IMG/VR virus record: IMGVR_UViG_3300025407_000047
Span: 1 to 43,772 of that record
DNA length: 43,772 nt
Source: a virus
Strand: one strand, 5' to 3'
Part shown: in pieces, positions 1 through 43,772 of the stretch
Layout: the number at the start of each line of letters is the position of its first letter
How positions within the stretch are numbered: the stretch's first letter is position 1
Position numbers and translations under genes: made by a program
The notes under the pieces: generated by a model
What the model was told of the DNA's origin: nothing
Database searches by the model: none
What the model saw: only the letters and a program-made list of their open reading frames with translations

Positions 1-2229
1 AGCAGTGATTGATCCTTGAGCAGTTGCTGTTGCAGGAGTTCCAGTTGCAATTGTAATAGTGATTGTATTTGCATTTGGAGTGCTAACAACAGGAACATTG
101 CTCAAGTTCCATCCAGAAGGAGTAAACCCTGTAAGCGTGATCAAATCATTAACATTTAGCCCATGAGGTTGAGCAAATGTAATTGTTCCTGTGGTTCCGC
201 TGATTGTTGCAGAAGTGACAAGAGGCATAGGTTGCGTTGATGCCTTTGTGGAGATAGCAAGCGTTAAAATGTCAGGCGCGTTTCCTCTGATCGTATTGTA
301 AAGAGGGAAAAATGCTGACAAATCAATCGTTTGAAGTCCAGAACCACCGGCAGGAGTTGTAAATGCGTATACAACTTCACCTCCAGAAAGTGCTGTAGCT
401 GATACATCCCTAGTTCCAAATGACTGATATGAACCAAGTTGAGAAAGAGGAGTAAAGCTAGATCCAGTAAGCGTTACTGGGTTGTATGGAGTGGAGGCAA
501 TAAGCTCAACAATCGTAAGCGAGTCAGATGACACAAGAAGTGTTTGTGGAAGAAGTTGTCCACGATTTATCTGACCAATTGTGTAAGACTTTCCACTTGG
601 AATAATCAATGTTCCTGCGTTTCCACTAACTACTGCTCCTATTGGAAGGCCAGTAACAATATCTTGAAGAGTCAGAGTTGTTGCGGTATTTGCATTTACC
701 CTAGCAGTCAAGTTGTAATTGGCAGTTCCAAAACCTGTCATCGTTCCAGCATTTGATGTCAAATTAATTGTAACTTGAGTAGAAGAAGGGACGCTTGTAA
801 CAGCCCATGTGCCATTCCATGCCGTAGGAGTAGCTCCAGATATAGTAATTTGATTTCCGCTTGAAAGATTATGAGCAGAAGCAAATGTAATCGTTCCAAT
901 GTACGGAAGAGAATTGTTTGGGTAAGTAGAGGCAACTGATGTTGCCGCTGAGATTGAACCAAGAGGAATTCCTTGGATGTTTACGCAACGACCAACCCAC
1001 TGATTGGTTGTCCAAGTTGCCGCAGAGTCATAAAGCGCAGATACAACTGCACCTGCTGAAGTTGTAGTAGACTGATACTCTTGCGTTCCCATTGCGCGAC
1101 CCTGAACTGAAATTACAGGATAGCGAGTTGTGTTTGGAGAAACATATCTACGAGGAACTGAGGGAGACATTCCATATGCATAAGTAAATCCTCGTTGGTC
1201 ATCGCGCTTTCCTTCAACAACAACTGACACACCATAATGGAACATGGTGTTTGCAGTGGTTGAAGTTATGTTTCTTTGTTCATAACGAACAGGAAGATTT
1301 CCAGTCCTTGCCCAAGGAAGTTGTTGTTGTCCAGCGGCAGTTGAAGCGTATTGAGGGACATTTGATCCATTTGAAAGAGGAGATCCAAGTGTTACGCTAG
1401 ATGCGGCATTGTTTCCAAAACCAACTTCATGGAGAATGTATGGTTCTCCGTTAAGGAAAACGCCCCAGCGGACTGCTCCAGCACCATACCAAGCAAATTC
1501 GATCCAATACATTTGAATGTCAGCCCAGTTAATAGATGACTTGATTCCTTGAGGATCACTCCATTGTGCGTAATCAACAACAACATCAACAGGAGTTGAT
1601 CCAGTAACTAGGCTTCCATTTGAAGGAACATCAGAGCGATAGACAACGCTCATTCCATAAGGGTTTGCAGGGTTTCCGCCTTGTGCGCCAGTTTGCTGGA
1701 AGAATACTCCGTTAGCGTCATCAAAGAATCCGACACGCTGAAATTGACCAGCGTTAGTAGTTCCAAAATTTAAGGCAGTAGCCATAAACATTGTCTTACC
1801 AGGTTGATACCTGTGATATGGTCTTGATTGTCTGATAGTTACATCACCTGCGACCGCAGAAATTGTCATTGCAACACCACCATAAGCAGGGAGGTGAGTA
1901 ATATTTGATCCTCCGCCATTGACGGCAGGAATAACAATCTCATCCCATCGAAGAGGTTGCTTTCCATATTCAAAGTCAGCTTCGTACACATTTTGGTGAA
2001 CTGAAACCTTTAGTCTTCCTAAAACATCTTTGTCGCGCTTGGCAGGGTTTATTGAAAGAACACCCTGTGCATCAGTTTGTACTGGTATTGCAGTTCCAGT
2101 GGGAGATGTTCCTATAATCTTAACAGCATCAGAATATGAAGAGTCTGAAAGACCTTTAAGCATTGTGAGGACGCTTGCCCTCCAGTTAGCAGTGGAAAGA
2201 TTTGATGTGATTTCAGGGAATTGCGACAT
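1..2229 (-). CDS. Tail or appendage structural protein, partial (runs off left edge)
   Basis: The reading frame is open for 743 codons from an ATG at 2229 to the window edge, so the C-terminus is missing. The N-terminus (MSQFPEITSNLSTANWRASV) is followed by beta-rich sequence. Two copies of a domain of about 65 residues lie in the downstream half, built on the pattern GTITFA-x-HNL/HGL-x(4)-ITI/LTL-SG-x-TP-xx-WN, the second reaching the edge. This matches the FCCH-like (ubiquitin-activating E1 FCCH) repeats common in phage tail fibres and baseplate appendages. It starts 3 nt after the stop of the C1q-like gene and lies downstream of the capsid gene, which fits a late structural role. The virion position is inferred, and there is no enzymatic motif. 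Confidence 0.72.
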   Translation of the reverse strand, partial: MSQFPEITSNLSTANWRASVLTMLKGLSDSSYSDAVKIIGTSPTGTAIPVQTDAQGVLSINPAKRDKDVLGRLKVSVHQNVYEADFEYGKQPLRWDEIVIPAVNGGGSNITHLPAYGGVAMTISAVAGDVTIRQSRPYHRYQPGKTMFMATALNFGTTNAGQFQRVGFFDDANGVFFQQTGAQGGNPANPYGMSVVYRSDVPSNGSLVTGSTPVDVVVDYAQWSDPQGIKSSINWADIQMYWIEFAWYGAGAVRWGVFLNGEPYILHEVGFGNNAASSVTLGSPLSNGSNVPQYASTAAGQQQLPWARTGNLPVRYEQRNITSTTANTMFHYGVSVVVEGKRDDQRGFTYAYGMSPSVPRRYVSPNTTRYPVISVQGRAMGTQEYQSTTTSAGAVVSALYDSAATWTTNQWVGRCVNIQGIPLGSISAATSVASTYPNNSLPYIGTITFASAHNLSSGNQITISGATPTAWNGTWAVTSVPSSTQVTINLTSNAGTMTGFGTANYNLTARVNANTATTLTLQDIVTGLPIGAVVSGNAGTLIIPSGKSYTIGQINRGQLLPQTLLVSSDSLTIVELIASTPYNPVTLTGSSFTPLSQLGSYQSFGTRDVSATALSGGEVVYAFTTPAGGSGLQTIDLSAFFPLYNTIRGNAPDILTLAISTKASTQPMPLVTSATISGTTGTITFAQPHGLNVNDLITLTGFTPSGWNLSNVPVVSTPNANTITITIATGTPATATAQGSITA

Positions 2230-2232
2230 AGG

Positions 2233-2799
2233 TTAGGCGAGTTGGATGATATTTACATTTACGCTAGGAGCAAATGGTCGTGTTGGTAATGTTCCTGCGG
2301 CAGTGGGTGTTAATGCTATTGCCGATGGACTGATGTCTGACCACCAGTAGAATTGAATATAATCACCAGCATGGAAATAATTGATGTCAGTAACATTTGT
2401 GAGAGTTTGAGATCTTTGTGCGCTACCAATCGTAAATGTATAACTGGAATTCGGTGCATTGACTCCGTTTACTGCATACCAATTAGTAATGTCGTAGTTG
2501 GTTGTTCCACCACTGAATAAAAACTGACCTTGGAAATCTATGTAGTAGTTTCCTGCGTTAGAAAAAGTAATTTGACTTCCATTAACAACTGAAATTCCAT
2601 TTGCATAGTCAGTTGAGTTTATGCCAACAAGGTTTGCCGTAGTCAGTCCACCACTGCCTTGAGTTGTGGTATCGAAGAACGCACCAAAGTTCATGCTGTT
2701 CACCACAGAAGGATTGTTCAACAAAGATTGCTTGTAGTGCCTCCATGTGGGAGCACCTGCGGCTAGGTTAGTTTGAAGGGAATATTCCTGTGGCGTCAT
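2233..2799 (-). CDS. C1q/TNF-like jelly-roll structural protein (head decoration or fibre tip)
   Basis: A 188-residue protein. After about 35 residues it follows the jelly-roll pattern seen in C1q-like phage domains: GAFFDTTTQ, INSTDYANGISV, SQITFSNAGNYYIDFQGQF and IQFYWWSD, ending with a hydrophobic strand NVNIIQLA. Such domains form trimers in decoration proteins and fibre tips; the family assignment is from pattern recognition only. It follows the capsid gene and a strong hairpin, and is followed within 3 nt by the appendage protein gene. No Shine-Dalgarno is visible before the ATG. A head-decoration or receptor-binding role is inferred. Confidence 0.6.
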   Translation of the reverse strand: MTPQEYSLQTNLAAGAPTWRHYKQSLLNNPSVVNSMNFGAFFDTTTQGSGGLTTANLVGINSTDYANGISVVNGSQITFSNAGNYYIDFQGQFLFSGGTTNYDITNWYAVNGVNAPNSSYTFTIGSAQRSQTLTNVTDINYFHAGDYIQFYWWSDISPSAIALTPTAAGTLPTRPFAPSVNVNIIQLA

Positions 2800-2832
2800 C
2801 GTAGTAATGTTTTGTGAAAGCTAATCAGTTGA

Positions 2833-2868
2833 GGTGGCTGATGCAAGTTTAATCCTGCATCAACCACC
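2833..2868 (-). terminator. Strong hairpin downstream of the major capsid gene
   Basis: GGTGG-x-TGATGCA and TGCATCA-x-CCACC arms form a 13-15 bp stem with two wobble or mismatch positions and a short AT loop, 17 nt after the tandem TAA TAG stops of the capsid gene. No U-tract follows on the minus strand, so it may be a weak or Rho-assisted terminator, or an mRNA-stabilising hairpin that raises capsid transcript level over downstream genes. Confidence 0.55.
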
Positions 2869-2884
2869 GATAACTAACTACCTA

Positions 2885-4213
2885 TTACAGACCAGTCGAA
2901 GAGGTCGAGCAAGGAAGAGGCGCACCATCAAATGGGCAACGCTTGTACAGGACAGGAACCACATTCTGTGGTCGCACTGGCTGGATCGCACGCTGGAGCT
3001 GATAGATGTGCTGACCGAAATCTCCGTAGAGATTGCAATCGTTGTCTCGGAAGTAAGTCCACTCAAGCTCACCCATAGCGAGTTGAGGAGCGAAACGGAA
3101 GGTTCCCTCACCAACATACTGCTCTGGGACAAGACGCTTGAAGGCGTCACCAGCGATGACGAAACCAACCTCGTAGTTCGCGGCAACCCATGCTGGGTTA
3201 CGGCGTTGAGCGAAGCCGTTTGTGACAGCCGAGCTAACGATTGGGTTGATCAGGACAAGGTTGCCGTTGCCGTCAAAACCAGAGGCGCGCAGAGGCTGTT
3301 GGTCGATACCAAAAGCGAAACCGCGATAGCCTTGGAACTGATAGCCACTGATGCTGTCCTCACCCAGCTTGAACGAACCAGCGGTCAAATAGAGGAGATC
3401 CTCTTTGACATCTGCGTCGTTGCGGATGTTTTCGATGGCGTCAGCGGAGAGCATGACTTGGAAGAACTCACCCTCTTTGGAGGCAAAAGGCTCTGCAAGC
3501 ATCTCTTCACGAAGGAAGGTTCCGATGCGATAGAGCGTCTTGAAGTTCAGAGCAGAGTCAGGAAGAATCTGAGCGAACTTGGTGTTGATCTGTTGCATAT
3601 CACCAGTGAGGTTGGCAGTGAAGGACTGGGTCGAATTGACCACATACTTCACACCAGACTGGATGAGATACTGATAACGGATGTCAGCGTTGATGATCTG
3701 GAGGATGCTCTTCTCAAGGCTGACTTGAGCCTGAAGGTAAGAACCCTTAAACGCTGTGCGAGCTTGCTTGACGCAAATACGAGGGCCAGCTCCGCGAAGG
3801 GTCTGCAAGCTGAACTGGTACTCAGTCGAACCAACTTGGTCAGGAGTAGCACCGACGCCGCAAAGCGTAGTGTCATCGACGAAGGTTGGGGCGGCAAGAG
3901 AAGCGGCAGGCACTGCCATTTCCTCGACTACGCTACGGACAACATCCGAGACATTGGGAATAGTTCCGCCGTCGATGGAGTTGACGTAGGGAGACTTACG
4001 AGCGAGAACTTTTGCGATCTGTCCGATGATGCGCGAAACATCTTTGGAAGCGAAGTTCTGGATCGTAGCAAGAGGAATACAATTGCTGAAGTTTGCGCTC
4101 GCAGTCGTGCTAGCTCCAAGATTGGAGTAATTGACTGGAGCCGTATCTGTGTTGGGGATGTAACCGCTGTTTGCAACAGCAGAATTACTTACCCCAGTTC
4201 CTGTACTAGCCAT
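2885..4213 (-). CDS. Major capsid protein
   Basis: A 442-residue protein in the normal size range for an HK97-fold capsid protein. It begins with a small Ala/Ser/Asn-rich arm (MASTGTGVSNSAVANSGYIP), then a mixed alpha/beta body with a long helical stretch around residues 155-180. The C-terminal part carries aromatic strands (GELEWTYFRDNDCNLYGDFG) and a Cys/Pro-rich tail. It ends in tandem TAA TAG stops. Position (portal, scaffold, glycosyltransferases, capsid, decoration) supports the call more than any single motif. A 465-codon frame on the opposite strand is a shadow. No Shine-Dalgarno precedes the start; the upstream sequence is CAAACCAAATAAT. Fold-level confirmation would need structure prediction. 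Confidence 0.8.
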   Translation of the reverse strand: MASTGTGVSNSAVANSGYIPNTDTAPVNYSNLGASTTASANFSNCIPLATIQNFASKDVSRIIGQIAKVLARKSPYVNSIDGGTIPNVSDVVRSVVEEMAVPAASLAAPTFVDDTTLCGVGATPDQVGSTEYQFSLQTLRGAGPRICVKQARTAFKGSYLQAQVSLEKSILQIINADIRYQYLIQSGVKYVVNSTQSFTANLTGDMQQINTKFAQILPDSALNFKTLYRIGTFLREEMLAEPFASKEGEFFQVMLSADAIENIRNDADVKEDLLYLTAGSFKLGEDSISGYQFQGYRGFAFGIDQQPLRASGFDGNGNLVLINPIVSSAVTNGFAQRRNPAWVAANYEVGFVIAGDAFKRLVPEQYVGEGTFRFAPQLAMGELEWTYFRDNDCNLYGDFGQHIYQLQRAIQPVRPQNVVPVLYKRCPFDGAPLPCSTSSTGL

Positions 4214-4392
4214 ATTATTTGGTTTGGTTGACTTGAAGGAGTCACAACCAATTGTGGTAGCGACAACCCCAAGGGTGTACGGATTTCGCGTGCGAAATCG
4301 ATACGAAGTTTGGTTTGGTTATCGCTAGCGGCACGCTCTAGCTTTTGTTTGCGGCCTGTATTAGTGAATGTTTGCGGCTTCCACCAAGCCAT
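4189..4392 (-). CDS. Small basic protein between glycosyltransferases and capsid
   Basis: A 67-residue product (MAWWKPQTFTNTGRKQKLER...) with a basic N-terminal half and a hydrophobic C-terminus. Its last 25 nt overlap the start of the capsid gene, and it fills the only gap between the glycosyltransferase block and the capsid gene. Family unknown. It could be a short head-assembly factor or a leader peptide coupling translation into the capsid gene. A start at 4413 is possible, but MAWWKP at 4392 looks more natural. Confidence 0.45.
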   Translation of the reverse strand: MAWWKPQTFTNTGRKQKLERAASDNQTKLRIDFAREIRTPLGLSLPQLVVTPSSQPNQIIWLVQELG

Positions 4393-4436
4393 TCCCATGC
4401 GGAGGGAACACACCGAGTTGAGTGACTATTACTAAA

Positions 4437-5027
4437 TCAATGATTAGTCGTCAATAGTATTTTTTTAATTCTTTCTATTTTATCTCCACCACAGGCATGG
4501 AACACAAGCGAGTCACGGCTCAGATCATGCTCCCATGAGTTAAAACGATTGTGTGGAACTTCTAATATTCTATCGTTGATGCCATTCCAATTTTCATTTG
4601 TTAGATGATGGAATGCCGCTTGCTCCCACCAGCCGTGATGGTTGTATTCATCCATCGACCACATCTTGTCTAGTGTATCAATATTATCGCGGCAGTTTCT
4701 CCATGCCATCACACCGCAGTTATAACCATTATCATCCTTGGATATTACTATGTCTTTGTCGGTATCTAAAAATTCATGCAACGAAACTGCATGATTGTAG
4801 AAGAATGCATCAATGTCTACCGAAACAACCCAATCATTTCCACTGGAGAAGGCTTCTTTCATGCATGGTATTTTATGCCATGAAGCTGGCTTTTCTTGCG
4901 TCGGATATACTTCTACCAGTCTGTAGTTAAATCCATGCGTGTCACAATATTTTTGTGATATTGGCGACACAAGTTCCGCCATCTCTCTGAAGTTATCAGT
5001 AAAGATGGAAACTACCTGAACTTTCAC
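4437..5027 (-). CDS. Glycosyltransferase, GT34-like (galactosyl/mannosyltransferase fold)
   Basis: A 196-residue GT-A-type enzyme. Features in order: N-terminal strand MKVQVVSIFTDNF; WHKIPCMKEAF (residues about 50-60); the metal/sugar-nucleotide DxD segment VVSVDIDAFF (about 67-76); DIVISKDDNGYNCGVMAWRN (about 92-111); and HHGWWEQAAF (about 129-138). These match the GMA12/MNN10-like GT34 arrangement. It is the last of five consecutive glycosyltransferase-like genes and overlaps the upstream one by 4 nt (ATGA), so translation is likely coupled. The acceptor is unknown: virion protein, host envelope glycan or DNA are all possible. It is somewhat AT-richer than the portal region. Confidence 0.75.
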   Translation of the reverse strand: MKVQVVSIFTDNFREMAELVSPISQKYCDTHGFNYRLVEVYPTQEKPASWHKIPCMKEAFSSGNDWVVSVDIDAFFYNHAVSLHEFLDTDKDIVISKDDNGYNCGVMAWRNCRDNIDTLDKMWSMDEYNHHGWWEQAAFHHLTNENWNGINDRILEVPHNRFNSWEHDLSRDSLVFHACGGDKIERIKKILLTTNH

Positions 5028-5650
5028 GATCTGGCTAAGTAGTCCCTGATCATCTCAGGAGAAGTTTGACAACAAAAGTCTGCATCAAATGGTATTTGAT
5101 CCATGTATTCTCCGTATCTATCTCCTTTGAAAAACTTATATACTTCTGTGTATGGGAACATATTGTCGATCAATTGGTTTCTATAATGGTCGTAAGGATG
5201 ATCTGTAAAATCGTAGTAGGTATCAATCTTGTCTGGACAGATAACCTGTAATGATGATTCGTGAAGGTTGTGGCGTGGACACCAGAATGTATGCCACCCT
5301 GAGTTAAGTGAATTAACAAAGTCTTTGATAGACCTTGAAAGCAAATACGCATCTGATTCTGCGTGAATTATCTTATCGAAACCATTGTTCTTGGCATATC
5401 TGACTGCTATAGCAAAGCTCCTATACCATCCTCCGTAGTCAAGGTGACCATGACGACCAAGATGCTCGTCAAACCTATAGTAGTTTTCTGCTGGGCAAAA
5501 CTCTGGACGCTCTGGAGATGCGTCGTCAAATATCATCAGCTTGTCGTGATTTATTCCAGAAGACTTATAGTATTCAAACCATGACTTGTACCTGCCGTTC
5601 CAAACATCTTGGTTTTGCGCGTATGCTGTGCAAAAGAGAAGAGTTTTCAT
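5024..5650 (-). CDS. Glycosyltransferase-like protein (GT-A type)
   Basis: A 208-residue protein with an N-terminal strand MKTLLFCTAYA. An acidic strand-loop FDKIIHAESDAYLLS around residues 90-105 resembles the nucleotide-sugar/metal site of GT-A enzymes. It is followed by WHTFWCPRHNLHESSLQVICPD and an aromatic His/Asp-rich region. It overlaps both neighbours by 4 nt (ATGA), placing it firmly in the glycosyltransferase operon. The classical DxD is replaced by ESD, as in several phage-encoded relatives. Family assignment is less certain than for the adjacent genes; the substrate cannot be inferred. Confidence 0.6.
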   Translation of the reverse strand: MKTLLFCTAYAQNQDVWNGRYKSWFEYYKSSGINHDKLMIFDDASPERPEFCPAENYYRFDEHLGRHGHLDYGGWYRSFAIAVRYAKNNGFDKIIHAESDAYLLSRSIKDFVNSLNSGWHTFWCPRHNLHESSLQVICPDKIDTYYDFTDHPYDHYRNQLIDNMFPYTEVYKFFKGDRYGEYMDQIPFDADFCCQTSPEMIRDYLARS

Positions 5651-6384
5651 TCTGGCAGGATATCAAAATCTATCTTGCAATCATACGGATAGTGCGCCCC
5701 ATCGTATCTTATTACGCTATTGGTAACTACTAGATCCATTTCTTGAAGTAATGGTTTACGAAGTCCAGCGGCAATCCAGAACGAACTAGATTGATTTCCG
5801 ACAAAGAAGTCACACCCTGCAATTGCCTTGGCAACATCCAGACAGCTTTCTGTCTTGTAGTATTCAATAGTTCCTACTTCGTGCGAGAATTTTGCGTGTT
5901 CTTCCTCAGTTCCAATAAACACCGCTCTATTTATATACCTGTCGTACACAGGTTTCCAAGGGAAGTTTGGATTCATGTATCGCGGAGTGCGATTAAATAT
6001 TACTTTTCCTTTAGTATTTTCGTCTGCGTCTACCTTTAGCCAAGGCTCTGTTATTTCAACATGACCATGACCTCTGGGAACATAATTAAGGTATCTTGCT
6101 TGGCAATCAGTTAGGGAAACATGATGTTCATAGCACTCGCGCCATCCTGAAACATCGTGATCAATTCCGTACCTACCATCGTTCCACAAGACTTCAATGT
6201 TTTGGCTTTCAAGTAATGGTTTAAGTGAGTCGTACTTATAGCCGCTCATTGGAGCCATCCAAGCCTCATCGCGAATAACCATTGTAGTCCCACCCATTCC
6301 CTGAAATACAGGTAGGAATGCAATAATGTCACCTATGTGACCTGTATGCATGAAAGTTTGACGCTTTTCAAATGGGCTTCTCAT
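5647..6384 (-). CDS. Glycosyltransferase, GT9/heptosyltransferase-like (GT-B)
   Basis: A 245-residue protein with features of the ADP-heptose:LPS heptosyltransferase (GT9) fold. The N-terminal loop FMHTGHIGDIIAFLPVFQG corresponds to the conserved GDhhhhhP motif. The C-terminal Rossmann half has GKVIFNRTPRY, AVFIGTEEEHAKF and CDFFVGNQSSSFWIAAGLRKP, the usual nucleotide-sugar pocket. It is short for GT9 (usually over 300 residues), so it is a compact version. Start and stop overlap adjacent genes by 17 and 4 nt. In bacteria such enzymes modify LPS core; here the acceptor is unknown. Confidence 0.7.
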   Translation of the reverse strand: MRSPFEKRQTFMHTGHIGDIIAFLPVFQGMGGTTMVIRDEAWMAPMSGYKYDSLKPLLESQNIEVLWNDGRYGIDHDVSGWRECYEHHVSLTDCQARYLNYVPRGHGHVEITEPWLKVDADENTKGKVIFNRTPRYMNPNFPWKPVYDRYINRAVFIGTEEEHAKFSHEVGTIEYYKTESCLDVAKAIAGCDFFVGNQSSSFWIAAGLRKPLLQEMDLVVTNSVIRYDGAHYPYDCKIDFDILPE

Positions 6385-6964
6385 CAGAGAGCGTATTCAA
6401 CATAACCTGTGACCTGACTTCAAGCGTAGAACACTTTGCATGGTGAATTAATTTAAGCACATCGTCCAAAGTATTTTCTATTCCCAGAATTTCAGACTCG
6501 TTAATTAATTTATTACCTTCTACAAGTGGCTCTTGAACAAATTTCTTTATCGCGTTAGCGCAATGCTCTTTGGTCGCATAAAAGATATATGCAGGCTCAC
6601 CGCTATTTATGTGGAGAGTTCCGTGATCTTCATACGTTTTTGCTATCTCTGGGGTGAATTTCTTGTTCACCACATCGTAGTCGCTCATCCATCCACCACC
6701 TGCGGCATAGAGAGCGCACCAACGGATGAAGCGCGCGACAATCCAGTCAAACTTGTTGAGTAGTTCAGGATGTAGACCCATCGCAGTAGCCATCAGCTTT
6801 TGTTGTAGCTTATTGTAGAGCGGACTTCCTAGAGCGTGGCTCCTGTTGAGCATGACTGGCTCCCATCCTTGGTTTGTCCAGCTAGTCTTCCACCAGTTGG
6901 CGCACGCGAATTCCTCGCCCTGCTTTGACTGGGCGATGTTCTGATAGTAGGAATAGATTTTCAT
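6368..6964 (-). CDS. Glycosyltransferase with TcdA/TcdB-type DXD sugar-binding region
   Basis: A 198-residue protein. The central segment ARFIRWCALYAAGGGWMSDYDVV (about residues 76-98) is the hallmark of DXD-containing sugar-binding glycosyltransferases (Gly_transf_sug family), where an RxxxLxxxGGxYxDxD pattern binds the metal and UDP-sugar. The N-terminal MKIYSYYQNIAQ is a strand typical of this group. Its ATG overlaps the stop of the upstream glycosyltransferase by one base, and its end overlaps the next gene by 17 nt. This is one of the clearest members of the block. Confidence 0.75.
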   Translation of the reverse strand: MKIYSYYQNIAQSKQGEEFACANWWKTSWTNQGWEPVMLNRSHALGSPLYNKLQQKLMATAMGLHPELLNKFDWIVARFIRWCALYAAGGGWMSDYDVVNKKFTPEIAKTYEDHGTLHINSGEPAYIFYATKEHCANAIKKFVQEPLVEGNKLINESEILGIENTLDDVLKLIHHAKCSTLEVRSQVMLNTLSDEKPI

Positions 6965-8037
6965 TAGTATGTTTTAAAACCAACATGGAACACAGGCAGT
7001 CCAAGGTCGATGTGAGGTTGGTGTCCTGCTTGCTTTGCCCTGAGACAGAACGAAACATCCTCGCCCCTTGCGCTGTCGAATGGGCGGAAGTAATCGTATT
7101 CGTAGTCAGGGACATCAATCTTTAGGCTATCGCCAAACTTTTCTTTAATGTCGTTAAATACATTTCGGTGGACTAGCATACAGCCAGTTCCTACCCAATC
7201 GACTGGCACAATTGCGTCTTCGTAGGCTTTCGCTCGCGGTGCTAGTAGTGGATCGGCGCACATTATGGCTCCTCCCTCTTGCCTGCCAAAGTAAGCCGCA
7301 CCTACAAGGTTCTTTCCTGCGCCTACAAGCCTGTGTAGCAAGTGTCGTTGTAGCGGAAGGTCTCCTATGGCTCTGGCTCCCTGAACCCAGTACCTGAACC
7401 AAGCTGGGCGTCCGATTGATGGGATGATGTCGTCGTCGATCATTAGTAGCCACTTGGCGTCGGTCTCAAGGAACTTGTGAGCGAGGCGGTTGCGAGAGTG
7501 TTCAATCTTCGCGTCACCGATGCTCATGTCGAAGCGGATCTTATCTTTTCCGAAGTCTAGTGCCATCGCCACATTGACGGCGGCAGTGACAGGATTAGAA
7601 GACTTATACCAAGGCCAACCAACAAAGATGTCGCGACCAGCAAACTCACAGCGGTACGAAGGCAACCCTTCTTTGGTTCGCGATTCGATGATTGGATTTT
7701 GTACTCTTGGTGATTCAACTTCTTCCAGTGCCTGCTTAGATTTGCGTCCGCGCTTTGGCTTTTCTCCGTAGTTTTTGTCTTCTGCCCTTAATTGATCTAA
7801 TACCTTATCAAGTACAACTGACTCTTCAGGTGTTGCCTCTCGTATTTTAATTTCACACTCTGGTTCTGGCTCTAGTTTTAATTCTGGCGTATTCGCCACA
7901 ATAGGAACAACTGGAGCGACTGGTCTTCCGTCCAACCTGCGAGGAGGTGGGATCGGTGTCATGAACGGATTTGGTGAGTCCGTAGCCTTCATTGTCCGCT
8001 CCTGCATGGGAGTGGAGATAGGATCAAGGATTGCCAT
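6964..8037 (-). CDS. GT-A glycosyltransferase with long disordered N-terminal extension
   Basis: A 357-residue protein. Residues 1-125 are low-complexity, Pro/Glu/Lys-rich and probably disordered, including a basic KPKRGRKSKQ patch. The C-terminal half is a GT-A domain: NRLAHKFL, a DDD metal site in AKWLLMIDDDIIPS (about residues 195-208), WVGTGCMLVHRNVF, and a distal RGEDVSFCLRAKQAGH...LPVFHVG motif that usually carries the catalytic or acceptor-side acid. The tail-like extension could tether the enzyme to a virion protein; that is inference. It starts 2 nt after the scaffold stop codon (TAA TT ATG), so it is co-transcribed with head genes. Confidence 0.75.
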   Translation of the reverse strand: MAILDPISTPMQERTMKATDSPNPFMTPIPPPRRLDGRPVAPVVPIVANTPELKLEPEPECEIKIREATPEESVVLDKVLDQLRAEDKNYGEKPKRGRKSKQALEEVESPRVQNPIIESRTKEGLPSYRCEFAGRDIFVGWPWYKSSNPVTAAVNVAMALDFGKDKIRFDMSIGDAKIEHSRNRLAHKFLETDAKWLLMIDDDIIPSIGRPAWFRYWVQGARAIGDLPLQRHLLHRLVGAGKNLVGAAYFGRQEGGAIMCADPLLAPRAKAYEDAIVPVDWVGTGCMLVHRNVFNDIKEKFGDSLKIDVPDYEYDYFRPFDSARGEDVSFCLRAKQAGHQPHIDLGLPVFHVGFKTY

Positions 8038-8039
8038 AA

Positions 8040-9353
8040 TTATGCGCCAGCTTCGTCAAGTCCAAGGTCAATTGCGTCGGACGCATTCATCTTGATTCGT
8101 GACTGGAGATCGTTGGATTTGTTGACAGACTGAGTCGTAACATTCTGCTTCGGCATCCTTCCAGAAGCCTTGAGCTTGCTGTTCTCATCAGACAACTTCT
8201 TAACCTGCGCCTCCAGAGCGGCCTTTGCAGATTGCTCATTTTGTAGGCTTACACTCAAGATGTCGCTGTAGACTGCGGCGGCGGCAATTGACGCACGCTC
8301 GTTGGCGGTCTTAGGCCACAGCGCGCTGTTGAATTTTCCTTCAAGCGCGGCAACATTCTTGTTGTGTTGCTGGATCTTCTCGACCTGTTCAGGAGTAGCG
8401 TTCTCAGGAGGCTCTTGGTATCTTGCCCAAGGTACTTCTTTTGTAAGCTGGTTAACATAATCTCGTACTTCCGTTGTCTCTTTCTGATACCAGTCCCTTG
8501 CTTGGTTCTGACGCTGTTCAAGGATCTGCTCTGCGTTCTCAGCGGCGTGAGAAATCTCAGCCTCCTGTTTTTCTTTCAGGTCTGACACATCGATCAGGTT
8601 ACGCTTCAGCTTTTCTGCGTCTGTCAGTCCCAGCTTGCTGATGGCATTGTTCTGCCACCACTTGTCGTCAACCTTGTCTGGGCCACCTGCCTTCTCAATG
8701 CTGGCGATGAGGTCATCCGTAGCACCATTCTTACGCATGATGCTGTAAATGTTTTCCTTCGCCGTATTGATTGGCTGGGTGTACTTGCTCTGGAACTCAG
8801 GATCGTTTTTGATGTCAAAGATTTGCCTGAACTTCTTTAACTCCTCATAGTCTGAGGGAGTCTGTACTTGTTGCTGTTGGGCTTCGGCTAGTCGTTGCCG
8901 CAGGACTTCGGCTTCCGCCGCTTGCTTTTTGTACTCGCTAGCGGTTTCTTGGAGCTTCCTCCAATTGTTTTGATTCTTTTCGGAGAGGTTCCTCGGCTGT
9001 TCGATGGCGAGAATTTCTGGATCGATTTCGGCTTTTTGTTCTTGAATGGAACTGGGTGAAACTTCGACTCCAGCTTCTGGTTGTGGCACTTCTGTACCTG
9101 TTTGAACAGGCTCTGGAGTGATTTCGTTATGCTGTTCGCTCTCTGTTCCAGAGATGCTATCAAGTGTTGTAGTGTCTTCATTGGATTGTATTTGTTCTGG
9201 TTGTGGTTCTACTCCTGTTTCTCTTTCCGCCTCGTCGAGAAGCGAATCGATTGATTGATGAACATCACTGCTGATTGGATCAGCGTTGAGGTTTGCGGCT
9301 CCACCATCGCGGTTAGCGGCGGTGATTTCTGGTACTAGGTTTTCTTCTTCCAT
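8040..9353 (-). CDS. Scaffold-like head assembly protein
   Basis: A 437-residue, acidic, Gln/Glu/Ala-rich protein. Residues 1-110 look disordered; about 115-165 and 365-400 show coiled-coil heptads (KKQAAEAEVLRQRLAEAQQQQ and AKAALEAQVKKLSDENSKLK). The C-terminus is basic and then ends in AIDLGLDEAGA. High charge, helix content and a position between portal and capsid genes are typical of prohead scaffolds. The C-terminal AIDxGL motif is shared with the protein at 9664-9984 and may bind the capsid or portal (inference). No protease domain is visible. Confidence 0.65.
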   Translation of the reverse strand: MEEENLVPEITAANRDGGAANLNADPISSDVHQSIDSLLDEAERETGVEPQPEQIQSNEDTTTLDSISGTESEQHNEITPEPVQTGTEVPQPEAGVEVSPSSIQEQKAEIDPEILAIEQPRNLSEKNQNNWRKLQETASEYKKQAAEAEVLRQRLAEAQQQQVQTPSDYEELKKFRQIFDIKNDPEFQSKYTQPINTAKENIYSIMRKNGATDDLIASIEKAGGPDKVDDKWWQNNAISKLGLTDAEKLKRNLIDVSDLKEKQEAEISHAAENAEQILEQRQNQARDWYQKETTEVRDYVNQLTKEVPWARYQEPPENATPEQVEKIQQHNKNVAALEGKFNSALWPKTANERASIAAAAVYSDILSVSLQNEQSAKAALEAQVKKLSDENSKLKASGRMPKQNVTTQSVNKSNDLQSRIKMNASDAIDLGLDEAGA

Positions 9354-9359
9354 AATTGA

Positions 9360-9599
9360 TTACATCGACACAAATGACGCCGACGAAGCATCATCATTTT
9401 TGTTTTCGTCTAAGAGTATGTCATTCATCTGGCGCAGGATGAACTCCGCGCCTTCCTTGTACTTTGCCTCAAGGGCGACTGACTCAATTGTTTTTCCAGT
9501 AGTTGGTGGAATTTGGGAGTAAAGAAAGCCGATTAGCTTTCCTCCAGACTTTTGATGATATTCGCGAAATCGTGCAGAGTCAGATGTTTCCCAATTCAT
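9360..9599 (-). CDS. Small conserved-looking head-region protein, unknown
   Basis: 79 residues: MNWETSDSARFREYHQKSGG, then predicted helices (TIESVALEAKYKEGAEFILRQMNDILLDEN) and a Ser/Ala tail. It has the look of small helical proteins often found beside portal and scaffold genes. It starts after an inverted repeat and promoter-like segment at 9612-9658 and is followed 6 nt later by the scaffold gene. No enzymatic motif; function unknown. Confidence 0.6.
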   Translation of the reverse strand: MNWETSDSARFREYHQKSGGKLIGFLYSQIPPTTGKTIESVALEAKYKEGAEFILRQMNDILLDENKNDDASSASFVSM

Positions 9600-9611
9600 A
9601 ATTTATTTGTT

Positions 9612-9658
9612 GTGTCAGAAGACGCATAGGTTTTCTGACACTAATTAATGTATGTCAA
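9612..9658 (-). promoter_or_regulatory. TTGACA box plus 9-bp inverted repeat (operator or hairpin)
   Basis: A perfect 9-bp inverted repeat, GTGTCAGAA and TTCTGACAC (9612-9620 and 9633-9641), sits between two head genes. A TTGACA box lies just upstream at 9658-9653, but no good -10 hexamer is found at 16-18 bp. It could be an operator over a promoter, or an mRNA hairpin separating portal-side from scaffold-side expression. Confidence 0.4.
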
Positions 9659-9663
9659 CAATA

Positions 9664-9984
9664 TTATGCCAATCCAATATCGATTGCCTGTTCGGATGAT
9701 AGTGGCTTGCTGGCATCGCGTCCGTAAGAATTGGGACTCATTGATGTCAGTCCGTTCTTGGGAGTAGGTGTAGGTTTAGCGATTGGTTTGAGCATCCCTG
9801 CCTTTTCAACTTTTCCAGCGGCTTCATCGAATTTTTGCTCTTCTGGCGTGAGGATCATGTCTCCCTGTGAATTGAATTTAGCTTCAGGAATGTTGCGATC
9901 AGCCGCGACTGGCATGAATTTATTCGGCTGTGAGTAATCCACAAAGTTGCGTGAATCTGGCAAGTTGTTGTTATGTCCGCCCAT
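9664..9984 (-). CDS. Small head-region protein with NKFMP and AIDIGL motifs
   Basis: A 106-residue, Pro/Asn/Lys-rich, probably disordered protein. Residues 20-26 contain NKFMPVA, the same short (N/Q/K)FMP motif that recurs in the giant protein at 35860-43772. The C-terminus SSEQAIDIGLA echoes the scaffold C-terminus AIDLGL. It lies 13 nt after the portal gene. An assembly adaptor, scaffold accessory or encapsidated peptide is plausible; there is no family assignment. Confidence 0.6.
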   Translation of the reverse strand: MGGHNNNLPDSRNFVDYSQPNKFMPVAADRNIPEAKFNSQGDMILTPEEQKFDEAAGKVEKAGMLKPIAKPTPTPKNGLTSMSPNSYGRDASKPLSSEQAIDIGLA

Positions 9985-9997
9985 AGTTTTGTTTGGC

Positions 9998-12418
9998 TTA
10001 CGCCGCTGTTACTGGCCTCGGAGGATTGGCTACATTGGCAACCATTCCCTGTTGGCTAGGATTTTGTTGTTGGTATTGTTGTTGAAGGTTTTTTTCCTGC
10101 GCTACTGATGTTCCTGCGTGACCGCCACCATGACCGCGATGACCATGTGGCATTGCGGCAGGTATGACATTCTCGGCAGGAGGCGCGGCCTGACCAGCCG
10201 TGAGGTGAGCGTATGCTTCCTTTGCGGCCTGCCTGTACTTTTGAGTCTGCTTTGGCATTGCGCCTTTGGCCTCTGCGGCCTGAATGTGAGCGACATAGTG
10301 CTTCATCGCCGCCATGAGCGGTGCAATTCCTTCCTGTGGCAATCCACCCTTTGGGACATGGGCGATGACTGGCATCAGCTTCTGGCTCATCGTGTCGAGG
10401 TGGACGATGTCGTTGTCGCGTGGCGATACAGGGATGTCCTGACCTGCGATGATGGCCTGAAGTTCCAACACCTGCTGGCGCGTGGCTTCGATGGCAATTG
10501 CTTCGACCTGATCTTTTGGTAGGATGACGCTGTTGGCGGTTGTTTCGCCCAGCTTCCTGCTCCAGTCCAGCTTGATAAGCTCGTCCTGATTGATGCTAGG
10601 ATTGCCCATGTATCGTTGGATCAGGCTGTCAAGGATGACATTGTCTTGAGGAGTTGTGTCCTGAAGAAGCTGGCTGGCAGGTGAGTATGCCATGAGGAGG
10701 ATGTCAGAAGGAGGGATGTTCTTCTGGAGCATATCGTACACGCAATTGATTGCGTCTTCGTCGAGGTGTTCAGGAACATCAAAGGGAACCATGAACGGAG
10801 GCATCTCCATGAGGCTACGATCAAATGCATCAACAACTTCCCTGCGCGCCCAGACTGCGTTTGGCTCGGATTGTTTGACGACATCCATCTTTTGTTTCAA
10901 GTCAGCCGCCGCCTTGATGTGTTCAGGGTGACAGATTCCCTTCTGCATACGCTCGACGGCCTGAGAAAATTGGCGAGAGAAGCGCGTGAGAATTCCCTCA
11001 CGAAGCTGGTTCTCAATGGCGGCAGTGCGATTGACCTCAGATGCGGTCTTTTTTTGTCCGCTGTTATCGACAGGAGCCGATGGCAAGAATGTGCCTACCT
11101 GAATCTCAGCCAGCCCAGTAATGAACTGATCCAACTTTAGGAAGTCGTCAACATCTGCTGGCAATTGCTGTGGGATGACCTCGTAACCTTCGGAGATGTA
11201 TCCGACAGGGTGAAGAACGGAAAGCGGAGGCACGCCAACTTTTGCGTTTGGCCCCTTCTTCAGCAACAGCAGTCCCTTCAGGTAGGTATTATCCACCACA
11301 AGGTTGCGAGCTTTCTCGACGGCGACATGGGTGTTGTACAGATCCCTGCCTGCTCCGCGAGATGACATTAGGTTGCCGCTACCGATCTCAATACTGAACA
11401 ACGCGAGCGTCTCGCTCATCTTGTTGTAGCGATCTACTTGCGTGCAGATTTCAAGACCACTCTTATCGTCAAATAAGAATCGGCTGATCTTGCCATGCGG
11501 TTCACGAACTAGGATCTCACCAAGCTCAACATATTTCGCGTCGTTCTCGTATGATGCGCCGTATGAACCTTCCCTGATCCAATCCTCGTACCTGCGAGCG
11601 TCGTCGTCTGCGTCAAGCGTCCTGCCAGCAGGTATTGCTTGGTTGATTGACTGGATCAGGTGATTGATGTGCCAGCCAGCGGCGGCAGAAAGTTCAGGCT
11701 GTTCTAAAACTGGGAGCAATTCTGCTATCTGATAGCGTCTCTTTCGCGCCCAGATCGGCGTCTGGTCAGTTTGTTGGGGAGTCTCAATAGAGAAGAAGGT
11801 ATAATCTTGGCGAAGGAATTCAGGCTTCCAGTCGCGCAGGTCATCCCAGCACATACCGCAGAATCCAAAGGTCGTATTCTCATGGACGATCTGGGCGACC
11901 AAGTCGTCAAATCCTTTCCATCCCCTGATGCACTTGGTGATCTCCTCGCGGAACACTTTTGTCTTGTTCTCGGCGTCTAGCGAATCGATTGGGTACTGCG
12001 CAAAGGTAAGCGTAGCCGCCTGCTCAATCACCTGCTTGAAGGGAGGCTGGATTCGGCTGACCATCGTAGACAAGAATCCTGTCGGCCTGTTTGACCTCCA
12101 GTTCTGACCCATGCTCTCCAGCTTCTTTGCCTGATATGGCGGCTCGTTGTTCAGCTTCTTCTGAATCAATTGGTTCTTCCTATTCCTCTCAACATTCTGT
12201 TGCTTCAGCCTGCGGTAGGCTGAGTGCGCCTGAGTCGCATCCTTGAATGTCCTGCGAACCTGCATGGTGTCCTTGTTGACAACATCCAGATTACCATTGT
12301 CAGGATTGACTACATCCAGATTCAGAATGCGCGGCTTGTCGTGGACATCGACAACGCGAGCGGATTTCGTGCTGTAGTAATCGGTGACTTTGGGAGGAAG
12401 AGGCTTTAGGTTTGCCAT
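9998..12418 (-). CDS. Portal protein (head-tail connector)
   Basis: An 806-residue protein, in the size range of large podovirus-type portals. An N-terminal region of about 100 residues is followed by the mixed wing/stem region. The segment GTFLPSAPVDNSGQKKTASEVNRTAAIENQLREGILTRFSRQF (about residues 450-492) is characteristic of portal clip/stem helices in head-to-tail connector proteins. The C-terminal 130 residues are Ala/Gln/Pro-rich with a His/Gly cluster (HGHRGHGGGH), a barrel-like or disordered tail. It forms the dodecameric ring through which terminase packages DNA. The gene begins 2 nt after the Cys-rich protein stop (TAA TT ATG). Confidence 0.82.
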   Translation of the reverse strand: MANLKPLPPKVTDYYSTKSARVVDVHDKPRILNLDVVNPDNGNLDVVNKDTMQVRRTFKDATQAHSAYRRLKQQNVERNRKNQLIQKKLNNEPPYQAKKLESMGQNWRSNRPTGFLSTMVSRIQPPFKQVIEQAATLTFAQYPIDSLDAENKTKVFREEITKCIRGWKGFDDLVAQIVHENTTFGFCGMCWDDLRDWKPEFLRQDYTFFSIETPQQTDQTPIWARKRRYQIAELLPVLEQPELSAAAGWHINHLIQSINQAIPAGRTLDADDDARRYEDWIREGSYGASYENDAKYVELGEILVREPHGKISRFLFDDKSGLEICTQVDRYNKMSETLALFSIEIGSGNLMSSRGAGRDLYNTHVAVEKARNLVVDNTYLKGLLLLKKGPNAKVGVPPLSVLHPVGYISEGYEVIPQQLPADVDDFLKLDQFITGLAEIQVGTFLPSAPVDNSGQKKTASEVNRTAAIENQLREGILTRFSRQFSQAVERMQKGICHPEHIKAAADLKQKMDVVKQSEPNAVWARREVVDAFDRSLMEMPPFMVPFDVPEHLDEDAINCVYDMLQKNIPPSDILLMAYSPASQLLQDTTPQDNVILDSLIQRYMGNPSINQDELIKLDWSRKLGETTANSVILPKDQVEAIAIEATRQQVLELQAIIAGQDIPVSPRDNDIVHLDTMSQKLMPVIAHVPKGGLPQEGIAPLMAAMKHYVAHIQAAEAKGAMPKQTQKYRQAAKEAYAHLTAGQAAPPAENVIPAAMPHGHRGHGGGHAGTSVAQEKNLQQQYQQQNPSQQGMVANVANPPRPVTAA

Positions 12419-12420
12419 AA

Positions 12421-12999
12421 TTATGTATTGAGCCAGCAGTTAGCAAGCAGGTTTGTTGCTTTTAAGAATTGATCCTTGTCGATGAAGATTGCCGTCCTAT
12501 TGTCGTGACGCATTGATTTGCAACCTCCAAGCACAGCACTGGACGCCGTGTCGCGACCCTGCCTGACGCCAGCGGTCAGCCTCTCGGTTGTTGAAATGCA
12601 TGAGCTACAGCCACCGCGCCAGTTGACATTCTCAGGGCAATTTCGGCAGGTCTTAGCGCGAGCCTCTGCAAGCTCATCAGTAACCATGTTGATCGGCTCC
12701 TGACTCTGCTGGAGATTCTTAGCCCATGATTGGATGTCGTTCAGCAATGCCATCGTGTCGGTCTCAGGGTTCACAGAAGTAATTGCTACCATGTCAACGC
12801 CATGACAGAATTGAGGCCAGTTGGAACAGATAAAGCTATTTACATCGCCCTCCACATCTCCACTAGGAAGATGATTTTCGGCGCGGAAATGTTCCACATT
12901 CTGGATCAGGCTATCGTAGGTGACGCCGTTGATACGGACATCACCCTCAATATAATGCCAGCCAGAAGGCGGCAACATCCCTAAAATTGGTGTAGCCAT
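12421..12999 (-). CDS. Cys-rich protein with PPxGWxY N-terminal domain, unknown
   Basis: 192 residues. The N-terminal segment PPSGWHYIEGDVRINGVTYDSLIQNV resembles that of the protein at 18481-18765 (PPTGWNYQYPN...ITAATLDDLYVRV), so the two share a small domain. The C-terminal half has a zinc-ribbon-like pattern: CRNCPENVNWRGGCSSC (two CxxC pairs) plus later cysteines. It is located directly upstream of the portal gene. It may be a metal-binding structural or assembly factor; function unknown. Confidence 0.6.
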   Translation of the reverse strand: MATPILGMLPPSGWHYIEGDVRINGVTYDSLIQNVEHFRAENHLPSGDVEGDVNSFICSNWPQFCHGVDMVAITSVNPETDTMALLNDIQSWAKNLQQSQEPINMVTDELAEARAKTCRNCPENVNWRGGCSSCISTTERLTAGVRQGRDTASSAVLGGCKSMRHDNRTAIFIDKDQFLKATNLLANCWLNT

Positions 13000-13041
13000 T
13001 AGTTTGTGATATGTTATTTAGAAGCCAAGGGCAAGTAATAA

Positions 13042-13548
13042 CTACTTTACAAATTCATGATGACACTTGGGACAAATGCACGTTTCTCTCTCCTTTTCAT
13101 CCGCTTTCAGGCCATTATCTACTGGTTCTTCAGGAGATCCGATCATTTCTGCCAGTTGTTCGTTGGTGAAGGAAAGTAGCGACACATCAAACTTGGCGTC
13201 ATTTAACTCGTCAATTTCAACAGAAAGCATATCAAAACTCCATGTTGAGTTCAGTGCCAGTTGATTGTCTGCAATGATGTAGGCTCGCCGCTGGGTCTCT
13301 GTCAGGTGATCCAGCTTTATGCAGGGTACTGAATCCAGTCCCAGCTTCTTTGCGGCTAACACACGACCATGACCTGCGATGATGTCGCACTCATCAGTAA
13401 TCAGCACAGGGTTGGTGAATCCAAACTCCTTGATGCTGGCGGCGATCTGACTCACCTGAATGTCGCTGTGCGTCCTGCTATTGCGAGCGTAAGGGATTAG
13501 CTTCTTGAGAGCGATTTGCTCAATCTGTTGAGATGTTTTGATTTCCAT
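13042..13548 (-). CDS. ParB/sulfiredoxin-fold protein with C-terminal zinc ribbon
   Basis: A 168-residue protein. Residues about 8-100 match the ParB-like nuclease/CTPase N-terminal domain: LIPYARNSRTHSD, IAASIKEFGFTNPVLI, the motif DIIAGHGRVLAAKKLG, and a following helix region (ETQRRAYIIADNQLAL). The C-terminus carries CICPKCHHEF, a CxxC pair with a nearby His that could bind zinc. In phages such stand-alone ParB-like proteins often accompany DNA methyltransferases or terminase genes and may act in DNA binding or nicking. It lies at the head-module entrance; its role in packaging regulation is speculative. Confidence 0.75.
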   Translation of the reverse strand: MEIKTSQQIEQIALKKLIPYARNSRTHSDIQVSQIAASIKEFGFTNPVLITDECDIIAGHGRVLAAKKLGLDSVPCIKLDHLTETQRRAYIIADNQLALNSTWSFDMLSVEIDELNDAKFDVSLLSFTNEQLAEMIGSPEEPVDNGLKADEKERETCICPKCHHEFVK

Positions 13549-13599
13549 AGAAGGTTAGAATTGATCACCCAGCGTTAAAAAGAAAAGATAAAAAGAAAC

Positions 13600-13646
13600 C
13601 CCCCAAAGAAAATAGAAAAGATAAAAGTGGGATCTGAAATCAGATC
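13600..13646 (-). terminator. Palindromic hairpin followed by U-rich tract (minus strand)
   Basis: GATCTGA-AA-TCAGATC (13631-13646) is a 7-bp perfect inverted repeat. On the minus strand it is followed by a pyrimidine/T-rich run to about 13600. This is a plausible terminator for a short transcript coming from the gene-poor stretch at 13850, just before the ParB-like gene. Confidence 0.4.
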
Positions 13647-13846
13647 AGTATCACATATGACGAAAAGCGTCTCTCATGCCACAGCCCAAGGATTAGCCTG
13701 CTCTCAAATCGGAGCGCAATGAGGTTGGAGTGTGTGTCCTCCGAATTAAGCCGCGAGGGTAAAGCGCGGCTCCTGCCTTCGCCAGTGGCTCGACACAATC
13801 TCGATTTCCAGTGGTTACGATATCTTCTATAGTCCTGAAGATTCAT
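13640..13846 (-). CDS. Doubtful small ORF in a gene-poor stretch
   Basis: A 68-codon frame starting ATG at 13846 (MNLQDYRRYRNHWKSRL...). It is very Arg/Leu/Ser-rich and ends inside the palindromic terminator-like hairpin. A TTGACA box at 13877-13872 with GATAAT at 13856-13851 (15-bp spacing) lies just upstream, so a transcript is likely. The product resembles no family, and the DNA contains stems such as GCCGCG...CGCGGC, so a noncoding RNA is an equally good reading. The 480-nt span 13549-14028 holds no other gene. Confidence 0.25.
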   Translation of the reverse strand: MNLQDYRRYRNHWKSRLCRATGEGRSRALPSRLNSEDTHSNLIALRFESRLILGLWHERRFSSYVILI

Positions 13847-13919
13847 AACAATTATCCTTGCGCTATCACGATGTCAACGGCATATTTTCATCGTTGCGAT
13901 CATCTTGTCCTGAAGATTC
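13832..13919. repeat. 13-bp direct repeat pair
   Basis: GTCCTGAAGATTC occurs at 13832-13844 and 13907-13919, 75 bp apart, flanking the TTGACA/GATAAT promoter-like pair. It could be an operator pair or the trace of a small duplication. Confidence 0.5.
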
Positions 13920-13924
13920 TCAAC

Positions 13925-13959
13925 TGCTCTCTCGTCTTTGGGTTGAAGGCGAGAGGGCG
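13925..13959 (+). other. 10-bp stem-loop in noncoding stretch
   Basis: TGCTCTCTCG and CGAGAGGGCG pair (with two G-U pairs on the plus-strand RNA) around a 15-nt loop. It sits 28 nt before the strong hairpin at 13988 and may belong to the same plus-strand RNA. Confidence 0.35.
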
Positions 13960-13987
13960 TCCATTTTGTTAGTGTGTGCTAGTGCTA

Positions 13988-14030
13988 GACCCTCACTCGT
14001 TGTCATGTGCGAGTGAGGGTCTTTTCTTTT
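13988..14030 (+). terminator. Intrinsic terminator, plus-strand orientation
   Basis: GACCCTCACTCG and CGAGTGAGGGTC form a perfect 12-bp stem with a 10-nt loop, followed on the plus strand by TTTTCTTTT. On the minus strand the hairpin begins 7 nt after the methyltransferase stop but lacks a U-tract. The orientation implies either a plus-strand transcript through 13850-13990 or protection of the minus-strand genes from antisense transcription. Confidence 0.65.
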
Positions 14031-14604
14031 ACTTCGTGTTGACAACCATCAGCAGGCCGCGATCACACCGCTCGTCTTCCCTGCTGTTCTGCGTGAACAG
14101 GAAGTGTGGCTTCCCAAGCTCCTTCGCCCTGACATGATACGCCTGCAAGTTGGTGTAGTGAGGGTGATTGACATCGTGGAAGAAACAGAACGAGTTGGGA
14201 GCCATGATCTCAAATACTTTGTCAGCCCACTCTCCTGCGTGATCATGATCGCCGTCAGATACAAGGAAGTCGTAGCTGTTCGCAGAAGTCTCATGCACAA
14301 AGTCATGCTCGGTCTTGGGAGCGATCAGCGTCACTTTTTCTTTTAGGCTATCAACATTCTCCTGAGACAGGTTTGTTCCAAGGTCGTAAAAACTATCGAC
14401 GCAGGTAATACTTCCCTTTCCGTTATAGGCTACGCCGTCAAGCAATGCTCTGGTGATGAATGCAGTGCCAATACCGATCTCTAACACCCTATCAGGTTTC
14501 GCAGAGACCAGTGCGCCGTAGATCAGCATGGCGTGAGGCAGGTCAATAGCCGCGCCGTGTGTGTTATAGTTATCTAAAAAGTTAAGTGGAAGTGGATTAC
14601 TCAT
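14029..14604 (-). CDS. Class I SAM-dependent methyltransferase (Methyltransf_24-like)
   Basis: A 191-residue protein. Motif I is VLEIGIGTAFITRALL (about residues 39-54), binding SAM. A strand SITCVDSFYD follows with the acidic residue that contacts the SAM ribose, then YDFLVSDGDHDHAG (about 110-123) with a DGDH pattern typical of the Methyltransf_24 group acting on small molecules or sugars. The start at 14604 (MSNPLPLNF) is preferred over one 14 codons upstream because a promoter-like TTTACA/TAATGT pair ends 7 nt before it. The nearby glycosyltransferases suggest sugar methylation, but this is inference. Confidence 0.72.
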   Translation of the reverse strand: MSNPLPLNFLDNYNTHGAAIDLPHAMLIYGALVSAKPDRVLEIGIGTAFITRALLDGVAYNGKGSITCVDSFYDLGTNLSQENVDSLKEKVTLIAPKTEHDFVHETSANSYDFLVSDGDHDHAGEWADKVFEIMAPNSFCFFHDVNHPHYTNLQAYHVRAKELGKPHFLFTQNSREDERCDRGLLMVVNTK

Positions 14605-14993
14605 ATAAATTACATTACGAATACTGCAATCTTGTGTAAAGCGCACTTTACTTAAAGCGTTGTTGTGTAAAGTAAATGTCTATAGCGTGTACATATCAAC
14701 GCGCTCATGTACAGAAAACGCGGATTCATCGACATGACAATATACCCTTGCGGTGATAATTGTGATTTATAACTCATGAATCATACCCAATCAGGTATAA
14801 TGCGGTGATTAATCAGGTGTCTGCGATCATGAACATTTTACAGATGTCTACGATCTGCTACACAAATGCAAAGTATGTAGCGTGATCACTACAATGCTTC
14901 TTTGTAGCGTGCATTAATATACAGGAATAGTAGATGTCATTTACTATTTCTGAATGATAGCTGTTAAAAATATGTAGCGGTTTTATTAACAGA
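14605..14993. promoter_or_regulatory. Gene-free regulatory stretch with promoter and operator-like repeats
   Basis: A 389-nt AT-rich span with no gene. On the minus strand TTTACA (14640-14635) and TAATGT (14617-14612) are spaced 17 bp. CTTTACACAA occurs twice, covering the -35 box and 31 bp upstream (14632-14641, 14663-14672). Further upstream an imperfect palindrome, TGTAG-CGTGATCAC-TACA (14876-14893), and a CTGTTAA/TTAACAG inverted repeat (14961-14992) just after the coiled-coil gene stop are visible. This looks like a control region for the methyltransferase and late head genes. Confidence 0.45.
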
Positions 14994-15515
14994 TTACTCT
15001 GTTGGAGCTTTCTTTTTTGGCAACGGACGGAGGGTGCGGAATTTCAGCGTAGTCCATTTCCAAGCAAGTGTGCCGATGCTGTTTTCAACCTTTCTCCATG
15101 CCAACCCATGCAAAAAGTCTGTGCGTTCATCACCCTCTTGGATCATCTCGTCTGGGCCAAGCTCTCGCCATTGGTCGTCCTTTTGAGAAGGACAGGTTTC
15201 GGTGGATGTGTCCTTTTCCGAAGGACAGGTTTCGGCTCGGTATCGCTCCACTATCTCGCGGAGCCTTGCGACCTCGGCTTCTAGTTTGAGGTTCATTGCT
15301 CCAACTGGTTCACACGCGTAGCATGACCCTTGGCATCCTCGTTTAAGGCGATCAAGTTCCTCACGAAGCCTTGCGACCTCGTTGGATTTCTCGGCGAGTT
15401 CGCGCTCTAGCTGGCGAGAGGTTTCTACTGGCACTACAAAGGCTTTTAAGCCCATTGCCTCGCAAGCCTCATCAGTCCTCGGCGTTGGTGTGGTATCGTT
15501 GGTTGATGTATTCAT
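14994..15515 (-). CDS. Coiled-coil protein with TPRTDEA N-terminus, unknown
   Basis: A 173-residue protein. The N-terminal TPRTDEACEAMGLKAFVVPVETSRQLERELAEK pattern is one I associate with small phage and prophage proteins. It is followed by two coiled-coil blocks (RLREELDRLKRG, EVARLREIVERYR) separated by a Cys segment CQGSCYACEP. A short tandem echo (ETCPSEKD, ETCPSQKD) follows. ATG at 15515 is chosen over a TTG three codons upstream. The gene sits just after the candidate noncoding RNA U-tract. Function unknown. Confidence 0.6.
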   Translation of the reverse strand: MNTSTNDTTPTPRTDEACEAMGLKAFVVPVETSRQLERELAEKSNEVARLREELDRLKRGCQGSCYACEPVGAMNLKLEAEVARLREIVERYRAETCPSEKDTSTETCPSQKDDQWRELGPDEMIQEGDERTDFLHGLAWRKVENSIGTLAWKWTTLKFRTLRPLPKKKAPTE

Positions 15516-15540
15516 GAAGCTCAATCAAAAACCAAAGCTG

Positions 15541-15770
15541 GTAAAAATAAAAGAAAAAATCGGAGGAGGTTCAGGTCGCTAATGTTCGATGCCGCCCCCC
15601 TAGTAAACTAGCGTTAGCCTCTCGACTCACCCCCTCAATGCCTCCTCCGATTATAAGCGTCTAACCGAGTCCTTTAAGATCAATCAGAGCAGTGGTTCAC
15701 CGAAGATCCCCACGAAATATGACCCAAAGGTTTGAGCATCGTTGATAGGCTTTCTGGGTGCTATTGTTAC
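15541..15770 (-). ncRNA. Candidate structured noncoding RNA ending in a U-tract
   Basis: On the minus strand a promoter-like TTGACA/TAGGGT pair (15800-15773) is followed by about 230 nt with no coding frame I can support. The RNA ends with a 12-bp closing stem, AATCGGAGGAGG (15652-15641) with CCTCCTCCGATT (15569-15558), directly followed by a T-rich run to 15541. Inside the 71-nt loop are nested short pairings (GTCG/CGAC, CTAA/TTAG) and a CTAG-TTTA-CTAG hairpin. Size, closing helix and U-tract resemble a phage small RNA. I recognise no known family; the start is approximate. Confidence 0.45.
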
Positions 15771-15772
15771 AA

Positions 15773-15800
15773 ACCCTATGCACTTATCAACAAGTGTCAA
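15773..15800 (-). promoter_or_regulatory. Promoter with operator-like palindrome
   Basis: TTGACA (15800-15795) and TAGGGT (15778-15773) are spaced 16 bp. The perfect inverted repeat CACTT-N6-AAGTG (15781-15796) covers the spacer and touches the -35 box, an ideal place for a repressor. Likely drives the candidate RNA downstream. Confidence 0.4.
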
Positions 15801-15807
15801 GCCTTTG

Positions 15808-15843
15808 TAAACTTTCTAAACTCCCTAAACTCCCTAAACTCCC
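15808..15843. repeat. Four tandem 9-bp units
   Basis: Plus-strand units TAAACTCCC occur three times in perfect tandem (15817-15843), preceded by a degenerate TAAACTTTC (15808-15816). They lie between the tRNA gene and the promoter at 15773-15800. Could be an iteron-like or regulator-binding array, or slipped-strand repeats. Confidence 0.7.
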
Positions 15844-15850
15844 TATAAAT

Positions 15851-15924
15851 TGGCTACCCCTCATGGACTTGAACCATGACAAACAGAGTCAAAGTCTGTT
15901 GTGCTACCATTACACCAAAGGGTA
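15851..15924 (-). tRNA. tRNA-Gln (anticodon TTG)
   Basis: A 74-nt cloverleaf can be folded by eye. The acceptor stem TACCCTT pairs with AGGGGTA, the discriminator base is G and CCA is encoded. The D arm is GTGTAATGGTAGCAC. The anticodon stem is ACAGA/TCTGT with loop CTTTGAC (TTG at 34-36). The T arm is CATGG-TTCAAGT-CCATG. It reads CAA codons. It is isolated between small genes and may also serve as an attachment site, though no integrase is seen in this window. Confidence 0.93.
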
Positions 15925-15986
15925 ATATGAAATTTTTTTACCTATTATAGCATATTTTACAGAGTAAATACGATTCTATAATGAGG

Positions 15987-16103
15987 TTATGGCTTATTTT
16001 TACCCATGCGTTTGTAGACTATAGCCGCTTTTTCCTGACACGCCTTGCACTGGTGTGGCTTGCATTCCGTACCGCAGGCTGGGCATTTATGTTTCGGCTT
16101 CAT
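15987..16103 (-). CDS. 38-residue zinc-ribbon microprotein
   Basis: The product MKPKHKCPACGTECKPHQCK...MGKNKP contains CPAC, EC and CKAC, a compact set of five cysteines with two histidines suitable for zinc binding. Its ATG overlaps the stop of the upstream 73-residue gene (ATGA), which supports translation. Basic overall (many Lys). Probably a nucleic-acid or protein-binding accessory peptide; function unknown. Confidence 0.6.
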   Translation of the reverse strand: MKPKHKCPACGTECKPHQCKACQEKAAIVYKRMGKNKP

Positions 16104-16321
16104 GAATCCTTCAACCTCCTGAAGTAGCCACTTTCAGGCTGGTGATCCAACACCTCATAGTATGGCGCGCTCACCCAGTCAGGGTTTACCTTCCATGCGA
16201 CATTATCCTCAATGGTCACCTCATGGTATGGAAGGATTGGCTTGTCATCCAAGAACGCCTCGGTGCTAGTAAACCGCCGTCCTGTGTACGGAAACTTTGG
16301 TAATGGGTTGTCTGTATTCAT
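16100..16321 (-). CDS. Small protein downstream of the large terminase, unknown
   Basis: 73 residues (MNTDNPLPKFPYTGRRF...), with several aromatic residues and no motif I recognise. It starts 2 nt after the terminase stop and overlaps the next microprotein gene by 4 nt, so it is clearly part of the operon. Confidence 0.6.
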   Translation of the reverse strand: MNTDNPLPKFPYTGRRFTSTEAFLDDKPILPYHEVTIEDNVAWKVNPDWVSAPYYEVLDHQPESGYFRRLKDS

Positions 16322-16323
16322 AG

Positions 16324-18228
16324 CTACTCAGACATATCTACAAACTCCATCTTGTCAACAAGGCTCTGCAATTCACGCCGCCTTTCATTCATCTCAGGCT
16401 TCGCCTCGGTCATCGTAGCAACTGCCCCACCGCGCTGGCGCATCAGGTAGACCAGCATGGACAGCGAATCCAGTGCGTCAGGAGACTTGCTCCTCGTCCG
16501 CTTGCAGTAGTCGCCCTTGCTCTCGACGCGCACAAGTCCCTTGCCCTTCTGCTTGTATCGTCTAGCCGTAGCCTGTCGGATCAGATCCTCATTCCTGAAG
16601 CTGGGACTGATCTTCAGGTACTCAAACTCCAAATACTTCGCCAACCCAAAGATCAACTCGGTTACGACGCCGTTGTACAACTCGCTAGCCTTCTGCGAGT
16701 CGTCGCCAAGGATGTGCGTGTCGCTCGCCGCCCATGAGTAATTGACTCCCATCACCTCGCTACCAAACAGACTGCACAGCGAGTCGTGAATGCCTGCGCC
16801 GTTGCCAGTCCTGTCCACACACAGCCAGTTGGGTGCAATCTTCATCGTCCTCGCAAACTTGATGATCGCCTGCGTCTGCTCCAGCGTCGCCTTTTTAGGG
16901 AATGGTATCTGCGAGTCCAACTGCAATACCACCCTCGCCGTCTTGAATGGAATGAACTGACCAGACTGAGGCGTCCAGCCGTCAGACAGCCCAAATCGTC
17001 CGTAGGAACACATCACCTGATCGTTACCCTCCAGAGCCAAGTCAAACGCCGCTAGAGGAACTACAGGCCCAATGAAGCGCACTATACCAAGCGCGTTGTC
17101 CATCATGGCAGGCGTGATGATCCCCATCGCCATGCCCTCTTCAGGGAACCAGCCGCGAGCCATCGTCATCGCCTCGGCAGTCCTACCGCGCGAGATGTAT
17201 CCCATGTAACCCTGATAGGTCTGGAGTCCAGCGTAGACAATCCGCTTCTCAATCACATTCTCACAGCGAGCGGCGTCCAGTCGCAACACATGGTATCCCT
17301 CCTTGCTGTCCCACTCAAAGTCGTCCTCGCAGTCCACTGATCCCCAGCCGTCCTTCGGCTCACACCGCTGGGCGAAGTTGCTAGTCCTATCCCTCGGATT
17401 TGACGCGCCAAAAATCTTGATGTGACCCTTGTGACTCTCCGTATCCGCTGTGGACAAGATGTTGTTGATACCCTCCCAGACGCCGACAGGGACTTCCTCG
17501 GCCTCGTCCAACACCACATGGGTGCGCGACAATCTTCCCCACTTCGGATGCTCCTTGCCTGCTCTCGGTATGGGATGGAATCCGCGCAGGGTTCCATGAC
17601 CGCTCTCGCCCTTCGGAATGGCTACCAGATGGATGCCCTGCTTGCTGTCGTTGGTAACTTGAATGCTGGTAGACTTGTCCTCCTGATCGGTGATCGGCTT
17701 CACCAGCGCAGTCCGATGAAAGGTCTTGATGTTCGCAAAGATGTTCCGCTCGGCGTGTTCCTTCGTCAGCGAGATCACCTTGATACAGGTGTACTCAGGG
17801 TCGCGATACCAGTCCAAGTAGAACCATGCCGCCGCCCCAAAGCTCTTGCCCATAGCACCTGCGCCCTGTACCAGCACGCGATCACCAGCGAACAGACACC
17901 GCCATGTGTCACGCGAACTCTTCGGTCTCCAGTCATAGACCGCCGCTCCCCAAAGGATTGTAGCCGCCGCCTCAAATTGGTCGTGATTCAGTAGGTGCAT
18001 CACATACTGGCGCACCACCATCTCAGCCGTCGGCAGGTCGATCTCAGTCAAACCAACAGCGTTCTTAGCCGTCTCGGTGATGATGTACTGAGCCGCATAC
18101 AACAGACCAAGCTCCTCGTCCCTATCCGCCTCCTTGCGAATATTTACGGCGTGTGCGTGAAAAACCTTGATGGAATGTGGCGGCGTTAGCCTATATCCTG
18201 TGTCCTCTGTTTGTTGATTCATTGCCAT
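16324..18228 (-). CDS. Terminase large subunit
   Basis: A 634-residue packaging motor. The ATPase half has a Walker A loop QGAGAMGKSF (residues about 121-130) and a Walker B strand HVVLDEAEEV (about 236-245). The nuclease half, an RNase H-like fold, has candidate acidic residues in LAAFDLALEG (about 395) and WLCVDRTGNG (about 470), plus a C-terminal RSKSPDALDSLSM segment that usually supplies the last catalytic Asp. It works with the small terminase at 19321-19923 and the portal at 9998-12418 to cut and package DNA. The N-terminal 110 residues are longer than in many families. It starts 31 nt from the divergent plus-strand gene. Confidence 0.9.
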   Translation of the reverse strand: MAMNQQTEDTGYRLTPPHSIKVFHAHAVNIRKEADRDEELGLLYAAQYIITETAKNAVGLTEIDLPTAEMVVRQYVMHLLNHDQFEAAATILWGAAVYDWRPKSSRDTWRCLFAGDRVLVQGAGAMGKSFGAAAWFYLDWYRDPEYTCIKVISLTKEHAERNIFANIKTFHRTALVKPITDQEDKSTSIQVTNDSKQGIHLVAIPKGESGHGTLRGFHPIPRAGKEHPKWGRLSRTHVVLDEAEEVPVGVWEGINNILSTADTESHKGHIKIFGASNPRDRTSNFAQRCEPKDGWGSVDCEDDFEWDSKEGYHVLRLDAARCENVIEKRIVYAGLQTYQGYMGYISRGRTAEAMTMARGWFPEEGMAMGIITPAMMDNALGIVRFIGPVVPLAAFDLALEGNDQVMCSYGRFGLSDGWTPQSGQFIPFKTARVVLQLDSQIPFPKKATLEQTQAIIKFARTMKIAPNWLCVDRTGNGAGIHDSLCSLFGSEVMGVNYSWAASDTHILGDDSQKASELYNGVVTELIFGLAKYLEFEYLKISPSFRNEDLIRQATARRYKQKGKGLVRVESKGDYCKRTRSKSPDALDSLSMLVYLMRQRGGAVATMTEAKPEMNERRRELQSLVDKMEFVDMSE

Positions 18229-18259
18229 AGTTGCCTATATTGTGGTAGCCTTCGCGTCA

Positions 18260-18484
18260 ATGTATAACCAATACGACCAGCTTCAATCACACACATTCAC
18301 CGAAGCCACCAAGCTGGCGTCGCAAGGTGAGGAGTTCAGTCACCTGATCACACTCATGAGTCCTGACTACGCCATGCGCCTGAAGATATTCGTGCGAGAC
18401 CTGCCTGACGCCATCCGCGAGAAGACCATCTACGGCAGGGCGGTCTCAAAGCCGCAGGCAAAGCCGTCAAAGAAGAATCGTTAG
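18260..18484 (+). CDS. Small plus-strand gene, unknown (only one in the window)
   Basis: A 74-residue product from ATG 18260 (MYNQYDQLQSHTFTEATKLA...). It has a helical body with the segment HLITLMSPDYAMRLKIFVRDLPDAI and a basic Lys-rich tail (KPQAKPSKKNR). The composition looks like a true protein and no minus-strand frame exists here. It is divergent from the large terminase and its stop codon overlaps the stop of the minus-strand gene at 18481. A GTG start 6 codons upstream is possible. A plus-strand gene in an otherwise one-sided map suggests separate regulation or an inserted module; function unknown. Confidence 0.6.
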   Translation: MYNQYDQLQSHTFTEATKLASQGEEFSHLITLMSPDYAMRLKIFVRDLPDAIREKTIYGRAVSKPQAKPSKKNR

Positions 18485-18765
18485 TAGGAACAACAGCCTC
18501 TATTACGCGCGGCGCAGGCTTCAACAGCCGCCTTCTCGGTTGATAGGTAGGCGTTGACAGCAGGGATGATCGTAGGTAGGAGAGCGTTGATCTGCGCGTT
18601 GTAGGCTATCAGGCAGGCGAGCGTCGTGCAGTTGGCTGGCCCAAGCTGATACTCAGCTACCCTGACATAGAGGTCATCCAGCGTAGCCGCCGTGATGCGC
18701 GTGTAGGAGCCATCAGCGTTGGGGTACTGATAGTTCCACCCTGTTGGCGGTATGGCTACTGCCAT
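18481..18765 (-). CDS. Small PPxGWxY-domain protein, unknown
   Basis: 94 residues. The N-terminal segment IPPTGWNYQYPNADGSYTRI then ATLDDLYVRV matches the start of the protein at 12421-12999, suggesting a shared small domain. The C-terminus is Cys-rich (CAARNRGCCSY). Located between the terminase subunits. It lies tail to tail with the plus-strand gene. Function unknown. Confidence 0.55.
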   Translation of the reverse strand: MAVAIPPTGWNYQYPNADGSYTRITAATLDDLYVRVAEYQLGPANCTTLACLIAYNAQINALLPTIIPAVNAYLSTEKAAVEACAARNRGCCSY

Positions 18766-18771
18766 AAGGGA

Positions 18772-19071
18772 TTAGTTTGCGCCGCTGGTATTGTCTACGC
18801 CAGTCGTGTAGCTGGAGTGGCAGATCGGAGCGTTGGGAAACCTGCCATATGGATAAACAAACTGACCATTGGCGTCGAAATAAAGCTCGTAGCGTTTCGT
18901 GTTGTTCGTGTGGTCAAGGAAGACGCCGTTGGCCTCGGTAATGGCGTGGCATACGAAGTTTTCGGTTTGAGGCACTACGGCATTGCTGGTCACCTGCGTT
19001 GCAGGGTTGATGCCATGAAGGGCGGCGTTACTAGTAGGGTAGATTTTACCAGCGGTGAAAGTTGTAGCCAT
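18772..19071 (-). CDS. Small beta-rich protein, possibly structural
   Basis: 99 residues (MATTFTAGKIYPTSNAALHG...). Short strands and a Gly/Asn/Tyr-rich C-terminus suggest a small beta protein. It follows a TTGACA (19106-19101) and TAATAG (19083-19078) pair with exactly 17-bp spacing, whose predicted transcription start falls at the ATG. It is 6 nt from the next gene. No family recognised. Confidence 0.5.
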   Translation of the reverse strand: MATTFTAGKIYPTSNAALHGINPATQVTSNAVVPQTENFVCHAITEANGVFLDHTNNTKRYELYFDANGQFVYPYGRFPNAPICHSSYTTGVDNTSGAN

Positions 19072-19077
19072 TCATGA

Positions 19078-19106
19078 CTATTAGCCGCCGACATACCTTA
19101 TGTCAA
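19078..19106 (-). promoter_or_regulatory. Promoter-like TTGACA-17-TAATAG, possibly leaderless
   Basis: A consensus -35 box and a partial -10 box spaced 17 bp, ending 6 nt before the ATG at 19071. If it is used, the mRNA would begin at or near the start codon. Confidence 0.4.
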
Positions 19107-19114
19107 TTGGATAA

Positions 19115-19270
19115 TTAAAAGCCTGCGATTTTCCTGCGCCTAGCGGCTTTATTACCTCGCTTAACTACCTTGCGCGTCTTTTTGTATATCATCCAGCAAA
19201 AGACAGCAAATCCAATCAGGAAAAGAACGGATGTAACATGGCAGATAATGGGCATATCGGATGCGTTCAT
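19115..19270 (-). CDS. Single-span membrane microprotein
   Basis: A 51-residue product, MNASDMPIICHVTSVLFLIG..., with a transmembrane segment at about residues 8-30 and a strongly basic cytoplasmic tail (KKTRKVVKRGNKAARRRK). The topology resembles small phage membrane proteins, including some pinholin-like or superinfection factors, but nothing identifies a role. It lies between small and large terminase genes. Confidence 0.5.
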   Translation of the reverse strand: MNASDMPIICHVTSVLFLIGFAVFCWMIYKKTRKVVKRGNKAARRRKIAGF

Positions 19271-19320
19271 CAGAGTAGGTTATCCATAACTACAGATAAT
19301 AGCACTCATAAATAGTGGAC

Positions 19321-19923
19321 TTAGGTGGTTTCCTCATCGATTATCTCGGTGACTTCCTTCATGGATGGCGGATCTTCGTCGATCTCCATGTCCTGATAGC
19401 GTTCAAACTCCGCCTCTATGGTGACAGGCTCGCTGTATGTCCTGACTTCAGGCGGCGCGTTCAGGCGTTTCCACTCTTCCTCCAGAGCAGGCGTCATGTT
19501 GGTGTTGCGCCCTACGCCGTGGAACTCCAGCTTCAGGGTTGGCCCACTGGTCACGATGTGTTGTTCAGGCGCGTATTCGCCTCCCAGCTTCGCATCCGCC
19601 TGCAATGCCGCCAACTTGTCGAAGGTAGCCTCAACCTGACCATTGCTTTTCTTGGTGATCTTGGTAGGAACTTCGCCAAGAGCCATCCGCCGTAGCAGGT
19701 CGCGCTTCTCACCCAGTGCCATAGCAAACTGGCTGTCGATTAACTCCTTGATCTCCGCGAAGCGAGACTTCACCTCCAGCCTGTTGGCGATTTGCGATGC
19801 CAGCACGCCAGCGGATTCTCGTTTGATATTGGGGCGACACTTCATCAGGGCGTCGGCCTGAGACAATCCTTGGGATAGCAGGCGCACAAAGCGTTCATGT
19901 TCAGGGTTCTTGAGGATCGGCAT
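19321..19923 (-). CDS. Terminase small subunit
   Basis: A 200-residue protein. The N-terminal NPEHERFVRLLSQGLSQADALMKCRP is the helix-turn-helix pattern of small terminases (ERFVxxLxxGxSxxxA), followed by RLEVKSRFAEIKELIDSQ and a helical oligomerisation region. The C-terminal third is acidic (EIDEDPPSMKEVTEIIDEE). It recognises pac or cos DNA and stimulates the large subunit encoded downstream. A TTAGTT-17-TATAAT promoter-like pair lies at 20031-20003. Confidence 0.78.
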   Translation of the reverse strand: MPILKNPEHERFVRLLSQGLSQADALMKCRPNIKRESAGVLASQIANRLEVKSRFAEIKELIDSQFAMALGEKRDLLRRMALGEVPTKITKKSNGQVEATFDKLAALQADAKLGGEYAPEQHIVTSGPTLKLEFHGVGRNTNMTPALEEEWKRLNAPPEVRTYSEPVTIEAEFERYQDMEIDEDPPSMKEVTEIIDEETT

Positions 19924-20002
19924 AGAAAAGGTCGGTTGGTTTTCTCTTATAAGTAATTATTACGCAATAATAGTAAATAATAAAATCTATCAGAGTAAAT
20001 AG

Positions 20003-20031
20003 ATTATATGCTTGACTTCTAACATAACTAA
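20003..20031 (-). promoter_or_regulatory. Promoter-like TTAGTT-17-TATAAT
   Basis: A perfect TATAAT (20008-20003) with a weak TTAGTT (20031-20026) 17 bp upstream, in the AT-rich 130-nt gap before the small terminase gene. Confidence 0.45.
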
Positions 20032-20054
20032 ATGGTTATTTTTGAGCCAGCGCA

Positions 20055-20546
20055 TTATCTTTTTATTGGCATTAGACTGGTTACTGGATCTAAATCTCCA
20101 GCAATTATCTCATACCTCGCATAGTCGTAAGTGAAGTATTTTCCTTGGTGGCCTACTGGCATGAGTTCGCTGATGGCGTAGAATGTTTTGGTTGGTATGT
20201 GTCCTGCTATCCATACGCTATTGTCGTTGGCGTAGCAGTAGATGAGGTGGTCGGTGTGGATCTTTGAGGTCTGTGGAATTGTGCAAGCGTCGTAAAGCGT
20301 CGGCTCTTGTTTCGTCGTGTGGCACTTGACATCGAACGATTCGCCCATCCAGTTGCGTAGGTCAATCTCGTTCTCGTTGGTGTACTCCATGCCTGCGAGC
20401 GTGTGCTGGCAGACTACCTCTGCGATGAAGCCGTGGCGGCGTGAGTTTGTGAGTTTGGTCGCGATTGTTCCATAACGATAGTATGCATTTTTGTCGCGGC
20501 GTTCTGCTTCTGATCTGATATCAGATGTGATATCGATTCTGATCAT
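20055..20546 (-). CDS. PD-(D/E)XK-like nuclease-fold protein (candidate)
   Basis: A 163-residue protein. RRHGFIAEVVCQHTLAG (about residues 36-52) carries an alpha-helical Glu, and EIDLRNWMGESFDVKCHTTK (about 60-79) contains a D-x(n)-D-V-K motif typical of the PD-(D/E)XK core. A following strand HLIYCYANDNSVWIAGHI fits the later core strands. Phages use such folds as junction resolvases, restriction-type nucleases or repair enzymes. Overlaps the upstream gene by 4 nt. Catalytic activity is inferred. Confidence 0.5.
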   Translation of the reverse strand: MIRIDITSDIRSEAERRDKNAYYRYGTIATKLTNSRRHGFIAEVVCQHTLAGMEYTNENEIDLRNWMGESFDVKCHTTKQEPTLYDACTIPQTSKIHTDHLIYCYANDNSVWIAGHIPTKTFYAISELMPVGHQGKYFTYDYARYEIIAGDLDPVTSLMPIKR

Positions 20547-20941
20547 TGCGACTTGGCTTTGATGTCGTTGATGAGTTGGTCGTACTTGTCTCCCAGTATC
20601 TTGAATGCGAGCTTTGCTTCATCGCGTTCTTTCTTGTTTTGTAGGTTTGATTTATGGAGTGACCTGACTTCCTTGCGGCGCGCTTTTTTCTCTTGAGCGA
20701 GGCATTTACGAAGCGACCTGATCATGTCTTTGTAAAAGACAACATCTGAAGCTAATACTTCACAAATTTGTTCGTCGTGATCGGTGATTTCAGGGAAAGG
20801 GATGCCTTTCATCTTTTGTGATGAATCGCAGACTTCGCAGAGGCGCGTGTCGCTGTAGATGTCTGTTGGATGATTGCAAAGTACGCACCTTGGTTTTTCA
20901 GGTTGATTGTTTTCAGTTGTGAGGATGATTTTGGGTCTCAT
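20543..20941 (-). CDS. Zinc-finger plus coiled-coil protein, unknown
   Basis: A 132-residue protein. CVLCNHPTDIYSDTRLCEVC (residues about 19-38) is a four-cysteine zinc ribbon. Residues about 75-130 are a Lys/Arg-rich coiled coil (KARRKEVRSLHKSNLQNKKER). Both neighbours overlap by 4 nt. A DNA-binding or dimerising accessory of the adjacent nuclease-fold protein is plausible but unproven. Confidence 0.6.
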   Translation of the reverse strand: MRPKIILTTENNQPEKPRCVLCNHPTDIYSDTRLCEVCDSSQKMKGIPFPEITDHDEQICEVLASDVVFYKDMIRSLRKCLAQEKKARRKEVRSLHKSNLQNKKERDEAKLAFKILGDKYDQLINDIKAKSQ

Positions 20942-20976
20942 ATATCGTCAGGGTCTGGTTCAGGGTGGATTACCAT
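20938..20976 (-). CDS. 12-codon coupled mini-ORF
   Basis: MVIHPEPDPDDI. The ATG overlaps the upstream stop (TGG TAA read in another frame) and the TGA overlaps the downstream ATG (ATATGAG). It exactly bridges two genes that otherwise have no overlap. It could be an acidic micropeptide or simply a translational relay. Confidence 0.3.
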   Translation of the reverse strand: MVIHPEPDPDDI

Positions 20977-21134
20977 TTCATTTTCATGGTTAGGACGGCC
21001 TTCTCCATGCGCTCTGGCGTGACCCACATCTCGCGGCCTGAAGGGTGCATAGCCCAGAACTGCATTGTCTTTTTCTTGTTCCAGTCTCCGCGCTTGAGCT
21101 TGGGTGCTGGTTTTGTTTGTGTGTTTGTCTTCAT
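20970..21134 (-). CDS. Small basic protein, unknown
   Basis: A 54-residue product (MKTNTQTKPAPKLKRGDWNK...) with a Lys-rich N-terminus and an aromatic middle (MQFWAMHPSGREMW). Overlaps the upstream 38-residue gene by 4 nt. No family recognised. Confidence 0.5.
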   Translation of the reverse strand: MKTNTQTKPAPKLKRGDWNKKKTMQFWAMHPSGREMWVTPERMEKAVLTMKMKW

Positions 21135-21247
21135 AGATTCTTCCAGATGTTGTTACAGCGCAGGCACTGGAGGTGGCGCGGTTGGGTGTGTGTGACTACG
21201 ATGAAGTGACCTGATAGGTAGCAGGCGATGCGTTTGAATAGGTTCAT
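21131..21247 (-). CDS. Small protein with a CxxC pair, unknown
   Basis: A 38-residue product (MNLFKRIACYLSGHFIVVTH...) with a hydrophobic N-terminal half and CLRC near the C-terminus. It overlaps the HNH gene stop and the next gene by 4 nt. The resulting chain of ATGA overlaps supports translation. Confidence 0.5.
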   Translation of the reverse strand: MNLFKRIACYLSGHFIVVTHTQPRHLQCLRCNNIWKNL

Positions 21248-21636
21248 ATGTGTGTGTTCCACTCGTAGTACGAGGTTGCGATTTCCTTGATGATGTCCTC
21301 GCCCCATTCGTTCATGGCATTGTTGATGCAGTAAGCGACGAGGCGAATGTTTCCCTTGATGTAGCCTTTGGAGGAATCGATCCTATCGATGCTTGGGGCG
21401 TATGGGTTTCGGTAGTGGCTTTCATCACGGCGTTTGAATTTGATTCCTGAAACTGAACAGCGGTCTGAGTTGATGAATAAGAGGTGGTCAATGTCATTTT
21501 GGTCAATGTTATAATTAATGTTTTTTATTTTGGCTCGCTTTCTACAATCGCTAAGTGACCTATAAAGTGATTTCTTTATCCATTGGCGGTGATCGTGATC
21601 CTTTACCTCTTCGATTAGATAAAGGATTTCGTTCAT
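21244..21636 (-). CDS. HNH endonuclease (phage-type, probably homing)
   Basis: A 130-residue protein. The core APSIDRIDSSKGYIKGNIRLVAYCINNAMNEW (about residues 80-111) is the pattern of a family of short HNH nucleases, in which SIDRID plus GNxxxV and the following Asn/His residues form the metal site; CSVSG (about residue 60) adds a cysteine. AT-richer and more Asn/Ile-rich than neighbours, a sign of lateral arrival. Embedded directly after the DnaC-like loader gene with a 4-nt overlap. Confidence 0.65.
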   Translation of the reverse strand: MNEILYLIEEVKDHDHRQWIKKSLYRSLSDCRKRAKIKNINYNIDQNDIDHLLFINSDRCSVSGIKFKRRDESHYRNPYAPSIDRIDSSKGYIKGNIRLVAYCINNAMNEWGEDIIKEIATSYYEWNTHI

Positions 21637-22322
21637 ATGGTTACGATGGATGAGAAGTCGATCAGGCGGCGCAGGATTGCCTTCCCCCTGTCTTTAGATA
21701 GCATTTCATAGAGATCGTCAGCAGATGCGTTGGATGTCCAGATGATAGGTAATCCGCGCTCTGATCGCTCGTCTATCAGGTCGTAGAGTAACTCCTCTGC
21801 TGATGCTGGCAGGCGTCCCTTACCAAGGTCGTCGATCAAAAGTAACTTGCAGGTATAGGCTTTGCGGAGTCGCATCTCGGCGGTGTGCTTGATCTGGTCG
21901 TCGTTATTGAACCTGTCTTGCGCGTGCTGAGTCAACTTGGTTGCCTTCAGGAAGCAGATGCTCCTACCCAGTTCGTGTTCCCTGAAGAGGATCTCGACTG
22001 CGGCTCTGGTTTTTCCTGCTCCTGAAGCTCCGATCATGCCAAGACCCTTGGGTGAATACTCCCAGCTATCGATTGCGCTCGCTAGGTTGGCGTGTAGGCG
22101 CACTTTATCCGTTTCTGCGTACAATCTTGGCACTTCACTCCAAAACGCATTCCTACGCCCTTCTAGGAGTTCGCGCTCGCGGTTGCTATCTGACTCTTCG
22201 ATTCGCTTATCGAGGCAGGTGGGACAGATGGAGTTACTGAACAGGGTGCGTCCGTTGAAGGTAATGTTTTCGGCATCGAATGTGCTGTTACAATCTATGC
22301 AATTGGTCGAAATCGTTTCCAT
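21633..22322 (-). CDS. DnaC-like AAA+ ATPase, helicase loader
   Basis: A 229-residue protein starting METISTNC. Residues about 6-40 hold two cysteine pairs (CIDC, CPTC), a zinc ribbon. Walker A is GASGAGKTRAAV (about residues 96-107) and Walker B is LLLIDDLGKG (about 157-166), followed by LYDLIDERSERGLPIIWTSN (sensor I region). This is the DnaC/IstB-type loader that places the host replicative helicase on phage DNA. The gene directly follows the DUF1376 gene, the usual partnership. An upstream in-frame extension to 22457 overlaps the neighbour and is rejected. Confidence 0.82.
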   Translation of the reverse strand: METISTNCIDCNSTFDAENITFNGRTLFSNSICPTCLDKRIEESDSNRERELLEGRRNAFWSEVPRLYAETDKVRLHANLASAIDSWEYSPKGLGMIGASGAGKTRAAVEILFREHELGRSICFLKATKLTQHAQDRFNNDDQIKHTAEMRLRKAYTCKLLLIDDLGKGRLPASAEELLYDLIDERSERGLPIIWTSNASADDLYEMLSKDRGKAILRRLIDFSSIVTI

Positions 22323-22324
22323 GA

Positions 22325-22957
22325 TTAAAATATACCAGAGTATGGGTTGGTTGTTTGTGTGCCTGCTACTGAAGTCTTTACTGGCCTCTCGACTCGGTTG
22401 AGCCAGTTGATAAGAAACTTGCGAGTCTTGTGGCGTTGTGGGTTGACTGCCAGCCATGAGTCGATCTTCTTGAACTCGGTTTCAAGATCGATCCAGTCGT
22501 ATTGAACCTTGAGCGATGCGATCCATTCTTCGTCAGGAAGATTGGATACCTTCTTCTTATTTATATAAGACTTCTTGGTTAATGGTTCTTGGTTATTGGT
22601 TGGGAGCTGATTTCGTTCTGATTTCAGATCCACATCAGATTTCTTCTCTGACCAGCGCGAAGCATTTGCGGCTTTCGCGCGGTTAGCCTTAGCCTGATAG
22701 ATGGCGATTTCGGAATCAGCGCGCTTGTTATGCCAGCCATCTTCTGATTTCAGAAAGAATTCAGACAGGAGTTCCGCTACCATAGCAGACTGGTCGCGCA
22801 TTCCGATCAGGCGTGCAACGCGCTCTGCGTCTAATGGCAGTGGTGACTCGCTCAGGTAATACTGATCGAGCATACGGCGATACGCTAGCTCTTCCATTGG
22901 ATACAGGTGTGATGTGTGGGCGGCGAAGTCACCCACATGAAATGAGTAGTAGTTCAT
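22325..22957 (-). CDS. DUF1376 replication protein (DnaT-like partner)
   Basis: A 210-residue protein. The start MNYYSFHVGDFAAHTSHLYPMEELAYRRMLDQYYLSESPLP is diagnostic of DUF1376, a winged-helix-like domain of phage replication initiators. The middle is Lys/Ser-rich and probably disordered. The C-terminus (WIDLETEFKKIDSWLAVNPQRHKTRKFLINWLNR) matches the DnaT-like domain that contacts the helicase loader. Pairs with the ATPase 2 nt downstream. It probably binds the phage origin; none was located. Confidence 0.8.
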   Translation of the reverse strand: MNYYSFHVGDFAAHTSHLYPMEELAYRRMLDQYYLSESPLPLDAERVARLIGMRDQSAMVAELLSEFFLKSEDGWHNKRADSEIAIYQAKANRAKAANASRWSEKKSDVDLKSERNQLPTNNQEPLTKKSYINKKKVSNLPDEEWIASLKVQYDWIDLETEFKKIDSWLAVNPQRHKTRKFLINWLNRVERPVKTSVAGTQTTNPYSGIF

Positions 22958-23136
22958 CCGTTCTTTAGTTTTTTCTCAATCTGATCAATAACATTGATGC
23001 AGTATTTGAATGCGTATTCTGCGCCTGCTAGGTATGCAATCCGCTGATAGAATTCGTGATCGTGTTCGCCCTTCGGTGCTGGCGTCCTGATTCCCTCAGT
23101 CGCGTACCACTTCTCAAATGCTTTCTGGCTGTCCAT
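22954..23136 (-). CDS. Small FEKWY-type phage protein
   Basis: A 60-residue product, MDSQKAFEKWYATEGIRTP..., with a helical C-terminus (AGAEYAFKYCINVIDQIEKKL). It resembles small accessory proteins common in phage recombination clusters. It overlaps RusA (23 nt) and DUF1376 (4 nt). Function unknown. The ATG follows an ACAAACAC leader. Confidence 0.55.
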   Translation of the reverse strand: MDSQKAFEKWYATEGIRTPAPKGEHDHEFYQRIAYLAGAEYAFKYCINVIDQIEKKLKNG

Positions 23137-23566
23137 GTGTTTGTAAATTGATTGGTTCGATGTGTACTTCGATTCGTGGCATCTCTGTCTTAGCCGCGAA
23201 CCACTTTGATGCTTCTAGTGTAGTTATCTGTGCGTCGTCAACCCAAAACCCAATCAGCGCATCGGTGAGGCACTTGCATAGGTTGTCGGTATCAGGCCGC
23301 TTGTCGGCAGGTATGCGCCCTTGGCTGAACTTCTTAGCGTTCAACGCAACAGGCCGCTTCATGACGAATGTCAGCGTTAGCTTGATGGCTCCCTCGTATG
23401 GCTGGTCTGGCGTGTAATTCTTGGCGTAGTAGCCAACAACCTTGATCCAGTCCTTAGCTTTCTTATCTTTGTAGAAGACTGGCCTACCTCCCATCACCAT
23501 CACCTTTCTGCCAGAATTCTGGAGGGACACTGGCGTCACAGGGATGATGAAGGAGATAGGTTCCAT
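23114..23566 (-). CDS. rusA: RusA-like Holliday junction resolvase
   Basis: A 150-residue protein. Typical RusA layout: N-terminal SFIIPVTPVSLQN strand, KLTLTFVMKRP, then the acidic core DKRPDTDNLCKCLTDAL (about residues 88-104) and FWVDDAQITTLEASK (about 107-121), which supply the four catalytic aspartates. It resolves four-way junctions arising from ERF-mediated annealing encoded nearby. RusA itself is about 120 residues, so this is a slightly long member. Confidence 0.85.
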   Translation of the reverse strand: MEPISFIIPVTPVSLQNSGRKVMVMGGRPVFYKDKKAKDWIKVVGYYAKNYTPDQPYEGAIKLTLTFVMKRPVALNAKKFSQGRIPADKRPDTDNLCKCLTDALIGFWVDDAQITTLEASKWFAAKTEMPRIEVHIEPINLQTHGQPESI

Positions 23567-23568
23567 GA

Positions 23569-23763
23569 TTAGTAATTATTCCAAAGATCGTCTTGGCAGT
23601 CGGCACAACGATAGCGGTTGTTATGTGGGTTGGATAGATCCTGCTTCACATAATAGACCATCTCTCCGTTGATGATGCGGTTACCCATGATCGGATCTCC
23701 GCAGTCATCGCAGATAAATGTGTCGGCGTCCTTGACGCCCTTCTTGGAAACTACTGCGCTCAT
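23569..23763 (-). CDS. Zinc-ribbon protein, unknown
   Basis: 64 residues with ICDDCGDPI and YRCADCQDDL, a two-CxxC zinc ribbon related to TRASH/DksA-like fingers. It shares one base with the HNH gene stop (TAATG). Possibly a DNA- or RNA-polymerase-binding accessory protein. Confidence 0.6.
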   Translation of the reverse strand: MSAVVSKKGVKDADTFICDDCGDPIMGNRIINGEMVYYVKQDLSNPHNNRYRCADCQDDLWNNY

Positions 23764-24242
23764 TATTTGTTTTGGTTAATTGTTTTCATGATTTCTTCAT
23801 CTCTTTTATTTGCGTGATGTTCTCCATGATGTTTGGCACAAATCCAAATCACTTCAAGTGGCTTGCTGTAATCTTCATGGTGAGCTTGTGCTTTTGATCC
23901 ACAAATACAACAAGGATGCCTATGTATTTTACCATTTCGCAAAGCATTATTTAATGCATTATGCGCTTTCCTTTTTTCTGGATTTTTTTTTGCCCAATTA
24001 TCTTTTGTTTCATGTTTGGATTTAGATGCACGACCTTCATTCCTAAACCTTTCTGATTTTTCTCTATGCCGTTTTCTTTCAGACAATACCCATTCAGGAT
24101 TTTGTTCTTTAATTTTGCGGCGGTTTTCAGAATCGGACTTGGTGCAGTCTTTGCATTTGTTGAGATGGCCGTCTCCCATTTGAAGATGTTTGTAATAATC
24201 CTCTAGCGGAAGACAGCGTTTGCATTTAAAGCATTCTTTCAT
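23763..24242 (-). CDS. HNH endonuclease with N-terminal zinc knuckle
   Basis: A 159-residue protein. The N-terminus CFKCKRCLPLEDYYKHLQMGDG...CKDC is a zinc-finger module found in many homing-type HNH enzymes. The middle is Lys/Arg/Glu-rich. The C-terminal nuclease has HPCCICG, KAQAHHEDYSKPLEVIWICAKHHGEHH with the catalytic HH and closing HxxxH. The gene is strikingly AT-rich and probably a mobile insertion between the SSB-like and zinc-ribbon genes. Confidence 0.78.
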   Translation of the reverse strand: MKECFKCKRCLPLEDYYKHLQMGDGHLNKCKDCTKSDSENRRKIKEQNPEWVLSERKRHREKSERFRNEGRASKSKHETKDNWAKKNPEKRKAHNALNNALRNGKIHRHPCCICGSKAQAHHEDYSKPLEVIWICAKHHGEHHANKRDEEIMKTINQNK

Positions 24243-24278
24243 CTCTATATCTAAAACCAGAACGGAACTATTGTCTAG

Positions 24279-24560
24279 TTAAAAAGGGATGCTGTCGCCG
24301 TCATCTTCAGGAGCCGCTGGCTTCTTGTACGCCTGCGCGTTCTGCTTGATGAAGCCTTGTGGCTTATCCTTGGGTGCGCGAGGCTCGCTGATTGCAACGC
24401 CAAACTTCTTGACGCCGCCCTGTGTCTCTCCCTCCCACAAGCTGATCTCAATGATCTCGCCCTTCCACATCGCTTTGCCGCGATAGTCAGGGTGCTTGTC
24501 ATCTTGCTTGTAGTCGTTAGGGAAAATCGTTCCCTTACCTTCTTTATGTTCGTATGCCAT
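24279..24560 (-). CDS. SSB-like single-strand DNA-binding protein (candidate)
   Basis: A 93-residue protein. The body (GTIFPNDYKQDDKHPDYRGKAMWKGEIIEISLWEGE) resembles short OB-like phage proteins, and it ends in EDDGDSIPF, the acidic tip with IPF that SSB proteins use to bind partners. It is shorter than E. coli SSB (178 residues). Placed between the Cas4-like nuclease and RusA. The tip is strong evidence; the fold is inferred. Confidence 0.6.
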   Translation of the reverse strand: MAYEHKEGKGTIFPNDYKQDDKHPDYRGKAMWKGEIIEISLWEGETQGGVKKFGVAISEPRAPKDKPQGFIKQNAQAYKKPAAPEDDGDSIPF

Positions 24561-24565
24561 CTTGT

Positions 24566-24829
24566 TTACTTGTTACAGCAGGATTCCTGCTTGGTTTCTT
24601 CTGCCTCTTCGCTATCTGCGTCGAGGATAGAATCGACTGCGGCATGAATAGCCGTTGTGATATATGTCTCGCCGTCTTCTGGATCAATGAGATTAGAATC
24701 TGCCAAAAGTTGAAGATAATCTTTCATAACTTCAATTTGGTTATTCACTGGATCTTCTAAACATTCAACCACTCTATAAGCAAGAGCCATTGATATATCT
24801 ATTTGTTTATCTGTCGGTTTGTTTGGCAT
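24566..24829 (-). CDS. Acidic protein with Cys tail, unknown
   Basis: An 87-residue acidic protein, mostly helical by composition, ending EETKQESCCNK. The leader is AAACACCC before ATG. Located between recombination genes. No family recognised. Confidence 0.55.
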   Translation of the reverse strand: MPNKPTDKQIDISMALAYRVVECLEDPVNNQIEVMKDYLQLLADSNLIDPEDGETYITTAIHAAVDSILDADSEEAEETKQESCCNK

Positions 24830-24849
24830 GGGTGTTTTGTTGGTTGTGT

Positions 24850-25911
24850 TTACTTCGCGCGAACCATAATTGGTGCGCTCGTCTTGCTCACAAGAACTTC
24901 TGAGATGGCCTTCTCCAACGCGATTTTCGCGTCTTTGCTAGCCATGTCTGTCCTTGCGGCAAAAGTCTTTTCAAGCTGTGGCAGTGATATTTTACAGCAG
25001 GCGAGAATGTCATCGGTATTCAGGTGATCCGCTAAGAGCGGTACGAGGTCGTGTATGGACTCAACACTGCGGCTGGTGCGTCCAGAGGTCAGCTTGCGTC
25101 CGACGATCTGGTGACCATCTAAAAGCCTGCGCTTTGCCTCTTCACGGAATGCCTCAAACAACGGCTCAAGGATGTCAATCTTTTCCAAGTAATCGCCTAG
25201 CTGTTCGTCGGTCAGCTTTGGAACGATCTCAGCTTTTACATTGTCCATCTGAGATACAACACCTGCGGCCTCAGGACAGATCGCCTTCGCCCTACAATAC
25301 TTGCAGGCGTCAGGTGATGGCGTGCGTGGCGCGTTAGGTGCTAGCGCGGCGTTGACGATGGACTGGATCTGCTGGTCGGCTTGCATCAGGTCGTTCTCGT
25401 TGTACTCCGCGATGGTGAACTTCGCCGCCATAGGCTGGACGATGGCTACCAAGATGCGCTTGAGCTTCGGCAGGTTCTTTTTTACTAAAACTGCGTAAGA
25501 ACGAAGTTGTAGGTTTTCAGCCGCCGTGTTGCCTGTACCGACGCGACCAGTCTTCCAATCGACTACCAGAGCGGTCTCCTCACCGAAGTGATCGATGCGG
25601 TCAATCTGGCCTGACCAGATGTCGCCGTACCACAGGCGTTTCTCCAGCGTCGTGCTGTCAGGATCTCCAAGCGCGATAGCCTCTCGGATCTCCTCGTACT
25701 CAACTTGGCAACGATCTGCGATCTCCTGCTCCTCGTCTGTAAGGATGATCGACATGGGATCTTGCATATACTGGTGGATGCGGTTGCCCATGAGAGCCGC
25801 CGCCCCAGACTCGCTGGGGGGACAGGTGATTTCAAGCTGATACTTTCCAGCGCAGGCCGCGTAGCTAGCCATTGCGCTACCACTCATCTTGTCTTTGCGC
25901 TCGTCGGTCAT
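24850..25911 (-). CDS. PD-(D/E)XK exonuclease, Cas4/RecB-like
   Basis: A 353-residue protein. It contains GNRIHQYMQ (about residues 43-51), SGQIDRID and ALVVDWKTGR (about 112-121) with the D...DWK catalytic core, and NLQLRSYAVLV (QxxxY motif, about 131-141). CKYCRAKAICPE (about 203-214) gives CxxCx5C, and with a cysteine near residue 18 this forms the iron-sulphur pattern of Cas4/AddB nucleases. It likely degrades DNA ends to supply ssDNA for ERF; its gene starts 1 nt after the ERF stop. Confidence 0.82.
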   Translation of the reverse strand: MTDERKDKMSGSAMASYAACAGKYQLEITCPPSESGAAALMGNRIHQYMQDPMSIILTDEEQEIADRCQVEYEEIREAIALGDPDSTTLEKRLWYGDIWSGQIDRIDHFGEETALVVDWKTGRVGTGNTAAENLQLRSYAVLVKKNLPKLKRILVAIVQPMAAKFTIAEYNENDLMQADQQIQSIVNAALAPNAPRTPSPDACKYCRAKAICPEAAGVVSQMDNVKAEIVPKLTDEQLGDYLEKIDILEPLFEAFREEAKRRLLDGHQIVGRKLTSGRTSRSVESIHDLVPLLADHLNTDDILACCKISLPQLEKTFAARTDMASKDAKIALEKAISEVLVSKTSAPIMVRAK

Positions 25912-25912
25912 A

Positions 25913-26557
25913 CTATTTCTTGGTGGAAGTTACGATGTCCGCGAACTTTTCGTTCACGCGCTTGGCAACAGCGAGCGGCAGGTCGATCAGGAACTCTGGA
26001 ACCTCAACGCCCTTGGATAGAAGGAATGAGCGAACCTGCTCCTCGGATACCTTGTACGCCTCCATTGTCTTGAACATGATCTCCCACTCGTCCTTGGCGG
26101 CTGGGGTAATGGCTTCTGGCGCAGGTGCAGACTCTGGCTTCTTGGTAAAAGCTGGCTTTGCGATCACTGGCTTGGGCGTACTAGCGATCATGCCGTCTTC
26201 ATCTTCCTCGGAGGCAAGTGCCAACACCGCGCTAATTGAGTAGCGACGGCTGTAGCTCAATGCCGATCCTATTGCAATCGGAGTGTTGTCCTTAACAGGT
26301 AGCAGGAGGGTTGACTCGGTGGTCTCACCACTGCTGTGGATGATGCGTGTCGTGACTCCAGCGCACTGGGTGTTGGAGTCGTAGGCAGGCAACTGCGTGA
26401 TCGCCAGTCCATGCTTTGCAAGGATTGGGCGTGTGGCTTCAAGGATGGCGTCCAACGAGGTGAACTTTGACTTGAAGTGTGGGTTGACCTTGTCCTTGGG
26501 GAGATTGCGAATCTCGGACAGGGCGGCTACTAGCGCGGCGTTTAGCGTCTTATTCAT
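25913..26557 (-). CDS. erf: ERF-family single-strand annealing recombinase
   Basis: A 214-residue protein. It shows the family signature NPHFKSKFTSLDAILEATRPILAKHGLAI (about residues 24-52), then VTTRIIHSSGET and PIAIGSALSYSRRYSISAVLALASEEDEDG. The C-terminal 90 residues contain an Ala/Pro linker and a helical end. Protein rings anneal complementary ssDNA. ATG 26557 is chosen over a longer frame because it follows a CA-type leader (CAACACACCC) and promoter element. Confidence 0.88.
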   Translation of the reverse strand: MNKTLNAALVAALSEIRNLPKDKVNPHFKSKFTSLDAILEATRPILAKHGLAITQLPAYDSNTQCAGVTTRIIHSSGETTESTLLLPVKDNTPIAIGSALSYSRRYSISAVLALASEEDEDGMIASTPKPVIAKPAFTKKPESAPAPEAITPAAKDEWEIMFKTMEAYKVSEEQVRSFLLSKGVEVPEFLIDLPLAVAKRVNEKFADIVTSTKK

Positions 26558-26594
26558 GGGTGTGTTGTGTATGTGTTTTGACTGACTGGTAAGA

Positions 26595-26624
26595 TTTATA
26601 TATGCGCTTGGGTTGGCGTGTAAA
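26595..26624 (-). promoter_or_regulatory. Promoter with AACCCAAGCG element, erf operon
   Basis: On the minus strand TTTACA (26624-26619), AACCCAAGCG (26614-26605) and TATAAA (26600-26595) with 18-bp spacing. AATAATT lies upstream and TCTTACCAGTCAGTCA follows. One of four exact copies of the decamer in intergenic regions. Confidence 0.6.
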
Positions 26625-26633
26625 GAATTATTT

Positions 26634-27365
26634 TTAGGAGGCAAAGCGAGCCTCCAGCTCGTCCCATGCGGCATTGTACTTCTTGCTACCCTTGCGACCT
26701 CCGTTGTGCTTCGCCCAGACTTCTCGCATGATGTCTACAGCACGATCAGATACCCACTCACCCTTCAGGATGCTGGATGCAACGGACTGGCAAAATCCTT
26801 CTCCGTTATTGGCAAACATATCAAGCCAATCGCGCCCAAAGGCAACGATGGTCTTGGCGTTCGCGGAATCTTTTACGGCTTTCTCGGCGGCAATGATTGG
26901 AGCGAGCAGAGCCTCGCAAGTAGCGATCTGACGTTTCAGTTCCTCGTTGGACGGATAGCGGTTGGAAAACCAGCGCACATACTGCTCGTCCTCAACCAGC
27001 ACATCAGCGATCTTGCGACCTGCATACTTGCCGCCGTCGAATACGCTAGCGTCAAATGTAGAGAGATGTTCCTCGCGAGCGGTTTTCTCGGCATTGATCT
27101 GGTCGCGTGATTTACGGAGGCGAAGAGCCTCTGGGTCAATGCCAACCTTCTCAGCGCACTGGGAACCGATGAAACGAGTCTTGCCCTCGACATCGCGGAT
27201 GATGACATGGTGCATGATGCCTGTGCCGCAATGTGAGCAAGTGCCAGCGTTGCGAGGCATATCAGCCATTGCCATGTAATAGGCGGTTGGATTGTGTTCA
27301 GCCAGCATGGACGATGGCATTGAGAAGAAGCCGATGACTTGAGCGTTTGCGAGTGTGTTTTTCAT
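26634..27365 (-). CDS. Zinc-finger phage protein, unknown
   Basis: A 243-residue protein. CSHCGTG...GSQCAEKVG (about residues 34-58) is a zinc-binding unit with an intervening His-rich strand. Later parts (FVAFGRDWLDMFANNGEGFCQSV region) are helical. It precedes ERF and follows its own promoter at 27375-27403, whose -10 ends 9 nt before the ATG. ATG 27365 is chosen over a TTG three codons upstream. Related proteins occur beside phage recombination genes, but the role is unknown. Confidence 0.62.
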   Translation of the reverse strand: MKNTLANAQVIGFFSMPSSMLAEHNPTAYYMAMADMPRNAGTCSHCGTGIMHHVIIRDVEGKTRFIGSQCAEKVGIDPEALRLRKSRDQINAEKTAREEHLSTFDASVFDGGKYAGRKIADVLVEDEQYVRWFSNRYPSNEELKRQIATCEALLAPIIAAEKAVKDSANAKTIVAFGRDWLDMFANNGEGFCQSVASSILKGEWVSDRAVDIMREVWAKHNGGRKGSKKYNAAWDELEARFAS

Positions 27366-27374
27366 GTGGATCAA

Positions 27375-27403
27375 TTTATAAAAGCTACGCTTGGGTTTTG
27401 CAA
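27375..27403 (-). promoter_or_regulatory. Promoter with AACCCAAGCG element, zinc-finger protein gene
   Basis: TTGCAA (27403-27398), AACCCAAGCG (27397-27388) and TATAAA (27380-27375) with 17-bp spacing. AAAATAATTG upstream resembles an UP element. The best-formed copy. Confidence 0.65.
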
Positions 27404-27406
27404 CAA

Positions 27407-27697
27407 TTATTTTAAGGCAACAATGTTTTCGGCTAATTCTTTCAGTCTAAAAACCCTTGTACCAGTTCCAACTCCATTTCCCCATTTGTAGTTATCAAGT
27501 GCAGAATCAAGTTTTGAAAAATCCAACACATTTTTATCATAAAGATCCCATCCGTATGCTTCATCGTAACACCCTAAAAAATCACCCCTGCGGATAAGAA
27601 ATCTGCCACAAGATGAAATATAGTCTGGGCAATCAAACCCATGTTCTTTGTAAAACCGCATTTGTTTTTTCCATTTTAGTTTTTTGGTAGCATTCAT
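27407..27697 (-). CDS. Small AT-rich-gene protein, unknown
   Basis: 96 residues: a basic start (MNATKKLKWKKQMRFYKEHG) then a Gly/Tyr/Asp-rich body. No motif recognised. The leader is two CA-repeat blocks directly before ATG. Lower G+C than neighbours. Confidence 0.55.
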   Translation of the reverse strand: MNATKKLKWKKQMRFYKEHGFDCPDYISSCGRFLIRRGDFLGCYDEAYGWDLYDKNVLDFSKLDSALDNYKWGNGVGTGTRVFRLKELAENIVALK

Positions 27698-27749
27698 GTG
27701 TGTGTGTTGTGTGTGTGTTGATTGACTACACGACCAATATTGCCTAGAT

Positions 27750-27759
27750 CGCTTGGGTT
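27750..27759 (-). promoter_or_regulatory. AACCCAAGCG element upstream of 27697
   Basis: Third exact copy. It lies in a 110-nt gap with TCTTGG upstream and AATATTGG downstream; the -35 and -10 boxes are poorer here. Confidence 0.5.
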
Positions 27760-27807
27760 TCCAAGAAAAATCTTTCAGAAAATGAAAATAGTTTCTAGAG
27801 CCTCTGT

Positions 27808-27957
27808 TTATGCGGCTTGGCGGACAGGATGTTTCCTCGGCCTACCGCCCTTTTTGCCATTTTCAATAGCCGCTTTTGCCTTTTTTTCGGTGGTCGCCTT
27901 GCCTCCGATTTTGCCGATTTTGGTAAGATGCTTTACGAGTTTCTTTGTGACTTTCAT
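27808..27957 (-). CDS. Small basic AT-hook-like protein
   Basis: A 49-residue product, MKVTKKLVKHLTKIGKIGGK..., rich in Lys and ending NGKKGGRPRKHPVRQAA. The GGRPRKHP core is AT-hook-like, so minor-groove DNA binding is plausible. ATG lies 3 nt after the upstream stop. Confidence 0.55.
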   Translation of the reverse strand: MKVTKKLVKHLTKIGKIGGKATTEKKAKAAIENGKKGGRPRKHPVRQAA

Positions 27958-27960
27958 ATA

Positions 27961-28131
27961 TCAATATTTATAGGTTGTTTTGCCGCCCTTCTTTGCAACA
28001 GGTGTACCGCGCATTGGGCCTTTCTTGATCTTGTCGATGTTCTCGCGGAACACACGGCGATTTACTGGTCTTTCATAGTCGCCCTTGCCTCCGCCCCATC
28101 CAAATTGGTTTTTAGGAATAGCCTCGCTCAT
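27961..28131 (-). CDS. Small basic Gly-rich protein, unknown
   Basis: A 56-residue product, MSEAIPKNQFGWGGGKGDY..., with a basic middle and Lys/Gly tail. Starts on the stop of the mini-ORF upstream (ATGA). No family recognised. Confidence 0.55.
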   Translation of the reverse strand: MSEAIPKNQFGWGGGKGDYERPVNRRVFRENIDKIKKGPMRGTPVAKKGGKTTYKY

Positions 28132-28166
28132 CGCGCTGAACGCTTGTACCAAAGACCCTTTTTCAT
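28128..28166 (-). CDS. 12-codon coupled mini-ORF
   Basis: MKKGLWYKRSAR. ATG overlaps the previous gene's TGA, and its TGA overlaps the next ATG. It is a second exact bridge of the type at 20938-20976 and may be a micropeptide or relay. Confidence 0.3.
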   Translation of the reverse strand: MKKGLWYKRSAR

Positions 28167-28327
28167 TTGTTATCCTCCATTGGTTTGATCTTCATGCCCT
28201 TCGCAAGACCGCCCAGCTTGCTGTTGAGGCTCTTGCGCGTCTTGGGAGAGATGCGGCTGTTCATGAGTTCGTGATAGGTCTCAGTCTTATTGATGAGACG
28301 CTGGAGGTGAGGGTTTTTATTTTTCAT
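28163..28327 (-). CDS. Small basic helical protein, unknown
   Basis: 54 residues (MKNKNPHLQRLINKTETYHE...), Lys/Arg-rich. Overlaps the DUF3310 stop by 11 nt. No motif recognised. Confidence 0.5.
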   Translation of the reverse strand: MKNKNPHLQRLINKTETYHELMNSRISPKTRKSLNSKLGGLAKGMKIKPMEDNK

Positions 28328-28538
28328 TGGGAGTTTGTAAACGGAGGATTTCACGCTCTATATACCAGATCGCTTTACGCAGGTCAGTAATTTCTGTAGC
28401 GGCGTCTTTCTTGCCAGCGCGCCATAAATATTTCATGGCATTGCCCAAACAAAATCCCATGTGCTGGGTGACCTGTATGGCCTCAATTCCGCTTGGGTGA
28501 GAGGTATAGTGCTTTGGATTGTTTACGATGTCGTCCAT
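28317..28538 (-). CDS. DUF3310 protein
   Basis: A 73-residue protein matching DUF3310: NNPKHYTSHPSGIEAIQV, then GFCLGNAMKYLWRAGKK and DLRKAIWYIEREI. These small phage proteins are sometimes annotated as nucleotide-kinase-like, but no activity is established. The leader is TTCACAC. Confidence 0.88.
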   Translation of the reverse strand: MDDIVNNPKHYTSHPSGIEAIQVTQHMGFCLGNAMKYLWRAGKKDAATEITDLRKAIWYIEREILRLQTPNEK

Positions 28539-28553
28539 GTGTGAATGAATGTG

Positions 28554-28745
28554 TCAATTGGATGTGGATAGATTATTGCGGCGCAGGATGAATACCTTTC
28601 TGGCGGCGCGCTGGACATCGCCAGTCTCTCCGTTAGCTCCCATAGGAGCCTTCGGAGCGGCGTGTGAGCGAGGAGCCGTCAATCTGCTCGCGGCGTCCGA
28701 TGCCTTGGAAGCGCGAGCGGTGTTGTTGGCTTTGCCTGATTTCAT
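28554..28745 (-). CDS. Small basic disordered protein, unknown
   Basis: 63 residues, Ala/Arg/Ser-rich, with a basic C-terminal RAARKVFILRRNN. Shares one base with the upstream stop (TAATG). Confidence 0.5.
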   Translation of the reverse strand: MKSGKANNTARASKASDAASRLTAPRSHAAPKAPMGANGETGDVQRAARKVFILRRNNLSTSN

Positions 28746-29098
28746 TACTCGGCGGCTGGCGTTGCTTCAGGAGCAGGCTCGCTGTTGGCGGCGACATGGA
28801 GACGCTCAAGGAGTCCCAGTGCGATTGTTCCGCGAACTGCCAACTGCTGGATGCCAGCGATCAGGTCAACGACGATCTCGTCAACGGATACTTCCTTGAG
28901 GTCGATGCTGGCAATCAGTTCCTGAATGTTCTTAGGTTCTGGCTTCGCAGGAGCCTCTGTAGGCGCGTTTTCTGTGCTTTCAGGCGCAGGCATAGGCACA
29001 ATGTTTGTGGGAGCCTCTGGAGCGGTTCCTGTTGCGCCAGCGGCGGCTACTACTTCAGGTGCTACGCTGGATGTTTCGGATGTTGTATCTTCGGACAT
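28745..29098 (-). CDS. Ala/Pro/Glu-rich protein with helical core, unknown
   Basis: A 117-residue protein. Low-complexity ends flank a helical core, NIQELIASIDLKEVSVDEIVVDLIAGIQQLAVRGTIALGLLERL. The leader is AACACCAACACC. No family recognised. Confidence 0.55.
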   Translation of the reverse strand: MSEDTTSETSSVAPEVVAAAGATGTAPEAPTNIVPMPAPESTENAPTEAPAKPEPKNIQELIASIDLKEVSVDEIVVDLIAGIQQLAVRGTIALGLLERLHVAANSEPAPEATPAAE

Positions 29099-29117
29099 GG
29101 TGTTGGTGTTTGTTTGG

Positions 29118-29390
29118 TTAGGCCGTCAGCTTGCGCTTGGGCATTTTTTTGACTTTGGGAATGATGACATTCTTATCTTTAGGCATCTTGGTAGATACCT
29201 TGGGAACTTTGACGCTATCAGGCATGGACGACTTCGCGCTGTTCAGGCCGACGCGAATCTCAGGAGTAGCGAACTTGATTGAGGAGGTCGATGACTTAGG
29301 CTCCTCCGCGCTGGCGTTGAGAGCCGCAGGCTTGGCAGGTGCTTTGGGCTTGTTGACCTGAAGAGGGTTTTTAGGATTGTGATGCCACAT
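29118..29390 (-). CDS. Lys/Pro-rich basic protein, unknown
   Basis: 90 residues starting MWHHNPKNPLQVNKPKAPAK, ending in a strongly basic KVKKMPKRKLTA. Probably disordered and nucleic-acid binding. The start follows TAA T ATG from the upstream gene. Confidence 0.5.
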   Translation of the reverse strand: MWHHNPKNPLQVNKPKAPAKPAALNASAEEPKSSTSSIKFATPEIRVGLNSAKSSMPDSVKVPKVSTKMPKDKNVIIPKVKKMPKRKLTA

Positions 29391-29391
29391 A

Positions 29392-29628
29392 TTATTTACG
29401 AGTAGTGTACAGCCTTTCCTGTAACATTGCATCAGCAATCGCATAGGCGTTCTCGGCAGTTGCCTCTGGATCGCCTGCTGATGCTGGCGTAGTGAGTCCA
29501 ACTAGGGCGGCTGATGCGAAGTGGTCTCTAATGCTCATGCCGCTGTTGGGGCGCACTGGAGGGTTAGTGTTGTCTCCAGCGTAGGCTTGGACAGGGAAGG
29601 CAGGGTGGTTGACAGGCTCTTTTGACAT
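29392..29628 (-). CDS. Conserved small phage protein (HPAFPV...GMSIRDHFA type)
   Basis: A 78-residue protein: NHPAFPVQAYAGD, then GMSIRDHFASAALVGL and AENAYAIADAMLQERL. This combination is widespread in phage and prophage accessory regions, with no known function. A TTGACA box lies about 60 nt upstream (29660s-29700). Confidence 0.68.
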   Translation of the reverse strand: MSKEPVNHPAFPVQAYAGDNTNPPVRPNSGMSIRDHFASAALVGLTTPASAGDPEATAENAYAIADAMLQERLYTTRK

Positions 29629-29739
29629 AAATTGGTTTGATTTTTCAGCGGCATAATTACCGCAGGACGCAATTTACGGACTAACAAGCCTCTTTTGTCA
29701 AGATTATCAAGCATTATCCAAATGTATGGGATGCAGGGA

Positions 29740-29955
29740 TTATGATGTAATTTCATGGGATTTATTTATGGAAAACTCTTTGAACTCGGAACAGCACCCA
29801 TCGCAGGCATGGATGCCGTCCGCTTTCAAGTTAGGATCATCAGGGTGAGGGTGATGAAATCCATGACGACATACGAGTTCCCAGCGAGCAGATAGGCTTT
29901 TATATGCCGCACTCCATCCAGCAGGGATACTCGCAGGTCGCCAGAGATCATTCAT
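29740..29955 (-). CDS. Small Cys/His-rich protein, possibly zinc-binding
   Basis: 71 residues with CRHGFHHPHPDD and CDGCCSEF, a cluster suited to zinc. Overlaps the upstream gene by 8 nt. Function unknown. Confidence 0.58.
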   Translation of the reverse strand: MNDLWRPASIPAGWSAAYKSLSARWELVCRHGFHHPHPDDPNLKADGIHACDGCCSEFKEFSINKSHEITS

Positions 29956-30190
29956 CAGTGGCGGTTGATTTTATGTTTTCGATTTCTTTCGCCTGATCCT
30001 CGCGGATGTCGAGGATGATGCGCTTCAGTTCTAATGCTGTTTGCGATTCCTTCCCAAAGAAGGTTCGGTAGTAGCAGTAGCGTTCGTAGATGAACGCGAG
30101 CAATTGCTCACGCATATCGTCTTTGCCTGCTTTGTATGGGTGTGTATCCATTTGGTTGGGTTTAGACGCTTCGGTATCAGTGTCAAGCAT
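29948..30190 (-). CDS. Small helical protein, unknown
   Basis: 80 residues from ATG 30190 (MLDTDTEASKPNQMDTHPYKAG...). An alternative start at 30151 follows AACCAA. Helical middle REQLLAFIYERYCYYRTFF and acidic C-terminus. Confidence 0.52.
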   Translation of the reverse strand: MLDTDTEASKPNQMDTHPYKAGKDDMREQLLAFIYERYCYYRTFFGKESQTALELKRIILDIREDQAKEIENIKSTATDE

Positions 30191-30194
30191 ATAT

Positions 30195-30407
30195 TTATGA
30201 TGTGAAGTGAATTGCGTCGAGTCGGCTAAAGAACAACGGCTCTTTTTTAGGCGCAATTTCTGAACGCTTCTGACCAATGATTGCCTGATGCAGGATCTCG
30301 CGTGCGCGTGGAACGCTAATGCGGATCTCGTCGAGGCCGTGACGCTCTGCCAGTTTGATCTGACAGGCTAGTAGTCCTTCAAGTGAGGATAGTTCGTGTG
30401 TGTTCAT
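30195..30407 (-). CDS. Small protein, unknown
   Basis: 70 residues (MNTHELSSLEGLLACQIKLA...) with a helix-rich N-terminal half and IRISVPRAREILHQAI. ATG overlaps the stop of the membrane microprotein (ATGA). An upstream in-frame extension is rejected because it would overlap that gene. Confidence 0.55.
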   Translation of the reverse strand: MNTHELSSLEGLLACQIKLAERHGLDEIRISVPRAREILHQAIIGQKRSEIAPKKEPLFFSRLDAIHFTS

Positions 30408-30520
30408 TTGTTTGTGTAGTAGATGTGGAGTGCGATGAATGCTAGCGAGAATGGGATTAGGATATTGATCATGCCTTGGAAAAACCAAAGGATGTCTTGT
30501 CCGATCATTTCAGGTGTCAT
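30404..30520 (-). CDS. 38-residue single-span membrane protein
   Basis: MTPEMIGQDILWFFQGMINI..., with a hydrophobic span at about residues 11-34 and a short YYTNK tail. Both ends overlap neighbours by 4 nt. It could be a small holin-like or membrane-targeting factor; unproven. Confidence 0.55.
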   Translation of the reverse strand: MTPEMIGQDILWFFQGMINILIPFSLAFIALHIYYTNK

Positions 30521-30702
30521 TTGAGGGTTAGTTTGATCAGGTCAGCAATCTCCTTGGTTTTGCCAAGGCTATTGAGGCGCAGGATGGTTTCCATATCGTG
30601 AATCAAAAACAGGATGTCTGTTTTTAACTGCTCGTTCTCTTTGCGGACTTCGTCGCAGGTCTGTTCGATGATCGCGACTTGTTGGTGTTCGGTGTATGTC
30701 AT
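30517..30702 (-). CDS. Small coiled-coil protein, unknown
   Basis: 61 residues; VRKENEQLKTDILFLIHDMETILRL gives a coiled-coil heptad pattern. The leader is CACACCC. No family recognised. Confidence 0.55.
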   Translation of the reverse strand: MTYTEHQQVAIIEQTCDEVRKENEQLKTDILFLIHDMETILRLNSLGKTKEIADLIKLTLK

Positions 30703-30711
30703 GGGTGTGGG

Positions 30712-30882
30712 TTAGTAGGTGACTCCAATCTGGCGAATCTCGCGCAGAGAACTGATGGTATTGCGAAGCTCCTTACGCACCCAGATGCGATGTTTAAGAC
30801 AGGAGTCATTGCGTTTTTTCCAGTGTTTCCTGATAGAGAAAATTAAGGCAACGGCGCAGGTGATGTAGGTTGTGTAGGTCAT
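30712..30882 (-). CDS. Small membrane-anchored basic protein, unknown
   Basis: A 56-residue product, MTYTTYITCAVALIFSIRKH..., with an N-terminal hydrophobic segment (residues 5-17) followed by a basic helical tail. Leader ACACACACATG. Could be membrane-associated. Confidence 0.52.
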   Translation of the reverse strand: MTYTTYITCAVALIFSIRKHWKKRNDSCLKHRIWVRKELRNTISSLREIRQIGVTY

Positions 30883-30909
30883 GTGTGTGTGTAGGTTTAG
30901 TGGTGGTGA

Positions 30910-31218
30910 TTAGGCGGCGACTGCTGGTACGATGATGTAGGTGTATTTTGCGTCAAGCTCGGCTTTGCAAGCGTCAGCTTGATCATTTTGAGCTTTCTGC
31001 ATTGCACGATCATAGCTGAAACCCTTCCAATATCCGAGTCTGTATCCGCAGGATGCGGCAGATGCTTTGGCGAGTTTGTTGTCGTTGATTGTCCAACGGA
31101 CAGATCCGATTGTACCAGTCTCGCGGTTGATCGCCATGTGGCAATTCTTGATTGGGCGTGTGCTGGTGACGCTAATGGTGTTTCCGTTAGGAGCAGTGGC
31201 TGTGTATTTGTTTTTCAT
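30910..31218 (-). CDS. Small protein, unknown
   Basis: 102 residues (MKNKYTATAPNGNTISVTST...). N-terminal strands, then a Lys/Gln/Asp helix region and hydrophobic YTYIIVPAVAA end. ATG 31218 is preferred because ACACACAC precedes it; a promoter with the decamer lies at 31259-31286. Confidence 0.55.
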   Translation of the reverse strand: MKNKYTATAPNGNTISVTSTRPIKNCHMAINRETGTIGSVRWTINDNKLAKASAASCGYRLGYWKGFSYDRAMQKAQNDQADACKAELDAKYTYIIVPAVAA

Positions 31219-31258
31219 GTGTGTGTTTGGTTGGTATTGTGTGTGACTGACAAGTAAG

Positions 31259-31286
31259 AAAATATACATCCGCTTGGGTTTTGCAA
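31259..31286 (-). promoter_or_regulatory. Promoter with AACCCAAGCG element
   Basis: TTGCAA (31286-31281), AACCCAAGCG (31280-31271) and TATTTT (31264-31259, 16-bp spacing) or TATATT. Then TCTTACTTGTCAGTCA, which resembles the sequence after the erf copy. Confidence 0.55.
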
Positions 31287-31315
31287 CATCAAAATGAAAA
31301 AAAGTGAAAATAATT

Positions 31316-31606
31316 TTACGCCCCCTCTGCGGCCTGCATTTTAGCCAGCACCTTGGCAGTGGTATCCGCGAAAGCGTCGATGTCCTCTTCCATGATCATT
31401 GGGAAAGCGGCATGGGCGCATTCATGGATGATAGCTTCTTCCAAGCTGACTACGCGACCCTTGACCTTGCGGTGGATCACGATCCTCTTGGAATGGTAAC
31501 GACAGATTCCATCGTTGACCCTGCCTTCGGTAATGCCAGTCATGCCGAAGCCTATCTGCCATCGCTTGCCTCCGAAAAGCGCGCTACAGACCCTCCTGAA
31601 GCTCAT
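31316..31606 (-). CDS. Minimal HExxH zincin metallopeptidase-like protein
   Basis: A 96-residue protein. EEAIIHECAHAAFP (about residues 57-70) holds HECAH, and a downstream EEDIDAFA may supply the third ligand Glu. Too small for a full protease; similar short zincin-like proteins occur in phage accessory regions. Overlaps the upstream gene by 4 nt. Confidence 0.6.
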   Translation of the reverse strand: MSFRRVCSALFGGKRWQIGFGMTGITEGRVNDGICRYHSKRIVIHRKVKGRVVSLEEAIIHECAHAAFPMIMEEDIDAFADTTAKVLAKMQAAEGA

Positions 31607-31824
31607 GGCGCGGCCTCCTCAATCTCCGCTAGGTTCCACACCCAGCCAGCCTCGGTGCAATACAACTCTGCGTAGAATCGCCCTTCCATATAGCGAGCCA
31701 TTGATACCTTGTAAAATTGCAGGCGCGAGATGTCCTTGACCACAAACTCATAGAACTGCGCCATCGTCTCAATGGGTGGGACGCTTGGCGGAGGCTCGCT
31801 GTCGCGGTCTAGGAGGATTAGCAT
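31603..31824 (-). CDS. Small acidic protein, unknown
   Basis: 73 residues (MLILLDRDSEPPPSVPPIE...). Acidic and aromatic C-terminal half. Coupled to the zincin gene by ATGA. Confidence 0.52.
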   Translation of the reverse strand: MLILLDRDSEPPPSVPPIETMAQFYEFVVKDISRLQFYKVSMARYMEGRFYAELYCTEAGWVWNLAEIEEAAP

Positions 31825-31838
31825 GGATTCACGATAGC

Positions 31839-32255
31839 CTACCGCTTGGACTTGATCAAGGTCGTCAGGTCGTGAGTCAGGTTGCCTGTCTCCTGCCTGC
31901 GCTGTACGCCGTGATAGGCTCGCTGGAAGTCTTCAAAGCCGCGCTCGCCTGCTGGCTCCCACAGGTGGCCGATATAGGTCAGTGGGAATTGGTGGTCGCT
32001 GTAGTCCTGCTGACGCTTGGCCTGCACTGGTTGTGGATAATGCTTCTGCAACAGCGCGTCTGCATATGCGGTGATCTTGATCGACAGCTTGCTAGCCTTT
32101 GGTTTTGCAGGAGGAATCTCTCCCAGCTTTGCAAAGATTCTCTCGCGGTATCCAGTTTTCATTGCTTCGGCTTTTTCAATCCTTGCTTGCCGCTTTTTCA
32201 TATTCCGTTCCCTGAACCTATCGCGTTCTTTTTTAGATGATAAAAAAGTGTACAT
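31839..32255 (-). CDS. Basic protein, unknown
   Basis: 138 residues from ATG 32255 (a TTG four codons upstream is rejected). The N-terminal half is Arg/Lys/Glu-rich and helical; the C-terminus has YIGHLWEPAGERGFEDF. No motif recognised. Confidence 0.52.
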   Translation of the reverse strand: MYTFLSSKKERDRFRERNMKKRQARIEKAEAMKTGYRERIFAKLGEIPPAKPKASKLSIKITAYADALLQKHYPQPVQAKRQQDYSDHQFPLTYIGHLWEPAGERGFEDFQRAYHGVQRRQETGNLTHDLTTLIKSKR

Positions 32256-32263
32256 GGCGGTTA

Positions 32264-32506
32264 TCAAATTTGAAAACTTTCAATGGGTTCACGCCATTCG
32301 CTCATGCCGTCCACCTCATGCTTAACCAATTTGAAGAAGCATCCCTCATACCAGTCTGGATGCTCTACGGCTTCTGCTCTAGCTTTAGCTAGCATGGGCG
32401 GAATCGCGTCTAACGCCAGCCATTCGGTTGGGAAGGATTCCATGAAATCCACATAGCCGTCTTTGTCGTGGAGTTCGATTTCGTAGGGTGTTGATGGGTA
32501 GCTCAT
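32264..32506 (-). CDS. Small acidic protein, unknown
   Basis: 80 residues, Glu/Asp/Trp-rich (MSYPSTPYEIELHDKDGY...). Leader CACCACACACAC. No family recognised. Confidence 0.55.
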   Translation of the reverse strand: MSYPSTPYEIELHDKDGYVDFMESFPTEWLALDAIPPMLAKARAEAVEHPDWYEGCFFKLVKHEVDGMSEWREPIESFQI

Positions 32507-32518
32507 GTGTGTGTGGTG

Positions 32519-33058
32519 TTAGATGGTGATTGATGTAGGATTGGCCTTGAATGCGGCTACGGCGGCGTCACGCTCTGCGCGGCGAGCCATGCGCTTCTCC
32601 TTGCGAGCTTTCTTGGCGTCGCTGATGGCTTTGCGAGCCTCGGCATTGACGACAATGCTGTAGACCGCTGACAGCGAGATGCTGACAGACTTGCGGCGAC
32701 CTGAAGGGCGTAGGATGAGTTCACCCTCTGGCGTGATCGTGACGATCAGGTTGCGGCGGTCTCCGATTGCAGTGGTCTTGCGAGTCACTGCCTTCACTTT
32801 ACGATCTGGTAGATCAGCACCAGTATCGATTCCCTGTTTCTCCAGTGCGCGGAGTAGGCTCTCTGCGTGTGGGTTTCCGACCAGCTTGAAATGCTGGCGA
32901 GCGTGTACAACCATCATGGATAGTTGCTGGTCGTTTCTATCGATGATGTACTGCTTGCCCTTCCCTTTGCGGCGGATCTCTTGTTCCTGCGGAACTGGGA
33001 TGCCTTTTTCAACAAGGGAGTCGTAGTAGGCGGCTGGGATGATGATGTCTGTCGTCAT
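32519..33058 (-). CDS. Basic-tailed protein, unknown
   Basis: 179 residues from ATG 33058, preceded by CACACACACC. Central ARQHFKLVGNPHAESLLRAL, C-terminal Arg/Lys-rich helix ISDAKKARKEKRMARRAERDA. The longer frame to 33115 would overlap its neighbour and lacks the leader. Possibly nucleic-acid binding. Confidence 0.58.
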   Translation of the reverse strand: MTTDIIIPAAYYDSLVEKGIPVPQEQEIRRKGKGKQYIIDRNDQQLSMMVVHARQHFKLVGNPHAESLLRALEKQGIDTGADLPDRKVKAVTRKTTAIGDRRNLIVTITPEGELILRPSGRRKSVSISLSAVYSIVVNAEARKAISDAKKARKEKRMARRAERDAAVAAFKANPTSITI

Positions 33059-33077
33059 GGTGTGTGTGGTTTTTAGA

Positions 33078-33323
33078 TTATTTAGAAACGCAGGTTGGAC
33101 TCCAAAATTCAGCATTTTGTTTTACAAAATGGCTTCTTGCTATGCGCTTTCCAAAACGCAAAGCCATCCATTTTTCCAATTCATATGGAGTGTCCTCGTA
33201 GTGAGTGATTGTTTCTCCGTTCCAGCCAGATCCGATTTCGTATTCGCAACGGAACAAGTCTCCAATTCTATCAACGGAGATACTCAATTCAGATGCGTGT
33301 GGCAGTTTTAGTTTTGCGTTCAT
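33078..33323 (-). CDS. Small protein, unknown
   Basis: 81 residues (MNAKLKLPHASELSISVDRI...), ending QNAEFWSPTCVSK. Leader is CA repeats over 20 nt. First gene after the 33377-33402 promoter-like segment. Confidence 0.55.
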   Translation of the reverse strand: MNAKLKLPHASELSISVDRIGDLFRCEYEIGSGWNGETITHYEDTPYELEKWMALRFGKRIARSHFVKQNAEFWSPTCVSK

Positions 33324-33375
33324 GTGTGTGTGTTGTGTTTGATGTGTGTGTTGGATTTCTTACTGACACAACCAT

Positions 33376-33402
33376 CCTATAACCCAACCGATGATTCGTC
33401 AA
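33376..33402 (-). promoter_or_regulatory. Promoter-like segment with an inverted, one-mismatch copy of the decamer
   Basis: AAAATAATTG, TTGACG (33402-33397) and TATAGG (33381-33376, 15 bp apart). Plus strand AACCCAACCG at 33381-33390 differs from the decamer by one base and lies in the opposite orientation. Confidence 0.4.
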
Positions 33403-33425
33403 CAATTATTTTGAGCCGCATAAAC

Positions 33426-33443
33426 ACTGGCTCCACAGCCAGT
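33426..33443 (-). terminator. Hairpin after the zincin/ALR-like gene
   Basis: ACTGGCT and AGCCAGT with a 4-nt loop, then GTTTAT. A weak intrinsic terminator separating this operon from the downstream promoter. Confidence 0.45.
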
Positions 33444-33450
33444 CATGCCG

Positions 33451-34146
33451 TCAGAATTGACGATCCAACCACATCTTTTTCGCCATCTCGACATCAATCG
33501 TGAGCCGCCCAATTCGCGCGTTCACGGCGTTGTGAAGATCCACAGACCACTTGAAAAAGTCACTCCAGTCAGGAGGATTCAATCGCACAAAATCTTTCAG
33601 GTGTTGCTCGCATGGGCATCCCTCAAATGGCAGTGAGCGCATCCACTCGGTGAGCCAATAATCATGGCAGTGATTTTCACCGCTGACGCGCAACGCGAAT
33701 AAGTGCAACTCAGCCCAGTACCGAGAACCTTCCTTCGTGATGCGAGCCACAGGAACTCCGCTGTCGAGATGTCTATCGACCTCTGCGGCGGCGTTGACAA
33801 CCCAGTGGTCATGCCGATCAAAATCGATGCCAAGTGCCTTCGCCACAATCTTCTCAACCTTGAGCGCGGTGTTGTGTTGGTGAATGTACGGCGAGCCTTT
33901 TTCCTCCGCTGGCTCATCGCTGTCTGGGTGATCAAGATCCCACTTGAGAACTTCTGCCTCGGTGATGTGCGCGGCGCGGCATAGCCATGCCTCCACCATC
34001 TCATGCAGGGCGACTAGGAAACTGCTATTGCGGCTTCCGTACTCAGGTACTGAGATTTGCAGGGAGCCATCGCCATTCCACCACCAGTCACCTGCCGTAG
34101 AATATCTTACTACGGATGGATCGACGGCCTTGATGTCGATTCTCAT
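33451..34146 (-). CDS. Fusion: HExxE zincin-like domain + ALR/Erv1-like domain
   Basis: A 231-residue protein. N-terminal half: VALHEMVEAWLCR (about residues 45-57), with HEMVE, and an acidic loop, then HQHNTALKVEKIV, as in small phage zincin-like proteins. C-terminal half (about 150-231): YWAELHLFALRVS, SLPFEGCPCEQHLKDF with CxC, then FFKWSVDLHNAVNARIGR, whose LHNxVN is the FAD-stacking motif of Erv1/ALR sulfhydryl oxidases. The usual CxxC is replaced by CPC, so redox activity is uncertain. Confidence 0.6.
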   Translation of the reverse strand: MRIDIKAVDPSVVRYSTAGDWWWNGDGSLQISVPEYGSRNSSFLVALHEMVEAWLCRAAHITEAEVLKWDLDHPDSDEPAEEKGSPYIHQHNTALKVEKIVAKALGIDFDRHDHWVVNAAAEVDRHLDSGVPVARITKEGSRYWAELHLFALRVSGENHCHDYWLTEWMRSLPFEGCPCEQHLKDFVRLNPPDWSDFFKWSVDLHNAVNARIGRLTIDVEMAKKMWLDRQF

Positions 34147-34217
34147 TTGTACGGAGGTATGTCCTCTTCGCGGCGCGGAGATGGCGGATTTTCTGGAGGA
34201 TTATTCGGATTTTTCAT
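34143..34217 (-). CDS. 24-residue Pro-rich micropeptide
   Basis: MKNPNNPPENPPSPRREEDI... Starts inside the ATP-grasp gene end and its TGA overlaps the next ATG (ATGA). It fills the only gap in this operon. Confidence 0.35.
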   Translation of the reverse strand: MKNPNNPPENPPSPRREEDIPPYK

Positions 34218-35517
34218 CCTTGAAATAATTCAACCCCAACTCTTCCAGCTTTTCAATTTGCTCAAGAGCGGTTTCAGTAGAAGCCTTTGGAATGTCGATA
34301 TAGTAACCACTTACTCCCTCGGCATTCTTGAATGCTTGGTCAATGGCATCTTCGATTGATTTATTAGACAATCCAACAACAGCACCAATTTCTGGAAGTC
34401 CATCACCCATTGGAGAAATGTATTCCCTTCCTTTAATTTTCATTGAATTGCGTAACTTCACAAACTCGCGAACCTCTGGTTCAATGTTTACAGGTTGCCA
34501 GTTTCCAGATGCCCATGAACTATGAATAAGAATCTCGGCTCCGTATGTAGCTGTAGGCTCTGGATCAACCATGATTCCATGCGCGCCGTAATAAATTATC
34601 TCGGAGAAATTGGAATAGACCAGTTGCCAAAGTTCATTTGGAGGCGATGGCGATCTCATACATCCATCGATCATGTAAGGCTCCATATCCGCTCCAATTC
34701 TCACCTCGGATGACATCCAACCTCGGTATCCATACGCTTTGAAAACAGGCTCCATGCGGTCATTGAAGCGACGAACAGGTTCTGGAAGGTCGGAATATTT
34801 AAGGAACTTTCCTACATAGCACAGATCCTTTACCTCAATTCCAGCCATAAGCTGAGAAGGCTGTTTGCCGTCGATTACAAAGCCATCTGTACCTACTTCG
34901 ACACGATCAGGTAGATCCTCCTCAATGGTGAATTCCATGATGTGTTTTAGAGGCCCAATTTTATGCTCAATCTCATCAAGTTTAGGCTCAACATCTTTGT
35001 AATGAGTACATCCGAATGTCTCAAATGTGCCTCTCCACTTATTCAATTTGCAAAAATGCGTTTTCCCATCATTTTCTTGCAAAAACAAACGAAGATTATC
35101 CATTCCTTTTACATGGGTGTATTTACCCACAGGAAGGTCTAAAGCCTTTAGTATTTCCTTACAGCCTTCACGCTCAAGTTCAAGACATTCACCTAGTTTG
35201 CACCCCCAAACGGCTTTTCCTTGGTCTGCTAGGTACTGCTGTAAATGTCCAGAATTGATGTCAGGAAATACAAATACATCTATTTCAGAAAACCAAGGCC
35301 CAAAAATGCTATCTACGACCTCTAATTCATCGTATCCAAGTCCAACTTGTGATGTCATTTTAGGAAACGCCGTTTCCCAAGGCGTATAGACATATACCTT
35401 CTTGAAGTCTTGAGCTAGACGAAGTGCCTGAGAGATGAAAAGACCATGATCTACGAACATACAGACAGCATCACTGATGTCTTTTAGGTCTTCTTTGCGA
35501 GGAATTTCAGTTGCCAT
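34201..35517 (-). CDS. ATP-grasp enzyme (PurD/carbamoyl-phosphate-synthetase-like fold)
   Basis: A 438-residue protein. The N-terminal preATP-grasp part includes KVYVYTPWE and VFPDINSGHLQQYL. The ATP-grasp core has THFCKLNKWRGTFETFG (about residues 152-168, glycine-rich loop), HIMEFTIEEDLPDRVEVGTDG (about 192-212) and, later, VRIGADMEPYMIDGCMR (about 273-289) with the acidic metal ligands. The C-terminal KASTETALEQIEKLEELGLNYF is helical. It makes an amide or peptide bond with an unknown substrate. Small neighbours at 34143, 35521 and 35661 could be substrates (speculative). Confidence 0.7.
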   Translation of the reverse strand: MATEIPRKEDLKDISDAVCMFVDHGLFISQALRLAQDFKKVYVYTPWETAFPKMTSQVGLGYDELEVVDSIFGPWFSEIDVFVFPDINSGHLQQYLADQGKAVWGCKLGECLELEREGCKEILKALDLPVGKYTHVKGMDNLRLFLQENDGKTHFCKLNKWRGTFETFGCTHYKDVEPKLDEIEHKIGPLKHIMEFTIEEDLPDRVEVGTDGFVIDGKQPSQLMAGIEVKDLCYVGKFLKYSDLPEPVRRFNDRMEPVFKAYGYRGWMSSEVRIGADMEPYMIDGCMRSPSPPNELWQLVYSNFSEIIYYGAHGIMVDPEPTATYGAEILIHSSWASGNWQPVNIEPEVREFVKLRNSMKIKGREYISPMGDGLPEIGAVVGLSNKSIEDAIDQAFKNAEGVSGYYIDIPKASTETALEQIEKLEELGLNYFKDEKSE

Positions 35518-35520
35518 AAA

Positions 35521-35658
35521 TTATTTGCCCTTCGACTTAGCCTTGCGTTGTTGTGAGTAAGCGATGGCTAAACTTTGTTTAATAGGCTTACCTGCCTTCA
35601 CCTCGGCGGAGACATTTCGGTTAAAACAATTCTGGGAGGAGCAAAGGCGTAGTGGCAT
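35521..35658 (-). CDS. 45-residue basic protein (VSAEVKAGKP type)
   Basis: MPLRLCSSQNCFNRNVSAEV..., then KAGKPIKQSLAIAYSQQRKAKSKGK. This motif is recurrent in small phage proteins beside large virion proteins. Gap of 2 nt to the upstream stop. Function unknown. Confidence 0.6.
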   Translation of the reverse strand: MPLRLCSSQNCFNRNVSAEVKAGKPIKQSLAIAYSQQRKAKSKGK

Positions 35659-35660
35659 AG

Positions 35661-35858
35661 TTATTCTCGGTCAGTTGGTAGGTCAAAATCGGCATTTTCG
35701 TACATCTCATCCATATCACCATTGGCAAAATCTTCAGTCATCCTATTGATAACTGCTTCGTCGGTGGTCTTAGGATCATAAAAGACATTAACATCGTTTA
35801 CAGGAATCGATGTCCATCCTTCTGGGCCTTCCTCTTTATCAGTTACAAGTATATTCAT
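35661..35858 (-). CDS. 65-residue acidic protein, unknown
   Basis: MNILVTDKEEGPEGWTSIPV..., strongly acidic C-terminal half (EDFANGDMDEMYENADFD). One nt after the giant gene stop. No family recognised. Confidence 0.55.
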   Translation of the reverse strand: MNILVTDKEEGPEGWTSIPVNDVNVFYDPKTTDEAVINRMTEDFANGDMDEMYENADFDLPTDRE

Positions 35859-35859
35859 G

Positions 35860-38800
35860 TTATTTTTTGGTGTTTATTATGAGAGGAATTTTGGATTTTT
35901 TCATTGTTCCAACAATCGTTTCCTTAGTTCCGTTCCTTACGGATTCCTTTGGGTGATTCTTGGCATAATCAGGGAACAATGACATAGGATCGACTGGTTT
36001 CTCAAGGATAAAATTGTCTGCGTTTTCAGGCCCAAGCATCATCCAGTCATATGATGGGTGTTTCCTGAAGTTAGGATCTTTCATAAACTGATCGCGTAGG
36101 AATCTTTCATTTTCGCTCATCTTGGCCTCTTGTTTCGGATCGTTTCCTGTGTAGATGGCAAATGCGTCAGGATCTTTAGAGAGTTGAACAGACGCTACTA
36201 GGTCAAGGTTCTTTCCGCCCCTGAAGTCCATAGACTCCGCCAAACGCTTTCCGATGGGTGGAGCAAAGGGAATACCATCAAGACGACTCATAGCCGATCC
36301 TCGTTCCACAAAAGTGAATCTGGATGCCTCGTCTTGGAATGTCGTGTTCTTGTACTTGTTTACGATCTTCTTGTACCAGTCTTGATTCTTGAATTGGTCA
36401 TTGTGAGCCTTGAATGCATTATCAAACCCTGCTCTGTTGCCCTTAGTCGCCATTGATTTCATGGTTCCCAGCTTTTTAAGGAAATCAACCTGTGGGCCGT
36501 ACTTCTCAATCTTGTCGGCGTTTTGGCTCTTGATAAGCTCAAACTCGCCCTGTGTGATCTCGCCATCCTTCAATAGCTTTGCGGCCTTCGTCACGCGAGC
36601 TAAGTGCTTGGCAGGGTTTTTAGCACCTAGTTCAAGAATGACATGGAGAGCGTCTTTTTCGTCAGCGGAAAGGTTTTTCTTTGTGCTGTCAATCTCCTGC
36701 ATGATGTCCTGAACGAACTTGCGGTTGCTCTTGTGAGCCTGCTCTTTCATGATTTGGATCAAGGCTCGACCACTAGTTGTGTTGGTTATGATATTCTTTG
36801 CTCTCGTAACAAACGCAGAATTCATATTTGCCCACACTGGCTTAAATCCGCGCCCATCAAGTAGGCGTGCAATAACTTGATTGGAGATCAGGAATGGGTG
36901 CAATGGGCCGCCCATGTTGTCGCCGCGAGTTGTGTGCCTATCTGCCTCTAGCATACCAACTTGTTCGCCGTCGATGTCTTCGATAGAACCAACTTTTGGA
37001 GTGATTGTGGATTTTGGGTCTACTTGGTATTGAACTTCCCTGCCGTCATCTGTGGGTTGCATCGCAATGGTGTAGTGACCACTTGCTGGCACATTCTTTG
37101 GAAGTTTTGTGGAAACTCCTGCCTTTTGAACTGCATCAGGCTTATCAAGTTCAATTTCCTGTGCAGGCTTGAAGCTGATGCCACCTAGCGGCGCGAGGTT
37201 CGCCAGCGGCTTGGCAGTCTCCAGCGTCTTAGTCTTGAACGATTCCCAGTCTACCTTTCCGTCCTCGGTCTTTGGAAGCTCGCTGGACGGCATGAAGTTG
37301 ATGTTGCTTTGGTTCTCTAGCCATTTCTCCACTTTAGAGACAGCATCAGCCATATCCTTTGGAGATGGGTTTTTGGGAACTTCTACCCAATAATCATTTT
37401 TCCCAAATTCCAATTCCCTAAATGGTGATGGATCGTGATTTCGGATGGATATTTTATAGGTTTCAACATCATCTGGATCTCCTTCTTCGTCGCGTGTCAG
37501 GATGTGATCAACGCGATAATAAATGCTGTCATTTGCTGTGTCTCTTACTTCTTTTAACAGCATATCGGAAGGAATATGTATCTCTTCCATTATTTCACTT
37601 CTTGCGTCTCGCTGAAGATTATGCTGATCACTTGATGGAGCAGATTCAACATAATGCCTTGCTTGACTCATGGCATCTTCTAAAGTTTTGTGGTCATAAA
37701 ACATCCCATCTTCTCCCTTGGAGACATCAAATAAACCATCATCGTTTTTTGTTATAATTGATTCTCTTTCATTTTTAGGAGAAGATACAACCCAAAGTTC
37801 ATTACTAATTACATCTCCTTCAGCATCTTTTTCTGGAGGTTGATGATAAACAACAGAAGATCCTTTAGAAGATTGGCTTTTGATAAGATCATCATATTTT
37901 CTTACTAAATCATTCCTTGTTTTTTGTTCATTAGTATACTCCTCATCCGCAGGCATGAACTGGATGCCTGTGTCGCCATCGCGTGCATAATTCACCATGT
38001 CGCTGTGCAGAACACCGCGATCATAGTTTACTTGGTCTTCAAGAGTCTCTGGCTTCTTTAGCTGACCATTCTGCTCTGCAATGCTGAATGCCTCCCTACG
38101 ATCAACAACGCGAGGCGCGCCATGCGGATTGTATGTTCTGAACTTCCACCATTTTCCCTCTCTGTCAAAAGGGTCTTTTGGTGCATTTGGGCCTTGTAGT
38201 TCAAGGTGGGTAGCACCCTCTTTTTCAACTTTACCCTGTGGCGTTGTAATAACAGCAGAAACAATCTTCTCGTTTGTTCCTGCGTATGGCTCTGTAATTT
38301 TGGATGGGACTTCCTTGCCATCAATAACATCAAAGATGTTTTTGAAGTCACGCTGGTTTGCAAAATTATATTTATTTCCTTCTGGGTCTGTATAATAAAA
38401 TGGATCGTCAGAAAGGTCAGCAGGGTTTGCTCGCTTCCATTCGCGTACAATATCAAGAAGCGTACTTCTCCTTCCAATAAATTCATTTATGCCCTTAACT
38501 GAATACATTAATCTAATTGATACTTCTGGCGCATAAACAATTTTAGTGTTTCCAAAATATGCAGTATCAATTGATTCAAGTTTTGGTGCAATAAATGCAG
38601 TAACAAGTGATAAATCAATATTTTTTACTTTTTCAAGTTTCGGAACAGCAACTTGAGATGGGCCTCTTATATCTAGTGTAGTAACTTTTTCTAGTGAAGA
38701 AAAATCAACATTTTTATTATCCGCCATTCTGGTCTGCGATCCAAATTCAATACTTTTAGCAGTTTTAAGTTTTGGAACTATTAAATCATTAGCGTGAGAA

Positions 38801-41800
38801 ATATGTATTCGACTTGCTGTTTCTAATTGAGGCAGGTTTATTTTATTTGCGTAATAAAACCAAACATTCCCAGATTCTTTAAGTAATGGAAGATTAACTT
38901 CTCCAGCAGAATCTCCTCCAATTGCTCCTACTTTTTTTAGGTTTGGAAGATATACATTTGTGATATTTGCAGTAAGTATTTCTCCTGCGCTTTCCAAATA
39001 TGGAAGTTCAAATGTTTCGCCATTTCTCTTATCAACACGCACCATTATTTTTCCAGAAACATTTTTGTATTTATTATTATTTGGGTCTTCTGGAGTCCAC
39101 ACAAGGCCAGTTAACAGGTTTCCATTTTTATCAAGAATGTCTTCAGTTTTAGGTGCATTATCAATAAATGGTTGAAGGTATTCTTGCTCAAATCCATTTC
39201 CATAGTCTCTTTGCTTTGGTGATGGTGGGTAAAAAACTCCATTTTGATCATAATATTTGTATGCGTCTACTGGCAAAACGCCTGTTTTTATTATTTCAAC
39301 AGCCATTTTCCTAAAATTCCTATCATGGAGGTATTTGTCTCCTCCAGTTGGGCCTTCTCCACCAAGAATAAATTTCTCTGCTTCTGCGTCATATTGTGGC
39401 GCAGTAATATTCTGGGCTTTTCCTGTTCCTCTGACTTCAGCAATTTCTCCATTCTCTGTGCGTATTGCTATTTGAGGACTTCCCTCGTCAAAGTACAGAT
39501 AGAAGTCACCACCAGTAAGATGGCTATTCGCAGTTCCTACAGATCCACCTGTACACCATCCAGTGCCAGCGCAGTCTGCGTTCAACTTCTCTGCCTGACC
39601 CATGTCGGATGACTGATCATACTTCTTCCAACCTGTGTAAACTCCGCGCTTTTCGGCGCGAGCTTTAATCACATCAAATACGCCTTTTGTGTAGGCGTCT
39701 TTTGATGACATCCCTTGGCGCATATACTCCGCAATCTTTGAAGCGGTTGCGCCTGAAACCTCGTTGGGAACAGCCTCGTTTCCGTTGCTGATGTTCTGGA
39801 TGAGCGGAACCATCTCGCCCTCTTCGTTGTAGCCAGCGTTAATCCTAAACTTGGATGAGGCGTTTAGAATGGCGGCTACTTCGGCTGGAGTGTAAGAGCC
39901 TTGGATTTGTTCTCTTTCGATTGCCCTTTCAGCAGATTGAAGTGATGGATGTATTTCTTCTACTTTACCATCCTTTAATACAGCAAAACCTCCATATTCT
40001 CCTGATTGGTATTGAACAGAGTATTCTGGTTGGCGTGATGATTCTTTCATCTCACCCAACAAATAGTTAACACTATTTGCAAGAGCATTTACCCTGAACT
40101 GCGTGATCTGATCTACCTTGTCCTGATCAAATGACCTGTTGAACTCCTCCTGACTCATGTTGCGGATACGAAGCCAGTCTGGGGGGAAGTCTGCGGCCTG
40201 TGCAGGAGTAGCGTTACGAACTACCTTCTGGTAGTAGTTCTTGATCTTTTCTGGGTCTATTTTGGGGAAAAGAGTTTGTTTTTCTACAGGTTGCCTAAAG
40301 TTTGTTTGTAGCAATGAATATTTTTCTTTTACATGACTATGAATCCATTTATCCAGAGCCGCCATTGTGGCAGGCTTGTCTTTGATGCCGCTGTTCTCTA
40401 GCTCGCGGTTCCAGAACTCAAGGTGTTGAGGCGTTCCCTCCTCGCGGATCTCGGCAGAGGCAGGCATGAACTGGATGCCAGTAGTCGCCACATATTTACC
40501 CCTGCGTTCCTCACCCTCTGATCCTGTGCCAGTATATCGCTCTGGAACAACAGCAACATCAGGCATGAAATTCCTTATCGCCTTTCCGTAGTCCACAGGA
40601 ACCTTCGGCGCGTGTTCGTTGTCCATCAACTCCGCCATGTGATCCAAGCGCATTGACATGATCGTGCGATCAATGTCCTTTCCGCGCACATCACCGCGCC
40701 TGCGAGGTGTCCTAGTGCGATCTTCGTTCAATCCCCTGAAGTCGTTGGTCGTCAGGTTGAGGAAGTCGTTGAAGATGTTTTTCTTTGCTAGTGCCTCGGC
40801 AGGCGTACCAGCCAGTCCAGTCTCTCCTGCGAGTCCATTCTGCCAGTTCTGGAGGTACTTCTCGGTGAACTCCTTGAAGAATGCGTTCTTGTCACCGCCC
40901 CAAGGTGATAGTCGCGCAGGCATCCGCTGGCTCCATGCGTTTAGCTTCTCAAACATCCTGCCGACAGAAATTGTAGTAACAAGGAAATTTCCGTCCTTGG
41001 AGAGGTGCATTCCGATGGGAACCACATCGTAAACCTTTGGTGAGTAAGCCGTGTACTTACCTGCGTCGTTCATGACGGCGGCATAGTCCACAAGCATACG
41101 AGATCCATCGCCCCTGACAATTGCGTCGTTGATTTTGAGAATATGATCCTTGATCGACTTGGGAATGATGCCCTCTGGCAGGTCTTTGATAGCCTGAATC
41201 TGTAGCGGCGTGAATGTTCCGCGCCATGTTTCTGAGTTGTCTGCTACAGGCTGAAATCTGTTAGGAGTTCCCTCATCAGGCGTGTTCAGTGCCTGCATGA
41301 TGGTGTCCTTGCGAGCCTTTTGTAGCTTCTTGGCCTCCGCTGGCGTATACATCGCAGGCGTGACGCCGTCTGCCTCGGTAACGAATGCCTTGCTGACGAC
41401 TAGCTTGCCGCCATCAGGTATTGCCATTCCCTGAACCTCATCAGGCTTCTGTCCGTAGCCAGAAAGCTGTCTGTCAGTCGCCCATGCGCCTTCTGCGGCG
41501 GCAGGGTTGGTAATGTCAACAGGTGCGCCTACAGGGTTTCCTGCGGCGTCGTAGACCTGTCCCTGCATCTTGGTCTTGAAGAGTCCGCTGTACTTTCCGT
41601 ACTTCTCCATGATGGCGCGGTTCTTGATCATCAACGCCCTGCTGATCTTCGGTGCGTCTGGAGCCTTTACCGCAGGCGAAACCTCGCCCTGCAAGGCTTG
41701 TAGAGCGCGTATGGCCTGCCTATTGGCGGCTAGTACCTCTGGGGAGAACTCCGCCCCTGTGAGAGGGTCTACAGGACTGCCTTTTCCGCCCAGTCCAAAG

Positions 41801-43772
41801 AACTTTTGAACCGCCTTGTCGAGCAGGTTTTTCTTGGTCTTGATGGTAGCCAGATCCATTAAATGGAGCGTTGCTGAGTCCAGATCCTTGCCAAGGTGGT
41901 TTGAAAGCGTGCCAGCGTTGAGTTGCGCGATGATCTCGTCCTTCATGTAGGTGGCAACAGCCTGCTCATTGAGCGCGCCGCGCGTTTCGTCCCACAGGCC
42001 AGCCAGCTTAGAAAGCTGTTCAAACTGCTCTGGGCTTTTGCCTCTCATGTAGTTGTTCTGGTACATATCCACCAAGTCCTTGGTGCTGTACTTGCCAGAT
42101 GTTGTAGCCGTTACATTTCCGTTCAGATCCTTGATTTCTTGGCTGAATAGCAGGTCTTCGGCGTCCTTATTAGCCTCCCTGAACTCAGGGATGTTACGGA
42201 TGTGGTGACCGAATTCGTGCGTGAGTGCCTCAATCGGAGTCTCTCCAAATATCTGTTGGCGAGCCTTCAGGTGATTCGCGTTTATGACGATTGATGGCTT
42301 CGTGCGATCAAAGATCAACGGCTTCTTTTCGCCACCCATTGGCATCCCTGCCTGATACTCTACGGCTCCCTCTGGCGTGCTATAGAACCCCTGCTGGTTA
42401 GCGGTCTCCATTACCTCGGCATCTGTCATGCCATTGTTGGCAGGGTCTTGCCTGAACTTAGCAAAAATCTGGTCAGGTGTTAGGATGTGGACGCCGACAT
42501 TGTTCTGTCCTGCGCGTAGCGTTCCGTTGGTAAGTTCGTTCAGCTTGGTAAGCTGAGTCAGGAACTGGCGGCTAAATTCGTTGCGTGTTTGGACATTGGC
42601 TCGCGTTACGGCGGACAGCGTCTTCTTCTCTTCGTTGAGAGCTTTACCCAGCTTTTCTGCATCCTTACTGCCTGAACGGACAGCATCGTTGTAAGCCGCA
42701 TACGCTTCAGAAACCATCTTTTCGTGACGCTTGATCACATTGTCCCAGCTAGTCAGGCCGTTCATGGTCTTCTGGGTCTCAGGATCAAGGCTCTTGTATG
42801 TCTTGTAATCGTCTACTGCCTGCTGTTGGCGTTCACGCTGTTCTACCACAGGGTCAACGCCTGTGATTTTACCAAGGACATGGTGCAACGCCCTTCCTCC
42901 TACGCCGTACAGCAATCCAGTCGATAGCATCTGGTTCCTTTCTTCTGGCGACGCCGAATCAAGTGCGCCAGTACCAAGTGCTATCAATGTTGGGTGAATG
43001 CCAGCCTTCGCGTACTCAACGGAATTATTGATGATGCTATCTAAATTCTTTCCGCCGAATCTCAGGATTTTGGCGGTCGATTCGCTGACATCAGGTAGTG
43101 ATCCAAGCGTTTCAAATGTACCCTTGCTACCACCAGCCGCTATCGCGCGAGCCTCGTCGATGTCCCTGATCAATGCAGGAGCTTTGGCGGCATACGCGCC
43201 AAGTTTTAGCAATGGAGCGGCTCCATGACCTACAGCACCGCCTACCAACGCCCCAAATAATGGGTGTTCCTTGTCGGTCTCATACCCAGCGATAGCACCA
43301 ACGCCGACAGGAAGGACTTTTTTCAGTCCCTCTGGCGCGGCTTCTCCAAGTGCCTTTAGCTTGTCAACACCCTCGGCAATTGCGCCTGCGGTGCGACCAA
43401 CCATTGATGGCTGTTGCCTCTTTTCTAATTTTTCCGCAAATTTCTGTTTCTGCAACGCTTGCGCGGCGTCGTTCATCGCCTTGATTTCGGCGTCAGTCTT
43501 TCCAAGATACTTCAGACCCTGTGCGATCTTAGGAGTTAACCCCATCGCCGTTTCTGCGGCTAGTCCAACTGCTCCCATCTCGCCTAGACCAAGTCCTGCT
43601 GGCATTATGAATGAGCCAGTGAGCGCGATGTCCTCGTCAGCGGCTTTCTCCTCTGCGGCGGCTTGAGATGTGGTCTGCTGGGCGATCTGATCCGCCATCG
43701 ATTGGCGTTTTGCCTTCGCCTGCTCTTCGGTGATTCCATCCTGCTCCATGATGGTCTTGGTGTCAGGAAGGC
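35860..43772 (-). CDS. Giant multidomain virion-type 'polyvalent' protein, partial (open at right edge)
   Basis: At least 2,629 residues. An in-frame ATG is at 43749, but the frame stays open to the edge (codons before it read LPDTKTI), so the true start may be outside. Numbering from that ATG: Ala/Gly-rich hydrophobic segments at about 30-270; an HExxH metallopeptidase site THEFGHHI (511-515) with an acidic DEII near 607; a Trp/Cys motif GTGWCTGG near 1395; an LRR-like solenoid with period about 20 (x-L-P-x-L-x(3)-x-x-I) at about 1575-1745; and a C-terminal domain from about 2160 with GDNMGGPLHPFL. (N/Q)FMP motifs occur at 1061, 1094, 1931 and 2152, plus IMPA at 49. Such proteins are packaged and ejected or act in the host. 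Each module could act alone after cleavage. Confidence 0.72.
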   Translation of the reverse strand, partial: LPDTKTIMEQDGITEEQAKAKRQSMADQIAQQTTSQAAAEEKAADEDIALTGSFIMPAGLGLGEMGAVGLAAETAMGLTPKIAQGLKYLGKTDAEIKAMNDAAQALQKQKFAEKLEKRQQPSMVGRTAGAIAEGVDKLKALGEAAPEGLKKVLPVGVGAIAGYETDKEHPLFGALVGGAVGHGAAPLLKLGAYAAKAPALIRDIDEARAIAAGGSKGTFETLGSLPDVSESTAKILRFGGKNLDSIINNSVEYAKAGIHPTLIALGTGALDSASPEERNQMLSTGLLYGVGGRALHHVLGKITGVDPVVEQRERQQQAVDDYKTYKSLDPETQKTMNGLTSWDNVIKRHEKMVSEAYAAYNDAVRSGSKDAEKLGKALNEEKKTLSAVTRANVQTRNEFSRQFLTQLTKLNELTNGTLRAGQNNVGVHILTPDQIFAKFRQDPANNGMTDAEVMETANQQGFYSTPEGAVEYQAGMPMGGEKKPLIFDRTKPSIVINANHLKARQQIFGETPIEALTHEFGHHIRNIPEFREANKDAEDLLFSQEIKDLNGNVTATTSGKYSTKDLVDMYQNNYMRGKSPEQFEQLSKLAGLWDETRGALNEQAVATYMKDEIIAQLNAGTLSNHLGKDLDSATLHLMDLATIKTKKNLLDKAVQKFFGLGGKGSPVDPLTGAEFSPEVLAANRQAIRALQALQGEVSPAVKAPDAPKISRALMIKNRAIMEKYGKYSGLFKTKMQGQVYDAAGNPVGAPVDITNPAAAEGAWATDRQLSGYGQKPDEVQGMAIPDGGKLVVSKAFVTEADGVTPAMYTPAEAKKLQKARKDTIMQALNTPDEGTPNRFQPVADNSETWRGTFTPLQIQAIKDLPEGIIPKSIKDHILKINDAIVRGDGSRMLVDYAAVMNDAGKYTAYSPKVYDVVPIGMHLSKDGNFLVTTISVGRMFEKLNAWSQRMPARLSPWGGDKNAFFKEFTEKYLQNWQNGLAGETGLAGTPAEALAKKNIFNDFLNLTTNDFRGLNEDRTRTPRRRGDVRGKDIDRTIMSMRLDHMAELMDNEHAPKVPVDYGKAIRNFMPDVAVVPERYTGTGSEGEERRGKYVATTGIQFMPASAEIREEGTPQHLEFWNRELENSGIKDKPATMAALDKWIHSHVKEKYSLLQTNFRQPVEKQTLFPKIDPEKIKNYYQKVVRNATPAQAADFPPDWLRIRNMSQEEFNRSFDQDKVDQITQFRVNALANSVNYLLGEMKESSRQPEYSVQYQSGEYGGFAVLKDGKVEEIHPSLQSAERAIEREQIQGSYTPAEVAAILNASSKFRINAGYNEEGEMVPLIQNISNGNEAVPNEVSGATASKIAEYMRQGMSSKDAYTKGVFDVIKARAEKRGVYTGWKKYDQSSDMGQAEKLNADCAGTGWCTGGSVGTANSHLTGGDFYLYFDEGSPQIAIRTENGEIAEVRGTGKAQNITAPQYDAEAEKFILGGEGPTGGDKYLHDRNFRKMAVEIIKTGVLPVDAYKYYDQNGVFYPPSPKQRDYGNGFEQEYLQPFIDNAPKTEDILDKNGNLLTGLVWTPEDPNNNKYKNVSGKIMVRVDKRNGETFELPYLESAGEILTANITNVYLPNLKKVGAIGGDSAGEVNLPLLKESGNVWFYYANKINLPQLETASRIHISHANDLIVPKLKTAKSIEFGSQTRMADNKNVDFSSLEKVTTLDIRGPSQVAVPKLEKVKNIDLSLVTAFIAPKLESIDTAYFGNTKIVYAPEVSIRLMYSVKGINEFIGRRSTLLDIVREWKRANPADLSDDPFYYTDPEGNKYNFANQRDFKNIFDVIDGKEVPSKITEPYAGTNEKIVSAVITTPQGKVEKEGATHLELQGPNAPKDPFDREGKWWKFRTYNPHGAPRVVDRREAFSIAEQNGQLKKPETLEDQVNYDRGVLHSDMVNYARDGDTGIQFMPADEEYTNEQKTRNDLVRKYDDLIKSQSSKGSSVVYHQPPEKDAEGDVISNELWVVSSPKNERESIITKNDDGLFDVSKGEDGMFYDHKTLEDAMSQARHYVESAPSSDQHNLQRDARSEIMEEIHIPSDMLLKEVRDTANDSIYYRVDHILTRDEEGDPDDVETYKISIRNHDPSPFRELEFGKNDYWVEVPKNPSPKDMADAVSKVEKWLENQSNINFMPSSELPKTEDGKVDWESFKTKTLETAKPLANLAPLGGISFKPAQEIELDKPDAVQKAGVSTKLPKNVPASGHYTIAMQPTDDGREVQYQVDPKSTITPKVGSIEDIDGEQVGMLEADRHTTRGDNMGGPLHPFLISNQVIARLLDGRGFKPVWANMNSAFVTRAKNIITNTTSGRALIQIMKEQAHKSNRKFVQDIMQEIDSTKKNLSADEKDALHVILELGAKNPAKHLARVTKAAKLLKDGEITQGEFELIKSQNADKIEKYGPQVDFLKKLGTMKSMATKGNRAGFDNAFKAHNDQFKNQDWYKKIVNKYKNTTFQDEASRFTFVERGSAMSRLDGIPFAPPIGKRLAESMDFRGGKNLDLVASVQLSKDPDAFAIYTGNDPKQEAKMSENERFLRDQFMKDPNFRKHPSYDWMMLGPENADNFILEKPVDPMSLFPDYAKNHPKESVRNGTKETIVGTMKKSKIPLIINTKK

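Follow-up and report, generated by a model that had tools for sequence, protein, structure and literature searches.

A phage small-RNA gene encodes an abiF-family RNA that may mimic the antitoxin of host AbiF

A small-RNA gene of the phage record studied here opens with an RNA hairpin (15758-15722, minus strand) whose membership of the abiF family is near certain, and we consider it probable, at roughly two chances in three, that this phage-encoded RNA is an antitoxin mimic which acts in trans to neutralise the AbiF of the host. AbiF is a HEPN ribonuclease of the Abi_2 family (PF07751), and abiF RNA is its antitoxin. What was found is thus a known RNA antitoxin, carried by a phage whose record has no gene for the toxin. 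The basis in hand for this reading is the identity of the family, the conservation of its structure, the lack of abiF in the records, its recurrence in unrelated phages, and a hairpin that is present, absent or replaced at one site among close relatives. The anti-AbiF function is suggested by homology, by lone occurrence and by published work in which a C. difficile homologue neutralised AbiF in trans.

Layout of the small-RNA gene

The window, i.e., the whole stretch of DNA analysed, is an IMG/VR record of 43,772 bases. The small-RNA gene is on its minus strand, between a tRNA-Gln gene (15924-15851) and a gene at 15524-14994, and its predicted product runs for about 215 nt after the promoter. 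The features are as follows:

15851-15924, minus strand: tRNA-Gln (TTG), upstream neighbour of the small-RNA gene (ARAGORN; Rfam tRNA, 62.9 bits)
15809-15845, unstranded: 9-bp tandem units, three exact and one degenerate (sequence; relatives)
15772-15800, minus strand: promoter TTGACA-N17-TAGGGT (sequence; conserved in the clade; weak by consensus alone)
15782-15797, unstranded: palindrome CACTT-N6-AAGTG in the promoter spacer (sequence; not conserved in relatives)
15722-15758, minus strand: abiF RNA hairpin (RF03085) in an exchangeable cargo slot (40.9 bits against a cut-off of 37; covariation)
15651-15715, minus strand: module B, a hairpin with conserved GGGGATCTTCGGTGAACC and a variable second stem (weak covariation support)
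15558-15652, minus strand: module C, a 12-bp closing stem with a conserved CA bulge and a variable apical domain (covariation)
15543-15557, minus strand: U-rich tract after module C, likely an intrinsic terminator (sequence; U-rich tail in many relatives)

The promoter consists of TTGACA at 15800-15795 and TAGGGT at 15777-15772, both on the minus strand, and the RNA is predicted to end in a 12-bp stem, in which AATCGGAGGAGG (15652-15641) pairs with CCTCCTCCGATT (15569-15558), followed by the U-rich tract. A simple promoter and terminator scan did not make the small-RNA gene stand out. Its folding energy is weak evidence (z -1.95, with 7 of 200 shuffles folding equally well), and therefore the case for a small RNA rests on comparison. 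Relatives of the window's clade were found by the terminase and neighbouring genes; none of the named phages in the phage collection was related to the window phage by terminase. In the relatives found via the terminase gene the promoter, closing stem and U-rich tail are retained, the promoter taking the form TTGACA, 16-17 nt, TA(G/A)(G/A)(A/G)T (e.g., TAGGAT, TAAAAT, TAAGAT). The original prediction of an independently promoted small RNA with nested stems is supported by this conservation of promoter, stems and terminator.

The same prediction had taken a perfect palindrome in the promoter spacer and four tandem 9-bp units (AAACTCCCT three times and the degenerate AAACTTTCT once) for control elements flanking the promoter. 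Both are present as sequence; neither is conserved in relatives, and as control elements they are therefore unsupported. The operator reading of CACTT-N6-AAGTG was rejected, the palindrome being disrupted where relatives keep the promoter (e.g., CAGATATTGATAAATG, CACTTTTTGATAAATG), and upstream of the same promoter the 9-bp repeats vary in number or are missing altogether (L248, L250, L276). A candidate regulatory pairing seen in the fold, in which the spacer TTGTTGATA pairs with the abiF loop TATCAAC, is likely due to chance, because the spacer is upstream of the expected RNA start and because relatives without the abiF hairpin have similar spacers.

Elsewhere on the minus strand of the window, 33451-34146 matches the Erv1/Alr sulfhydryl oxidases (PF04777, 28.5 bits, just over the curated cut-off), which are unusual in phage, and 35860-43749 is a single open frame of 2,629 residues.

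Identity and conservation of the abiF hairpin

Scored with the covariance model at the curated gathering score of 37 bits, the 5′ element matches RF03085 at 40.9 bits and over its full length (model positions 1-37 of 37). This match and the tRNA are the only two over Rfam's curated cut-offs in the whole window, and no CRISPR repeat family was matched there at the same cut-offs. The original prediction could not place the RNA in a known class, which by Rfam's cut-off is wrong for its 5′ part. It had also treated it as one RNA; the small-RNA gene is there, and its RNA is made up of at least three modules (the abiF hairpin, B and C), the first of which is exchangeable cargo.

The hairpin has a 6-7 bp stem, the bulge CAAACC, a 3-bp inner stem and a conserved loop, with AAGCCTATCAACGATGCTCAAA of the window agreeing with the conserved loop of RF03085. 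Its outer stem reads CCCAGA/UUUGGG against CCCGCC/GGCGGG in the Rfam consensus and is fully paired, all six outer pairs (one of them G-U) and the three inner AGC/GCU pairs being formed. The 37-nt motif, the loop core and the covarying stem are those of bacterial abiF RNA (RF03085; AbiFr of PbAbiF, PDB 8VZ6; RCd22, PMC12373285). In C. difficile this RNA is transcribed upstream of abiF and binds AbiF directly, and it neutralises AbiF also in trans, an effect abolished when its stems are destabilised (PMC12373285). The structure of AbiF with its ncRNA is PDB 8VZ6, and AbiF is regarded as ancestral to Cas13 (PMC12737573). A bacterial AbiF encoded beside the same core (L124) matches PDB 8VZ6 over its full length and is close kin. 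Unlike the bacterial RNAs, the window copy is without a downstream abiF, lies behind its own promoter within a phage array, precedes two other RNA modules and has C rather than U at model position 29.

Among 45 distinct viral hairpins, 87.3% of cells are paired compared with 70.5% after shuffling, and there are 70 double changes where 20.9 are expected, a level reached by none of 500 shuffles. The shuffles overstate the significance because members of the set are related; slid registers of the same alignment keep this relatedness, and every one of these controls fails. The evidence that the abiF stem structure is under selection in phages is strong. Compensatory changes in homologues, which the original prediction had called for, are thus seen in this hairpin as well as in the closing stem described below.

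An exchangeable slot and two further RNA modules

In the window's clade the site consists of a conserved promoter, a variable cargo and then modules B and C. The cargo slot holds the abiF hairpin in the window, is empty in L244, L279 and L307, and is occupied by tRNA-Trp in L242, L243 and L321 and by one of several other hairpins in L248, L250, L252 and L276. Four more abiF-type hairpins occur in such arrays of the clade (L260, L262, L266, L340); they keep 7-bp stems in three sequences, all unlike that of the window, and have other apical loops, and those of L262 and L266 exceed the Rfam cut-off. Besides tRNA and abiF, no Rfam family was matched above cut-off in the cargo slots of relatives. 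Other small structured cargo RNAs recur in the arrays, marked by GGAATCATTGCTGG (L248, L260, L261, L262), GGAATCAGGCGAAGCCCG (L269, L276, L354) and AAAGGTTCCATCTGATTGAC (L261, L316, L318, L354).

Module C has the core GGCATTGAGGG / TAGCGACCTGAACC within its 12-bp stem, around a freely variable apical domain. Its closing stem covaries (30 double changes against 9.4 in shuffles, 0 of 500), its core pattern is found in 12 viral contigs, and it ends the small-RNA arrays of the window, L248, L260-L263, L275-L279, L307, L340 and L347-L357. At the curated cut-off no Rfam family matches it. The core of module B, GGGGATCTTCGGTGAACC, occurs in 38 viral contigs, with weaker covariation support than module C; module B has no Rfam match above cut-off, and none of 388 genomes from the phylum of L204 (Lentisphaeria) has its core.

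Lone copies and their tRNA neighbourhood

An exact search of IMG/VR with the 22-nt core returned at least 119 contigs besides the window, many of them fragments and one (L084) a fragment identical to the window. The lone abiF RNA recurs in cyanophages, mycobacteriophages, Arthrobacter phages and the window's clade. Among named genomes, S-CREM1 has it between tRNA-Asn and tRNA-Gly, annotated as abiF (PMC9964418), S-SZBM1 has a copy abutting tRNA-Ala and Arthrobacter phage Mimi one between tRNA-Tyr and tRNA-Lys, both without annotation, and Mycobacterium phage Thibault is another carrier. Upstream of the core match, L096 and L108 have a tandem pair of abiF-type hairpins, as in RCd22 of C. difficile.

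Among the matches listed, 50 of the 119 viral copies are within 30 nt of a tRNA, compared with 5.8% of random positions in the same loci, and none of 120 bacterial copies is so placed. In many viral copies the tRNA begins immediately 3′ of the hairpin. Viral and AbiF-linked copies differ at model position 29: of 59 distinct viral copies 41 have C there, and of 15 AbiF-linked ones 1 has C and 14 have U, although these copies are not independent; the C might alter or tune activity in the phage copies.

These observations bear on the main rival explanation, that the abiF-type hairpin has been co-opted without any contact with AbiF, for example to help process or stabilise tRNA and small-RNA transcripts. 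The tight tie to phage tRNA genes, with several copies exactly abutting the tRNA 5′ end, would fit such a role, as would the difference at position 29 and the varying apical loops in the window's clade. We nevertheless regard it as unlikely. The loop core AAGCCTNTCAACGATGCTCAAA, the hallmark of AbiF-linked RNAs, is identical in many phages, and its full retention argues against a processing element, which would need the stem only. Moreover, many phage copies have no tRNA nearby, the window copy is about 90 nt from its tRNA and has its own promoter, and loop variation is also seen in a bacterial abiF RNA (L417).

Copies without a toxin gene

Abi_2 (PF07751) gave no match in the window record even at E ≤ 1, and where bacteria have the toxin gene within tens of nucleotides of the RNA, the window has modules B and C and no AbiF gene. 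The family was likewise absent from 118 of the 119 further IMG/VR records with the core, among the matches listed; the sole viral record with AbiF there is L054, where the gene is directly downstream of the core. No Abi_2 was found in the whole genomes of S-CREM1, S-SZBM1, Thibault and Mimi. In bacterial species genomes, 63 of the 98 loci that have this core and 600 bases or more downstream of it carry an adjacent AbiF, compared with 1 of 109 viral loci, among the matches listed. The other 35 bacterial loci are lone abiF RNAs, mostly of Bacteroidales. Since bacterial contigs have lone copies too, a lone copy is in itself no proof of counter-defence. At Bacteroidales loci such as L122, L123, L144 and L164, lone abiF RNA genes have a U-rich tail and no adjoining AbiF.

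Alternatively, the RNA could belong as antitoxin to a complete toxin-antitoxin or superinfection-exclusion module whose toxin is encoded at another locus of the phage or has diverged beyond recognition. Some prophages carry AbiF systems (PMC12373285; L054), and the window record may be incomplete. We consider this very unlikely all the same in view of the Abi_2 searches above, which include four whole named phages, and of the genes that follow the viral copies, which are unlike AbiF (e.g., a polymerase-like gene in one group). A passive relic, i.e., a hairpin acquired with host DNA and without function in the phage, would agree with its being missing in close relatives and is highly improbable, as it is opposed by strong compensatory stem evolution in phages, by the spread of the hairpin over several phage groups and by the retention of promoter and terminator.

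Counting against the antitoxin mimic, abiF RNA over the cut-off is patchy among bacteria. Of 299 genomes sampled from the order of Gordonia 5 have it, as do 20 of 388 from the phylum of L204 (Lentisphaeria), and AbiF adjoins it at 4 of 6 and 7 of 10 of the loci read, respectively.

A proposed antitoxin mimic and its relation to known systems

The toxin-less copies in at least 100 other phages, often in tRNA clusters, suggest that this RNA serves phages to disarm host AbiF. As we envisage the antitoxin mimic, the small-RNA gene would be transcribed during infection, and the phage abiF RNA would bind a putative host AbiF and hold it inactive. AbiF would thereby be kept from cutting RNA and stopping the cell, and the phage could replicate.

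That phages can mimic host defence RNAs with RNAs of their own is known in principle from pseudo-ToxI (PMC3475682) and Racr (PMC10651486). Pseudo-ToxI of phage PhiTE is likewise a phage mimic of an RNA antitoxin, with the same proposed mode of action, but it is directed at the toxin ToxN rather than the HEPN protein AbiF, forms a repeat array and has been tested experimentally (PMC3475682). Racrs are also solitary phage copies of an RNA normally bound by a host defence protein; they copy CRISPR repeats, whereas the window RNA copies an abortive-infection antitoxin RNA (PMC10651486). The closest counterpart is the abiF sRNA of S-CREM1, which is also a lone copy beside tRNA genes in a phage without an AbiF gene. 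The passages on it describe an Rfam match thought to be functional in infection and make no link to AbiF counter-defence (PMC9964418). Beyond S-CREM1, the present analysis shows that the pattern is wide, that the hairpin covaries and that its site is exchangeable. In the literature searched, the original AbiF-Cas13 paper aside, we found no proposal that lone phage abiF RNAs act against AbiF, and an array of exchangeable small RNAs with two uncatalogued modules appears to be new.

A study by Rince and colleagues from 2000, cited in PMC12737573, is said, by its title, to concern a DNA region of phage sk1 that protects phage 712 from AbiF. We found no RF03085-like RNA in the lactococcal phages sk1 and 712, so this protection is not explained by the RF03085 family.

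A broader and more tentative reading, which we think unlikely, is that the clade carries an anti-defence RNA array in which one promoter serves exchangeable decoys, each for a different RNA-binding host defence protein, abiF being the only module whose target is recognisable today. If so, modules B and C and the other cargo hairpins would mimic RNA antitoxins or guide RNAs of undiscovered defence systems.

The antitoxin-mimic reading, if true, would make RNA-based counter-defence against AbiF common among phages and explain small RNAs that lie unannotated within the tRNA clusters of phages. Cas13 is held to descend from AbiF, and the Cas13 guide from the AbiF RNA; the cargo RNAs of phages would then offer a route to new RNA-protein defence systems.
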